IMG/VR virus record: IMGVR_UViG_3300045999_007667
Span: 1 to 38,579 of that record
Strand: one strand, 5' to 3'
Origin: a virus
DNA: 38,579 nucleotides
Positions 1 through 38,579 of the stretch are shown one piece after another (position 1 is the first letter of the stretch; each line of letters starts with the position of its first letter). Made by a program: the position numbers and the translations under genes. The notes beneath the pieces are model-generated. The model saw only the letters and a list, made by a program, of their open reading frames with translations, did no database searches and was not told the DNA's origin.

Positions 1-53
1 AAGACATCGGGAACGCTGGCTCGCGGCTCCGCGTGGACATCCTTGAGGGCTGA
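1..53 (+). CDS. 3' end of an unidentified upstream gene
   Basis: Only the last 16 codons are present, reading to a TGA at 51-53 and ending with residues SRLRVDILEG. The next gene starts 3 bp later with GTG, so the two are probably in one virion operon. The tail is too short to assign a family. Confidence 0.5.
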   Translation, partial: DIGNAGSRLRVDILEG

Positions 54-56
54 GTC

Positions 57-1199
57 GTGCCGAAACTCATCAGCGAAGTAACGTCGGGCCAGTCGAACGA
101 ACTGACCGTCCAGCAGGGGCAGGCGTCGGGGACGCGGGTCCGCGCGTGGCGTGTCATTCTGAACGCCCCTGGCGAGGCATACTCGGTCGAGGGCGCCATC
201 GGGGTCAGGGTCGGCGACCTGTACCCCGGCGACATCACGATGACCTGCTCGTCCATCAGCGAGCGGGCCAGCGGCGACTCGCGGGTCGCTCGCGAGATCA
301 CGGCGACATACAAGACGATCGACGGACCGGAGGGGACGCAACCAGAGCCGCCGGACATTCGGCCGGCGAAGTTTTCGATTTCTTCGACGCTAATCGAAGT
401 GCCTGCGACGAAGTGGAGAGAAATCGACGTAATCGTCCAAGGCGGATTTGGGGCGCCAGTTACCGTTCCGCTTGGCGCGGAGGCCGATCCAATCAACCCA
501 GTTGGAGACAGGTACGAAGGAGTAACAAAGACTGTTCCGCTCATAACAATCACTATTGAGCAGTTCGACAACGCCCCGATGACTGGGCTAGAGCGATCTG
601 GCGTCGTAAACGAGTCTGAGTTCAGTTTCCTTGGATGGACTATTTATAGATACAACTGCATGCTGCGAAGCATCAACGTAAGGCCGGTTGTTGAGAAGTT
701 TGGCGACCTCACCTATAGGGGCTTTACTCGGACATTTGAGTTCGCCGTCAAGCCAACGACAGTATTCGCTGACGAGCCAAACGATAACCCTTTCGTCCCG
801 GGGCTTTTAAAGCGGGTTGAAAAAGTCGGCGGCTGGATTCACGAACAGATTCTTGAGGGCTGGAACTGCAAAAACGACGGTCTTGGAACTGTAGGAAACA
901 ATGCGGTAGACGACGGCGCGCTGTCACTGAAGCACAACCTCAACGTAGTCGTGCAGCCGCTGGAACTTGCCACTGCCGCTGGCGCTAAAGTCAGAGCGAG
1001 CGTCAAAATTTCTTCGCCGAACGGAGGGTGGCTCCAGCGCCCATCCGGCGCACCTGTGGCGCTAAACTCCAATGGCACTCCTCGCGATGTCAACGTCGCA
1101 GATCCGAAGGTGCTGACGAAGAAGTACATGACTCACGAAGTGATGGACTTCGGCCGCAACTTCCAGAACCTCGGCGTCCGCATTCGGGACATCATCTGA
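57..1199 (+). CDS. Virion-associated hypothetical protein (380 aa)
   Basis: The GTG start lies 3 bp after the preceding stop. The protein is soluble, rich in beta-prone Val/Thr/Ile stretches and lacks signal peptide, membrane segment or a catalytic motif I recognise. It sits first in a chain of overlapping + strand genes leading to a large GGSGY-repeat protein, which suggests a structural, perhaps tail or baseplate, role. Its stop (TGA 1197-1199) shares a base with the next ATG. The function is inferred from position only. Bases about 400-800 look slightly more AT-rich than their surroundings. Confidence 0.6.
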   Translation: MPKLISEVTSGQSNELTVQQGQASGTRVRAWRVILNAPGEAYSVEGAIGVRVGDLYPGDITMTCSSISERASGDSRVAREITATYKTIDGPEGTQPEPPDIRPAKFSISSTLIEVPATKWREIDVIVQGGFGAPVTVPLGAEADPINPVGDRYEGVTKTVPLITITIEQFDNAPMTGLERSGVVNESEFSFLGWTIYRYNCMLRSINVRPVVEKFGDLTYRGFTRTFEFAVKPTTVFADEPNDNPFVPGLLKRVEKVGGWIHEQILEGWNCKNDGLGTVGNNAVDDGALSLKHNLNVVVQPLELATAAGAKVRASVKISSPNGGWLQRPSGAPVALNSNGTPRDVNVADPKVLTKKYMTHEVMDFGRNFQNLGVRIRDII

Positions 1200-1528
1200 T
1201 GACTAAAGGCAACCGCCTAGGCGACAACCTGACAAACGCCCTCATTCGGGTCGTTAACAAGGTAGAAAACACGCCCGAAAAGGGCCAGTTGCTCAGTGTA
1301 ACTGGTCGGTTTGAGGACATCACGAACCCCGTCACGTTCCGCATCTGCACGTTCACCGGCGCCTGGTCGAAGAACCAAGACAAGACGATCACGTTCAAGC
1401 ACGGCGGCGGCGGGACGGTCGTAGCGACGAACCTGTTCGCGAACCTTTCGGCCCCGGCGTCAACGGCTCACTGCGCAATTCACGCCGAAGGCACGGCCTG
1501 GTATCTCATTTCCGCGGAGTGCGAGTGA
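1199..1528 (+). CDS. Small virion-associated hypothetical protein (109 aa)
   Basis: The ATG at 1199 overlaps the previous stop, indicating translational coupling, and its own TGA (1526-1528) overlaps the next ATG. The product has a central beta-rich part with a Gly run (HGGGGT) and no membrane segment. I recognise no family. By position it could be a small tail or fibre-associated protein made in fixed ratio with its neighbours. Confidence 0.6.
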   Translation: MTKGNRLGDNLTNALIRVVNKVENTPEKGQLLSVTGRFEDITNPVTFRICTFTGAWSKNQDKTITFKHGGGGTVVATNLFANLSAPASTAHCAIHAEGTAWYLISAECE

Positions 1529-4101
1529 TGGTGCTAATGCCGTGCGGCAAGTGCTGCGACAAGTGCGCTTGCCAGAGTTGCATTTGCTGCGAATGCGACG
1601 GCACGATTTCTGGCGACACGGCGGCGACGCCAACCGCACGCTGGGCTCGGTTCATGTCGGGCAAACTATCGAGCAGCGCACACGACGATCTTGAGGCTGA
1701 TTTTCCGTGTGCCTCTCTCGCCGCCTACGAACGGTTCGCCACGTCCGAGAGTTACGACCGGCTTGTCGCGTTGCTGCCAGACTGCCAGATCAGTCGCCGC
1801 TGGGACTCACAGAGTGAGTGCGTGGATGCACTCATCGCTTCTGAGGTGGCCGCCATCATCGCCGCCGGCGAGCCCTACACCTATGACCCGTGGTACGGCT
1901 GGTGCCGCATTCCGACAAAGGTCGGCGACTCAATCACGATTGACGCGACGTTTGGCAGCGGGGCCAAGGCAGAGATTTCCAAGCAAGACGACTGCACGAT
2001 CTCTGAAATCACCGTGACAGACGGCGGGTCTGGGTACGCCCGCCTTGGCCGCATTGCACCGACGCTGACGATCTCAGGCGGCAGCGGCGCGGGGGCGACG
2101 TTCACGCCGACGCTCTTGAGTAGCGGCTCGCCTACGGTCTGGGCAATCTCCAGTGCCACGGCCAGCGGCGGCAGCGGTTACGTCGATGGAGAGAGTCTGA
2201 CCATCACGGCCGCGATCGGCGACACGACAGTCACCAAGGCGGCGGCCACAGTCACGGCACGCAGTCAGCCGTCGATCACGGCCACGGCCGGCGGCAGCGG
2301 CACTGGCGCGACTCTGAGCGTATCTGTGGCCGAGACTGGTAAGACACCAAAGACCTGGAACATCTCCGCCATCTCAGTCACCGCCGGCGGGACGGGCTAC
2401 AAGGCCGGCGACCCGGTGACGCTTGGTTACAGCAGCGACGTAGTGGTTTCTGGCAGCACGTCTGCCAGTGTTGTCGTCAGCGACGAACGAACGGAGCCAG
2501 AGTTCTCTGTGGACGCCAGCGGTGCAGGCGGAACCGGGGCGACGTTCTCGTTTTCCTACGCCTACGACTCGCTTTACAACGACTACGAACTGACCGCGAT
2601 TACCGTGACCAACGGCGGCAGCGGCTACAGCACGGGCGGCACGGTCGTCCTCAACAAATCCGCCGACACCACGGCAACCGGCAACACGCTTGAATGGTCA
2701 GATGCCGAGGGACAATTCCCCGGGCCGATCATTTTGGAATACACCGTCTCCGGCGGCGCAATCGCTAGTGTAAGCGGGTGGGGCGTGCCGCTTGACGGGC
2801 TTTACGGCTGGAGGCTGGCCGGTGTCATCGAATCAGTGAACTACGGCCAGCAGACCGAGTACCACAACAAGATCGGCGCCGCCAGCGCCGTCACCGTCAC
2901 CAACGGCGGCCAGTATTACAGAGAGGACGCCAGCGCGCCACCAGAGGTTGCCACGCTCACGATCTACGACAAGCGTGGCGCTGGTGCTGCGGCCGAGTAT
3001 CAAGGCACGATTGACGAAGACACCGGAAGTCCGACGTTTGGCGAGGTGTTGTCAGTCACAAGGGACTGGACTGGATTTGGTGGGGGAGAACTCCTGCCCA
3101 CTCCTACGTCGTCGCTGACGCCGGAAGAGCGGCAAAGCATGTTGACGATGTTCTGCCCCCACAGTCTGCCGACACCACCAACTGGCTTCGATGGATTCTG
3201 GGAGCCACTGACCAGCCACGAACCAGTGACGTTCGCAGATGCCGCGGAGGTCGAGGAGAAAATTGCCGAACTGTATGGAGCCGGCGGTCCGATGGACGCT
3301 GCCAAACTGTACGCAGGGTATTGTTCGGCCAGAACGCTACTGAAGAGCGACGGCACCAAGTACATGCTCGGCTGGAGTACGCCCTACCGCAAAGGCTCAC
3401 CGCTGACGCCCGCCGTCGTGGCCGCCTTGTGTGCCGGCGGGCTGCCGTGGAAGTACCAGCCGGACGAGGAGTACCCGGCAGTATTTACGTCGTGGGGTAC
3501 GGCCATCTTTTCCAACGACGACATCCCGCCGGTGAGGTCGATCACACTCAAGGCATCGACTGGAGATGCCGTGGTAGATGACTTTATTGAGGCGGGAACC
3601 AAGGGCGTTGACCCAGTAACCAATTATGCAAAGACAGTCACCTTCAGCGACCGTGACAACTGCGACGACAGGTACACCGGCGACGTTACGATTGGCAACA
3701 CTCTAACGTCTGGCGAAAAAAGCATCACGATTGAGATCACGAAGAGTGCCGGCGGAACGCCGGTGCAAACGTGGTACGTTGGCGTGACGTTCCGGCCTTG
3801 CAGCCCGCGAGACGACATTCCGCCAACAGGCAGTGCCGGGCCGTATATTAGCGATTACGTTATCAGACGGCTTGACCACGCAACCTCGACGCTGACCGAC
3901 GTTACGAACGACCTGATTGAAAACTCCTTGTCGTTCCGCCCCTACGAGAGTCAAGGGGACTGCGAAAGCCAGAACTTCCGCACCGACGCCCTTTGCGCCG
4001 GAACGCTCTGGCAGTTCTATGGAGAAGGGGACGAGGAAAGCCTCAAGTTTACCTGCTGTTGGGGTTATGCCGCAGACACAGAGTTCCCAGACGCGGAGTG
4101 A
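1528..4101 (+). CDS. Large tail-fibre/baseplate-like protein with GGSGY repeats (857 aa)
   Basis: The ATG at 1528 overlaps the preceding stop; a GTG at 1519 in the same frame is a less likely start. The first 25 residues hold ten cysteines (CGKCCDKCACQSC then CCEC), which could bind metal or form disulfides. Residues about 150-480 contain repeats of the type ITVTNGGSGY followed by a hydrophobic strand, a pattern common in phage tail fibres and adhesins with stacked beta repeats. The C-terminal half is unrelated to these repeats and carries further Cys residues. I infer a virion surface or tail-tip role, the distal domain perhaps binding the host. No catalytic motif is evident. Confidence 0.65.
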   Translation: MVLMPCGKCCDKCACQSCICCECDGTISGDTAATPTARWARFMSGKLSSSAHDDLEADFPCASLAAYERFATSESYDRLVALLPDCQISRRWDSQSECVDALIASEVAAIIAAGEPYTYDPWYGWCRIPTKVGDSITIDATFGSGAKAEISKQDDCTISEITVTDGGSGYARLGRIAPTLTISGGSGAGATFTPTLLSSGSPTVWAISSATASGGSGYVDGESLTITAAIGDTTVTKAAATVTARSQPSITATAGGSGTGATLSVSVAETGKTPKTWNISAISVTAGGTGYKAGDPVTLGYSSDVVVSGSTSASVVVSDERTEPEFSVDASGAGGTGATFSFSYAYDSLYNDYELTAITVTNGGSGYSTGGTVVLNKSADTTATGNTLEWSDAEGQFPGPIILEYTVSGGAIASVSGWGVPLDGLYGWRLAGVIESVNYGQQTEYHNKIGAASAVTVTNGGQYYREDASAPPEVATLTIYDKRGAGAAAEYQGTIDEDTGSPTFGEVLSVTRDWTGFGGGELLPTPTSSLTPEERQSMLTMFCPHSLPTPPTGFDGFWEPLTSHEPVTFADAAEVEEKIAELYGAGGPMDAAKLYAGYCSARTLLKSDGTKYMLGWSTPYRKGSPLTPAVVAALCAGGLPWKYQPDEEYPAVFTSWGTAIFSNDDIPPVRSITLKASTGDAVVDDFIEAGTKGVDPVTNYAKTVTFSDRDNCDDRYTGDVTIGNTLTSGEKSITIEITKSAGGTPVQTWYVGVTFRPCSPRDDIPPTGSAGPYISDYVIRRLDHATSTLTDVTNDLIENSLSFRPYESQGDCESQNFRTDALCAGTLWQFYGEGDEESLKFTCCWGYAADTEFPDAE

Positions 4102-4104
4102 CCA

Positions 4105-4500
4105 GTGATTTCCCGCAGCGTTCCCGTTTCCGTCCCGTTTCGCGGCACCGTGCCGGCCGACGCCGTCGCGTCTGCGGTTCGCACGCTCCTCGGGGATCGG
4201 CCAGGGAAGGGCGTAGTGCGGATCGTCGTGGAGCGTGAGGTTTCCGGCCCCGGTTCAGAACTGATGGCGATTCTGCATCGGCTCGGGTTTCGTGCCACGC
4301 CGGGGTGCAAGTGCCACCAGCGAGCGGAGACGATGGACCGCATGGGCTGCGACTGGTGCGATGCCAACGTGCCGCTGATCGTCGGCTGGCTCCGCGAGGA
4401 GGCGACAAAACGCAGCCTGCTGTTCCTCGACGCCGCTGGTGCCATGCTGGTCAGGCGGGCCATCAAGAACGCTCGGAGGCTTCACGATGGCAAAGCGTAG
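4105..4500 (+). CDS. Small Cys-motif protein (131 aa)
   Basis: A GTG start at 4105 follows the large structural gene by 3 bp. Around residues 70-95 there is a CKCH motif followed by GCDWC, a plausible zinc-binding knuckle. The rest is alpha/beta without membrane segments and I do not recognise the family. The end overlaps the next start (ATG 4487) by 14 bp, so it belongs to the same operon. It may be an assembly or accessory virion protein, by position only. Confidence 0.6.
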   Translation: MISRSVPVSVPFRGTVPADAVASAVRTLLGDRPGKGVVRIVVEREVSGPGSELMAILHRLGFRATPGCKCHQRAETMDRMGCDWCDANVPLIVGWLREEATKRSLLFLDAAGAMLVRRAIKNARRLHDGKA

Positions 4501-4690
4501 GCCACCGAAGGACACAACGCCCGCCCTGCACTCGTCCATGGACGACGTTGAGTACGACGACGACGACGGGCCGAATCCCGTCCCCGACGACGACGGCAAC
4601 GTGGTGTTGCGGAGAACTGCGAAGCAAGAAGGAGCAGCGGAAAAGCGTGGCAAAGAACAAACCCGAAAGAAGCCTCGCCGACTCGGTTGA
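4487..4690 (+). CDS. Small charged protein with poly-Asp segment (67 aa)
   Basis: The ATG at 4487 lies within the end of the previous gene. The product has a basic start (MAKRRPPK), a central acidic block with runs of Asp, and a basic C-terminus rich in Lys/Arg. It looks intrinsically disordered. It overlaps the next gene by 44 bp. Such charge-segregated small proteins are often scaffolding or nucleic-acid-associated, but nothing specific can be claimed. Confidence 0.5.
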   Translation: MAKRRPPKDTTPALHSSMDDVEYDDDDGPNPVPDDDGNVVLRRTAKQEGAAEKRGKEQTRKKPRRLG

Positions 4691-4904
4691 GGCGGCCGTG
4701 CGGAATCAGCGGCCCGGCTACAGCAGTTGGTTCGACAGGCTGTCCCCAGAGGCGCAGGCCGAATTCCTTGAGGCGCGACGCCGGTTCGACCCGGTCCGGC
4801 ACCAGAAAACAGCCTACGCCCGTGCGCTGATCGCCGAGGCCAAGGCGCGCGGCTGGGCCACGGCCGGCGAATCCGTCCTCTGCACTTGGCTGGGGAAACA
4901 ATGA
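4647..4904 (+). CDS. Small hypothetical protein (85 aa)
   Basis: I chose the GTG at 4647 because the coding frame begins MAKNKPERSLAD, with GGAG at about 4631 upstream. The product is helical, with a segment LSPEAQAEFLEARRRF and a C-terminal part resembling a DNA-binding helix pair. I considered a small terminase subunit because of size and helix content, but no large terminase follows, so I leave it unassigned. Its stop overlaps the next ATG (4901). Confidence 0.5.
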   Translation: MAKNKPERSLADSVEAAVRNQRPGYSSWFDRLSPEAQAEFLEARRRFDPVRHQKTAYARALIAEAKARGWATAGESVLCTWLGKQ

Positions 4905-6037
4905 GCAAACCACTCGCCGACGCCGCCAACGACCGCGCCGAGGACGACCAGCGGCTGGCGACGGACGCCGAGATCTCCCGGCTCCGCTCAGAAATCGCCT
5001 CGCTGAAGTCGCGGTACAAGTCCGCGCTCTCGCAGATCGACCGCGAGCGGGACCGCGCCGACGCCGTCCTGTCGCTGCGCGGCGTCCGGCCGGTGAAGCC
5101 GAAGGCTGCCCCGCGGCGCGGCCAGAAGAAAAACGCCGCCACGATGGTGCTGATGCTGTCGGACGTTCACTGCGAGGAGCGCGTCGAGCCGGCGACGGTG
5201 AATTTCACGAACGACTACTCGCTCGACGTTTGCCAGCGGCGGCTGGACGAACTGATGCAGCGGTTCTTCGTCATGCTGGATCATGAGCGGCAACTCTGCG
5301 ACATCGACCGCGTCATGGTCTGGCTCGGGGGGGACTTTCTGACTGGGCATATCCACCCAGACTGCGTCGAGGTGACGCAACTCTCGCCCCCGAACGCGAC
5401 CCGGTGGATCGGCGAGCGTCTGCGGGGGATCATCGACGCCATCGCCCAGCGGGCCGGGAGCGTCGTCGTGGCGACGAACGCCGGCAACCACGGCCGGAGT
5501 ACCGAAAAGAACCGGGTGGCGACGGAACTCGACCATTCGTGGGAGCAGTTGCTGTACCACATGCTCCAGCGGGAGGAGAAGAACCAGAACGTCGAGTGGC
5601 GGATCAGCGGCGGCCACCTGAACTACATCGACCTCGACGGGTTTCTGGTCCGGACCTGTCATGGTCACAATATCCGGTATTCTGGTGGGGTCTACGGACT
5701 GGCCCTGCCCGCCAGCAAGGCGATCGCAGGCTGGGACGCCCATCACCGTGCCGACCTGACCATTTTCGGCCACTACCACACTTGGGGGTGGCTGCGTGGC
5801 GGCCGGTACGTCTCCAACGGGAGCGTCATCGGCCACAGCCCGTATGCCGTCGCCATCAAGGCTTCGCCGGAGCGCCCCTGCCAAGGGGCGGTGGTCATCG
5901 ACCACGGCCGGAACGAGGTCACGAAAGCCTACCCACTTTTTTGTGACGGAGACTTGCGAAAACGCTATGATGGCTACCCCACAACACAACACCGCCGCCG
6001 CGTGGCTGCGGGCGGCCGCACAGGCGGCCACGCATAG
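4901..6037 (+). CDS. Calcineurin-like metallophosphoesterase with N-terminal coiled coil (378 aa)
   Basis: All five metallophosphoesterase motifs are visible in order: SDVH (residues 87-90), GGDF (143-146), GNHGR (195-199), CHGH (253-256) and GHYH (290-293). These bind a di-metal centre and hydrolyse phosphoester bonds. Residues about 22-60 are heptad-like and charged, probably a coiled coil. Phage members of this family include Mre11/SbcD-like nucleases, but no SbcC-like ATPase partner is seen, so substrate is open (DNA ends, nucleotides or phosphoprotein). The ATG at 4901 overlaps the preceding stop. Confidence 0.85.
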   Translation: MSKPLADAANDRAEDDQRLATDAEISRLRSEIASLKSRYKSALSQIDRERDRADAVLSLRGVRPVKPKAAPRRGQKKNAATMVLMLSDVHCEERVEPATVNFTNDYSLDVCQRRLDELMQRFFVMLDHERQLCDIDRVMVWLGGDFLTGHIHPDCVEVTQLSPPNATRWIGERLRGIIDAIAQRAGSVVVATNAGNHGRSTEKNRVATELDHSWEQLLYHMLQREEKNQNVEWRISGGHLNYIDLDGFLVRTCHGHNIRYSGGVYGLALPASKAIAGWDAHHRADLTIFGHYHTWGWLRGGRYVSNGSVIGHSPYAVAIKASPERPCQGAVVIDHGRNEVTKAYPLFCDGDLRKRYDGYPTTQHRRRVAAGGRTGGHA

Positions 6038-6473
6038 CCACGATCCACATACATGGAACGGCGCGGTGCTGGTTCCAGAGGTCACTGGAGCATACGTCTG
6101 CATGGCTGTGAACGGATTCCCGGCTGGCGTGGAACGCACTCCGGAGCGGCTGGAGCGTCCGGCGAAGTATGCCTACATGGAACACGCAGAGCGCGGTGCG
6201 ATCTACCGCGCAGCGAGGATCGGCACGCCGACGGCCGGGGCGACGCTCTATTGCCCGTGGTTTGCCTGCGTTGACTGCGCTCGGGCGATCATCGTGGCCG
6301 GGATCCGCGAAGTCGTCGGCCATGTTCTGCCGCGGAGCAAGACGCCCGAGCGCTGGCGGGAAAGCATCGCCACGGCCGAGGGGATGCTGCGCGAGGCCCG
6401 GGTCGGCATGCGCTGGCTCGCGGAGCCGCTGGGGGTGACGATCCGGTTCGACGGTGAGGAGATGTCGCTGTGA
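5967..6473 (+). CDS. Deoxycytidylate deaminase-like protein (168 aa)
   Basis: It has the zinc-dependent cytidine/dCMP deaminase signature: HAE at residues 73-75 (zinc ligand and proton-shuttle Glu), then CPWFACVDC with Cys101 and Cys104. The usual PCxxC is ACVDC here, so the Pro before the first Cys is replaced by Ala. The family converts dCMP to dUMP for dTMP synthesis. The start is set inside the end of the phosphoesterase gene (71 bp overlap) because the N-terminal helix and the following beta strand of the fold are otherwise lost. The next gene is a nucleotide kinase, which supports a nucleotide-metabolism role. Confidence 0.8.
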   Translation: MMATPQHNTAAAWLRAAAQAATHSHDPHTWNGAVLVPEVTGAYVCMAVNGFPAGVERTPERLERPAKYAYMEHAERGAIYRAARIGTPTAGATLYCPWFACVDCARAIIVAGIREVVGHVLPRSKTPERWRESIATAEGMLREARVGMRWLAEPLGVTIRFDGEEMSL

Positions 6474-7009
6474 TTGTCGGCCTCTGCGGCGCCGCCGGAA
6501 GCGGCAAAAACAGCGTGGCGGCGTGTCTCGCGGAGCGGCACGGCTTCGCCGAGATGGCATTCGCCGACCCCCTGTACGCCGCGGCGGCGGCGATCACCGG
6601 GCTGACGGTCGAGCAGTTGCAGGACCGGAGCCGCAAGGAGAAGGCCCTCGGCTGGATCAGTTGCTCGCCCCGCCGGCTGCTGCAGACCCTCGGCACGGAC
6701 TGGGGGCGGAACATGATCCATCCCGAAATCTGGGTTATGGCGACAATGCAACGGGCAGATGTCGCCGCCGGCGACATCTGCATCACGGACGTTCGCTTCC
6801 CCAACGAGGCCGAGGCCATCAAGGCCCGCGGCGGGCTGGTGTGGCGGGTCGTCCGGCCGTGCGTTGGAGTCCTGTCCGGCGAGGCCGCCGCCCATGAGAG
6901 CGAGCGCGGGATCCCCGACAAGTACATCGACCGCGAGATCCTGAACAACGCGTGCCTGTTGTCGCTCGCCGGCTTGGTGGACGAGGCACTCACGGAGGCA
7001 AGGCGATGA
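6470..7009 (+). CDS. Deoxynucleoside monophosphate kinase-like protein (179 aa)
   Basis: The N-terminus has a P-loop (GAAGSGKN, residues 7-14), followed by FADPL, LQTLGTDWGR and ITDVRFPNEAEAI, the layout of phage dNMP kinases related to T4 gp1. These phosphorylate dNMPs to dNDPs. The GTG start at 6470 overlaps the deaminase stop by 4 bp, and its own TGA overlaps the next ATG. The pair suggests the phage boosts its own dNTP pool, as T4-like phages do, although it sits here among virion genes. Confidence 0.85.
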   Translation: MIVGLCGAAGSGKNSVAACLAERHGFAEMAFADPLYAAAAAITGLTVEQLQDRSRKEKALGWISCSPRRLLQTLGTDWGRNMIHPEIWVMATMQRADVAAGDICITDVRFPNEAEAIKARGGLVWRVVRPCVGVLSGEAAAHESERGIPDKYIDREILNNACLLSLAGLVDEALTEARR

Positions 7010-7308
7010 CGATTGAAGAACTCGACGACTATGTCTGGGAGCGGCTGCCGCGGGTCAGGCGGGCGATGGCCGGCCGGGCGGCCGTGTCGCGGATCGTCCG
7101 GCTGGCCGTTTCCGAGTGGCAGGCTGGGGCTGTCAGCGTAGGGTCGCTGTCGGGGGCCGTCGAGCGAAAATACGGCACGGGGATCTTCCTGTCCATCATC
7201 CTATCGGCCCTCATTTCCGAGGTCGTCAAAATCATCATTCGCTGGTGGCTGGAGCGGCGAGAAAACGGCGAATACATGGTTCGGATGGTGGCTGGACTCC
7301 ACAAATGA
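7006..7308 (+). CDS. Small membrane protein (100 aa), paralogue of the gene at 33051
   Basis: The ATG at 7006 overlaps the previous stop. An N-terminal basic helical region contains VRLAVSEW, followed by KYGTGIFLSIILSALI with a hydrophobic segment continuing into RWWLERR. That gives one likely transmembrane helix with a positive C-terminal flank. The gene at 33051-33359 has the same layout (MAVEEW, REYGSVVG, EWW), so the two look like diverged copies. A holin or lysis-associated role is possible but not shown. Confidence 0.6.
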   Translation: MTIEELDDYVWERLPRVRRAMAGRAAVSRIVRLAVSEWQAGAVSVGSLSGAVERKYGTGIFLSIILSALISEVVKIIIRWWLERRENGEYMVRMVAGLHK

Positions 7309-7323
7309 GGGTCTCTATCGCGG

Positions 7324-7329
7324 TAGAAT
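7324..7329 (+). promoter_or_regulatory. Possible -10 element upstream of 7353
   Basis: In the 44-bp gap before the gene at 7353 there is TAGAAT, close to a sigma-70 -10 box, 29 bp before the start. No convincing -35 is seen. The gap is the first real intergenic space in this operon, so an internal promoter is reasonable but weakly supported. Confidence 0.2.
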
Positions 7330-7352
7330 AAGGGCTGCACAAGGAGGTGCCT

Positions 7353-7706
7353 GTGGAACCGAAGATTCGCCGTAAGTTCAAGTCGCTGCCCGTCACGCTG
7401 TCCACGGCGACCGCGTCTGCGACCACGATCCGTTGGGACGACGTTGCCGGCGGGTGTCTGCTCATGGGGACTGCCGTCACGGCGTCCCAGTCGATCCAGT
7501 TGTGGTGCAGCGGCACGACCGACGGCTCGTTCGGCCGCCTCTACAACGCCGACGGCAGTGCCGCCGACATCACGCTCGTCCCGTCGCTGACTGAGAGCCG
7601 GACGTATGCCCTGCCGGACGCCGCCTACGGCGTCGGGGCGCTGAAGTTCGTGGCGGCCTCGACGAACTCGACTGCTGCGTCCTGCATCGTCATGCTCAAG
7701 ACTTGA
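7353..7706 (+). CDS. Small beta-rich virion-like protein (117 aa)
   Basis: I chose the GTG at 7353 because an ideal Shine-Dalgarno AAGGAGG lies at 7341-7347, 5 bp upstream; the GTG at 7347 overlaps it. The product is rich in Thr/Ala/Ser, beta-prone and has no membrane segment. Its LSTATASATTIRWDD start and STAASCIVMLKT end resemble small capsid or tail decoration proteins in general character. I cannot name a family. The strong ribosome-binding site fits a protein made in quantity. Confidence 0.55.
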   Translation: MEPKIRRKFKSLPVTLSTATASATTIRWDDVAGGCLLMGTAVTASQSIQLWCSGTTDGSFGRLYNADGSAADITLVPSLTESRTYALPDAAYGVGALKFVAASTNSTAASCIVMLKT

Positions 7707-7715
7707 GGCTGCACC

Positions 7716-7973
7716 ATGACCGACGCAGCCAAGGAAACTATTTTCCAACTGCTCCGCGAGTACGGATTCGCCACGCTGGTCGCGTGTTTTTTGGGCTACG
7801 TCGGCCGGCAGGATGTAATCCTGCCAATGGTCGAGTCGCACAAGGCATTCTTGAAAGAAATCGCCGAGACGCAGCGCGAGATCAGTCAGGCCGTTGGCGA
7901 GCAGACGCGGCTGCTGTACGCACTCCAGCCACGGTTAGCGAACGACAACAAGCCTGACTCGACGAGGAACTGA
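7716..7973 (+). CDS. Small membrane protein, holin-like (85 aa)
   Basis: One hydrophobic segment (GFATLVACFLGYVG, residues about 17-31) is followed by a charged helix with heptad character (HKAFLKEIAETQREI). One helix plus a charged coiled-coil tail matches the layout of BhlA/holin-like phage proteins, which depolarise or perforate the inner membrane during lysis. No endolysin gene is adjacent, so the call rests on topology and position just before the LamG tail gene. Confidence 0.5.
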   Translation: MTDAAKETIFQLLREYGFATLVACFLGYVGRQDVILPMVESHKAFLKEIAETQREISQAVGEQTRLLYALQPRLANDNKPDSTRN

Positions 7974-7977
7974 CGCA

Positions 7978-9207
7978 ATGGGCATGAGCGGACGGCTACT
8001 GAGGCCGAAAGGTTCTTCAGCGCCGGTGTTCACCGAAGCGGGCTACACCCGCCTGTGGTGCGTGACGGATAAATCCACAGGCAACGTCACCGGGACTGCG
8101 GAATCCGACACCGGATTCTACGCCGTGAAGTGGTGGGACAACACCACGACGGTGTACGAGAGTGGCGACACGTTCAGCAAGTCGGCGGGGGGGAGGAAGG
8201 CGTTTGAGATTTTCCCGTCCGATACGATGGGCGATCCAGAGGGCCAGTTCGACGGCTTCGACATTAGCGACAACGCGCTCACGCAAGTGCGTGCCGAAGA
8301 TGTATCGCTGTTTGGTTCGGCTGGCTGGCCGGGCTATTGGACGCACCTGGCGGGAATGAGTTGGGTTCCGCCCACGCCCGCCGGGTACGAAGGCGGGACA
8401 ATCAGCAAAAACTCGCTATCGGCCACCGCACTAGACCAGTTCTACGCCGACTTGGACGCAGGCGGTGGAAGACTGTTCGTTGATCGCAATCCCGGCATCG
8501 GCGCCGACACCCCGACGATTGCGACAACGAAGGGGTATACAGTGTTTGGGAGCGTGCCGCCGCAGACGACGGTCCTGCTGCCGTTCGACAGCAATTTCGA
8601 TGACGCTACGGGGGGCGCGCCGATCCCCTCATATAGTGGCGATGTGTTCATCGACGCGTCGGTAAAGAAGTACGGGGCTGGCTCACTGCGCGCGGAAGGC
8701 GGGTTTCTGGAGTTCGCAGACAGCCCGGCGTTTGACATCAATTACCTTGAGCCGTTTACGATTGAAATGTGGCTGCGCATCAACGAACGCGGCAATGCCT
8801 ACTCCACTGTGGCCACGAAGCGATTGGGCACCGACTGGCAATGGCTTGTTGGTTTCAGCAATCCCGAGACGGCGAATTTTTACTTTTCTGCAAACTCCTC
8901 TGGTGGCGCCGGCGGTGGCGGGCAAAACGAAGTATTTGACCCGACCGAAATGGACGAGGGCGTGTGGTATCACTACGCAATCGTCGGAGTCCCTGGCACC
9001 GTGAAGATGTATCGCAACGGCGCGGAGGTCGCATCCGGCCCCTTCACCTCGCAGCCTAACAACGGGCAACCTGTGACACTGGGAGCGTTGGCGGAAGGAG
9101 GCGAGCCGTTTGACGGGAACATTGATGACTTTCGCGTTGTGAAAAATGCGGCAGTATATACCGCGAACTTCACCCCCCCCACCGGCCCGCTCGGAGTGTA
9201 CCCGTAA
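7978..9207 (+). CDS. Tail protein with C-terminal LamG (concanavalin A-like) domain (409 aa)
   Basis: Residues about 200-405 form a LamG/laminin-G-3 type jelly roll: LLPFDSNFDD, then FTIEMWLRIN, WYHYAIVGVPGTVKMYRNG and a final IDDFRVVKNAAVYTANFTPP, the ending typical of phage LamG tail proteins. The N-terminal 190 residues are a separate domain with WW- and Gly-rich strands. LamG domains bind glycans, so this is a good candidate for the receptor-binding or tail-fibre protein. Its TAA shares one base with the ATG of the sulfotransferase-like gene. Confidence 0.75.
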   Translation: MGMSGRLLRPKGSSAPVFTEAGYTRLWCVTDKSTGNVTGTAESDTGFYAVKWWDNTTTVYESGDTFSKSAGGRKAFEIFPSDTMGDPEGQFDGFDISDNALTQVRAEDVSLFGSAGWPGYWTHLAGMSWVPPTPAGYEGGTISKNSLSATALDQFYADLDAGGGRLFVDRNPGIGADTPTIATTKGYTVFGSVPPQTTVLLPFDSNFDDATGGAPIPSYSGDVFIDASVKKYGAGSLRAEGGFLEFADSPAFDINYLEPFTIEMWLRINERGNAYSTVATKRLGTDWQWLVGFSNPETANFYFSANSSGGAGGGGQNEVFDPTEMDEGVWYHYAIVGVPGTVKMYRNGAEVASGPFTSQPNNGQPVTLGALAEGGEPFDGNIDDFRVVKNAAVYTANFTPPTGPLGVYP

Positions 9208-9899
9208 TGTTTTACTACTCCACCCCCAACTACAGCGTTGCCCTCAACGCGAAGGTCGGCTCAACGGCGATGGCCCGCGCGCTCATTCGGCAGTTCTATC
9301 CGCGACTGGACTGGCTGATTCGCACTGCTGCCTTTCCGGCCGGCGTGACAGAGGCAGATCGTCCGTTCCATTGGATGTGTCCCGGCAGTCGGACGCCTGA
9401 CAAACCTGTGGTCCTCCTCGTCCGTGATCCTGTGGACAGGTTCATCACAGCCTGCCAGCAAGTCGGCATCAGCACGCGAAAGGCGGATGCCGCGATTGCC
9501 TCACTGGTTGAAGACAAGCCGTTCGCGAGGTCGAAGCCCAGCGACATTACGCCCGAGCGATGGGCCGAGCAGCGAGAGCGGGCGGCCAAGCGGGTGGCGC
9601 GAATGCAACGGCGTGACAGAAAGTGGCGGCCGGATCGGCTGCGTGCCGACGCGCATTTCTTCCACCAGTACCAGTACGCAGTCGGCCCGACAACCTGTTT
9701 CCGATTCCCTCGCGACATTGCGGCGGTGGCGGCGTTCATCGGCATCGACGCCCCTCTGCCGGAACTCAACCGGGCACGGCGGGAAAAGCCGACACTGACC
9801 AAGCAGGAGGCCGATGCGGTGCGGGCGTACTACGCGGTGGACCAAGCCCTGTTCGATGCGATCGCGCAGGCTGGATACGTCTACACGCCGCCCGCGTGA
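9207..9899 (+). CDS. Sulfotransferase-family protein (230 aa)
   Basis: The N-terminus carries NAKVGSTAMARAL (residues 14-26), matching the 5'-phosphosulfate loop of PAPS-dependent sulfotransferases, and VVLLVRDPVDRFITA (residues 68-82) matches the 3'-phosphate motif with RDP and a downstream Arg. The C-terminal YYAVDQALFDAI is also typical of Sulfotransfer_2-like proteins. The family moves a sulfo group from PAPS to a carbohydrate or protein. The one-base overlap with the LamG tail gene suggests joint expression, so a target on the host surface, the virion or the tail fibre is plausible. Confidence 0.7.
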   Translation: MFYYSTPNYSVALNAKVGSTAMARALIRQFYPRLDWLIRTAAFPAGVTEADRPFHWMCPGSRTPDKPVVLLVRDPVDRFITACQQVGISTRKADAAIASLVEDKPFARSKPSDITPERWAEQRERAAKRVARMQRRDRKWRPDRLRADAHFFHQYQYAVGPTTCFRFPRDIAAVAAFIGIDAPLPELNRARREKPTLTKQEADAVRAYYAVDQALFDAIAQAGYVYTPPA

Positions 9900-9997
9900 C
9901 GCTCTTCACCTTAGAGACAGCCGTGCGGTTCAATGAGATCGAAGTCGTCGCCATCGCTGACGCGGTGGCCCTGCTGCCGCAACCCCCCGAGCCGTGA
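9896..9997 (+). CDS. Possible small protein (33 aa)
   Basis: A GTG at 9896 overlaps the sulfotransferase stop in a GTGA arrangement and opens a 33-residue frame ending at 9997. The segment FNEIEVVAIADAVALLP is hydrophobic but not clearly membrane-spanning. It lies immediately before the convergent integrase gene. It could be real and coupled or chance; length gives little support. Confidence 0.3.
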   Translation: MTLFTLETAVRFNEIEVVAIADAVALLPQPPEP

Positions 9998-10007
9998 CTG
10001 CATCGGC

Positions 10008-10874
10008 TCACGACACCTTCGGCAGAATGTCCGGGGCGTTGGTGTCTGGCGTCACGATCCGCGGATCGAGGTATTTCCTCGTTGTCTTTGGATCGGCGTG
10101 ATCCAGCAGGGCCTGGGCTGACAGCCCAGCCGCCTGCGCATAAGACGCTGTCGTCTTGCGGATTTTGTGGAATTTGCACGATCTGTTCGCCGGCAGCCCC
10201 GCCCGCTTCAGGATGATCTCAAGGCGCTTCCACAGGTAGGACTTCGCCCGCGGGAACGGAAACACAAGATCGTTTGGCTGCCTGCGGATCTCATTCAGGG
10301 CTGCCTCCGTCTCGGCGCTGATTGTCCGAAGAATGTCCCGTCGCTTGCCCTTCCTGTTCTCGGCGGAATACAGGATCGTCCTGCCGCGAATGTCCCGCCA
10401 CCGCAGGGATACGATGGATCCGACCCTTTCCCCGGTGTCGTAGCACACCAGCAGCAGCGCGCGCCACCACAGGGCGGCAGGGATGTCGCCGTACTTCGTC
10501 GTCTCCTTGGCTGCGGAATCAAGGATCATTCGCACCTCGTCGGCAAACCACGCCTCCGGAACCCGTTCAGGCACCCTGACGAGGCTGATCGTCGGCCACA
10601 TCTCCACCATCCGCCGGCGGGCCGCCAGTTCCCACATCGCGCGGATCTGGCTGCGGTCTTTCGCCGCCGTGGCTGGCTGCCGCTCGCGGACGCGTTTGGC
10701 GAGGAACCGCGCCACCTTGAGATCATCAAGATCGGCCAGCGTCGGTTCGTGGCCCAGCGATTTGCCGAACTCCGAAATGGTGATTTTGTAGAGCGTCTCG
10801 GTGTGCTTCCCGATCTGCTTCAGCGGAATGTAGATGTCTTGCAGAAAATCGACGAGTTTCATTGGTGGCCCCAC
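10008..10874 (-). CDS. int: Phage-type tyrosine recombinase (integrase)
   Basis: The catalytic set is visible: Arg150 (YDTGERVGS), a Lys around 175-178, His236-x-x-Arg239 (FHKIRKT), His259 (LDHADPKTTRKY) and the nucleophile Tyr268. An N-terminal SAM-like core-binding domain occupies residues about 5-90. At 288 residues it lacks the extra insert diagnostic of integron integrases (IntI), so I call it a phage integrase for site-specific integration. The start is ambiguous: GTG at 10874, with AAGGAGG about 16 bp upstream, or ATG at 10862. It converges with the tail module and follows a small minus gene by 27 bp. Confidence 0.9.
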   Translation of the reverse strand: MGPPMKLVDFLQDIYIPLKQIGKHTETLYKITISEFGKSLGHEPTLADLDDLKVARFLAKRVRERQPATAAKDRSQIRAMWELAARRRMVEMWPTISLVRVPERVPEAWFADEVRMILDSAAKETTKYGDIPAALWWRALLLVCYDTGERVGSIVSLRWRDIRGRTILYSAENRKGKRRDILRTISAETEAALNEIRRQPNDLVFPFPRAKSYLWKRLEIILKRAGLPANRSCKFHKIRKTTASYAQAAGLSAQALLDHADPKTTRKYLDPRIVTPDTNAPDILPKVS

Positions 10875-10901
10875 AAACTGGCATATGCCACCTCCTTGCG
10901 G

Positions 10902-11105
10902 TCACAGCAAACTCCGAAGTCGTTTCGGAGTCACGACGAAAACTTTTTGAATCCGGATCTGCGGGCATTCGGCACGGTTGGTCACAGACCAGACGGCGCG
11001 AGCCTTTGAGGCTGCGCCGGCGGCAGTCTTTGCGCACACCACAATTTCATCTGTGTCCTCCACAGTCCCTTCAACCCAATCAATCAGCACTCTCCATCGC
11101 CTCAT
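10902..11105 (-). CDS. Small hypothetical protein upstream of integrase (67 aa)
   Basis: The start is well supported by AAGGAGG a few bases upstream on the minus strand. The product begins MRRWRVLIDWVEGTVED and is basic towards the C-terminus (TPKRLRSLL). Size, charge and position directly before the integrase suggest an excisionase or directionality factor, but I see no canonical winged-helix signature, so the name is not assigned. Confidence 0.6.
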   Translation of the reverse strand: MRRWRVLIDWVEGTVEDTDEIVVCAKTAAGAASKARAVWSVTNRAECPQIRIQKVFVVTPKRLRSLL

Positions 11106-11129
11106 CTGGCACCCCTCCTTGGCTGCCTG

Positions 11130-11153
11130 TAGAGTGTTGCCGCCTCCACTCTA
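11130..11153. promoter_or_regulatory. Candidate operator: 7-bp inverted repeat between divergent int and regulator genes
   Basis: TAGAGTG at 11130-11136 and its exact complement CACTCTA at 11147-11153 are separated by 10 bp. Just to its right, 11154-11161 reads TTGACAAT on the minus strand, a -35-like box pointing towards the integrase side. The inverted repeat therefore falls between that -35 and the minus-strand start, as expected for an operator bound by a dimeric repressor, probably the product of 11191-11706. Confidence 0.5.
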
Positions 11154-11154
11154 A

Positions 11155-11184
11155 TTGTCAAGGACGGGGTGAAACACCCACAAT
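11155..11184 (+). promoter_or_regulatory. Candidate promoter for the regulator gene, possibly leaderless
   Basis: TTGTCA (11155-11160) and CACAAT (11179-11184) are spaced by 18 bp. Transcription would start about 7 bp later, essentially at the ATG at 11191, and there is no Shine-Dalgarno sequence before that ATG. This suggests a leaderless mRNA such as lambda cI makes from its maintenance promoter. It is inferred from two hexamers only. Confidence 0.35.
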
Positions 11185-11190
11185 ACCGCC

Positions 11191-11706
11191 ATGGAAAACG
11201 AGGCGATCGGCGCGTGGGAAGCCGCTGGACTCATGGGAGTCCACTTCTCACGCCCGAAGAAGATGGTTGACGCAGGAACTATCTCGGGGAGGGCGCTGTT
11301 CTCCAACGAAGGACGAGATTTCCTTGTGTATTCGCTCGCGGACTGCAACCAGAACTTCCGCGACTACCTAGAGAACCGCACCGGCAGCAAGCGGGGTCGG
11401 ACAGCCGTCAACGACAGGCCGAGGATGCTCCGGCTGCTGGCCGCCAAAGGCCGGCCGAAGATCGCCTACGAGGACGCCATCGGGGCCTACGAGGCCGCCA
11501 AGATACTAGGTGTCTACTGGACGTTCATGGCGCGGCTGGCGAAAAACGGACACATCGTCGGCAGAATCCTGCACTCCGGCAGGTCCGACAGGTCGCGGCT
11601 CTGGATCTTCTCGCGGAAATCCTGCGAGGCGCGGGCCGTCGAAATCGCGAAACTTGAGAAAGCCGGCAAGAAGATTGGCCGCCCGCGGAGTTATGTTGAC
11701 AGGTAG
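11191..11706 (+). CDS. Regulator-like protein with two tandem helix-turn-helix-type repeats (171 aa)
   Basis: Two related segments are visible: AIGAWEAAGLMGVHFSRPKK (about residues 5-24) and AIGAYEAAKILGVYWTFMAR (about residues 95-114). Both have the EAA..(L/M)GV shape of excisionase/MerR-type helix-turn-helix motifs, and both are followed by a GxISGR or GHIVGR wing. The C-terminus is basic. It is divergent from the integrase operon across the inverted repeat, so a lysogeny repressor or directionality regulator is the best reading. No peptidase or LexA-like cleavage domain is present. Confidence 0.6.
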   Translation: MENEAIGAWEAAGLMGVHFSRPKKMVDAGTISGRALFSNEGRDFLVYSLADCNQNFRDYLENRTGSKRGRTAVNDRPRMLRLLAAKGRPKIAYEDAIGAYEAAKILGVYWTFMARLAKNGHIVGRILHSGRSDRSRLWIFSRKSCEARAVEIAKLEKAGKKIGRPRSYVDR

Positions 11707-11723
11707 CCAAGCGCCGCTATCCT
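11696..11723 (+). promoter_or_regulatory. Sigma-70-type promoter for the replication operon
   Basis: TTGACA at 11696-11701 and TATCCT at 11718-11723 are separated by 16 bp. The helicase ATG follows at 11745 with AAGGAGG between. The -35 overlaps the end of the regulator gene. The hexamers are close to consensus in an otherwise GC-rich sequence. Confidence 0.5.
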
Positions 11724-11744
11724 CCATCGGCCAAGGAGGACGCC

Positions 11745-13121
11745 ATGCTCTGGCAGCATCAGCAGGAAGCGATTTCGTGGGCAATCGGACGACTCTGCGT
11801 CCTTTTGCACATGGGGATGGGGACCGGCAAATCCCGCGTCCTGCTTGAGATTCTGCGGGCCGAATCGCTGTCCCGCGTCTTGATCTGCTGCCCCAAGGCC
11901 GTCGTTCCGGCATGGGGTAAGCAGGGCGGCCTGTGGCTGCCCGAGTACCGGATCCTGCTGCTCACGAAGGGGTCCTCCAAGCAGAAGGAAAAACTCGTCG
12001 AGGCCGCCATGGCCGACAATTCGCCGCTCATCGTGGTCACGAACTACGAGTCGGCGTGGCGGATCCCGCTTCTGGAAAAGACCCAGTGGGACGCCATCTG
12101 CTACGACGAGTGCCACAAACTCAAGGCTCCGAGCGGCACGACGAGCCGCTGGGCCGCCCGCATGGGCAAAAAGAACCCCACGGCCAAGCGCATCGGCCTG
12201 TCCGGCACGCTGCTGGCGCACTCGCCGCTCGATGCCTACGGCGTCTACAGGGCCGTCGAGTCGCCGGAGTGCCAGACGTTCGGGCAGTCATTCACGGCGT
12301 TTCGGTCACGCTATGCCGTGACGCGGCCGGGCTATCCCGGCTGGGTCGTCGGCTACCGAAATACCGACGAGTTCGGCACGAAGATTGCACAAACGACGTT
12401 TCATCGACGGTCGGAAGACGTTTTGGATCTGCCTGACATCATGCACGAACAGGTGGACGTTGAGTTGTCGGACAAGGAGGCGGCCCTGTACCGTGCGCTG
12501 GATCGCGATTTCTGCGCGACGGTCGGCGGCCGCGAGGTCACGCCGGCCAATGTCCTCGTCCACCTCATCCGGCTGCTTGAGGTCTGCGGGGGCAGTATTC
12601 ATGCCGACGGCTCCAAGCAGGCAATCACAATCGACGAGACTCCGAGCAAGGCGGCCGCGCTGTCTGATATTCTGGACTGTCTGGCTCACACAGAGCCGCT
12701 TGTCGTGTTTCATCGCTACAAAGCCGACGGCGAGGCCGCCGCCGCGGCCTGCATCAAGGCTGGCAGGTCTGTCAGCGTCCTGAACGGAGAACGCAACGAA
12801 CTCGCCGACTGGCAGGCCGGGAGGACGACCGTGCTGATTGCGAACCAAGCCAGCGGCGGCGTCGGGATCGACCTGACGCGGGCGGCCTACGGCGTGTTCT
12901 ACAGCCTCGGTCACAGTCTGAGCGACTACCTGCAGGCGATCGCCCGGCTGCACCGCCCCGGGCAGGCCAAGAAAACGCATTTTTACAGTCTGGTGGCTAC
13001 GGTAGACGGCAACCAGACGGTGGACGGAGCGGTCTACAAGGCTTTGGAAAGCAGACAGGAGGTCATTGATGCAATCATTACAGGCTACAGAGACTCACAA
13101 CGGGCTCTCGGGGCTGCTTGA
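11745..13121 (+). CDS. SNF2-like DEAD/DEAH superfamily II helicase (458 aa)
   Basis: Motif I is GMGTGKS (residues 24-30), motif II DECH (121-124), motif III GLSGT (151-155), and the C-terminal lobe has QAIARLHRPGQ (motif VI) and ASGGVGIDLT (motif V). These are the features of SNF2-type ATPases found in many phages, which translocate on or remodel DNA during replication and recombination. Its start has a strong Shine-Dalgarno (AAGGAGG). The end overlaps the next gene by 53 bp. It opens the replication module. Confidence 0.85.
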   Translation: MLWQHQQEAISWAIGRLCVLLHMGMGTGKSRVLLEILRAESLSRVLICCPKAVVPAWGKQGGLWLPEYRILLLTKGSSKQKEKLVEAAMADNSPLIVVTNYESAWRIPLLEKTQWDAICYDECHKLKAPSGTTSRWAARMGKKNPTAKRIGLSGTLLAHSPLDAYGVYRAVESPECQTFGQSFTAFRSRYAVTRPGYPGWVVGYRNTDEFGTKIAQTTFHRRSEDVLDLPDIMHEQVDVELSDKEAALYRALDRDFCATVGGREVTPANVLVHLIRLLEVCGGSIHADGSKQAITIDETPSKAAALSDILDCLAHTEPLVVFHRYKADGEAAAAACIKAGRSVSVLNGERNELADWQAGRTTVLIANQASGGVGIDLTRAAYGVFYSLGHSLSDYLQAIARLHRPGQAKKTHFYSLVATVDGNQTVDGAVYKALESRQEVIDAIITGYRDSQRALGAA

Positions 13122-13518
13122 GGAAATCACCCGGCTCGACCGCGAGATTGGCACGCTATCTGCACAACTCGACGACATGAAGAAGCGTCGGGCCAATTTG
13201 GAGCAGATCGCCGTGGAGGACATGACGGTGCAACGGCTCGACGGAGTTCGGGTCGCAGGGAGGAGTTGGCGGGTGGAGGAGTCCCTCCATCTGTCGGTGC
13301 CGAGGGATCGGCGCGACGCGGTGCTGGAAGCAGCGCGGGCCGTCGGGATCGAGGATGCGATCACGACGGTCGCCACCACGACGCTGAAGTCGTGGCTTGT
13401 CGAGCGAGCGAAGGAGGCCGGCAGGGAAGCCGGCTCCCCGTTCGCGTCGGGTACGCCGTTCGACGGTCTGGTCGGCGAGTACACGGAGATGAAGTTGCGT
13501 CATGTCACGGTTGGCTGA
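13069..13518 (+). CDS. Phage coiled-coil protein in replication module (149 aa)
   Basis: The ATG at 13069 has AGGAGG 6 bp upstream, inside the end of the helicase gene. Residues about 14-50 form a heptad coiled coil (EEITRLDREIGTLSAQLDD). A compact domain with VPRDRRDAVLEAARAVG and TTLKSWLVERAKEAG follows. This two-part layout is common in small phage proteins next to single-strand-binding or recombination genes, but no biochemical role is established that I can name. Expression is coupled to the helicase. Confidence 0.6.
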   Translation: MQSLQATETHNGLSGLLEEITRLDREIGTLSAQLDDMKKRRANLEQIAVEDMTVQRLDGVRVAGRSWRVEESLHLSVPRDRRDAVLEAARAVGIEDAITTVATTTLKSWLVERAKEAGREAGSPFASGTPFDGLVGEYTEMKLRHVTVG

Positions 13519-13554
13519 CGCTGGTTCGGTGAATGAGGCTACAGGAGGCCACAC

Positions 13555-14334
13555 ATGGCTACCGCAGATTTGTCAGTGAAGACGGTCGATTATCCGGCAC
13601 TGTCGCCGGATTCGCGGCAGATGCAGATCATCGCCGCCAATCTGGAAGGCGAGCCGATGCAGGAGACGGACCTCGTCCGCGTCAAGACGCCCCTCGGCGG
13701 GGCGACCCAGTGGACGATCGACGTTGACGGCAACATGACGACGACGGACGAGATCGTCGGGCTGCTCGTCGGAATCGGGAAGCGTGGGGTCCTGTGGCCC
13801 GAGGAGGACCCGAGCGATGCCCGGCCGGTCATCGTGACCAACGACCTGCAGATCGGATACCGGGTGTCGGACGACATCGGGACTTCGATCAAGCCGGAGT
13901 CGCTGGAGAAGTACCGGATCGGGGACCGGAAGTACGACTGGGTGTCCCTGTCCAACGGGCCGGAGTTCGGCTACGGCAGCAGCCGCGGAGGCTCCGGCAA
14001 GCGGTGCAAGGAGGCTCGCGTGCTGGCGATCCTGCGTCAGGGCGAGACTTGGCCGATTCTGGTGACGGTGGGTCCCGGCAGCCTGCGGAACATCATTCCG
14101 TTTCTCCGGCGGCTGCCAGTGTTCCCGCATGAGGCTGTGATCGGCCTCAAGTTGGTGAAGGCGAAGGGGCGCGGCGGCCAGCCGTACTCCCAGATCGTTC
14201 CGCGTCTGGCCGGCACGATCACGCCCGAGCAGGGTGAGGTCGCGCGGCGGGTCTACGCGGATCCGATCAACGCGATGTTCACCGCGCCGCCGATCGCGTC
14301 GGCCGTGGGGTCCGACGACCTCAGCGACGAGTAG
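13555..14334 (+). CDS. Phage replication-module protein of unknown function (259 aa)
   Basis: The ATG at 13555 has AGGAGG 8 bp upstream. The protein has beta-rich N- and middle parts (TQWTIDVDGN, VIVTNDLQIGYR) and a Gly/Ser-rich linker near residue 140 (GYGSSRGGSGKR). Its size and position between a helicase and a primase match phage single-stranded-DNA-binding or recombination-mediator proteins, but no OB-fold signature can be asserted by eye. It ends just before a strong hairpin region. Confidence 0.55.
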   Translation: MATADLSVKTVDYPALSPDSRQMQIIAANLEGEPMQETDLVRVKTPLGGATQWTIDVDGNMTTTDEIVGLLVGIGKRGVLWPEEDPSDARPVIVTNDLQIGYRVSDDIGTSIKPESLEKYRIGDRKYDWVSLSNGPEFGYGSSRGGSGKRCKEARVLAILRQGETWPILVTVGPGSLRNIIPFLRRLPVFPHEAVIGLKLVKAKGRGGQPYSQIVPRLAGTITPEQGEVARRVYADPINAMFTAPPIASAVGSDDLSDE

Positions 14335-14340
14335 ACCAGT

Positions 14341-14392
14341 TGGCTGGACCGGCGGCCCGAACCCACGGCTTCGTGGGCCGGTCGCCCAGCCA
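14341..14392 (+). other. Extended RNA/DNA hairpin after the 13555 gene
   Basis: TGGCTGG (14341-14347) pairs with CCAGCCA (14386-14392); inside it ACCGGC pairs with GCCGGT and CCACG pairs with CGTGG around a GCTT loop. It begins 6 bp after the stop and has no T-run, so it may be an mRNA-stabilising element or part of a termination region together with the hairpin at 14467. Confidence 0.4.
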
Positions 14393-14466
14393 GAGGTGGC
14401 GTCGTAACACTGGAAGTTATCTGGCTGCAGGGCGTCATTCTCCCGTCACTGCAGCGGATGGCACTC

Positions 14467-14507
14467 GGCGCCGCCTGGGGGTTCGCCCCCGGGCGGCGCC
14501 TCTTTCT
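14467..14507 (+). terminator. Very stable rho-independent-type terminator
   Basis: GGCGCCGCC, a T, then GGGGG, a TTCG tetraloop, CCCCC, a G and GGCGGCGCC form a stem of 14 Watson-Crick pairs plus one T-G pair, followed by TCTTTCT. UUCG-type loops strongly stabilise RNA hairpins. The T-tract is imperfect, so it may attenuate rather than fully stop transcription before the primase gene, whose start lies about 20 bp further on. Confidence 0.65.
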
Positions 14508-14524
14508 CGCACGGAGGCACGATC

Positions 14525-16240
14525 GTGGAAGACTTCTTCAAAGCGGCTGCTTCGTATGCAGCCATCGGCTGGCGCTGCCTGCCGATCAACGGCCTGCGGC
14601 CCGACGGCAAGACCTGCACCTGCCTGTACGGCCCCGCATGCGGCACCCCCGGCAAGCATCCTGTGCATCCCAAGTGGCAGGTCATTGCCACGACTGACGA
14701 GGACACGCTTGCGGAGTGGTTCGACGAGTCGGCGAACGTCAACATCGGCGTCGCCCTTGGGCGCGAGTCGGGCATCGTCGATATTGAGTGGGACGATGCG
14801 ATCGGCAAAGAGACGGCCGAGAAGTTCGGCCTGCATCTGATCGAGACGCCGACCTACATCTCGCACCGCAGCGAACACCGGCTCTTCCGGTTCGATGATC
14901 GGCTGCCGGAGCAGGCCGTCATCAAGGTCGGCGGGCTGGAGATCCGCATTGGCGGCGGCGGCAAGGGGGCGCAGTCGGTGTTTCCTCCGTCCGTCCATGC
15001 CTCTGGCGTCCGGTATCGGTGGAAGCACGGCTACTCGCCAGACGAGGTTCAGCCGGCAGAGATCCCGCCCGAAATGATGCAGGCGATACTCAAGACGACA
15101 AGCCGCGAGGTCGCCGCCAAGCCTCCGGCCAGCGAGATCCTTCACCGGAAGGTCGATTCCGGATCCCGGCACCTGACCATGGTGCGGTACATCGCTTCCA
15201 AGTGCGTGCGGATGCTCGATCCGCACGATCCACGGGAGCAGCAGGAGACGCTGATTGAGTCCAAGGCAATAAATTTGACTCAATGCGTTCCACCGCTGCC
15301 CGACATCGAGGTGGAGAACATCTGGCGCGGTCAGATCCGCTGGGCCATCAAGGTGCGGGCCGAGGGCGGCGGGCCGGAGTTCTTGAAGAGGCGACTGGAG
15401 GAGCGGATCGAGTCGGGCGGCATCGACGAGCCTGCCGAGGCCGACGAGCCAGTGGACTGCCCGTTCACGCTCAACGGCCTTGAGTTTCGGGACGGCGAGT
15501 GGTTCCCCGGCCGGTGGCGGCTCAAGGTCGTCCACAACGACCCGGTCACGTTCATCCTATCCATCCCTGTGTTCTCTAAAGGCGAGACGAAGATGGTCGA
15601 TGTCATGATGAACGCCGAAACCTACCGCTCGTCGGCCAAGGTGGCCTGCGCCGTGCTGGAGGCCACCCATACGGTCATTCTGGATGCCGTCCCCGAGGAG
15701 TGGGGAGTCATCTGGTGCGGGTCTGCCGCCCGAACCAAGGGTCCCCGAGCCGGCCAGCCGGCCATCCGCGGACTCAAGGCCAAACTCATGGACGAGGCCA
15801 CCCAAGAGGAAGCCGCGCCGGAACACCTCCGCTACGCGGTCGTGGCCGGCTGGCTGCTCGATGTCTTGTGCATGACCCCAGAGCCGGGCGAGGAGGAGGA
15901 GGATGCCGGCGAGCCTGACGCCTCTGGGAGGCCCGCCTGGGTCCGAAACAAGGACGGGGTATGGGAACTGTGGTTTGGCTGGTCGCGTGTCTGGGAGGAC
16001 GTAGACCGGCGCCAGAGGCGTCTGGAGGAGGGCGACAAACTCAAGGTCAAGAAGATGCTGCTGGCGGCCACCGGGGACAAACGCCTCCCAGAGGGCCGCT
16101 ACAGGGGCGACGGCGGGTCCACGCGGCGGTACATCCGCTTCAGCGGGAAGTACATCCGGGCGATAGAGCAGATCGCGTTTGGCGATTCTCCAGTTAATAC
16201 AAGGGAAATGAGGTTACGCAGCGCCGATTTGGCGCGGTAA
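14525..16240 (+). CDS. Prim-pol (archaeo-eukaryotic primase type) replication protein (571 aa)
   Basis: The N-terminal domain matches bifunctional primase-polymerases: CxC and AC Cys pairs near residues 31-39, NIGVALGRESGIVDIEWDD with the catalytic acids at 86-88, RSEHRLFRF, and SVFPPSVHASGVRYRW (151-166) with the SxH-like motif. It would make primers, perhaps also extend DNA. A PriCT-like helical region follows (about 205-290). The remaining half contains no P-loop, so unlike many phage primases no helicase is fused. The GTG start has GGAGG upstream. C-terminal acidic stretches (GEEEEDAGE) may be a flexible linker. Confidence 0.8.
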   Translation: MEDFFKAAASYAAIGWRCLPINGLRPDGKTCTCLYGPACGTPGKHPVHPKWQVIATTDEDTLAEWFDESANVNIGVALGRESGIVDIEWDDAIGKETAEKFGLHLIETPTYISHRSEHRLFRFDDRLPEQAVIKVGGLEIRIGGGGKGAQSVFPPSVHASGVRYRWKHGYSPDEVQPAEIPPEMMQAILKTTSREVAAKPPASEILHRKVDSGSRHLTMVRYIASKCVRMLDPHDPREQQETLIESKAINLTQCVPPLPDIEVENIWRGQIRWAIKVRAEGGGPEFLKRRLEERIESGGIDEPAEADEPVDCPFTLNGLEFRDGEWFPGRWRLKVVHNDPVTFILSIPVFSKGETKMVDVMMNAETYRSSAKVACAVLEATHTVILDAVPEEWGVIWCGSAARTKGPRAGQPAIRGLKAKLMDEATQEEAAPEHLRYAVVAGWLLDVLCMTPEPGEEEEDAGEPDASGRPAWVRNKDGVWELWFGWSRVWEDVDRRQRRLEEGDKLKVKKMLLAATGDKRLPEGRYRGDGGSTRRYIRFSGKYIRAIEQIAFGDSPVNTREMRLRSADLAR

Positions 16241-16269
16241 TGCGGTAAAGCGGTATTTTGAGTCGAAAG

Positions 16270-16290
16270 TGCCTGAAAACAAGGCATTTT
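16270..16290 (+). terminator. Weak hairpin with T-run between primase and helicase genes
   Basis: TGCCT (16270-16274) pairs with AGGCA (16282-16286) around a 7-base loop, followed by TTTT. With only five pairs it is a weak terminator or attenuator. The rest of the 99-bp gap (16241-16339) is relatively AT-rich and could hold a promoter for the next gene, but I find no clear hexamer pair. Confidence 0.25.
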
Positions 16291-16339
16291 CGGCGCTACC
16301 ACAAATCGGGGATTCCAAAACCTATTTCTGGAACGCGGC

Positions 16340-17980
16340 ATGAAACTCGCCAAACTGATTGGATCTGCGGGGTCTGGGAAGACTACGGAACTTTTGCAAG
16401 TGATGGACGGTGCCAAGAAAGCCCTCGGGGGCAGCCCTTTCGCGCTCGGATTCGCCTCCTTCACCCGGGCGGCTCGGACGGAGGCCGTCGAGCGGGCCAG
16501 TGCTTCATGGGGGATCCCTGCCGAGGTGCTGTCTCGGGACGGCTGGTTCAAGACCTGCCACGGGGTGGCCTACAAGCAACTGGCCGTCGTGAAGGGGCAG
16601 TTGGTGGACGACTCCAAGGCCAGTCAGGTCTGGCTGGCCGACGCCCTCAAGGTGGACATTCGGACGATCATTGATGACGACAGCGGCTACGCCGTGTATG
16701 CTGGCGACAGGGCGGCATCGGCTGCCCTGAACTGTTGGGAGGTCAGCCGGGCCAGAATCGAGCCGCTCAAGAAGACGATTGAGCGGCTCTCGCGGGCCGG
16801 GCAGGAAGTCCCATCGTTTGCCCAATGCAAGCAGTTCATCCAGCGGTACGAGCAGGCCAAGCGGCTTGAGGGCCGCTCCGACTTCACCGACCTTCTGGCA
16901 CGCTACGCCGGGATCCACTTCGATCCTGACGGGCTGTACGAGGTCGATCCTGAAGGGGAACTGCCCAAAGGAGTTCGCGCTTGGATCTTCGACGAGGCGC
17001 AGGACGCGTCTGCGTTGGTGGACAGAGTCTGCAAACGACTCGCCAACGGCCCTGAAGTGCTGTGGGTCTACGCCGCCGGCGACCCGTTCCAGTCGCTGTT
17101 CTCGTTTGCCGGGTCTGACTACAGGCACTTCCTCTCATGGGAGGCCGAGAAGACCCGGATCATGCCCAAGTCCTACCGCTGCCCGGCGCCGATCCTGGCC
17201 CTCGGCGAGCGCTGCCTGCGGCAGATGCACGAAGGGTACTTCGACCGCAAGGTCGCCCCGGCCGACCACGACGGCCGGGTGAGCCGCGGCGGCGGCCCGC
17301 AGGCGGTCATTCCCAAACTCGACCCGACGCGGCCGACGCTGATTCTGGCTCGGTGCAACTTCTCGCTGGACGACTGGGCCGAGGTGCTGCAGAAGCGGAA
17401 AATGCCGTTCTCCAAACTCAAGTCGAAAGACAACACCGTGGCCCTGCGCGGCATCAAGGCCCTCTGGGATCTGGAGCATGGCGAGCCGGTGGCCGGCGAC
17501 GACTTCGCCTGTGCCATCGCCGAGTTGCCATCGCGCGGCAAGGACGGGCCGCTGCTGGATCGCGGGACGAAGACGCTCTGGCAGAACGAGATGACCCTGC
17601 GCCGTTGGGACGTTGTCTTCCCGGCCGACCTTGAAGACACCGGCATGACGCAGAGCATGGTGGACCGGATAAAAGCCGGGACTTGGGGCGACCTTGTGGC
17701 CGGCGGCGAGAAGTGGCGCAATTCGGCGGTCAAATGGGGCGCCGATTTGGCTACTCGGCCACAGATTAGGCTTGGCACGATTCATGCAGCAAAGGGCATG
17801 GAGGCCGACGTTGTGGTGCTTTCGACCACGACCACTCGCCGGATCGACGAGGGCCAGCGGTCTGACAAGGAGCAGTTCGACGAGGAGCGCCGGATCGAAT
17901 ACGTCGGCGTAACTCGGGCGCGTCACGAACTGATCGTCGCCTCGGAGCCGGTGGACTACAGGATGAACCTCAAACTATGA
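16340..17980 (+). CDS. UvrD/Rep-type superfamily I DNA helicase (546 aa)
   Basis: The motifs are in order: Walker A GSAGSGKTT (residues 8-16), Walker B FDEAQDAS, GDPFQSLFSFAGSD (motif III), SYRCP (motif IV), TIHAAKGMEADVVVL (motif V) and YVGVTRARHELIVAS (motif VI). This is a 3'-5' helicase family used in replication restart and recombination. At 546 residues it is shorter than UvrD (about 720), mainly in the 1B/2B subdomains. Its stop overlaps the next ATG by 4 bp. Confidence 0.85.
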   Translation: MKLAKLIGSAGSGKTTELLQVMDGAKKALGGSPFALGFASFTRAARTEAVERASASWGIPAEVLSRDGWFKTCHGVAYKQLAVVKGQLVDDSKASQVWLADALKVDIRTIIDDDSGYAVYAGDRAASAALNCWEVSRARIEPLKKTIERLSRAGQEVPSFAQCKQFIQRYEQAKRLEGRSDFTDLLARYAGIHFDPDGLYEVDPEGELPKGVRAWIFDEAQDASALVDRVCKRLANGPEVLWVYAAGDPFQSLFSFAGSDYRHFLSWEAEKTRIMPKSYRCPAPILALGERCLRQMHEGYFDRKVAPADHDGRVSRGGGPQAVIPKLDPTRPTLILARCNFSLDDWAEVLQKRKMPFSKLKSKDNTVALRGIKALWDLEHGEPVAGDDFACAIAELPSRGKDGPLLDRGTKTLWQNEMTLRRWDVVFPADLEDTGMTQSMVDRIKAGTWGDLVAGGEKWRNSAVKWGADLATRPQIRLGTIHAAKGMEADVVVLSTTTTRRIDEGQRSDKEQFDEERRIEYVGVTRARHELIVASEPVDYRMNLKL

Positions 17981-18435
17981 GCCTGCTTTTCGACATTTCG
18001 CCGGACGAAGTGCCGGATCAGAAGAAGAAAAAGGCCGGCCGGGCCAAGGCGGCCGAGAAGACCGAGGTTCCGGCCGAAGAAGGTCCGGCCTACCTCCGTC
18101 CGCAGGAGATCATCGGCCGGTCCGCCGGCGACTACACCTGCGACTGCGAGTCTACCCATTTTGACATCATCGACGACTTTCGCGGCGAGTGGCTGCTGGA
18201 GTGCTGCATGTGCGGCCTGAAACTGCGCGTGCCGGCGCTCAAGACCGAGAGCGCGGAGCATGAGTTCGTTTTTTTCGACGGCCGCCACTCTGGCATGACA
18301 ATTGCACAAGTGTCAGAAACACCTCAAGGGATTGCATACATCCGGTGGTGCGCGGAGAAGCACAAGAGCGGCGTGGTGAAAGAGGCTTGCAAGGCGTGGG
18401 CCTCCTCTGTAGGCTACTCGGCACCACAACGCTGA
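17977..18435 (+). CDS. Protein with ExoX-like C-terminal domain and Cys knuckle (152 aa)
   Basis: After a Lys-rich disordered N-terminus (residues 15-40), a zinc-knuckle-like region shows CDCESTHFD and LECCMCGLKL. The C-terminal segment FFDGRHSGMTIAQVSETPQG with YIRWCAEKH matches the small domain found at the C-terminus of exonuclease X and in many phage proteins, thought to bind DNA. No exonuclease domain is present. The ATGA overlap with the UvrD-type helicase suggests that it assists that enzyme. Confidence 0.65.
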   Translation: MSLLFDISPDEVPDQKKKKAGRAKAAEKTEVPAEEGPAYLRPQEIIGRSAGDYTCDCESTHFDIIDDFRGEWLLECCMCGLKLRVPALKTESAEHEFVFFDGRHSGMTIAQVSETPQGIAYIRWCAEKHKSGVVKEACKAWASSVGYSAPQR

Positions 18436-18447
18436 ACGGAGTCAGCC

Positions 18448-18612
18448 ATGCTTGTCGTGACACGGAAAGTTGGCGAGAAAATTCTCATTCCAGAAAATGG
18501 AATTGAGTTCACCATCGTCAAGGTGCTGCCGAATGGCGCCGTTCGCATCGGCGTCACGGCACCGAAGGACGTTGGCATCTACCGCGAAGAACTTGTGGGA
18601 GCCAAGAAATGA
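18448..18612 (+). CDS. csrA: CsrA/RsmA-family RNA-binding regulator (54 aa)
   Basis: The product begins MLVVTRKVGEKILIP and continues through VRIGVTAPKD and YREEL, matching the CsrA fold in length (54 against about 60) and key residues: the conserved Arg near the start, the VRIGV strand and the APKDV turn with a following R-E. CsrA dimers bind GGA motifs in mRNA leaders and block or stabilise translation. Its TGA overlaps the next ATG. A phage copy could reprogram host translation or set the phage's own timing, because phage Shine-Dalgarno sequences contain GGA. Confidence 0.85.
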   Translation: MLVVTRKVGEKILIPENGIEFTIVKVLPNGAVRIGVTAPKDVGIYREELVGAKK

Positions 18613-18947
18613 AGCGATTTCAGTCGCATGGGTTTGAGTGTGCCATCGTCGTCGGGCCGCTGGGCAACCTGAACGGCTACGTCAGGATTCTCGACGCATC
18701 GCATCCGTCGTTCGGGAAGCACTATGACAGCGTTGATTGCAGCGTTCACGGTGGGCTGACGTACTCCGACAGCCGCTTGCCACGGGGCGAAGAACAGGAC
18801 GGCTGGTGGCTTGGGTTCGACGCTTGTCATGCTGGCGACTTCATTCCGGCCATTCCGGACCTCGGCGGCGAACTGCGCGACGAGGCGTATGTCATGGGCG
18901 AGTGCGAGTCACTGGCGAGGCAACTCTCATGTCTCACAAGTGGCTGA
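18609..18947 (+). CDS. Conserved-type phage protein with HGGLTY and WWLGFD motifs (112 aa)
   Basis: The ATG at 18609 overlaps the csrA stop. Conserved-looking segments are GPLGNLNGYVRI, VHGGLTY, WWLGFDACHAGD and a C-terminal helix ECESLARQL. I recognise this as a pattern recurring in small phage proteins with His/Asp residues that might bind metal, but no function is known to me. It is translationally coupled to csrA. Confidence 0.6.
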   Translation: MKRFQSHGFECAIVVGPLGNLNGYVRILDASHPSFGKHYDSVDCSVHGGLTYSDSRLPRGEEQDGWWLGFDACHAGDFIPAIPDLGGELRDEAYVMGECESLARQLSCLTSG

Positions 18948-19027
18948 ATCTCGCGGCGTTGCTGGCGTTCGTTGGCGCTGCGTTCTACCTATCGCTCATA
19001 CCCTACACGACTTGGTTTGACGACTGA
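18929..19027 (+). CDS. Single-span membrane peptide (32 aa)
   Basis: The ATG at 18929 lies within the previous gene and the TGA overlaps the next ATG. The sequence is MSHKWLNLAALLAFVGAAF then a short polar tail ending FDD, so nearly all of it is one membrane helix. Small single-span phage peptides may act in lysis timing, superinfection exclusion or host-enzyme inhibition; none is shown here. Confidence 0.45.
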   Translation: MSHKWLNLAALLAFVGAAFYLSLIPYTTWFDD

Positions 19028-19428
19028 TGGACCCGAGAGTCGAAAGGCAAAAACAGCAGCGGAGCGTGGACGGCTCTCCGGCCAGAGAGGCGATGCTTCG
19101 CTGGAACAAGTCCACTGCCGCAAAGGAAGCGCGGATGCGGTATCTCGCCTCCGATAAAGGCCGGGCCATGCTCCGCGCCAAGCGGGCCAAGGGGTCGAGA
19201 TCCTACGAGGCCCGGCAGGTGCTGCGGGCCGAGTACAGGGCGGCCGCCGCCAGAGGCAGGGCAAGGTGGACCGACGAGGAGGAGCAGACGCTCCGCGATC
19301 TGGTCGCCTCAGAGGCTCCCGAGAAACATATTGCGACCACGCTGGGCCGGAGCCTTTCGGCCATCATGCACAAGAAGCACAAGATGGGGATCACCAAACC
19401 GTCCAGGCCCGAGGTGACGACGAAATGA
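19027..19428 (+). CDS. Basic DNA-binding-like protein with C-terminal SANT/HTH segment (133 aa)
   Basis: Residues 1-75 are very basic (many Arg/Lys/Ala). The C-terminal 50 residues read ARWTDEEEQTLRDLVASEAP and then LGRSLSAIMHKKHKMGI, the shape of a Myb/SANT-like helix-turn-helix. It overlaps the methyltransferase start by 4 bp. A nucleic-acid-binding regulator or accessory to the methyltransferase is plausible. Confidence 0.55.
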   Translation: MDPRVERQKQQRSVDGSPAREAMLRWNKSTAAKEARMRYLASDKGRAMLRAKRAKGSRSYEARQVLRAEYRAAAARGRARWTDEEEQTLRDLVASEAPEKHIATTLGRSLSAIMHKKHKMGITKPSRPEVTTK

Positions 19429-20582
19429 CTGTCATCCAAGGGGACTGCCTCGACGTTCTGCGCACGCTGCCCGACGCCAGCGTCCACTGCTGCGTGACTT
19501 CGCCGCCCTACTGGGGCTTGCGTGACTACGGCCACGACGGGCAGATCGGCCTGGAGGCGACGCCGGAAGCCTACGTCGCTCGCATGGTGGAAGTGTTCCG
19601 CGAGGTGCGGAGGGTGCTGCGGGATGATGGGACTTGCTGGGTGAACTTGGGCGATTCGTACTACGCCGGTGGGTGGGAGTGCCGCAGGGTAAACGCTGTT
19701 GGAAATGGCTCGATGCCTCCCGAGAGCCGCAAGAGCGGGATTGCGAGCAAGATCGACGGCCTGAAAGTCAAAGACCTCGTCGGCATCCCGTGGCGGGTCG
19801 CCTTCGCCTTGCAGGCTGACGGCTGGTGGCTGCGGCAGGACATCATCTGGCACAAGCCCAATCCGATGCCCGAGAGCGTGCGTGACAGATGCACCAAGGC
19901 GCACGAATACGTTTTCCTGCTCACCAAGAGCGACAAGTATTTCTATGACGCAGATGCGGTGAGCGAGAAGGCCGCGCATGAAGGGCGAGTCCAGACTGGG
20001 TACAGACGACCGAACAAGCAAGCCATGTCGGTTGGCCCAATGGCTCGCGGCGCAGAGGGCTTCAATCACCAGTTCGCGCAGCCAGACCGCGTATGGTGCG
20101 ACGGAAAAACACGCAACAGGCGCTCAGTCTGGAAGATCACGGCGAAGCCGTATCGTGGCGCCCACTTTGCCACGATGCCGCCGGACCTCGTCGAGCCGTG
20201 CATCAAGGCAGGGACGAGCGAACACGGCTGCTGCCTTAAGTGCGGAGCGCAGCATGAGCGTGTCACGAAGCGGACAAAACTGACCCGCGAGCGACCCAAC
20301 GACTACACGAAACGGACTGGCGAAGCCGGCACCGGCAACTCTTGCGCCAACAGCGTTGCCGGCGTGTCTGTCGAAACGCTCGGCTGGGCGCCCACCTGCA
20401 AGTGCGATGCTGGGATCACGCCGTGCGTTGTTCTCGACCCGTTCGCCGGTTCTGGCACGACACTTGCAGTTGCAACTGAACTCGGTCGCTGCGGCGTCGG
20501 AATCGAACTGAACCCTGACTACGTCAGGTTGGCCGATGAGCGGATTGCCAAGGCAAAGGCCAAGGCTCCGTTGTTTGTTTGA
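19425..20582 (+). CDS. DNA methyltransferase, N4-cytosine/N6-adenine beta class (385 aa)
   Basis: The catalytic motif TSPPYWGL is at residues 25-32 and the SAM-binding motif DPFAGSGTT is near the C-terminus, so motif IV precedes motif I as in beta-class enzymes. A Cys-rich insert (CCLKCG with CKC about 60 residues later) may bind zinc and help target recognition. No restriction enzyme is adjacent, so it is an orphan methylase, probably masking phage DNA from host restriction. The ATG at 19425 overlaps the previous stop. Confidence 0.85.
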   Translation: MTVIQGDCLDVLRTLPDASVHCCVTSPPYWGLRDYGHDGQIGLEATPEAYVARMVEVFREVRRVLRDDGTCWVNLGDSYYAGGWECRRVNAVGNGSMPPESRKSGIASKIDGLKVKDLVGIPWRVAFALQADGWWLRQDIIWHKPNPMPESVRDRCTKAHEYVFLLTKSDKYFYDADAVSEKAAHEGRVQTGYRRPNKQAMSVGPMARGAEGFNHQFAQPDRVWCDGKTRNRRSVWKITAKPYRGAHFATMPPDLVEPCIKAGTSEHGCCLKCGAQHERVTKRTKLTRERPNDYTKRTGEAGTGNSCANSVAGVSVETLGWAPTCKCDAGITPCVVLDPFAGSGTTLAVATELGRCGVGIELNPDYVRLADERIAKAKAKAPLFV

Positions 20583-20604
20583 CACCTTGATATGGAGGGA
20601 CCCT

Positions 20605-20880
20605 ATGAGGTGGTTTGTCTTGCTCGCTGCCCTGTGTTTCTGCGAAGCCGCCCAGGCTCAGACGATCGTGCCGGCACAGGTCGAGGCTGAAGAGATGGCC
20701 CGCACCGGCCGGTTCGGCCATCGCGGCCGGCATGGGCGCTGCCGCGAGGGGATCGGCTTCTCCACGGCTTCGGCCGACGACGCCATCAAGCGCTGCTGCT
20801 TTCACGGGCAGTTGACGCCGCGCGAGATCGGCGTCGCTCGCGGCCGCCGCGGATTCTACGCGGTCATTCGCTACTGGTGA
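20605..20880 (+). CDS. Secreted small protein with signal peptide (91 aa)
   Basis: The ATG at 20605 has GGAGG upstream. The N-terminus MRWFVLLAALCFCEAAQAQT is a clear Sec signal peptide with an AQA cleavage site. The mature part is rich in Gly/Arg/His and has the segment GIGFSTASADDAIKRCC with adjacent cysteines. An exported phage protein could act in the periplasm, as in superinfection exclusion or lysis control. I do not know its family. Confidence 0.6.
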   Translation: MRWFVLLAALCFCEAAQAQTIVPAQVEAEEMARTGRFGHRGRHGRCREGIGFSTASADDAIKRCCFHGQLTPREIGVARGRRGFYAVIRYW

Positions 20881-20884
20881 GCCA

Positions 20885-21292
20885 ATGAATGTCACTTCCT
20901 CCGACCTGCATCACCTCGACAGGCACGACCTCTCATGGATCAGAAGAAAACTGACGCACCCCGGCAGCGACTTCAACGTGGCCCTCGCGGCCCGCTCCCA
21001 CAAGGGGCGGATTGCGGTGGTCCGCGACATGGGGGAGATCGTCGGGTGGTGCAGGTCGGAGGAGTGGCGAGACGCGGACGGCGTGGTCTGGAACACGCTG
21101 GAGGCGTTCGTTTCCGATGGCTACAGGATGCGTGGCATCGCCTCACTCGCGGCAAAGGCGCTCTGCGCCGACTTCTTGCACGACACCGACGGCGCGGTGG
21201 CCGTATTCGCGCCGGCGATGATGCTGGTGGCCCGGTCGGCCGGCTTGATGCCAACCCTGTTCAGGAAGGACACGACATGGATACGCGCTTGA
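20885..21292 (+). CDS. GNAT-like acetyltransferase (135 aa)
   Basis: The protein has a strand with ALAARSHKGRIAVVRDMGEIVGW, then FVSDGYRMRGIASLAAKAL, which matches the acetyl-CoA-binding Q/RxxGxG/A loop and helix of GNAT enzymes (here R-M-R-G-I-A). Phage GNATs may modify host proteins. Motif conservation is partial, so the family call is moderate. The ATG is 4 bp after the previous stop. Confidence 0.55.
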   Translation: MNVTSSDLHHLDRHDLSWIRRKLTHPGSDFNVALAARSHKGRIAVVRDMGEIVGWCRSEEWRDADGVVWNTLEAFVSDGYRMRGIASLAAKALCADFLHDTDGAVAVFAPAMMLVARSAGLMPTLFRKDTTWIRA

Positions 21293-21480
21293 GCGAGATT
21301 CAGTCTGCGATTTCCGCCCTGCGGGCGGCGTTTCGGCTCGCCACGGCTGCGGTATCCGCAGACCAGAAGGCGTCCGGCCTCGTATTTTCGGGCCATATGC
21401 TTGAGGACGCACTGGCGTCGTTTGAGAGTGAATTGGTTCGGTACGTCAACAGAAAGGCAAAGGAATGCGAGCCACTCTGA
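21277..21480 (+). CDS. Small helical protein (67 aa)
   Basis: The ATG at 21277 lies 16 bp inside the end of the GNAT-like gene and follows AGGA. The product is helical (RLSEIQSAISALRAAFRLA) and ends in a basic segment with one Cys. I recognise no family. It overlaps the next gene by 16 bp, continuing the tight early operon. Confidence 0.55.
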   Translation: MDTRLSEIQSAISALRAAFRLATAAVSADQKASGLVFSGHMLEDALASFESELVRYVNRKAKECEPL

Positions 21481-21641
21481 CTTTTACGCTGCCCGACCAG
21501 TACGAGCAGTTTGAGGCCGCTCTCGCAGGCGAGACGCTGTTGTTTCTGCTGGAGAAGATCCAGAACGAGTGCCGTCGGTACGAAGGCGAGCCGCTGGCTG
21601 ACGAGATCCTGCATCTCATCGACGAGGAGGCCATTGATTAG
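21465..21641 (+). CDS. Small protein (58 aa), related to the gene at 27870
   Basis: It begins MRATLTFTLPDQYEQFEAAL. The gene at 27870-28073 begins MQAILKFTLPDDQAEYDAAR and shares a later L..I...CR pattern, so the two look like paralogues. They sit just outside the left and right ends of the attC-like array. The function is unknown; the FTLPD opening is seen in small phage proteins. Confidence 0.6.
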   Translation: MRATLTFTLPDQYEQFEAALAGETLLFLLEKIQNECRRYEGEPLADEILHLIDEEAID

Positions 21642-21804
21642 CGAGCAGGAGTATCGCAAGCGCATGAAGCGGATAGGCAGGGGCGAAAGGCTGCTGTGGC
21701 TGCTGGCGGCGTGCTTTGCCGCCGGCGTCGCCGCGGCGTGGGCGGCGAACATTGGCAGCGACGACGACGGGCGGTCTGTGTTTCTTCAGGAGGAGGAAAA
21801 ATGA
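21634..21804 (+). CDS. Small single-span membrane protein (56 aa)
   Basis: A TTG at 21634 overlaps the previous stop and gives 56 residues; an ATG at 21664 would give 46. The segment LLWLLAACFAAGVAAAWAAN is a membrane helix preceded by basic residues, and the C-terminus is acidic (DDDG, EEEK). It ends 4 bp into the next ATG, with GGAGG serving as that gene's ribosome-binding site. Confidence 0.5.
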   Translation: MISEQEYRKRMKRIGRGERLLWLLAACFAAGVAAAWAANIGSDDDGRSVFLQEEEK

Positions 21805-22172
21805 CTGAGTCTGAACGAACACCCATGATCTGCGAGAGCGACAGGCCGTTCGCCTACGCTGTCTACTACACCCACTGCGACGAGCCGCTCGTTCATATGG
21901 ATTACCCTCGCGAGGCGGCTCGGGGCAACTACGAGATCATCCCGCTCTACCGCTCGCCGCAGACCTGCCCCTACGTCGTCGGCCGGACGACGCTGCATTG
22001 CTCGCTGACGCCGTTCACGCTTACCGACGCGGAGCGGCAGTACATCACCTGTCAGGCAAACCGGGCGTGGCACAATGCGTCGGAGGCCGATGCTCGCGGA
22101 GATGCTGACTGGGCTAAGTGGCACCGGGACGAGGAACGCACGCTGCGAGGATTGCTGGAGCGGACGAAGTGA
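21801..22172 (+). CDS. PLYRxP/LTDxE-motif phage protein, likely progenitor of array cassettes (123 aa)
   Basis: The ATG at 21801 follows AGGAGG. The protein has RPFAYAV near the start, IIPLYRSPQ in the middle, FTLTDAERQYI and the ending LRGLLERTK. The same modules occur in array proteins at 24582 (PFAWA, PLYRSPALTDEE), 26241 (PLYREPQPTLTDEE), 26929, 24966 and 22652. It is the last gene before the array and has no attC-like site in front of it, so it may be the backbone copy. The function is unknown. Confidence 0.65.
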   Translation: MTESERTPMICESDRPFAYAVYYTHCDEPLVHMDYPREAARGNYEIIPLYRSPQTCPYVVGRTTLHCSLTPFTLTDAERQYITCQANRAWHNASEADARGDADWAKWHRDEERTLRGLLERTK

Positions 22173-22262
22173 GACCGCCAGCGATCATCGGCATCGAACA
22201 CAGGAGACTGACGCATGAGCGAGGTGAATGAGATGTCCGCTTGGCCGCGTCTTGTTGCCGGT
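22170..22262 (+). repeat. attC-like site 1 (left boundary, degenerate, start codon in loop)
   Basis: The left arm GAGACCGCCAGCGATCATCGG and right arm TCCGCTTGGCCGCG are decayed versions of the standard arms. The loop matches that of site 8 (GGCATCGAACACAGGAGAC) and contains the ATG at 22215. GTTGCC at 22254 may be a remnant core, since GGCAAC recurs at 22533 at the end of the unit. Confidence 0.5.
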
Positions 22263-22544
22263 CTTGCGGCGAACATCGCTGGCCTGTTGTGCGTGATCTG
22301 GCCGGTGCTGCCGAAGCAGTGGGGTGCGTGGGAGGTGGTCGGCCGATTGTTTGGCGCGAGCAAAGACCCAAGCATGGGCATCCAGTTCATGTTTTTCTGG
22401 CTGCTGACGGTTCCGTTTGGCTGGCTGCTGTGCTATCTCGGAGCAAAGACGGCGACTGGGTCTGGCGGCTTGGCGTGCATGGTGGCGATGGCGGTAGTCG
22501 GCGGCGCTGTCTACGCAATGGTCGCGCTAGCGGGCAACAAGTGA
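22215..22544 (+). CDS. Array unit 1: polytopic membrane protein (109 aa)
   Basis: The ATG lies in the loop of site 1, behind AGGAG. The leader MSEVNEMSAW resembles the site 8 leader (MTKEVDEMSAA). Three hydrophobic segments follow: LVAGLAANIAGLLCVIW, FMFFWLLTVPFGWLLCYLG and GGLACMVAMAVVGGAVYAMV. It is a small inner-membrane protein of unknown function. Without the leader the unit has no good start codon of its own. Confidence 0.6.
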   Translation: MSEVNEMSAWPRLVAGLAANIAGLLCVIWPVLPKQWGAWEVVGRLFGASKDPSMGIQFMFFWLLTVPFGWLLCYLGAKTATGSGGLACMVAMAVVGGAVYAMVALAGNK

Positions 22545-22550
22545 CAGTAC

Positions 22551-22639
22551 GAGAACGCCAAGGATCAGGAGCGGCGAGACATGGACAACGACAGCACGCG
22601 AGACACACCCGAGCCGTCTCTTGCATCCGCTGGTTCTCA
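22551..22639 (+). repeat. attC-like site 2 (family B, start codon in loop)
   Basis: The left arm is GAGAACGCCAAGGATCAGGAG and the right arm TCTCTTGCATCCGCT then GTTCTCA (22633-22639). GGAT pairs with ATCC and CAGGAG with CTCTTG, leaving an unpaired C and T on the right arm. The loop contains ATG 22581. Confidence 0.7.
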
Positions 22640-22655
22640 CTGGAGGATGAAATGA
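22581..22655 (+). CDS. Short leader reading frame through attC-like site 2 (24 aa)
   Basis: The ATG at 22581, behind AGGAG, encodes MDNDSTRDTPEPSLASAGSH and four more residues, then stops at TGA 22653-22655, overlapping the next ATG at 22652. The EPSLASAGS part equals the leaders at sites 10 and 13, where the frame continues into the cassette protein. Here it ends and probably couples translation to the following gene. Confidence 0.45.
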   Translation: MDNDSTRDTPEPSLASAGSHWRMK

Positions 22656-22927
22656 GCGACGTTCTGGCGCGGCTGATGCGATGGATGGAAACCTCTGACA
22701 TTGATGACGCCGATGTTGTGCTGCGTGACGCGATCACCGAAATCGCTGGGCTGCGTGCGCGGCTGGACGAGCGGAGGAGGATGCTCACGCTCACCGACGA
22801 GGAGAGGCACGCCATCGCGGTCGTCCGCAACTGCGCCATGACGCGAGCCGAGCGGTTTCTGACGCAGAGCGATGCGGAGAGGGAAGCGACGCTGGTGCTG
22901 TGGAGATTGCGGGAACGGCTAGGCTGA
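22652..22927 (+). CDS. Array unit 2: LTDEE-motif helical protein (91 aa)
   Basis: The ATG at 22652 has GGAGG upstream and overlaps the stop of the leader frame. A helical first half (DVVLRDAITEIAGLRARLDE) leads into MLTLTDEERHAIAVVRNCA, the motif shared by several cassettes and by the gene at 21801. Unit termini are GTTCTCA (22633) and TGAGAAC (22925). The function is unknown. Confidence 0.55.
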   Translation: MSDVLARLMRWMETSDIDDADVVLRDAITEIAGLRARLDERRRMLTLTDEERHAIAVVRNCAMTRAERFLTQSDAEREATLVLWRLRERLG

Positions 22928-22973
22928 GAACGCTTGCGATCTGCGGCTCGTCCGCAGCATCGCGTGGTTATCA
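22925..22973 (+). repeat. attC-like site 3 (standard)
   Basis: The arms are GAGAACGCTTGCGATCTGCGG and CCGCAGCATCGCGTG followed by GTTATCA, around a CTCGT loop. GCGAT/ATCGC and CTGCGG/CCGCAG pair with one unpaired C on the right arm. The compensating change CAGCGG to CTGCGG with CCGCTG to CCGCAG shows that the stem is maintained. Confidence 0.75.
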
Positions 22974-22996
22974 CACTGGAAACAAAGGAGGATGGC

Positions 22997-23194
22997 GTGG
23001 AAGAGATGTTCTGGCAAGGCATGACGTTGCTGCTTGCTCTCGTCTCGCTGTTGTCGTACGGCGATGCTCGGTATTGGCGAGGCAAAGCGATGACGATAGA
23101 CAAGGAGCGCACGGGCTCCGGCTGGGAGGACGAGGCGAAGTTTTGGCGCAAGCACTTCGATGCAGAGGCGGCGGAGTGGGTTGAGACGCTGTGA
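22997..23194 (+). CDS. Array unit 3: small membrane-anchored protein (65 aa)
   Basis: A GTG at 22997 has AGGAGG (22987-22992) 4 bp upstream; ATG 23006 is an alternative. The N-terminal segment MFWQGMTLLLALVSLLSYG is hydrophobic and could anchor it, followed by a charged helical tail rich in Trp/Glu. Unit termini are GTTATCACA and TGTGAGAAC (one mismatch). I recognise no family. Confidence 0.5.
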   Translation: MEEMFWQGMTLLLALVSLLSYGDARYWRGKAMTIDKERTGSGWEDEAKFWRKHFDAEAAEWVETL

Positions 23195-23240
23195 GAACGC
23201 CAGCGATCAGCGGCTCGTCTGCTGCATCGCGTGGTTCTCA
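23191..23240 (+). repeat. attC-like site 4 (standard)
   Basis: GTGAGAAC (23191-23198), then the standard arms GCCAGCGATCAGCGG and TGCTGCATCGCGTG around CTCGTC, ending GTTCTCA (23234-23240). The stop of the preceding gene lies in the left core. Confidence 0.75.
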
Positions 23241-23259
23241 GAAGCAAAGGAGTAGTGAG

Positions 23260-23442
23260 ATGCCGTGTCCGAAGTGCGGAAGCGCGAATAGCGAAATGCC
23301 TGTGTCCTGGAAGTTGGTAGAGAACTGCTCTGGTGAGGTTTTGCGGCGGTCAAAGAACCGCGTGTTGGTGGCTGGTTGGCGTCGCGTCATCGGGGCAACG
23401 GTTGTGCCGGTGTTCGCGCGGAGAGCCAAACGGAAGAAGTGA
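23260..23442 (+). CDS. Array unit 4: zinc-ribbon-like small protein (60 aa)
   Basis: The ATG at 23260 follows AGGAG. The N-terminus MPCPKCGSANSE has the CPxCG half-site of a zinc ribbon, with another Cys near residue 24. The C-terminus is strongly basic (FARRAKRKK). It may bind nucleic acid. Termini are GTTCTCA and TGAGAAC; its stop is in the left core of site 5. Confidence 0.5.
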   Translation: MPCPKCGSANSEMPVSWKLVENCSGEVLRRSKNRVLVAGWRRVIGATVVPVFARRAKRKK

Positions 23443-23526
23443 GAACGGCTGCATTGAGCAGCCCGAGAAAGGACGTTGACATGACACAGGGCGATGCCGG
23501 GTCTGCTCCAATGCTTGGTTCTGTGG
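23439..23526 (+). repeat. attC-like site 5 (family C, start codon in loop)
   Basis: The left arm is GTGAGAACGGCTGCATTGAGCAG and the right arm CTGCTCCAATGCTTG with GTTCTGTGG (23518-23526). GCATT/AATGC and GAGCAG/CTGCTC pair with one unpaired C on the right. The stem sequence differs from the standard site, but the shape and the bulge are the same. The loop holds ATG 23481. Confidence 0.75.
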
Positions 23527-23783
23527 CGAACGGTCAAGCGAACCTTGACGGTTGGATTCCGGTGACGGAGCGGCCGCCGGACGTTGAGAGATCGCCCCAC
23601 GGAAGCGTTGAGTGCATTGTCGCGTGCAGCACAGGGCTCGTAACGGCCATGAGGTACACGGAAAACAGGAACGCCAAGACCGAGAAGGGCCGCAGGCCGA
23701 GATGGGAGTGGAACTGGAGAGTGGCAACGTGGGAGGTCACCCACTGGATGCCGCTCCCGGCCCCGCCACAAGCCGACAAGTAG
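23481..23783 (+). CDS. Array unit 5: DUF551-type protein with attC-encoded N-terminus (100 aa)
   Basis: The ATG at 23481 is in the loop of site 5 and the frame passes through the core GTT. After the leader MTQGDAGSAPMLGS, the body has DGWIPVTERPPD and the ending VTHWMPLPAPP, the two halves of DUF551, a family of small phage and prophage proteins of unknown role. Unit 10 carries a second DUF551 copy with identical termini (GTTCTGTGG, CCACAGAAC), so the two share descent. Confidence 0.7.
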   Translation: MTQGDAGSAPMLGSVANGQANLDGWIPVTERPPDVERSPHGSVECIVACSTGLVTAMRYTENRNAKTEKGRRPRWEWNWRVATWEVTHWMPLPAPPQADK

Positions 23784-23835
23784 CCACAGAACGCCAGCGA
23801 TCAGCGGCTCGTCCGCTGCATCGCTTGGTTATGCC
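23784..23835 (+). repeat. attC-like site 6 (standard)
   Basis: CCACAGAAC (23784-23792), standard arms around CTCGT, then GTTATGCC (23828-23835). The two outer cores do not pair with each other; each pairs with the far end of its own unit. Confidence 0.8.
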
Positions 23836-23860
23836 GGGTTGATTCACAAAGGAGAAGCAG

Positions 23861-24199
23861 ATGAATGAAGTGAAAAACGCGATCATTCGCGGTGCAAAAC
23901 TCACGACTGAGGATCACGGTGTTTTGACCGCATGGATCGAACTGGACTACGGCGGCACAAGCCAGGGTTTCGGCGGATACGGCCTGTACCTTCCGAAGTC
24001 TTGCCGTCACCACTCGCTCACTGGCCCGGCTGGGCATTTCATCTGGCGGGTGTTGGAGATCGCGGACGTTGCCGAGTGGGGGAAGTTGGTCGGTAAGACG
24101 ATCCGGGTTCGTGGAGACCACGGCGGCGTGGAGGCAATCGGCCACATCGTCAAGGACGATTGGTTCTGTCCGCGAGAGGACTTCAAGGGATTGGCATAA
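23861..24199 (+). CDS. Array unit 6: small phage protein with GGYGLYL and KDDWF motifs (112 aa)
   Basis: The ATG at 23861 has AGGAG upstream. The sequence [20 protein letters not shown], then [16 protein letters not shown] and [12 protein letters not shown], is a pattern I associate with small conserved phage proteins of unknown function. The TAA overlaps the left core of site 7 (GCATAAC). Unit termini are GTTATGCC and GGCATAAC. Confidence 0.65.
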
Positions 24200-24244
24200 C
24201 GCCAGCGATCAGCGGCTCGTCCGCTGCATCGCTTGGTTCTCGCT
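24193..24244 (+). repeat. attC-like site 7 (standard)
   Basis: GGCATAAC (24193-24200), standard arms, GTTCTCGCT (24236-24244). The right core belongs to unit 7, whose far end is AGCGAGAAC, a nine-base match. Confidence 0.8.
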
Positions 24245-24271
24245 GAGTGGCACAATGTTACTGGAGACGAC

Positions 24272-24538
24272 ATGACCGAAAAACCTGTTGCCGAATCGCC
24301 AAAACTGCTACATGAGAAACTGCCTGCCGCAGACGGTGCTTTCGCGTGGTTCGCGGGCTGGTACGCGACCCGCCTGCACTGCATCAAGATTGCTGACACT
24401 GGCGGCACCGACAACGCCGGCCGTGCTGTTTGCGGCGCATGGTGCTACGAGAAACCAAAGACAAAGTACGCCGCTCGCCTGCTCGCAAAGGGAGTCCAGC
24501 GATGCAAGCATTGCGAGAGGATCGTTGCGGGTGGGTAG
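24272..24538 (+). CDS. Array unit 7: Cys-containing small protein (88 aa)
   Basis: The ATG at 24272 has GGAG 5 bp upstream. Cys residues occur as VCGAWCY and RCKHCERI, a possible treble-clef zinc site, and FAWFAGWYATRLHC lies in the middle. The function is unknown. A six-codon frame (ATG 24254) ends over the start in an ATGA overlap. Termini are GTTCTCGCT and AGCGAGAAC. Confidence 0.55.
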   Translation: MTEKPVAESPKLLHEKLPAADGAFAWFAGWYATRLHCIKIADTGGTDNAGRAVCGAWCYEKPKTKYAARLLAKGVQRCKHCERIVAGG

Positions 24539-24628
24539 CGAGAACGCCAGCGATCAGCGGCATCGAACACAGGAGACGACCATGACGAAAGAGGTAGATG
24601 AGATGTCCGCTGCATCGCGTGGTTCTCA
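24537..24628 (+). repeat. attC-like site 8 (standard stem, long loop with start codon)
   Basis: AGCGAGAAC (24537-24545), left arm GCCAGCGATCAGCGG and right arm CCGCTGCATCGCGTG with GTTCTCA. In place of CTCGT the loop is about 48 bases and holds AGGAG and ATG 24582. It shares its loop with site 1. Confidence 0.8.
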
Positions 24629-24902
24629 GCCGTTTGCGTGGGCGGCAGACATTCCCGGCAAGTTCGGTGCCGCACCTACGGTGCTGTTTGGACACACGGA
24701 AAAACTTGTGTGGAGCATTGCTGCCGCTGGTGGTGATGCGGTGCGGCCGTTTCCGCTCTACCGCTCGCCCGCGCTCACCGACGAGGAGCAACTTGCGATT
24801 GCATGGGCTGCCAGAGAGGCCGACGAGTGGGATGAGGAAGACACTCCAGAGGTCGCCGCACACGCCGAAGTGTTGCGCGGCTTGGCGAAGCGACTGTTCT
24901 GA
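24582..24902 (+). CDS. Array unit 8: PLYRSP/LTDEE-motif protein with attC-encoded N-terminus (106 aa)
   Basis: The ATG at 24582 is in the loop of site 8, with AGGAG upstream. The leader MTKEVDEMSAASRGS crosses the core into QPFAWAADIPG; FPLYRSPALTDEEQLAIAW follows. It is related to the genes at 21801 and 26241. Without the leader the unit has no in-frame ATG. Termini are GTTCTCAG and CTGAGAAC. The function is unknown. Confidence 0.65.
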   Translation: MTKEVDEMSAASRGSQPFAWAADIPGKFGAAPTVLFGHTEKLVWSIAAAGGDAVRPFPLYRSPALTDEEQLAIAWAAREADEWDEEDTPEVAAHAEVLRGLAKRLF

Positions 24903-24949
24903 GAACGCTGGCGATCAGCGGCTCGTCCGCTGCATCGCTTGGTTCTCAC
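24899..24949 (+). repeat. attC-like site 9 (standard)
   Basis: CTGAGAAC (24899-24906), GCTGGCGATCAGCGG, CTCGT, CCGCTGCATCGCTTG, then GTTCTCAC (24942-24949). Confidence 0.8.
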
Positions 24950-24965
24950 GGGCATGGAGAATGAC

Positions 24966-25178
24966 ATGAGCGACATAGCGAAAGAACTGCGAGAGAGATC
25001 ACTACGGGCAGAGCAGGAAGGTGAACCGTTGGCCTTGCTGGACGAGGCGGCCGACGAGATTGAGCGGTTGCGGCTTACCTCTGCCGAGCGGACGATCATT
25101 GAGTGGGCTGCTGGCTACCGAAGCCTGCATGCGGACTGTCGCGCCGCGCTTCGCGGGCTGCTGGAACGGACGAAGTGA
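24966..25178 (+). CDS. Array unit 9: small helical protein ending LRGLLERTK (70 aa)
   Basis: I chose ATG 24966 because GGAGA lies 5 bp upstream; ATG 24954 is an alternative. The sequence ALLDEAADEIERLRLTSAER is typical of small phage proteins with a DEAADEIERLR helix. The ending LRGLLERTK is shared with the gene at 21801. Termini are GTTCTCAC and GTGAGAAC. Confidence 0.6.
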   Translation: MSDIAKELRERSLRAEQEGEPLALLDEAADEIERLRLTSAERTIIEWAAGYRSLHADCRAALRGLLERTK

Positions 25179-25267
25179 GAACGCGAAGGATCATGAGCGG
25201 CGAGGAGCAAACATGACTACACCGAACGACACCAACGAGCCGTCTCTTGCATCCGCTGGTTCTGTGG
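25175..25267 (+). repeat. attC-like site 10 (family B, start codon in loop)
   Basis: GTGAGAAC (25175-25182), left arm GAAGGATCATGAGCGGC, right arm GAGCCGTCTCTTGCATCC, then GCTG and GTTCTGTGG (25259-25267). The loop contains GAGGAG and ATG 25213. The right arm has extra T and C against the left arm. Confidence 0.75.
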
Positions 25268-25647
25268 CGAACGAGACGGCCATCGACTCGCGGACGCTGG
25301 CGGTCAAACTTCACGCCGTCGCGGCTGCTGCCTGCTACAGCGATCAGGCGATTCGGGACTGGCTGCACATCGCGGCGAACCACATCGCTATCCACAACAT
25401 GGGCATCACCGGATACGGCCGATGGATTCCAGTGACGCAGCGATTGCCGCCACATGACGAGACGGTCTTATACACCTGCGATCTGGGGCCGAACGAAGGC
25501 TTTACGGATATTGAGTCTGGGCGGTGGGATGGCGCGAGAAATGACATGGGACAGCCAGCGATGCGTCCGGTGTGGGGCGACGTAGACGACTGGGGGCCGT
25601 GTTCTCACTGGATGCCGCTCCCGGCACCGCCCGAGACGAGCAAGTAG
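25213..25647 (+). CDS. Array unit 10: DUF551-type protein with attC-encoded N-terminus (144 aa)
   Basis: The ATG at 25213 is in the loop of site 10. The leader MTTPNDTNEPSLASAGS runs across the core into VANETAIDSR. A helical segment (LAVKLHAVAAAACYSDQAIR) precedes GRWIPVTQRLPPHDETVLY and the ending SHWMPLPAPP, the DUF551 hallmarks. It shares termini with unit 5. The role of DUF551 is not known. Confidence 0.7.
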   Translation: MTTPNDTNEPSLASAGSVANETAIDSRTLAVKLHAVAAAACYSDQAIRDWLHIAANHIAIHNMGITGYGRWIPVTQRLPPHDETVLYTCDLGPNEGFTDIESGRWDGARNDMGQPAMRPVWGDVDDWGPCSHWMPLPAPPETSK

Positions 25648-25698
25648 CCACAGAACGCCAGCGATCAGCGGCTCGTCCGCTGCATCGCGTGGTTAGCG
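25648..25698 (+). repeat. attC-like site 11 (standard)
   Basis: CCACAGAAC (25648-25656), standard arms around CTCGT, then GTTAGCG (25692-25698). Confidence 0.8.
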
Positions 25699-25715
25699 AG
25701 GAAATGGAGAATCAG

Positions 25716-25937
25716 ATGGTAATACGAGACGAGATCGGACGGACGATTGAAGTCGGGATGCGTGTCGGTTGCCGAAATACTGGAGAGCCTCGCGAAATGT
25801 CCAGGCGTGGGTTGACGCTGCTGGGGTACGAGCCAGATTCAGACCGGCCGTACATCACTGACGCTGGCAGATTTGGCTTGGCTCTCAAGGATCACCAGCC
25901 AGACATGGATCAGTGGATTGCATCGCACGTCCGCTAA
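25716..25937 (+). CDS. Array unit 11: small hypothetical protein (73 aa)
   Basis: I prefer ATG 25716, with GGAGA 6 bp upstream, over ATG 25704. The protein reads as a small beta-rich fold (IGRTIEVGMRVGCRN) with a later YITDAGRFGLAL. I recognise no family. The TAA at 25935-25937 lies in the left core of site 12 (CGCTAAC). Termini are GTTAGCG and CGCTAAC. Confidence 0.55.
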   Translation: MVIRDEIGRTIEVGMRVGCRNTGEPREMSRRGLTLLGYEPDSDRPYITDAGRFGLALKDHQPDMDQWIASHVR

Positions 25938-25981
25938 CGCCAGCGATCAGCGGCTCGTCCGCTGCATCGCTTGGTTATGCC
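25931..25981 (+). repeat. attC-like site 12 (standard)
   Basis: CCGCTAAC (25931-25938), standard arms, GTTATGCC (25974-25981). Confidence 0.8.
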
Positions 25982-26005
25982 AACGCCCGGAAAAGGACGA
26001 ATGAA

Positions 26006-26215
26006 ATGAAAGCAGATGGTGGCGAATACAGGATTACGGTCGGGCAACTCAGGAAGTTGCTTGACGGCGAACCGGACGACGCCGTTGTTGTTGTTCAAGG
26101 CACTGACGCATCTGGTGCGCCATGCACTAACTCGATCTACAAGGTGGCATGCGCCGCCGACGAGCGTTTTCTGTTTTTGTATTCCGGTGGACGGTGGCCG
26201 ACGCGAGACGCATAA
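26006..26215 (+). CDS. Array unit 12: small protein with TVGQLRKLLDGEPDDA motif (69 aa)
   Basis: The ATG at 26006 has AAGGA upstream. YRITVGQLRKLLDGEPDDAV is the opening of a small domain, seen in many bacterial and phage proteins, in which a helix is followed by PDDaxV and a strand (compare DUF6225-like proteins). Its function is unknown. The TAA is in the left core of site 13. Termini are GTTATGC and GCATAAC. Confidence 0.6.
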   Translation: MKADGGEYRITVGQLRKLLDGEPDDAVVVVQGTDASGAPCTNSIYKVACAADERFLFLYSGGRWPTRDA

Positions 26216-26300
26216 CGTGAAGGATCAGGAGCGGCGAACAATGAACACTGACAACACGCAGGACGGTGCCGAGCCGTCTCCTGCATCCGCTGGTTCTCAG
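26210..26300 (+). repeat. attC-like site 13 (family B, start codon in loop)
   Basis: GCATAAC (26210-26216), left arm GAAGGATCAGGAGCGGC and right arm GCCGTCTCCTGCATCC pair fully apart from the extra T and C on the right. GCTG and GTTCTCAG (26293-26300) follow. ATG 26241 is in the loop. Confidence 0.8.
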
Positions 26301-26576
26301 CCGGTGGCGTGGGCGGTGACGCAAAGCGAATGCTGGTCGGTTTACCTGAACTTGCTTGATGCCAACCGTGCGGCCACGCACGGGCTTGGAGAACTTGTCC
26401 CGCTCTACCGCGAGCCGCAGCCCACGCTCACCGACGAGGAGCGGGAGGCGATTGAACGGCTGTGCGAGGCCGTGACGGAGTATTCCGATATCGACCGCAA
26501 GGAGAACGGATGCCACGCCGACGATGACATGGCGGCGGTCGCTGTGGCACGCGGGCTGATGAAACGAATGGTCTGA
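26241..26576 (+). CDS. Array unit 13: PLYREP/LTDEE-motif protein with attC-encoded N-terminus (111 aa)
   Basis: The ATG at 26241 is behind AGGAG inside the loop. The leader MNTDNTQDGAEPSPASAGS continues into QPVAWAVTQSE, and later LVPLYREPQPTLTDEEREAI. It is a relative of the genes at 21801 and 24582. The unit has no in-frame ATG of its own near the start. Termini are GTTCTCAG and CTGAGAAC. Confidence 0.65.
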   Translation: MNTDNTQDGAEPSPASAGSQPVAWAVTQSECWSVYLNLLDANRAATHGLGELVPLYREPQPTLTDEEREAIERLCEAVTEYSDIDRKENGCHADDDMAAVAVARGLMKRMV

Positions 26577-26624
26577 GAACGCCAGCGATCAGCGGCTCGT
26601 CCGCTGCATCGCGTGGTTCTCACA
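26573..26624 (+). repeat. attC-like site 14 (standard)
   Basis: CTGAGAAC (26573-26580), standard arms around CTCGT, GTTCTCACA (26616-26624). Confidence 0.8.
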
Positions 26625-26642
26625 TGAGCAAGGGGAAATGGT

Positions 26643-26903
26643 GTGCTAGACCCAACAAAGCGGTGCCTGCACTGCACCTTCTATGACGACTTTGACTCGC
26701 TGTGCAAGGCGCATCCGCCGGCTTACGCTGGCGACATTGTTGACCAATACGGCGACAGGGTGAGCCACTATTCGCAGCCAATCATTGAGCAAGCGTGGGC
26801 TGAAACGTGTGGCGAATGGCAAGCCGCACAACCGGGCAAGACGGCGGAAGAGCGGCGGGCAGAGATTTTGTTTGCCGCCAAGTTGGGCAAACAGGACAAG
26901 TGA
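26643..26903 (+). CDS. Array unit 14: Cys-motif small protein (86 aa)
   Basis: A GTG at 26643 follows AAGGGGA. RCLHCTFYDDFDSLCKAHPP has a CxxC and a third Cys with a following His, a possible zinc site of the type seen in small phage proteins that continue with a CGEW segment, also present here. The function is unknown. Termini are GTTCTCAC and GTGAGAAC. Confidence 0.55.
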   Translation: MLDPTKRCLHCTFYDDFDSLCKAHPPAYAGDIVDQYGDRVSHYSQPIIEQAWAETCGEWQAAQPGKTAEERRAEILFAAKLGKQDK

Positions 26904-26991
26904 GAACACGCAGGATCAGGAGCATCGCATGAGTGATTCAACTACACCGCAGGACCACAAGGCGATGCCTCCTGCATCCGCTGGTTCTCAC
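26900..26991 (+). repeat. attC-like site 15 (family B, clearest stem, start codon in loop)
   Basis: GTGAGAAC (26900-26907), left arm GGATCAGGAGCATCG (26913-26927) and right arm CGATGCCTCCTGCATCC. GGAT, CAGGAG and CATCG all pair, leaving exactly two unpaired C on the right arm. GTTCTCAC (26984-26991) closes it. ATG 26929 starts at the base of the loop. Confidence 0.85.
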
Positions 26992-27276
26992 GCGGAATCC
27001 CAACTGGAGCGGGTTGCCGAAATCGTCCACTGCGCCATGCGGTGGTATCGCGAGGGCACCACAAAGAAGTGGCAGGGCGGCAACAGTTACGCCGAAGACA
27101 GGGCGAGGCTTGCGGCGCGGAGGATTGCGAGGATTTTTCAGCCCACGCTCACCGACGAGGAGCGGACGGCAGTCGGACGCGCCGCGATGCTGATTGACGA
27201 CACGGTGATTGACGACAGTGATCTGGCGCTGAACGACTACCGAGCCCTTCGCGGGCTTTACGAGCGGACAAAGTGA
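26929..27276 (+). CDS. Array unit 15: LTDEE-motif protein with attC-encoded N-terminus (115 aa)
   Basis: The ATG at 26929 is in site 15. The leader MSDSTTPQDHKAMPPASAGS crosses the core into HAESQLERVAEIV. FQPTLTDEERTAVGRAAML and the ending LRGLYERTK place it in the same group as the genes at 21801 and 24966. Termini are GTTCTCAC and GTGAGAAC. Confidence 0.65.
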   Translation: MSDSTTPQDHKAMPPASAGSHAESQLERVAEIVHCAMRWYREGTTKKWQGGNSYAEDRARLAARRIARIFQPTLTDEERTAVGRAAMLIDDTVIDDSDLALNDYRALRGLYERTK

Positions 27277-27365
27277 GAACGCCAGCGATCAGCGGCCCGC
27301 GACCGCTGACGAAACTACAACCAGACAGCGGCATCGCGGGTCCGCTGCATCGCGTGGTTAGGTGC
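27273..27365 (+). repeat. attC-like site 16 (standard stem with long nested hairpin)
   Basis: GTGAGAAC (27273-27280) and GTTAGGTGC (27357-27365). Inside the standard arms CAGCGG/CCGCTG the stem continues as CCCGCGA/TCGCGGG, then an inner CCGCTG pairs with CAGCGG. GTTAGGT fits the classical GTTRRRY core; the other right cores here do not. Confidence 0.75.
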
Positions 27366-27369
27366 TTTC

Positions 27370-27708
27370 ATGTTTGGATGGTTCAAGAAAAAGAAAACGC
27401 AGCCGGTGCGGATGGTTCAACAGCCGACATCGACAGACGACGGGCTGGCAACTTCGATTGCGCTTGGCTACGCCATGAATGACGGGATCGTCGGCGGCGT
27501 TATTGGCGGCAACATTGCCGGTGGACTCATCGGTGACGCCATGAACACATCTGAGATCGACAGGGCGACTCCAGAGGCCATGCCAGCAAGCGATTCAGGC
27601 TGGCAGCAAAGCGACGGCGGCTGCAACGCTGGCAGTGCGTATGACTCTGGCAGCAGCAGTTACGACTCTGGTTCGTATGACTCTGGATGCTCTGGCGGGT
27701 TCGACTAA
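27370..27708 (+). CDS. Array unit 16: glycine-zipper membrane protein with YDSGS repeats (112 aa)
   Basis: The basic start MFGWFKKKKTQP is followed by a Gly-rich hydrophobic stretch (GIVGGVIGGNIAGGLIGDAM), a glycine-zipper-like membrane segment. The C-terminus is low complexity, with repeated YDSGS and final GCSGGFD. It may be a small membrane protein with a disordered tail. Termini GTTAGGTGC and GCACCTAAC match over nine bases. Confidence 0.6.
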   Translation: MFGWFKKKKTQPVRMVQQPTSTDDGLATSIALGYAMNDGIVGGVIGGNIAGGLIGDAMNTSEIDRATPEAMPASDSGWQQSDGGCNAGSAYDSGSSSYDSGSYDSGCSGGFD

Positions 27709-27709
27709 T

Positions 27710-27718
27710 GCACCTAAC
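27710..27718 (+). repeat. Right boundary of array: left core of a last, incomplete attC
   Basis: GCACCTAAC is the complement of the start of unit 16. No matching right core with GTT follows before the next gene, so the array ends here and non-cassette sequence resumes. Confidence 0.6.
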
Positions 27719-27724
27719 TTGTCA

Positions 27725-27828
27725 TTATCCAGACCCGTATAGCGCAGCCCTCGCCGGATAACGCGGCGCGAAACCCACGCCACGCGGCCGCGAGACGGCA
27801 GAGGCCGGCGCTATCCGGACCCGGATAA
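27725..27828. repeat. Large imperfect palindrome to the right of the array
   Basis: TTATCC (27725-27730) pairs with GGATAA (27823-27828) and ATAGCGC (27739-27745) with GCGCTAT (27808-27814); the eight bases between the paired parts do not match. The loop is about 62 bases and GC-rich. It fills most of the 161-bp gap between units and the next gene. It could be a terminal attC variant, a replication origin element or a transcription barrier. Confidence 0.5.
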
Positions 27829-27869
27829 ACACAAAACCACATCACAAACGATACGAAACGGGACGAGAA

Positions 27870-28073
27870 ATGCAGGCCATCCTGAAGTTCACATTGCCAG
27901 ACGACCAAGCCGAGTACGACGCCGCCCGGCTCGGCCGCCCCGCGTTGCTGGCCCTGTGGGGGATCGACCAGCACTGCCGGTCGCTGCTGAAGCACGGTGA
28001 TCCGACGCCAGAGGAGAGGGAGTTGGCGGAAGAAATTCGGAGGATGATTCAGGCTGAACTGTTGGATGTATGA
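27870..28073 (+). CDS. Small protein (67 aa), paralogue of the gene at 21465
   Basis: It begins MQAILKFTLPDDQAEYDAAR and contains LLALWGIDQHCR, parallel to the 58-residue product of 21465-21641. An extra charged helix (TPEERELAEEIRRMI) ends it. It is the first gene to the right of the array. The function is unknown. Confidence 0.6.
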   Translation: MQAILKFTLPDDQAEYDAARLGRPALLALWGIDQHCRSLLKHGDPTPEERELAEEIRRMIQAELLDV

Positions 28074-28089
28074 CCTAGGAGTAAATCAG

Positions 28090-28392
28090 ATGATCATCGA
28101 CGTACCAAAACTGTTTCGACTCTGGCACACAGACCTGACAAACGAGGCCCTTGCCCGAGAAATGGGAGTCTCGCGGAAGTACCTCTGGCAGGTGCGAAAG
28201 CGGTACGGCCTGCCGGAGCGGAAGCACAAGCGCAACACCAACATCAAGGACCCGACGCAGGACGAGATCCGCGAAGCGTGCGCGAGGATCCGCGAGCGCT
28301 GGTCGAACGAAGAGCGCGAGCGGCGAACCTGCAGTTCAGCGCCGGGCTGGCGGCCGCCGGAATACTCTGCCCGGGCCACGTTTTGCTGTTGA
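28090..28392 (+). CDS. HTH-containing regulator-like protein (100 aa)
   Basis: I chose ATG 28090 because AGGAG lies 8-9 bp upstream; ATG 28066 in frame is an alternative. LTNEALAREMGVSRKYLWQVRKRYGLP is a clear helix-turn-helix. The segment DPTQDEIREACARIRERWSNEERERR recurs, diverged, in the gene at 30153 (TPERIRVAAAKIRAGWTEAERESR). It is probably a small phage regulator. Confidence 0.6.
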   Translation: MIIDVPKLFRLWHTDLTNEALAREMGVSRKYLWQVRKRYGLPERKHKRNTNIKDPTQDEIREACARIRERWSNEERERRTCSSAPGWRPPEYSARATFCC

Positions 28393-28423
28393 CACAGAGG
28401 CTACCGGGCTACACACTACGACG

Positions 28424-28702
28424 ATGCTGGAACGCGCCATCGTCGCCAAGGTGATCGCCACGGCCAAGTCGCTGGGGTGGTTCGCCGTGAAGATCCACGG
28501 CAACGCATACCAGATGGCCGGTCTGCCGGACGTTCTGTGCATCAAGGGCGGCCATGCGGTCTGGCTGGAGGCCAAGGTGCCGGGGAACAAGGCCAGTCCA
28601 GTGCAGTGCATGAGGATGAAGCAACTCACGTCGGCAGGCTGCCGGTGCGCCGTCGTGTACTCGGAAAAAGACGCCCGGCAGTTCTTGGAGAGCATTGGAT
28701 GA
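28424..28702 (+). CDS. VRR-NUC domain nuclease (92 aa)
   Basis: AGLPDVLCIKGGHAVWLEAK has the VRR-NUC PD-(D/E)xK core (Asp, then E-x-K), followed by SPVQCMRMKQL and a VVYSE strand. The domain alone makes up the protein, as in phage stand-alone VRR-NUC proteins that cut branched or flapped DNA, for example Holliday-junction-like structures. The TGA overlaps the next ATG. Confidence 0.85.
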   Translation: MLERAIVAKVIATAKSLGWFAVKIHGNAYQMAGLPDVLCIKGGHAVWLEAKVPGNKASPVQCMRMKQLTSAGCRCAVVYSEKDARQFLESIG

Positions 28703-29325
28703 TTGAAGAAGACTTCCTGCTGCCGCTGTACGAGCCGCTGCTGAATGGTCCGCGTCGTGTCGCTGTTGACGTCGGCGCCAATGTAGGCGACTGGACGCAC
28801 TGGCTGTCGCAGAGGTTCGACCACGTTATTGCCGTCGAGCCGGATCCGCGGGCCGTCGCAGTCCTACGGCCGTGCCTGCCGCGAAACGCCACGCTTCTGC
28901 AGGCGGCCTGCGGGAATTCCGGTGGCGACGTTGACTTCTTTGTGCGAGACAACCCGCTGCAGTCGTCGCTGCTTCCAGAGCATCCCATCGGCGGCGGCGA
29001 CCAGCGGGATGTGTCTGTCGTGGAGGTCGTCAAGCGGCCGTGCCTGTCGCTCGACCAGATCCTCACCGCCGCGAGGCTGCTCACCGGCCACGCCGAGATC
29101 GACTTCGTGAAACTCGACATCGAGGGGGCCGAACACCTTGCTCTGCAGAGCGCCACGCCTGAGTTGTTCAGAAACACCCGCTGGCTCATCGAGATCCACG
29201 ACAACCGCGTCCCAGTCGGCCTCGCAGTCCAGCGGCTGGGATACGAAACGCTTCGCGTCGTCCGGCACCCTGCCCCGAACGCCCACCCCGAGCATCTCTG
29301 GATACTTGCCAATGAATCCCGATGA
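28699..29325 (+). CDS. FkbM-family SAM methyltransferase (208 aa)
   Basis: VAVDVGANVGDWTHWLSQ (residues 21-38) is the SAM-binding motif I of FkbM-type enzymes, HVIAVEPDP (42-50) carries the acidic ribose-binding residue and FVKLDIEGAE is the later FkbM motif. The family O-methylates sugars or small molecules. It overlaps the following glycosyltransferase gene, so both may act on the same carbohydrate, on host envelope or virion. Confidence 0.8.
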   Translation: MIEEDFLLPLYEPLLNGPRRVAVDVGANVGDWTHWLSQRFDHVIAVEPDPRAVAVLRPCLPRNATLLQAACGNSGGDVDFFVRDNPLQSSLLPEHPIGGGDQRDVSVVEVVKRPCLSLDQILTAARLLTGHAEIDFVKLDIEGAEHLALQSATPELFRNTRWLIEIHDNRVPVGLAVQRLGYETLRVVRHPAPNAHPEHLWILANESR

Positions 29326-30169
29326 CTACTGGAACATTGAGCCGGCGTACCAGAAGCAGTACGACGGCTTCGTGGACATGGGCCGCGCCATGGCAGCGGA
29401 TGCCAAACTCTGCGTCCTGTCGATTGCCCGCAACGCCATGCCGCACCTGACCAACACGCTCTCGCTGCTGGAGCAGGCCGTGGCCCCGTTCAAGCAGGCT
29501 GTGTTTTACGCCTACGAGAACGACTCCACGGACGGCACGGGCGAAGAACTGGTCCGATTCGCCGAGACGAGGCCGTGGGTCGCGGTCGAGCGGGCTTCGC
29601 TGGGCCGGCCTGACCTTCGCAGTTTTGAGGAGGACCGCACGGTCGCCCTCGCGGAGTACCGAAACCGCTGCCGGCTGTGGGCCAAGGCCAATGCGCCGGA
29701 CTTCGACTACTACGCCGTGCTGGACACCGACCCGCATGGCGGGTTCTCGCCGGCCGGCCTGCTGAACAGCGTCGGCTGGCTGGGCCACTACGCCAGCGAC
29801 TCCAGAAAAAACCCGGCCGGCATGGCGAGCATCTCGCTGTGGAGCGGGATCGGCGACGAAGGCGAGTTGCGGCTTGCCCACTACGACGCCTGGGCGGCCC
29901 GCCTCAACTACTGGGACGACCGGCGCGATCACCGCTGGTTTCATCTCTGGCTCCCCCCTGTTGGCAGCACGCCGGTGCCGTTCCATTCGGCGTTCGGCGG
30001 CCTCGCCGTGTACCGGAACTGTGCGTTTCTGGCCCCCGGCGTCGAGTACGTCGGCGGCGACTGCGAACACGTTGCCCTGCACAAGTCCATGAGCGCCGCC
30101 GGCTACCAGATGTACCTCAACCCGGGCTGCCGCTATGCGGCCGTAATCCCCGATGCCGTCACCGCGTAA
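29312..30169 (+). CDS. GT-A-type glycosyltransferase-like protein (285 aa)
   Basis: CVLSIARNAMPHLTNTLSLL begins a nucleotide-sugar-binding fold; YENDSTDGTGEE matches the loop of GT-A enzymes and YYAVLDTDPHGG looks like a metal-binding DxD region. The C-terminal third has HSAFGGLAVYR and GGDCEHVALHKSM, typical of acceptor sites. Substrate is unknown. It overlaps the FkbM gene by 14 bp. Confidence 0.65.
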   Translation: MNPDDYWNIEPAYQKQYDGFVDMGRAMAADAKLCVLSIARNAMPHLTNTLSLLEQAVAPFKQAVFYAYENDSTDGTGEELVRFAETRPWVAVERASLGRPDLRSFEEDRTVALAEYRNRCRLWAKANAPDFDYYAVLDTDPHGGFSPAGLLNSVGWLGHYASDSRKNPAGMASISLWSGIGDEGELRLAHYDAWAARLNYWDDRRDHRWFHLWLPPVGSTPVPFHSAFGGLAVYRNCAFLAPGVEYVGGDCEHVALHKSMSAAGYQMYLNPGCRYAAVIPDAVTA

Positions 30170-30545
30170 GTCCGCGCAGGAGATCGAGGCCAACAAGGAA
30201 GCGGCCAACCGGAAGCGAAAACTACGCCGCCTCTGGTCGTTCAGCGACCTGACGTTTGACGAGGTGTGCGATGAGATGGGGATGACGGAGCCGGAACTGC
30301 TGGCCTACGCCAAGTCCCTCGGCATGAAAGATCGCGTCGAGCCGCCGGTCTATATGCCGACCCCTGAGCGGATCCGCGTGGCGGCCGCCAAGATCCGCGC
30401 TGGCTGGACGGAGGCCGAACGCGAGTCCCGCCTCGGCGCTGGCGCATTCGTTAGAATGAATATGGCGACGGAGCCACACAACCATGCCGGCCGAACTGCG
30501 TCTAGTCCTGGCCGGCAAGGAAGTGCGCCTGACATTCACGATTGA
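30153..30545 (+). CDS. HTH-like regulator (130 aa), related to the gene at 28090
   Basis: The ATG at 30153 overlaps the glycosyltransferase end by 17 bp. A basic N-terminus is followed by LTFDEVCDEMGMTEPELLAY (HTH-like) and PTPERIRVAAAKIRAGWTEA, shared with the gene at 28090. The last 30 residues are low-complexity and overlap the next gene by 62 bp, so the true C-terminus is uncertain. Confidence 0.5.
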   Translation: MPSPRKSAQEIEANKEAANRKRKLRRLWSFSDLTFDEVCDEMGMTEPELLAYAKSLGMKDRVEPPVYMPTPERIRVAAAKIRAGWTEAERESRLGAGAFVRMNMATEPHNHAGRTASSPGRQGSAPDIHD

Positions 30546-30672
30546 CGACCGCGAGGTCAACGGCGAGTTGTGGTCGTTCGACCGGAAGTTGTCCAAGGCC
30601 GAGGTTCAGGAGATCGTCGAGTGCGTGTTTCACGACGCCTACTCGGTTGTCCAGCACGCCGCCCATGAGTGA
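30484..30672 (+). CDS. Small hypothetical protein (62 aa)
   Basis: The ATG at 30484 lies inside the preceding frame. The product has strands RLVLAGKEVRLTFTI and a helix AEVQEIVECVFHDAY. I recognise no family. The stop overlaps the next start (ATG 30665). The coding character looks better than the overlapping tail of 30153-30545. Confidence 0.5.
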   Translation: MPAELRLVLAGKEVRLTFTIDDREVNGELWSFDRKLSKAEVQEIVECVFHDAYSVVQHAAHE

Positions 30673-30856
30673 TTCGCCGCGATACATCCGCGTGGCTGGC
30701 TATTACGGCGACGATTCGCCGCCGCTGATGAATCTCGTCCCCGAAGCCCCGCCGAGCCACTGGGGCAAGATGACGAGCCAGCAACGCACAACGTCACCGC
30801 AGTACCTCAAGTTCCTCCAGAAAAAGGTGAAGACCGATGGCGAAAGAACCCGTTGA
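30665..30856 (+). CDS. Small basic protein (63 aa)
   Basis: The ATG at 30665 overlaps the previous stop. It has a Pro/Ser-rich middle and a Lys-rich C-terminus (KFLQKKVKTDGERTR). No membrane segment and no recognised family. It overlaps the next gene by 20 bp. Confidence 0.5.
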   Translation: MSDSPRYIRVAGYYGDDSPPLMNLVPEAPPSHWGKMTSQQRTTSPQYLKFLQKKVKTDGERTR

Positions 30857-31118
30857 CATCTACGGCGCGAACCTGCCGATTTTCGAGAAATTGAAGTTGC
30901 TCGCCGAATGGGCGCCGCTGATCGGCAGGCTGCAGGCCGTGGCCGCCGCCAGGGACCCGCACGGCCAAGCGCTGGCCGTTGTGTCGGCCGTGCAGTGGGC
31001 TGCAGGGAAGTCGAGTACGGAACTCGACGACGAGGCTCTCTTCCATCTTGAGGCCGTCCTCCGCTCTCCCGAGGGGAAAGCGTTCTTTGAGTGGGCCGCT
31101 GCGAAGGTGCTGGCATGA
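30837..31118 (+). CDS. Small helical protein (93 aa)
   Basis: The ATG at 30837 is inside the previous gene. The product is mostly helical (FEKLKLLAEWAPLIGRLQAV, LDDEALFHLEAVLRS). I recognise no family. It is linked by ATGA overlap to the next gene. By position it may be an assembly or accessory protein of the module with the cysteine peptidase. Confidence 0.5.
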   Translation: MAKEPVDIYGANLPIFEKLKLLAEWAPLIGRLQAVAAARDPHGQALAVVSAVQWAAGKSSTELDDEALFHLEAVLRSPEGKAFFEWAAAKVLA

Positions 31119-31333
31119 GCGTGGCGCAGTACGTCTCCGCAGCGGCAGCCATTGTGGTTGCCGCGTATCCGTATGTCGGTCACCTCCGGCTGCCGGGCAT
31201 TGGCTACAGCCGGGCCATCGCCGCCCTGTCGGAGGTGCGCCTGCGGCTCATCAAGACCAGCCGCCTCGGCGACGACCAGAAGAAGGCGATCGACGTTCTC
31301 ACGCTGGCGCTTGTGGACGGGAGTGACCAATGA
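31115..31333 (+). CDS. Small membrane-anchored protein (72 aa)
   Basis: The ATG at 31115 overlaps the previous stop. The N-terminal segment VAQYVSAAAAIVVAAYPYVG may anchor it, followed by a basic helix. The stop overlaps the next ATG. I recognise no family; lysis-associated or membrane-remodelling functions are possible. Confidence 0.5.
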   Translation: MSVAQYVSAAAAIVVAAYPYVGHLRLPGIGYSRAIAALSEVRLRLIKTSRLGDDQKKAIDVLTLALVDGSDQ

Positions 31334-31812
31334 ACCAATATCTGAGGTGGCTGGTGGTTGTCGTGCTGCTGTTTTTCTCATGGAAAGGCGCGTCGCTGAA
31401 CCTCAACTGGCCGCCGCACGACGAGGCCGTGGAGGCGCCGAAGCCAGAGAAAGAGGCATCGGAGTGGTGTGCGGCCGTCCGACCGATTGCGGCCAAGATG
31501 CTGCCCGGCGACCGGGTGTATCTCGCCAGTCTGTACGAAGCCATGGGGCATATCCTCAAGCGTGATTTCTCCCGCGACCAGCCGATCATCAAGACGAGCG
31601 ACGATTTTGTGACGTTCCACTCGGGGACGCTCCGGCTGGCGATCGACAAAGCCAGCGTCGGGAAGTACCCCGGCCTTGCGGAAGCGATCGACCAAGCGTT
31701 TCTTGCAGCGATGGGGGCCGACCCGAAGCCGCTGGACTCGGTGGCGCAGGCCCGGCTGCTTTCCGCGTGCAGTGCGATGTCGTGGGCCATCGGGATCGGA
31801 TTCGATGAGTGA
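31330..31812 (+). CDS. Membrane-anchored periplasmic-type protein (160 aa)
   Basis: The first 20 residues (MNQYLRWLVVVVLLFFSWKG) form a signal anchor. The rest is soluble, with many helices and EWCAAVRPIAAKMLPGD near residue 45. Expected location is the outer face of the cytoplasmic membrane. I recognise no family. It overlaps the cysteine-peptidase-like gene by 8 bp. Confidence 0.55.
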   Translation: MNQYLRWLVVVVLLFFSWKGASLNLNWPPHDEAVEAPKPEKEASEWCAAVRPIAAKMLPGDRVYLASLYEAMGHILKRDFSRDQPIIKTSDDFVTFHSGTLRLAIDKASVGKYPGLAEAIDQAFLAAMGADPKPLDSVAQARLLSACSAMSWAIGIGFDE

Positions 31813-32806
31813 CGACTTCAATCCGCTGGCTGCCTACTCCCGCGGCCTCGTCGGCTGCCGGCCCGACAAGCGCGCCGACGAGGAACTCGTCGATTCGATC
31901 ATCCGCAAGGGCGGCGATCCGGACGGCGGGAGTGTCGCATACAACTGGGATTTCACCGAGGCTGGGAAAGGCAAACTGACCCTGCTGTTCCCGGCGGTGC
32001 AGTCTGTGTTCCCCGGCTGCTGGCCCGGCCCCACCCAACTGACAGGCGACTGCGTCGCGCGAGCGGCGGCGAACTGCCTGCTGACATCGCTGGCCCTTGA
32101 GGTTGCCGGCAACAAGCCCGACGAAGTCACTGGCCGGCTGGAAGGCGCCCCGGAAGTGCCGCCTGCTGGAGTGAAGGACTCCGTCGTTGCCTCGGAGTCT
32201 CTTTGGGCGTGGAGGGGGTACGACGGCGACGGCTGGATCTGCTCGCGGGCGGCGCAGGTTGCCACGACCAAGGGCTTCCTCGTCCGCAGGGCGTATCCGC
32301 AGTTTGGCGTTGACTTTACTCAGTACACCGAGCGCAGCATCGGCGTAGGCGGCTCTCGTGCGCCGAGCCAGAAGTGGCTCGACGAGTCTTCGCAGCACAT
32401 CGCCCGCACGGCCACCGTGCTGTCGGGCCGGGAGCAGGTGCGTGACTTCCTGTTTCAGGGCTATGGAATTTTCAACTGCAGTTCCATGGGTTTTGAGCGG
32501 ACGCGCAACGAAGACGGCGTGAGCCGTCAGGTCGGCATCTGGCAACATGCGCAAAGTTTTCTCGGCTATGACGACCGGCCGGAGACACACAAGAAATACG
32601 GGCAGGCGCTCGTCTTGTGGAACAACACTTGGGCCGCCTGGAATACCGGCAGTCGCCGGATCATGGGGACGGACATCGAGATCCCGCCCGGCTCGTTCTG
32701 GGCGCTGGCTTCCACGATCGACAAGGCACAGTGCATCGCCCTGTCGAGCGTGGCCGGCTGGCCTCGTCGGCAGCACACTACCTTCGGCGCTGTGGGCAAC
32801 GTATGA
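31805..32806 (+). CDS. Papain-like cysteine peptidase (333 aa)
   Basis: The residues of a papain-type site occur in order: Gln78 and Cys83 (PTQLTGDCVARAA), His248 (IWQHAQSFLGY) and Asn273/274 (LWNNTWAAWN), with spacing typical of C1-like folds. There is no signal peptide. Such proteins could cleave host proteins, process virion proteins or act on peptidoglycan cross-links. The two flanking genes encode membrane or lipoproteins, so an envelope or virion role is likelier than a purely cytoplasmic one. The family call is from motif reading only. Confidence 0.6.
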   Translation: MSDDFNPLAAYSRGLVGCRPDKRADEELVDSIIRKGGDPDGGSVAYNWDFTEAGKGKLTLLFPAVQSVFPGCWPGPTQLTGDCVARAAANCLLTSLALEVAGNKPDEVTGRLEGAPEVPPAGVKDSVVASESLWAWRGYDGDGWICSRAAQVATTKGFLVRRAYPQFGVDFTQYTERSIGVGGSRAPSQKWLDESSQHIARTATVLSGREQVRDFLFQGYGIFNCSSMGFERTRNEDGVSRQVGIWQHAQSFLGYDDRPETHKKYGQALVLWNNTWAAWNTGSRRIMGTDIEIPPGSFWALASTIDKAQCIALSSVAGWPRRQHTTFGAVGNV

Positions 32807-33066
32807 AACGTATTCTTTGGGCGATCCCTGTGTTTGCCACGCTGGGGTGCGTCGTCTTGCCTCGTAGGGGGGACGACCTGCAGCCGTTCGTGGCCGCCGC
32901 CGGCCGCTACTCGCTGATGGCGGCGCAGAAACCCGCCCCCGCCAAAGTCTGCGAAAACTGTCGCGGGCTCGGCAAAGTTGGCGACGGAAAAGTGTTCGTC
33001 GTCTGCCCTGTGTGTAAGGGCGGCACGACCAAACCGTGCGCGACCGGCTCATGCACGCCCCGCTGA
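32803..33066 (+). CDS. Small lipoprotein with zinc-ribbon motif (87 aa)
   Basis: MKRILWAIPVFATLGCVVLP has a basic start, a hydrophobic stretch and a lipobox LGC, so it is probably lipidated at Cys16. The C-terminal part has CENCRGLGKVGDG and CPVCKGG, the paired CxxCxGxG motifs of a DnaJ-type zinc ribbon. It overlaps the peptidase-like gene by 4 bp. Confidence 0.6.
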   Translation: MKRILWAIPVFATLGCVVLPRRGDDLQPFVAAAGRYSLMAAQKPAPAKVCENCRGLGKVGDGKVFVVCPVCKGGTTKPCATGSCTPR

Positions 33067-33359
33067 AGGCGTATGTAGTCAAGCGCGGCGGCATCAGAAT
33101 GTCGGCCCACTGGCGACTGGCGTACAGGCTGGTCGATATGGCCGTCGAGGAGTGGCCCGGCGGCTGCGACATCGACCGCATGGCTGACGTTCTGCAGGCC
33201 CGGCTGTCGATTCGCGTCCGCAGAGAGTACGGCAGCGTCGTCGGCAGGCTGCTGGTATGCGTTCTCGTCCCCGCGATTGCGCGGCTGGCCGTCGAGTGGT
33301 GGTGTGCGCGAGACTCGCATCGCGTTCTCATGAAAGGCTGGACCGACAAGGATGCCTAA
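33051..33359 (+). CDS. Small membrane protein (102 aa), paralogue of the gene at 7006
   Basis: The ATG at 33051 keeps the same length before the conserved MAVEEW as its relative has; ATG 33099 is the alternative. It shares with 7006-7308 the order A-V-x-E-W, R-x-YG-S/T, a hydrophobic segment (LLVCVLVPAIARLAV) and a final WW followed by a basic tail. One membrane span is predicted. Confidence 0.55.
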   Translation: MHAPLKAYVVKRGGIRMSAHWRLAYRLVDMAVEEWPGGCDIDRMADVLQARLSIRVRREYGSVVGRLLVCVLVPAIARLAVEWWCARDSHRVLMKGWTDKDA

Positions 33360-33639
33360 GAGAATTCCTACCTACCGGCCGCGGACGCAGGCCAGCCGAC
33401 CGACCGCCGCGGAGCGCGGTTATTGCTCCGCTGCGTGGCGGCGCACACGGCTTGCCGTGATTGCCCGAGACGAGGGCAAGTGCCAACTGTGCGGGATCCT
33501 TGTGCATGGCCGCGAGGCCCATGTAGACCACATCATCGAAAAGCCGCGCGGCACCGACGCGATGCACAACCTGCGCCTGCTCTGCCAGCCCTGCCACAGC
33601 CGCCGGCACGCTCAGGACTCTTTGGGCCAAGGGGCCTGA
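33352..33639 (+). CDS. HNH endonuclease (95 aa)
   Basis: KCQLCGILVHGREAHVDHII has the first zinc Cys pair and the catalytic HVDH; NLRLLCQPCHSRRH supplies the N, the second Cys pair and the last His. This is the complete HNH core of small phage nucleases, often linked to terminase/packaging or to homing. No terminase is seen beside it. It overlaps the previous gene by 8 bp. Confidence 0.85.
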   Translation: MPKRIPTYRPRTQASRPTAAERGYCSAAWRRTRLAVIARDEGKCQLCGILVHGREAHVDHIIEKPRGTDAMHNLRLLCQPCHSRRHAQDSLGQGA

Positions 33640-33791
33640 CCGTTCTCGATCTGCAGGCGGATGGCCCGCGCATATTGCGAGACATGCGCCGCCGGCAAGA
33701 CCCGGGCCTCTACCAAGAGCCGGAGCCATTCCACCACGTTGTAGCGAGTGAGGCGATTACGCCCAACGCGCTGCGGCCATTCTTTTTCCAC
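33612..33791 (-). CDS. Small minus-strand protein (59 aa), probable
   Basis: A GTG at 33791 opens a frame beginning MEKEWPQRVGRNRLTRYNVV, continuing EWLRLLVEARVLPAAHVSQY and ending APWPKES. The composition looks like a real protein, with a helix-turn-helix-like first half. It overlaps the neighbouring minus gene by 35 bp and the convergent HNH gene by 28 bp. Confidence 0.4.
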   Translation of the reverse strand: MEKEWPQRVGRNRLTRYNVVEWLRLLVEARVLPAAHVSQYARAIRLQIENGQAPWPKES

Positions 33792-34152
33792 GTTCGCTCA
33801 TCGCTTTCTTGTCACGGTGGATCCTGGTGACGCCGGCCGAAAGGACGTTGTCCCTGACCTGATTGAGTTGCGACTGCGGCAGGTAGCGGCGGTTGCCCAC
33901 TTTCACGCCCAGCCCCGTGCGCTCCAGCACCCGGAGGACCGTGGATCGCGAGCATCCAATGATTGTGGCGGCTTGCTGCAGGGTCAACTGCTTTCCACGG
34001 ACGGGTGTGCTTTCCACGGACGGGTCACGCCCTTTGAGAAAAGCCTTGTTGCCGAGATACACGACCTCGCCGCGGCTGGCCGCCCTGGCGATGACTGTCC
34101 GGCGAGAGACGCCTGACAGTCGGGCTACTGTGTCTGCGTCTGCTAGTTTCAT
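33757..34152 (-). CDS. DNA-binding protein with two HTH motifs (131 aa)
   Basis: ADTVARLSGVSRRTVIARAA and LQQAATIIGCSRSTVLRVLE are two helix-turn-helix motifs of the excisionase/MerR type, each followed by a small wing (GEVVYLGNKAF, VKVGNRRYLP). The C-terminus SERGKRMAAARW is basic. Near bases 33996-34025 the gene holds two copies of CACGGACGGGT, which also occurs in the 17-bp repeats at 38.1 kb. It is the first minus gene after the convergence point. Confidence 0.65.
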   Translation of the reverse strand: MKLADADTVARLSGVSRRTVIARAASRGEVVYLGNKAFLKGRDPSVESTPVRGKQLTLQQAATIIGCSRSTVLRVLERTGLGVKVGNRRYLPQSQLNQVRDNVLSAGVTRIHRDKKAMSERGKRMAAARWA

Positions 34153-34403
34153 GATTCACCCTCTGAAGCCATATCCTCTAATTCTGAAAGCAACCTGTCC
34201 ACCGCATATTCGCTGATTGTCTTGCCGTCGTCGTCATACGGAGACAACCAGCCAGCGGCATGAGATTCTGAGTACCTCGACCACGCATCCAGAACAGACT
34301 CTTTTGCAGCCCACACGCCACGCGCGATAAGAGAAGCCTGAAGTTTTGGAACATCTATGTAGCGACGAGGGCAGTCGCAATCGAATGGGTCAATAATCCT
34401 CAT
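34149..34403 (-). CDS. Small hypothetical phage protein (84 aa)
   Basis: I chose the start at 34403 because AAGGAG is 6 bp upstream on minus; an ATG at 34421 is less likely. MRIIDPFDCDCPRRYIDVPK and a tryptophan-bearing helix (VLDAWSRYSESHAAGWL) followed by an acidic end give a small soluble protein. I recognise no named family. It overlaps the next gene by 4 bp. Confidence 0.55.
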   Translation of the reverse strand: MRIIDPFDCDCPRRYIDVPKLQASLIARGVWAAKESVLDAWSRYSESHAAGWLSPYDDDGKTISEYAVDRLLSELEDMASEGES

Positions 34404-34424
34404 GCTTGTTCTCCTTGCCATGGG

Positions 34425-34673
34425 TCACAACACTTCCGCCAGTGCGTCCGCAATCGCGTCGTGGTCGTCGCCGGCCGTTACGCTCAACAAGCGCAGGCCG
34501 TCCGCGGCGTCCAGCGCCTCGACTTCCGTCGGGCCGTCATACGAGTCCACCGCGACCCGCCTGACGGCCGGCCCGTGGCCGGCGCTCTTTAGTCTTTCCA
34601 AAACACCTTCATCGAGCCACAGGCAGCCGGCTTCCTGTATGGCATACAGGGCGTTTTTGACATATCCCATCAC
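34425..34673 (-). CDS. Small hypothetical protein (82 aa)
   Basis: It starts MMGYVKNALYAIQEAGCLWL; the initiating ATG could be 34673 or 34670. The C-terminus is acidic (DDHDAIADALAEVL). It overlaps the preceding minus gene by 4 bp. No family is recognised. Confidence 0.5.
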   Translation of the reverse strand: MMGYVKNALYAIQEAGCLWLDEGVLERLKSAGHGPAVRRVAVDSYDGPTEVEALDAADGLRLLSVTAGDDHDAIADALAEVL

Positions 34674-34903
34674 TTCACCGCCTTTCGGATGATTCTATTC
34701 AGGAAGGCAACGTCCACGCGGTCGTTCAGCCTTGGCACCTTGACGCCGATCCTTCGGAGGTCTGACGCATACACCAGCATGGCCGCTTCGGTCGTGCCGA
34801 GCCGCTTGGCAATCTGTGCGCCGGACTCACCCGAGACATACCCCTCCATGTACCGGCGCACGAACGTGGAAAATGGCCGCTCTCCGGGTGCGTATCGCTT
34901 CAT
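34670..34903 (-). CDS. HTH-like small protein (77 aa)
   Basis: The start at 34903 has GGAG 8 bp upstream. The segment SGESGAQIAKRLGTTEAAML is a helix-turn-helix-like motif, and the ending DVAFLNRIIRKAVK is basic. It may be a small regulator. It overlaps the preceding gene end at 34900-34903. Confidence 0.5.
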   Translation of the reverse strand: MKRYAPGERPFSTFVRRYMEGYVSGESGAQIAKRLGTTEAAMLVYASDLRRIGVKVPRLNDRVDVAFLNRIIRKAVK

Positions 34904-35193
34904 CGCTTTTTGCTCCTGACCTTGCTCCGGATCTTGTACGGACGGCATACGACTTCCGGAGCCGCCTTGTTCCTTCGCCGCCCTTCAACGTGAAGCAGCA
35001 CGGCGCCGTCCTTGTTTCGGGCCTCGATATAGACCCGCGCCCCGTGGCGGGTGGCTCTCACGAACGTGCAGGTTCCGCGCGTTGCCAGCGGGATCTTTCG
35101 GCCGTCGCTGGTTTTCCAGTACGGCCCGCCGCTGACGCGAAACTTGTCGCCCGGCCGAAGAACCACCCGCTCAGAAACGCGGTACTCATTCAT
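34900..35193 (-). CDS. Small basic beta-rich protein (97 aa)
   Basis: Strands VVLRPGDKFRVSGGPYW and RVYIEARNKDGAVLLHVEG suggest a small beta barrel or SH3-like fold, and the C-terminus is very basic (YKIRSKVRSKKR). Nucleic-acid binding is plausible. It overlaps the next upstream gene by 8 bp. Confidence 0.5.
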   Translation of the reverse strand: MNEYRVSERVVLRPGDKFRVSGGPYWKTSDGRKIPLATRGTCTFVRATRHGARVYIEARNKDGAVLLHVEGRRRNKAAPEVVCRPYKIRSKVRSKKR

Positions 35194-35368
35194 CGCATAC
35201 GCCGAGTTTGAAGGCTTTATCCAACTTTTCGACTGCCGAGAAAAACACCTTGGCGAACTTCTCGCACTCCGGCGGCCCGGCGTGCTTCACGGCGAGGTCA
35301 AGCCCCGTCATGATCGCCGCGGCCTCTTTTTTCGTCAGTCGGACAATCTTCTGCTTTGCAACGGCCAT
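35186..35368 (-). CDS. Small helical protein (60 aa)
   Basis: The start at 35368 has GGAG upstream, and a sigma-54-like site ends 33 bp before it. The sequence VRLTKKEAAAIMTGLDLAVK and FSAVEKLDKAF is helical. No family is recognised. It lies first in the 35368 to 34425 sub-operon. Confidence 0.5.
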   Translation of the reverse strand: MAVAKQKIVRLTKKEAAAIMTGLDLAVKHAGPPECEKFAKVFFSAVEKLDKAFKLGVCDE

Positions 35369-35390
35369 GTCTCTTGCTCCTTTTGGGTTT

Positions 35391-35744
35391 TCACACAGAC
35401 TGCAACTCTCGTTCCAATTTCACGGGCGGCTCGCCCATCCATCTCTCTGGCTGAATGTTCTTGAACCAATCCTGCATCGTTGGGATGAAGCCCAAGTCCT
35501 CCTTGACGTGTTGTTCGCCAATCAGCCGCACCGGAACGACGCGGCCAGCCGCGTTCGTGATGGTGTGGCCGAAGATTCTTTCCGCCATGAAAATCCCCTC
35601 GGCATGATGGCGCAGCGCCCGGTGGCGAAAGTCACCCATCAATCTCTTGGACTCGTCGAACCAATCGTGGATTTTCAGGTAGTCGTCAACGTCGCCGCCC
35701 CAATTCATTTGCGAACTGACGGCATGGTGATACGAGTGGGCCAT
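35391..35744 (-). CDS. DUF6915-type phage protein (117 aa)
   Basis: MAHSYHHAVSSQMNWGGDVD, IHDWFDESKRLMGDFRHRAL, HHAEGIFMAERIFG and RLIGEQHVKEDLGFIP form a highly His/Asp-rich pattern that I recall as DUF6915, found in many phages and mobile elements, function unknown. The many His/Asp/Glu residues could bind metal. AGGAGG precedes the start at 35744. Confidence 0.65.
   Translation of the reverse strand: MAHSYHHAVSSQMNWGGDVDDYLKIHDWFDESKRLMGDFRHRALRHHAEGIFMAERIFGHTITNAAGRVVPVRLIGEQHVKEDLGFIPTMQDWFKNIQPERWMGEPPVKLERELQSV
35401..35416 (-). promoter_or_regulatory. Sigma-54-like promoter e
   Basis: On minus the site reads TGGAACGAGAGTTGCA, one mismatch from the -24/-12 consensus (A for C in GGCAC). 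It lies in the end of the 35391 gene, with -12 about 34 bp before the ATG at 35368. Confidence 0.55.
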
Positions 35745-35746
35745 GG

Positions 35747-36184
35747 TCAGTACACCTCCTCGAAAGTCTCTACGTCGGTGATCCGCTGGTGAAACGTCAG
35801 CGCCACGGTGTCGTCTTTGGGGGTGATGGCGAACGTGCCGTAGGACCCTTCGTTGATTTCCCAACCGGGATGCTCTGCCCCGAGCAGGCTGTAGCACACT
35901 TCCTGAACCAGTTCGTCGAGCGTGTAGTTCCGGACGCTGCGGCGCGGCTCGCCCTCCGACCAGTCGGTGACTTGGTGCGGCGTGTCGTAGACTTCCTGCT
36001 TGCCATCGACGGCCGGCGTGTAGGTGATGCCCTCGACCCCGCCGCTGTCGCCGTACCCGTCGAATCGCACTTCGACCGACTCGACCTTCCGCTGGCGAAG
36101 TGCCGCAACCACAAGCGCCCGCGCTGTCTTGGCTTTCTTGGTCCGCTCATCGCGGTACTTCTTCATCTCACTCGCAAAGTCCAT
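35747..36184 (-). CDS. DUF6878-type phage protein (145 aa)
   Basis: VEVRFDGYGDSGGVEGI and later ELVQEVCYSLLGAEHPGWEI, GSYGTFAI and ITDVETFEEVY match a small protein family that I recall as DUF6878, of unknown function and common on mobile elements. The start at 36184 has AAGGAG upstream and a sigma-54-like site 33 bp ahead. It precedes the 35391 gene by 2 bp. Confidence 0.65.
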   Translation of the reverse strand: MDFASEMKKYRDERTKKAKTARALVVAALRQRKVESVEVRFDGYGDSGGVEGITYTPAVDGKQEVYDTPHQVTDWSEGEPRRSVRNYTLDELVQEVCYSLLGAEHPGWEINEGSYGTFAITPKDDTVALTFHQRITDVETFEEVY

Positions 36185-36210
36185 CGTCGTTCTCCTTGGG
36201 GTGTGAACCA

Positions 36211-36675
36211 CTACAGTGCAACTGCCGTGCCAACGGGCCAGACATATTCAAGGCTGTCCGGCTCGGTCCATCCGAATTGTGAGTAGTGCGCCGGAAGTTT
36301 CCGGAGCAGGTTGCTGCGGTGCGAGGCATGGAAGTCGTCGTCGCCCAGCCACGGCGGCGGCCCGTCGTCGCCATTCCTCAGAACGCTCCACGCCGCATCC
36401 GAAAACTGCGGGAGAAGTGTGTCCCTGTATCCACGCTGCCGCCACTCGCGGCAGATTTCCATGGCATACACGCACAGCGAGTATTCGTGCCCTTGCCACA
36501 TACGGGTGGCCGGGTGGCTGCGCCAACTGCTTGGCTTTTCATGTAGGGGTCCCCCGACCGGAACGCCGAGAGCCTGCAGGATCTGCTTGCACTCGACCCT
36601 TTGCTTGCCGAGCCGGCGGTAGTCCAGGCACTTGGCAGACTTCTGAAAACTGCTGTAGGGCAAAAAGGTTTGCAT
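36211..36675 (-). CDS. Pyrimidine dimer DNA glycosylase-family protein (154 aa)
   Basis: MQTFLPYSSFQKSAKCLDYR, then RLGKQRVECKQIL, SHPATRMWQGHEYSL and CREWRQRGYRDTLLP match the Pyr_excise/MSMEG_6728-like group, related to T4 endonuclease V, which removes UV-induced pyrimidine dimers. Gln2/Thr3 and the Arg-rich RRLGKQR helix stand where T4 EndoV has its catalytic N-terminus and Arg22. Family membership is likely, activity unproved. Confidence 0.6.
   Translation of the reverse strand: MQTFLPYSSFQKSAKCLDYRRLGKQRVECKQILQALGVPVGGPLHEKPSSWRSHPATRMWQGHEYSLCVYAMEICREWRQRGYRDTLLPQFSDAAWSVLRNGDDGPPPWLGDDDFHASHRSNLLRKLPAHYSQFGWTEPDSLEYVWPVGTAVAL
36217..36232 (-). promoter_or_regulatory. Sigma-54-like promoter d
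   Basis: On minus TGGCACGGCAGTTGCA, an exact match to TGGCACGNNNNTTGCA. It overlaps the last codons of the glycosylase-like gene; the ATG of the DUF6878-type gene is 33 bp downstream. Confidence 0.7.
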
Positions 36676-36680
36676 GGGTG

Positions 36681-36932
36681 TTAGTTTGCCTCCGGGTCAA
36701 CGGCGAGCCATTCCGCAACGGCCTTCCAATCGACTTCATAGAGCATTGCCCGTGCCACAAACTCTTTCGCCAGCGGCGGCGCGTTTTCCATGGTCGGGAT
36801 CATGGCCGCGCCGATGCTTGCCATGAGCGACCGCGCCGGATCGTCGCAGCGTTGTTCTAGAAACAGTCGCCGCAACTTTGCCCGGCCTGCTCCGGACAGC
36901 GACTTGATAACGTCGTTCGTGTAGCCGTTCAT
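36681..36932 (-). CDS. Small helical protein (83 aa)
   Basis: The start at 36932 has AGGAGG a few bases upstream. It contains KSLSGAGRAKLRRLFLEQRC and EVDWKAVAEWLAVD. No family is recognised. A weaker sigma-54-like sequence (TGGCACGGGCAATGCT, 36742-36757) lies in this gene, 68 bp before the glycosylase-like ATG. Confidence 0.5.
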   Translation of the reverse strand: MNGYTNDVIKSLSGAGRAKLRRLFLEQRCDDPARSLMASIGAAMIPTMENAPPLAKEFVARAMLYEVDWKAVAEWLAVDPEAN

Positions 36933-37132
36933 TCCTCTACCTCCTTGCTGCGAAATACGATCATGCCGAACCGACGACCGTCCCTTTCCATCGGGGATTC
37001 GGTCACAGACGCCACTTGTTCCGCCGGAATGAATGTCTCTTTCGCGTCGGCCTTCGGCTCGCTGCCGAGGATGGCCCAGACGCCTTCCGCGTCGTGTCTG
37101 CGGATCCATGCTGGCACCATGATGGTTGTCAT
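36929..37132 (-). CDS. Small hypothetical protein (67 aa)
   Basis: The start at 37132 overlaps the preceding gene end by 4 bp. The sequence begins MTTIMVPAWIRRHDAEGVWA and has FGMIVFRSKEVEE at the end, suggesting a small beta-strand protein. No family is recognised. It shares 4 bp with the next gene. Confidence 0.5.
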   Translation of the reverse strand: MTTIMVPAWIRRHDAEGVWAILGSEPKADAKETFIPAEQVASVTESPMERDGRRFGMIVFRSKEVEE

Positions 37133-37434
37133 GCAGCCCCCTCAGCCGCTGCTATGGCGGCGCTGGCCCGTTTTGCTGCAGCGACCATTTCAGGCGGCGG
37201 TTCGTCGGCCCATGCGATAGAGAGCGCGAGTTCCACGGAGGCGTCTTTTAGCGCCGCCAGCAACTCCGGAGCCGCTGCGATTAGCCTCGCATTTGCGATC
37301 GGCCGTGGGTCAGACCAGTTGTTTTCGTCCCCTGCCACTTCGGCCACCGGCTTCCAGCCAGAAGGACTATTGCTGCCAGCGAAAACGCAAAGACCTTGAT
37401 TGCTCCACGGGCCGGGTGTGTGTTCTGTTTTCAT
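37129..37434 (-). CDS. HTPGPW / ANARLIAAAPELL phage protein (101 aa)
   Basis: The start MKTEHTPGPWSNQGL and the central PIANARLIAAAPELLAALKD are the hallmark of a very common group of small phage proteins with no known function. A sigma-54-like site lies 49 bp upstream of the ATG. The C-terminus is Ala-rich. Confidence 0.75.
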   Translation of the reverse strand: MKTEHTPGPWSNQGLCVFAGSNSPSGWKPVAEVAGDENNWSDPRPIANARLIAAAPELLAALKDASVELALSIAWADEPPPEMVAAAKRASAAIAAAEGAA

Positions 37435-37468
37435 CGCTCGGGTCCTCTTGTGTTTGCGTCACTCGGGT

Positions 37469-37867
37469 CTATTCCTTGTCAGTGCAATCGCCGTGCCGCA
37501 GTTCGTCGAAAATACGCTCGGCGTTCTCCGCGTACCACTCGGCCACCTTCTCGTAGATGTAGTAATAGATGGCCGCCATGCCGTTGTTCTCGCGGGGATT
37601 TTCTCCCACGCCAGCGTTCTCATAGGCTTCTTGCAGCGCGCGCCCATGCAGAAACCAAGCGGCCTCTATCTGGCTGTCCCATATAGGAACGGAACCATCG
37701 ACGATCCCATGCACCGAGCCGTCATAATCCAAATCGTTTGACAGGCACGGCACAGAATCCGGCTCGTTGTCTTTGATGTAGTCGCGGAGAAGGTTGTTCA
37801 CTTCCTCCAGCGCCGTTTGGACGCAATAGGGCAGAACGTCTTCAACTTCAATCGTTCGCTTTGTCAT
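37469..37867 (-). CDS. Small acidic hypothetical protein (132 aa)
   Basis: The start at 37867 has AGGAGG upstream and a sigma-54-like site (37893-37908). The protein is acidic, with LEEVNNLLRDYIKDNEPD, a Tyr-rich helix (AIYYYIYEKVAEWYAENAER) and two Cys. No family is recognised. Its last codons contain sigma-54-like site c. Confidence 0.6.
   Translation of the reverse strand: MTKRTIEVEDVLPYCVQTALEEVNNLLRDYIKDNEPDSVPCLSNDLDYDGSVHGIVDGSVPIWDSQIEAAWFLHGRALQEAYENAGVGENPRENNGMAAIYYYIYEKVAEWYAENAERIFDELRHGDCTDKE
37483..37498 (-). promoter_or_regulatory. Sigma-54-like promoter c
   Basis: On minus CGGCACGGCGATTGCA, matching the consensus apart from the first T. It overlaps the last codons of the 37469 gene; the HTPGPW gene starts 49 bp downstream. 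Confidence 0.6.
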
Positions 37868-37888
37868 GACGGGGCCTCCTGTTTGTGA

Positions 37889-38065
37889 TTAGTGCAAGTC
37901 GTGTGCCAGGAACGACGGCATGGCCGGGGCTTCGTAGAGCGTTTGCCCAAGCGCCTGCTCTCTGGTTTCGTACCCGCTGGTGTGGCAATACTCGCCGTCC
38001 TCGCATCGCTCCAGCCGCACCCACGATCCGAGCGAATCGCTCCAGTAAGCAGTCGTGTTTTTCAT
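37889..38065 (-). CDS. Small hypothetical protein (58 aa)
   Basis: The start at 38065 has AGGAG 9 bp upstream and sigma-54-like site a at 38100-38115. The product begins MKNTTAYWSDSLGSWVRLER and has EYCHTSGYETREQALGQTLY. No family is recognised. It is the promoter-proximal gene of the whole minus run. Confidence 0.5.
   Translation of the reverse strand: MKNTTAYWSDSLGSWVRLERCEDGEYCHTSGYETREQALGQTLYEAPAMPSFLAHDLH
37893..37908 (-). promoter_or_regulatory. Sigma-54-like promoter b
   Basis: On minus TGGCACACGACTTGCA, with TGGCAC and TTGCA at consensus spacing. It overlaps the last codons of the 37889 gene. -12 lies about 27 bp before the ATG at 37867. Confidence 0.65.
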
Positions 38066-38099
38066 TTGCGCGTGTCTCCTGTTGACGAAAGTGAAATAG

Positions 38100-38115
38100 T
38101 GCAACTGCTGTGCCA
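38100..38115 (-). promoter_or_regulatory. Sigma-54-like promoter a
   Basis: On minus TGGCACAGCAGTTGCA, with TGGCAC and TTGCA at consensus spacing, 36 bp from -12 to the ATG at 38065. It is next to the 17-bp tandem repeats, which lie on its upstream side. Confidence 0.7.
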
Positions 38116-38116
38116 C

Positions 38117-38200
38117 ACGGGTCCTTATCACGGACGGGTCCTTATCACGGACGGGTCCTTATCACGGACGGGTCCTTATCACGGACGGGTCCTTATCACC
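38117..38200. repeat. Five tandem 17-bp repeats
   Basis: GGGTCCTTATCACGGAC recurs with a 17-bp period; GGGTCC begins at 38119, 38136, 38153, 38170 and 38187. Copies are identical apart from the edges. They lie 4 to about 85 bp upstream of sigma-54-like promoter a, so they could be enhancer-binding-protein sites. Repressor operators or replication iterons are alternatives. Confidence 0.85.
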
Positions 38201-38398
38201 CGCCCGGCGGCCCGGCCCGCCCGGCGGCCCCCCGGCCCGCCACCCCCTCGGACGGGGGGGCCTCCCCGCCGGATGGGGGGATCCGGCCGCCGCCGGCCCG
38301 AAGCCCGCCCCGTCGGGGAAGGATTCAAGCCGGCCGCGCTGGCGGCCGATTGAATAGGCTACCGGGCCGCACAATCGGCGGCCGGCCCTGCAGGAGCC
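38201..38398. other. GC-rich divergent intergenic region with inverted repeats
   Basis: The 200-bp stretch is almost pure G/C up to 38320, with runs of five to seven C or G that could form G-quadruplexes. GCCGATTG (38345-38352) and CAATCGGC (38372-38379) form an inverted repeat around an AT-containing stretch (AATAGGCTA). It separates minus and plus genes and may hold divergent control or origin functions. No ORF is convincing. Confidence 0.45.
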
Positions 38399-38403
38399 AT
38401 GCC

Positions 38404-38579
38404 ATGCCACGGGATCCGATCGCGCTCGCCGTCGCCGCCGCCGCGCTCGCCGCCGCGCTACGATCCCCGCCCCCGCCCCCGCCGTCGCCGTTCGTGGCCG
38501 GGCCGCCGGCGCCGTTCGTGGCCGGGCCGCCGGCGCCGTTCGTGGCCGGGCCGCCGGCGCCGTTCGTGGCCGGGCCGCC
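38404..38579 (+). CDS. 5' part of a proline-rich repeat protein with N-terminal hydrophobic helix
   Basis: The ATG at 38404 has AGGAG 8 bp upstream. The start MPRDPIALAVAAAALAAALR has a signal- or anchor-like helix, followed by a run of Pro and then repeats of the octapeptide PFVAGPPA, encoded by a 24-bp unit (CCGTTCGTGGCCGGGCCGCC plus GGCG). Four copies are seen and the frame runs off the edge. The protein may be an envelope-spanning or cell-wall protein; the DNA repeat could also be an assembly limit. Confidence 0.5.
   Translation, partial: MPRDPIALAVAAAALAAALRSPPPPPPSPFVAGPPAPFVAGPPAPFVAGPPAPFVAGP

Follow-up and report, generated by a model that had tools for sequence, protein, structure and literature searches.

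Genomic setting and structure of the array

The window, by which we mean the whole 38,579-base stretch of the virus record analyzed here, is a fragment of a tailed phage, with matches to phage helicase, primase/polymerase, exonuclease, dCMP deaminase, head-closure, and methyltransferase proteins. Near its right end, a tandem array of a 17-bp unit is found where a leftward and a rightward operon diverge. The features of this region considered below are as follows:

38404–38579 (+), first part of the divergent operon, encoding a small protein that opens with MPRDPIALAVAAA, contains PFVAGPPA repeats, and extends past the window
38200–38403 (no strand), GC-rich low-complexity spacer between the divergent operons; varies among relatives
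38117–38199 (−), tandem array; gene-ward unit GACCCGTCCGTGATAAG at 38191–38175, 38174–38158, 38157–38141, and 38140–38124
38123–38118 (−), partial array unit GACCCG, ending the gene-ward series of GACCCGTCCGTGATAAG units
38100–38115 (−), -24/-12 (sigma-54-type) promoter-like site TGGCACAGCAGTTGCA; every array-bearing relative has such a site in the same place with respect to the array
37889–38065 (−), leftward operon, first gene (58-aa product of unknown function); missing from the near-identical L006/L013
37893–37908 (−), second -24/-12-like site, TGGCACACGACTTGCA
37469–37867 (−), leftward operon, second gene (132-aa product of unknown function); conserved beside the array
37483–37498 (−), third -24/-12-like site, CGGCACGGCGATTGCA
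36217–36232 (−), fourth -24/-12-like site, TGGCACGGCAGTTGCA
34010–34026 (−), intragenic motif copy GACCCGTCCGTGGAAAG, 20.2 bits, within the winged-helix gene
33991–34007 (−), another motif copy within that gene, CACCCGTCCGTGGAAAG, 19 bp beyond the first and in a different reading frame
33757–34152 (−), predicted double winged-helix (Xis/MerR-like) DNA-binding protein, 131 aa, candidate array binder (HTH_17, excisionase models, AlphaFold2, and PDB folds)

The array far exceeds chance expectation: its identity run at lag 17 extends over 66 bases, whereas the longest run at any lag from 10 to 40 in 10 shuffled windows was 9–11 bases. TRF reported 4.9 copies of ACGGGTCCTTATCACGG with 100% matches at 38117–38199. 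Read in the GGGTCC register, units start at 38119, 38136, 38153, 38170, and 38187, which recovers all five starts given in the earlier note; its count of five exact 17-bp copies has to be reduced to four complete units, the fifth comprising 13 nt (GGGTCCTTATCAC) followed by CCGCCC. Toward the minus-strand genes the unit reads GACCCGTCCGTGATAAG, with no dyad symmetry by inspection. The units abut head to tail with no unique spacers between the repeats, which ruled out a CRISPR array, and Rfam and tRNA searches returned no matches. Since 17 bp corresponds to approximately 1.6 helical turns, the earlier remark that this spacing is not helically phased was right.

The promoter-like site TGGCACAGCAGTTGCA (38115–38100, minus strand) lies 1 bp from the array, in agreement with the placement of the repeats directly upstream of a sigma-54-like promoter, and the array stands upstream of the -24/-12 element without overlapping it. 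The site contains GG-N10-GC as well as the consensus flanks of the -24/-12 element, is located 34 nt before the first SD sequence and ATG, and heads the leftward operon. Further such sites, at 37908, 37498, and 36232, precede genes, and in the relatives they also concentrate in the first kilobases of the operon. Two -24/-12-like matches near 12374 and 13149, which also occur outside the operon in relatives, were disregarded because they are probably coding. A search of eight virus records for a virus-encoded sigma-54 AAA+ activator gave none over the cut-off.

For the GC-rich right side of the window we considered a host junction or prophage end, as well as the end repeats of a transposable phage, and rejected both. 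Relatives, a related 51-kb contig among them, continue through this region into further genes, and G007 (58.9 kb) shows one and the same tandem repeat of this region at its two contig ends, so that this part of the sequence is viral; such end repeats are as expected of a nearly complete circle or a circularly permuted genome. Genes in the divergent GC-rich operon are preceded by a box that recurs upstream of their starts, GGCTACCGG(G)C(G/C)(G/A)CACAA (window 38357–38404, +; L005 9480–9900, +), a promoter or leader class different from the -24/-12 sites. Beyond the array of L005, the region 10150–12190 (+) harbors an AAA+ ATPase gene with a Walker-type motif, below the cut-off as a sigma-54 activator, and, from our reading of the sequence, presumably a VWA/CobT-like protein; another tandem repeat, at the contig end, follows.

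Elsewhere in the window, a tyrosine recombinase gene (10008–10874, −; PF00589) has counterparts in all seven viral records tested, and the phage family may therefore be temperate. The window also carries, at 22929–27359 (+), ten copies of a hairpin element, AACGCCAGCGATCAGCGG...CCGCTGCATCGC[GT]TGGTT, eight of 41 bp and two of 82 bp with longer loops, which lie between nine small segments with ORFs. In five of nine cases, the box following one element is complementary over 7–9 nt to that preceding the next (permutation p ~ 0.02), an arrangement known from integron gene cassettes with attC-like sites; the R' box fits GTTRRRY poorly. These hairpins were not found in the relatives fetched; as the relatives possess the recombinase without them, the enzyme need not act on the attC-like elements.

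Conservation of the array and distribution of its motif

Relatives, most of them fragments, were collected by searches with the neighboring genes and with array patterns, and two features that the earlier note did not contain, conservation across viruses and a fixed orientation of the sites, emerged together with motif copies inside a helix-turn-helix gene (33991–34026). The array was located directly before the first -24/-12 site in 11 distinct virus records, plus near-identical copies, and its last unit starts 25–31 bp before the -24 element across the array-bearing records. The unit follows an asymmetric consensus, GACCCGTCCGTGGCAAA, which drifts between lineages and is near-identical within most arrays, with the core GACCC ... 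AA held across lineages. The main units are as follows:

GACCCGTCCGTGATAAG: window and near-identical L006/L013; L005/L007
GACCCGTCTGATGCAAG: L008, L009
GACCCGTCCGCCGCAAGTG, 19 bp: L014
GACCCCGGTGTAGCAAA, G005-type: L015, L041, L042
GACCCGCCCGTGATAAA: L018
GACCCGTCCGATGCAAA: L019
GACCCGCCCGTGACAAA: L045
degenerate unit set: L044

Since units are near-identical within most arrays and differ between lineages, and since L008 and L009, which are near-identical, have arrays one unit apart in length, the number of copies in an array grows and shrinks, in the manner of slippage. Two remoter relatives of the second gene (L046 and L047) carry it in a different setting that has no array, and three AT-rich phages retrieved via the first gene (L010–L012), which also have no array, were discarded. 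Scanning 2.9 million viral contigs with a generic array pattern yielded 12 contigs, of which 11 belong to the same phage family; the 12th (L053) was rejected as an unrelated AT-rich contig with neither a -24/-12 promoter nor the winged-helix gene. Searches of GTDB genomes for the exact motif and for the neighboring gene, and distant blastn against phage records, gave no match.

Next to the arrays themselves, the motif recurs within the operon. A weight matrix built from array units only (GACCCGTCCGTGGCAAA consensus) was used to scan seven records with the arrays masked, at a threshold of at least 17 bits. All 17 non-array matches fell within 7 kb downstream of the array and on the coding strand of the operon, the strand that every array unit also follows, while the other 294 kb gave none on either strand, and neither antisense matches nor matches in the reversed-sequence control were observed. 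These 17 correspond to approximately eight independent loci, because several are homologous copies of one locus. Three strong dispersed sites overlap start regions (GGAGACCCG...ATG) resembling ribosome-binding sites. The suggestion that the repeats are activator or repressor sites for the minus-strand genes gains from this confinement of further copies to the leftward operon and its coding strand, as well as from the array heading that operon in every array-bearing relative.

The leftward operon includes a pyrimidine-dimer DNA glycosylase-like gene (Pyr_excise-like, PF03013; 36211–36675, −), whose coding sequence in most relatives contains motif copies that lie 276–325 bp ahead of a -24/-12 site, itself conserved. 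In the window, weaker copies within this gene stand 276 bp (36508) and ~320 bp (36551) upstream of TGGCACGGCAGTTGCA; coding constraint may in part account for the dispersed sites of this gene. The copies inside the 33757–34152 gene recur in most of its homologs, often with a second copy 19–25 bp further on, and in G002, G006, and L045 the intragenic site equals the array consensus with the maximum possible score; G005, L041, and L042 possess the array and lack the DPSVAK intragenic site. The motif here encodes the disordered linker DPSV[AE]K of the predicted winged-helix protein. Its GAC CCG TCC codons are identical in six divergent homologs, whereas in the same comparison the codon was kept in only 9 of 42 amino-acid-invariant degenerate columns. 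As synonymous positions are frozen in a disordered stretch, this pattern indicates selection on the DNA.

The predicted double winged-helix protein

HTH_17 (PF12728) scored over its cut-off in the 33757–34152 protein and matched all 11 homologs, and the excisionase model TIGR01764 was just under its cut-off for the window protein. AlphaFold2 predicted, from the 11 homologs, a strand, two helices, and two strands, occurring twice, that is, two successive winged helices, joined by a disordered linker at residues 42–52, in a model of moderate confidence (mean pLDDT 73, pTM 0.43). Foldseek against the PDB placed TraN of pIP501 (4p0y) on top with an E-value of 0.019, followed by pSK1 Par, RacA, BldC, RdfS, and Tn916 Xis; whole-chain E-values were weak, this being the best, and single-domain matches were good. 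A profile search of PDB sequences returned only weak CRP matches and no sequence match to TraN. The gene is present in all 11 array-bearing records and absent from four array-less relatives of the neighboring gene, all of which are fragments. A second small operon protein (34670–34948, −) has a weak helix-turn-helix resemblance (Sigma70_r4_2, E 0.07, below the cut-off) and is a weaker candidate binder than the 33757–34152 protein.

TraN, a monomer with two winged HTHs, represses the operon in which it is encoded and binds ahead of both the operon promoter and its own (PMC10877727). The window protein shares with it one chain and, by prediction, two winged helices, and likewise lies in the operon that it would control; this is a likeness of fold only, with no sequence match found, and the TraN site is a preferred 34 bp, not a tandem array of exact repeats. 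The winged-helix proteins BldC, Xis, and RdfS oligomerize head to tail along DNA (PMC11963761); the window protein resembles them in domain type by Pfam, NCBIfam, and fold, and the array, too, is direct-repeat DNA with no dyad, whereas they have one winged helix per chain and the window protein is predicted to have two. Head-to-tail repeats that are not palindromic suit winged-helix proteins stacking in this way.

Possible roles of the array

On balance, we lean to the view that the array serves the leftward operon as its main operator cluster, bound by the phage's own double winged-helix regulator, which would probably autoregulate. With the 33757–34152 protein as the putative binder, each asymmetric 17-bp site would, head to tail, bind one molecule, one winged helix presumably reading its invariant GACCC half and the second reading the CAA half, approximately one turn away, and the shared orientation of the sites would let neighboring molecules stack head to tail. 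The array would concentrate the protein beside the first -24/-12 promoter, presumably read by host sigma-54, so that transcription of the operon, including the regulator's gene, would be reduced or timed, while the extra sites inside the operon, two of them in the regulator's own gene, could add feedback, possibly via impeded elongation. That the effect would be repression rather than activation is our judgement, drawn from the analogous known systems, against which it must be said that an array lying upstream of the promoter element, clear of it, suits an activator site at least as well.

Sigma-54 promoters require an enhancer-binding activator. Because the promoters resemble this type and the viruses have no activator over the cut-off, the main rival account is that a host sigma-54 enhancer-binding protein uses the repeats as upstream activating (enhancer) sites and contacts RNA polymerase at the -24/-12 promoters, by which the phage would read host physiology. 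We regard this as a real but minority possibility: textbook -24/-12 sites cluster in the leftward operon, the array, a site cluster of the kind seen at sigma-54 enhancers, is always directly upstream of the first one, and in several relatives other motif copies lie 167–325 bp upstream of later ones, but the sites are asymmetric direct repeats rather than the usual dyads, they stand 25–31 bp from the -24 element with no helical phase, and further copies are found in genes, among them the winged-helix gene, after which no -24/-12 promoter was found in the window. The strong drift of the units between related viruses is likewise unlike sites for one conserved host protein. That the winged-helix protein does occupy the array, but to activate transcription or to serve in DNA architecture or partition (Par/centromere-like) and not to repress, seems to us unlikely, although the array is positioned upstream of the promoter instead of over it and although RacA and pSK1 Par, the latter in complex with centromere DNA, belong to the best single-domain fold matches; copies inside several operon genes and the protein's own gene speak against it, and the tyrosine recombinase in every record makes integration plausible rather than plasmid-like upkeep.

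The earlier note had also entertained replication iterons beside the GC-rich region, here at an intergenic origin, and the neighboring DNA lends this proposal no support. Tandem direct repeats of typical iteron length, a copy number that varies between close strains, and an intergenic place between divergent operons are what iterons would show; we nevertheless consider them very improbable, because the adjacent 200 bp are 77–92% GC with no conserved A+T-rich element, GC skew follows gene direction only and is uninformative as a sign of an origin, and the motif recurs, dispersed and co-oriented, within genes. Moreover, no recognizable initiator gene is adjacent, no Rep-like family being found among the operon proteins next to it, many of which are of unknown function. 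Least credible of all is an element acting in RNA, as a translational operator or RNA-binding site in the operon messages: all strong sites do lie on the coding strand and three overlap start regions, but an array upstream of the promoter should be outside the operon's own message, and the 19-bp units of L014 contain neither ATG nor GTG.

Among known systems, regulation by the phage's own double winged-helix protein most invites comparison with the stoperators of cluster A mycobacteriophages. In L5 and TipsytheTRex, short asymmetric sites are oriented along transcription, at promoters or away from them, with a motif that varies between phages; each site is read by a monomer that has two DNA-binding domains and regulates its own expression, and reversal of a site abolishes repression (PMC9283540, PMC6550527). 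The present sites are similarly asymmetric and co-oriented, one lies in the candidate regulator's gene, and two DNA-binding domains are predicted in its product. They differ in measuring 17 bp against 13, in forming a tandem array at the first promoter, in the sigma-54-type promoters, and in that both predicted domains are Xis-like winged helices; their dispersed copies are confined to one operon and mostly intragenic, whereas those of cluster A are genome-wide and mainly in short intergenic gaps. As the sites are not spread genome-wide in intergenic gaps and the candidate regulator is Xis/MerR-like, we did not file the system as a stoperator-type member.

To our knowledge, it is unusual for a phage operon to have a chain of sigma-54-type promoters; a literature search for phage sigma-54 promoters found no relevant precedent, which does not prove absence. 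We suggest, tentatively, that this uncultivated phage family, with its chain of sigma-54-type promoters and a TraN-like regulator on co-oriented asymmetric sites, both in the tandem array at the first promoter and within coding sequence, the regulator's own linker included, may possess a stoperator-like system, linked to host sigma-54 and evolved separately from that of the mycobacteriophages. If this is right, a phage family with no relative in the reference genomes searched would gain a concrete regulator–site pair, a 131-aa protein and a 17-bp site, and would provide an independently built case of oriented asymmetric operators read by a two-headed protein.
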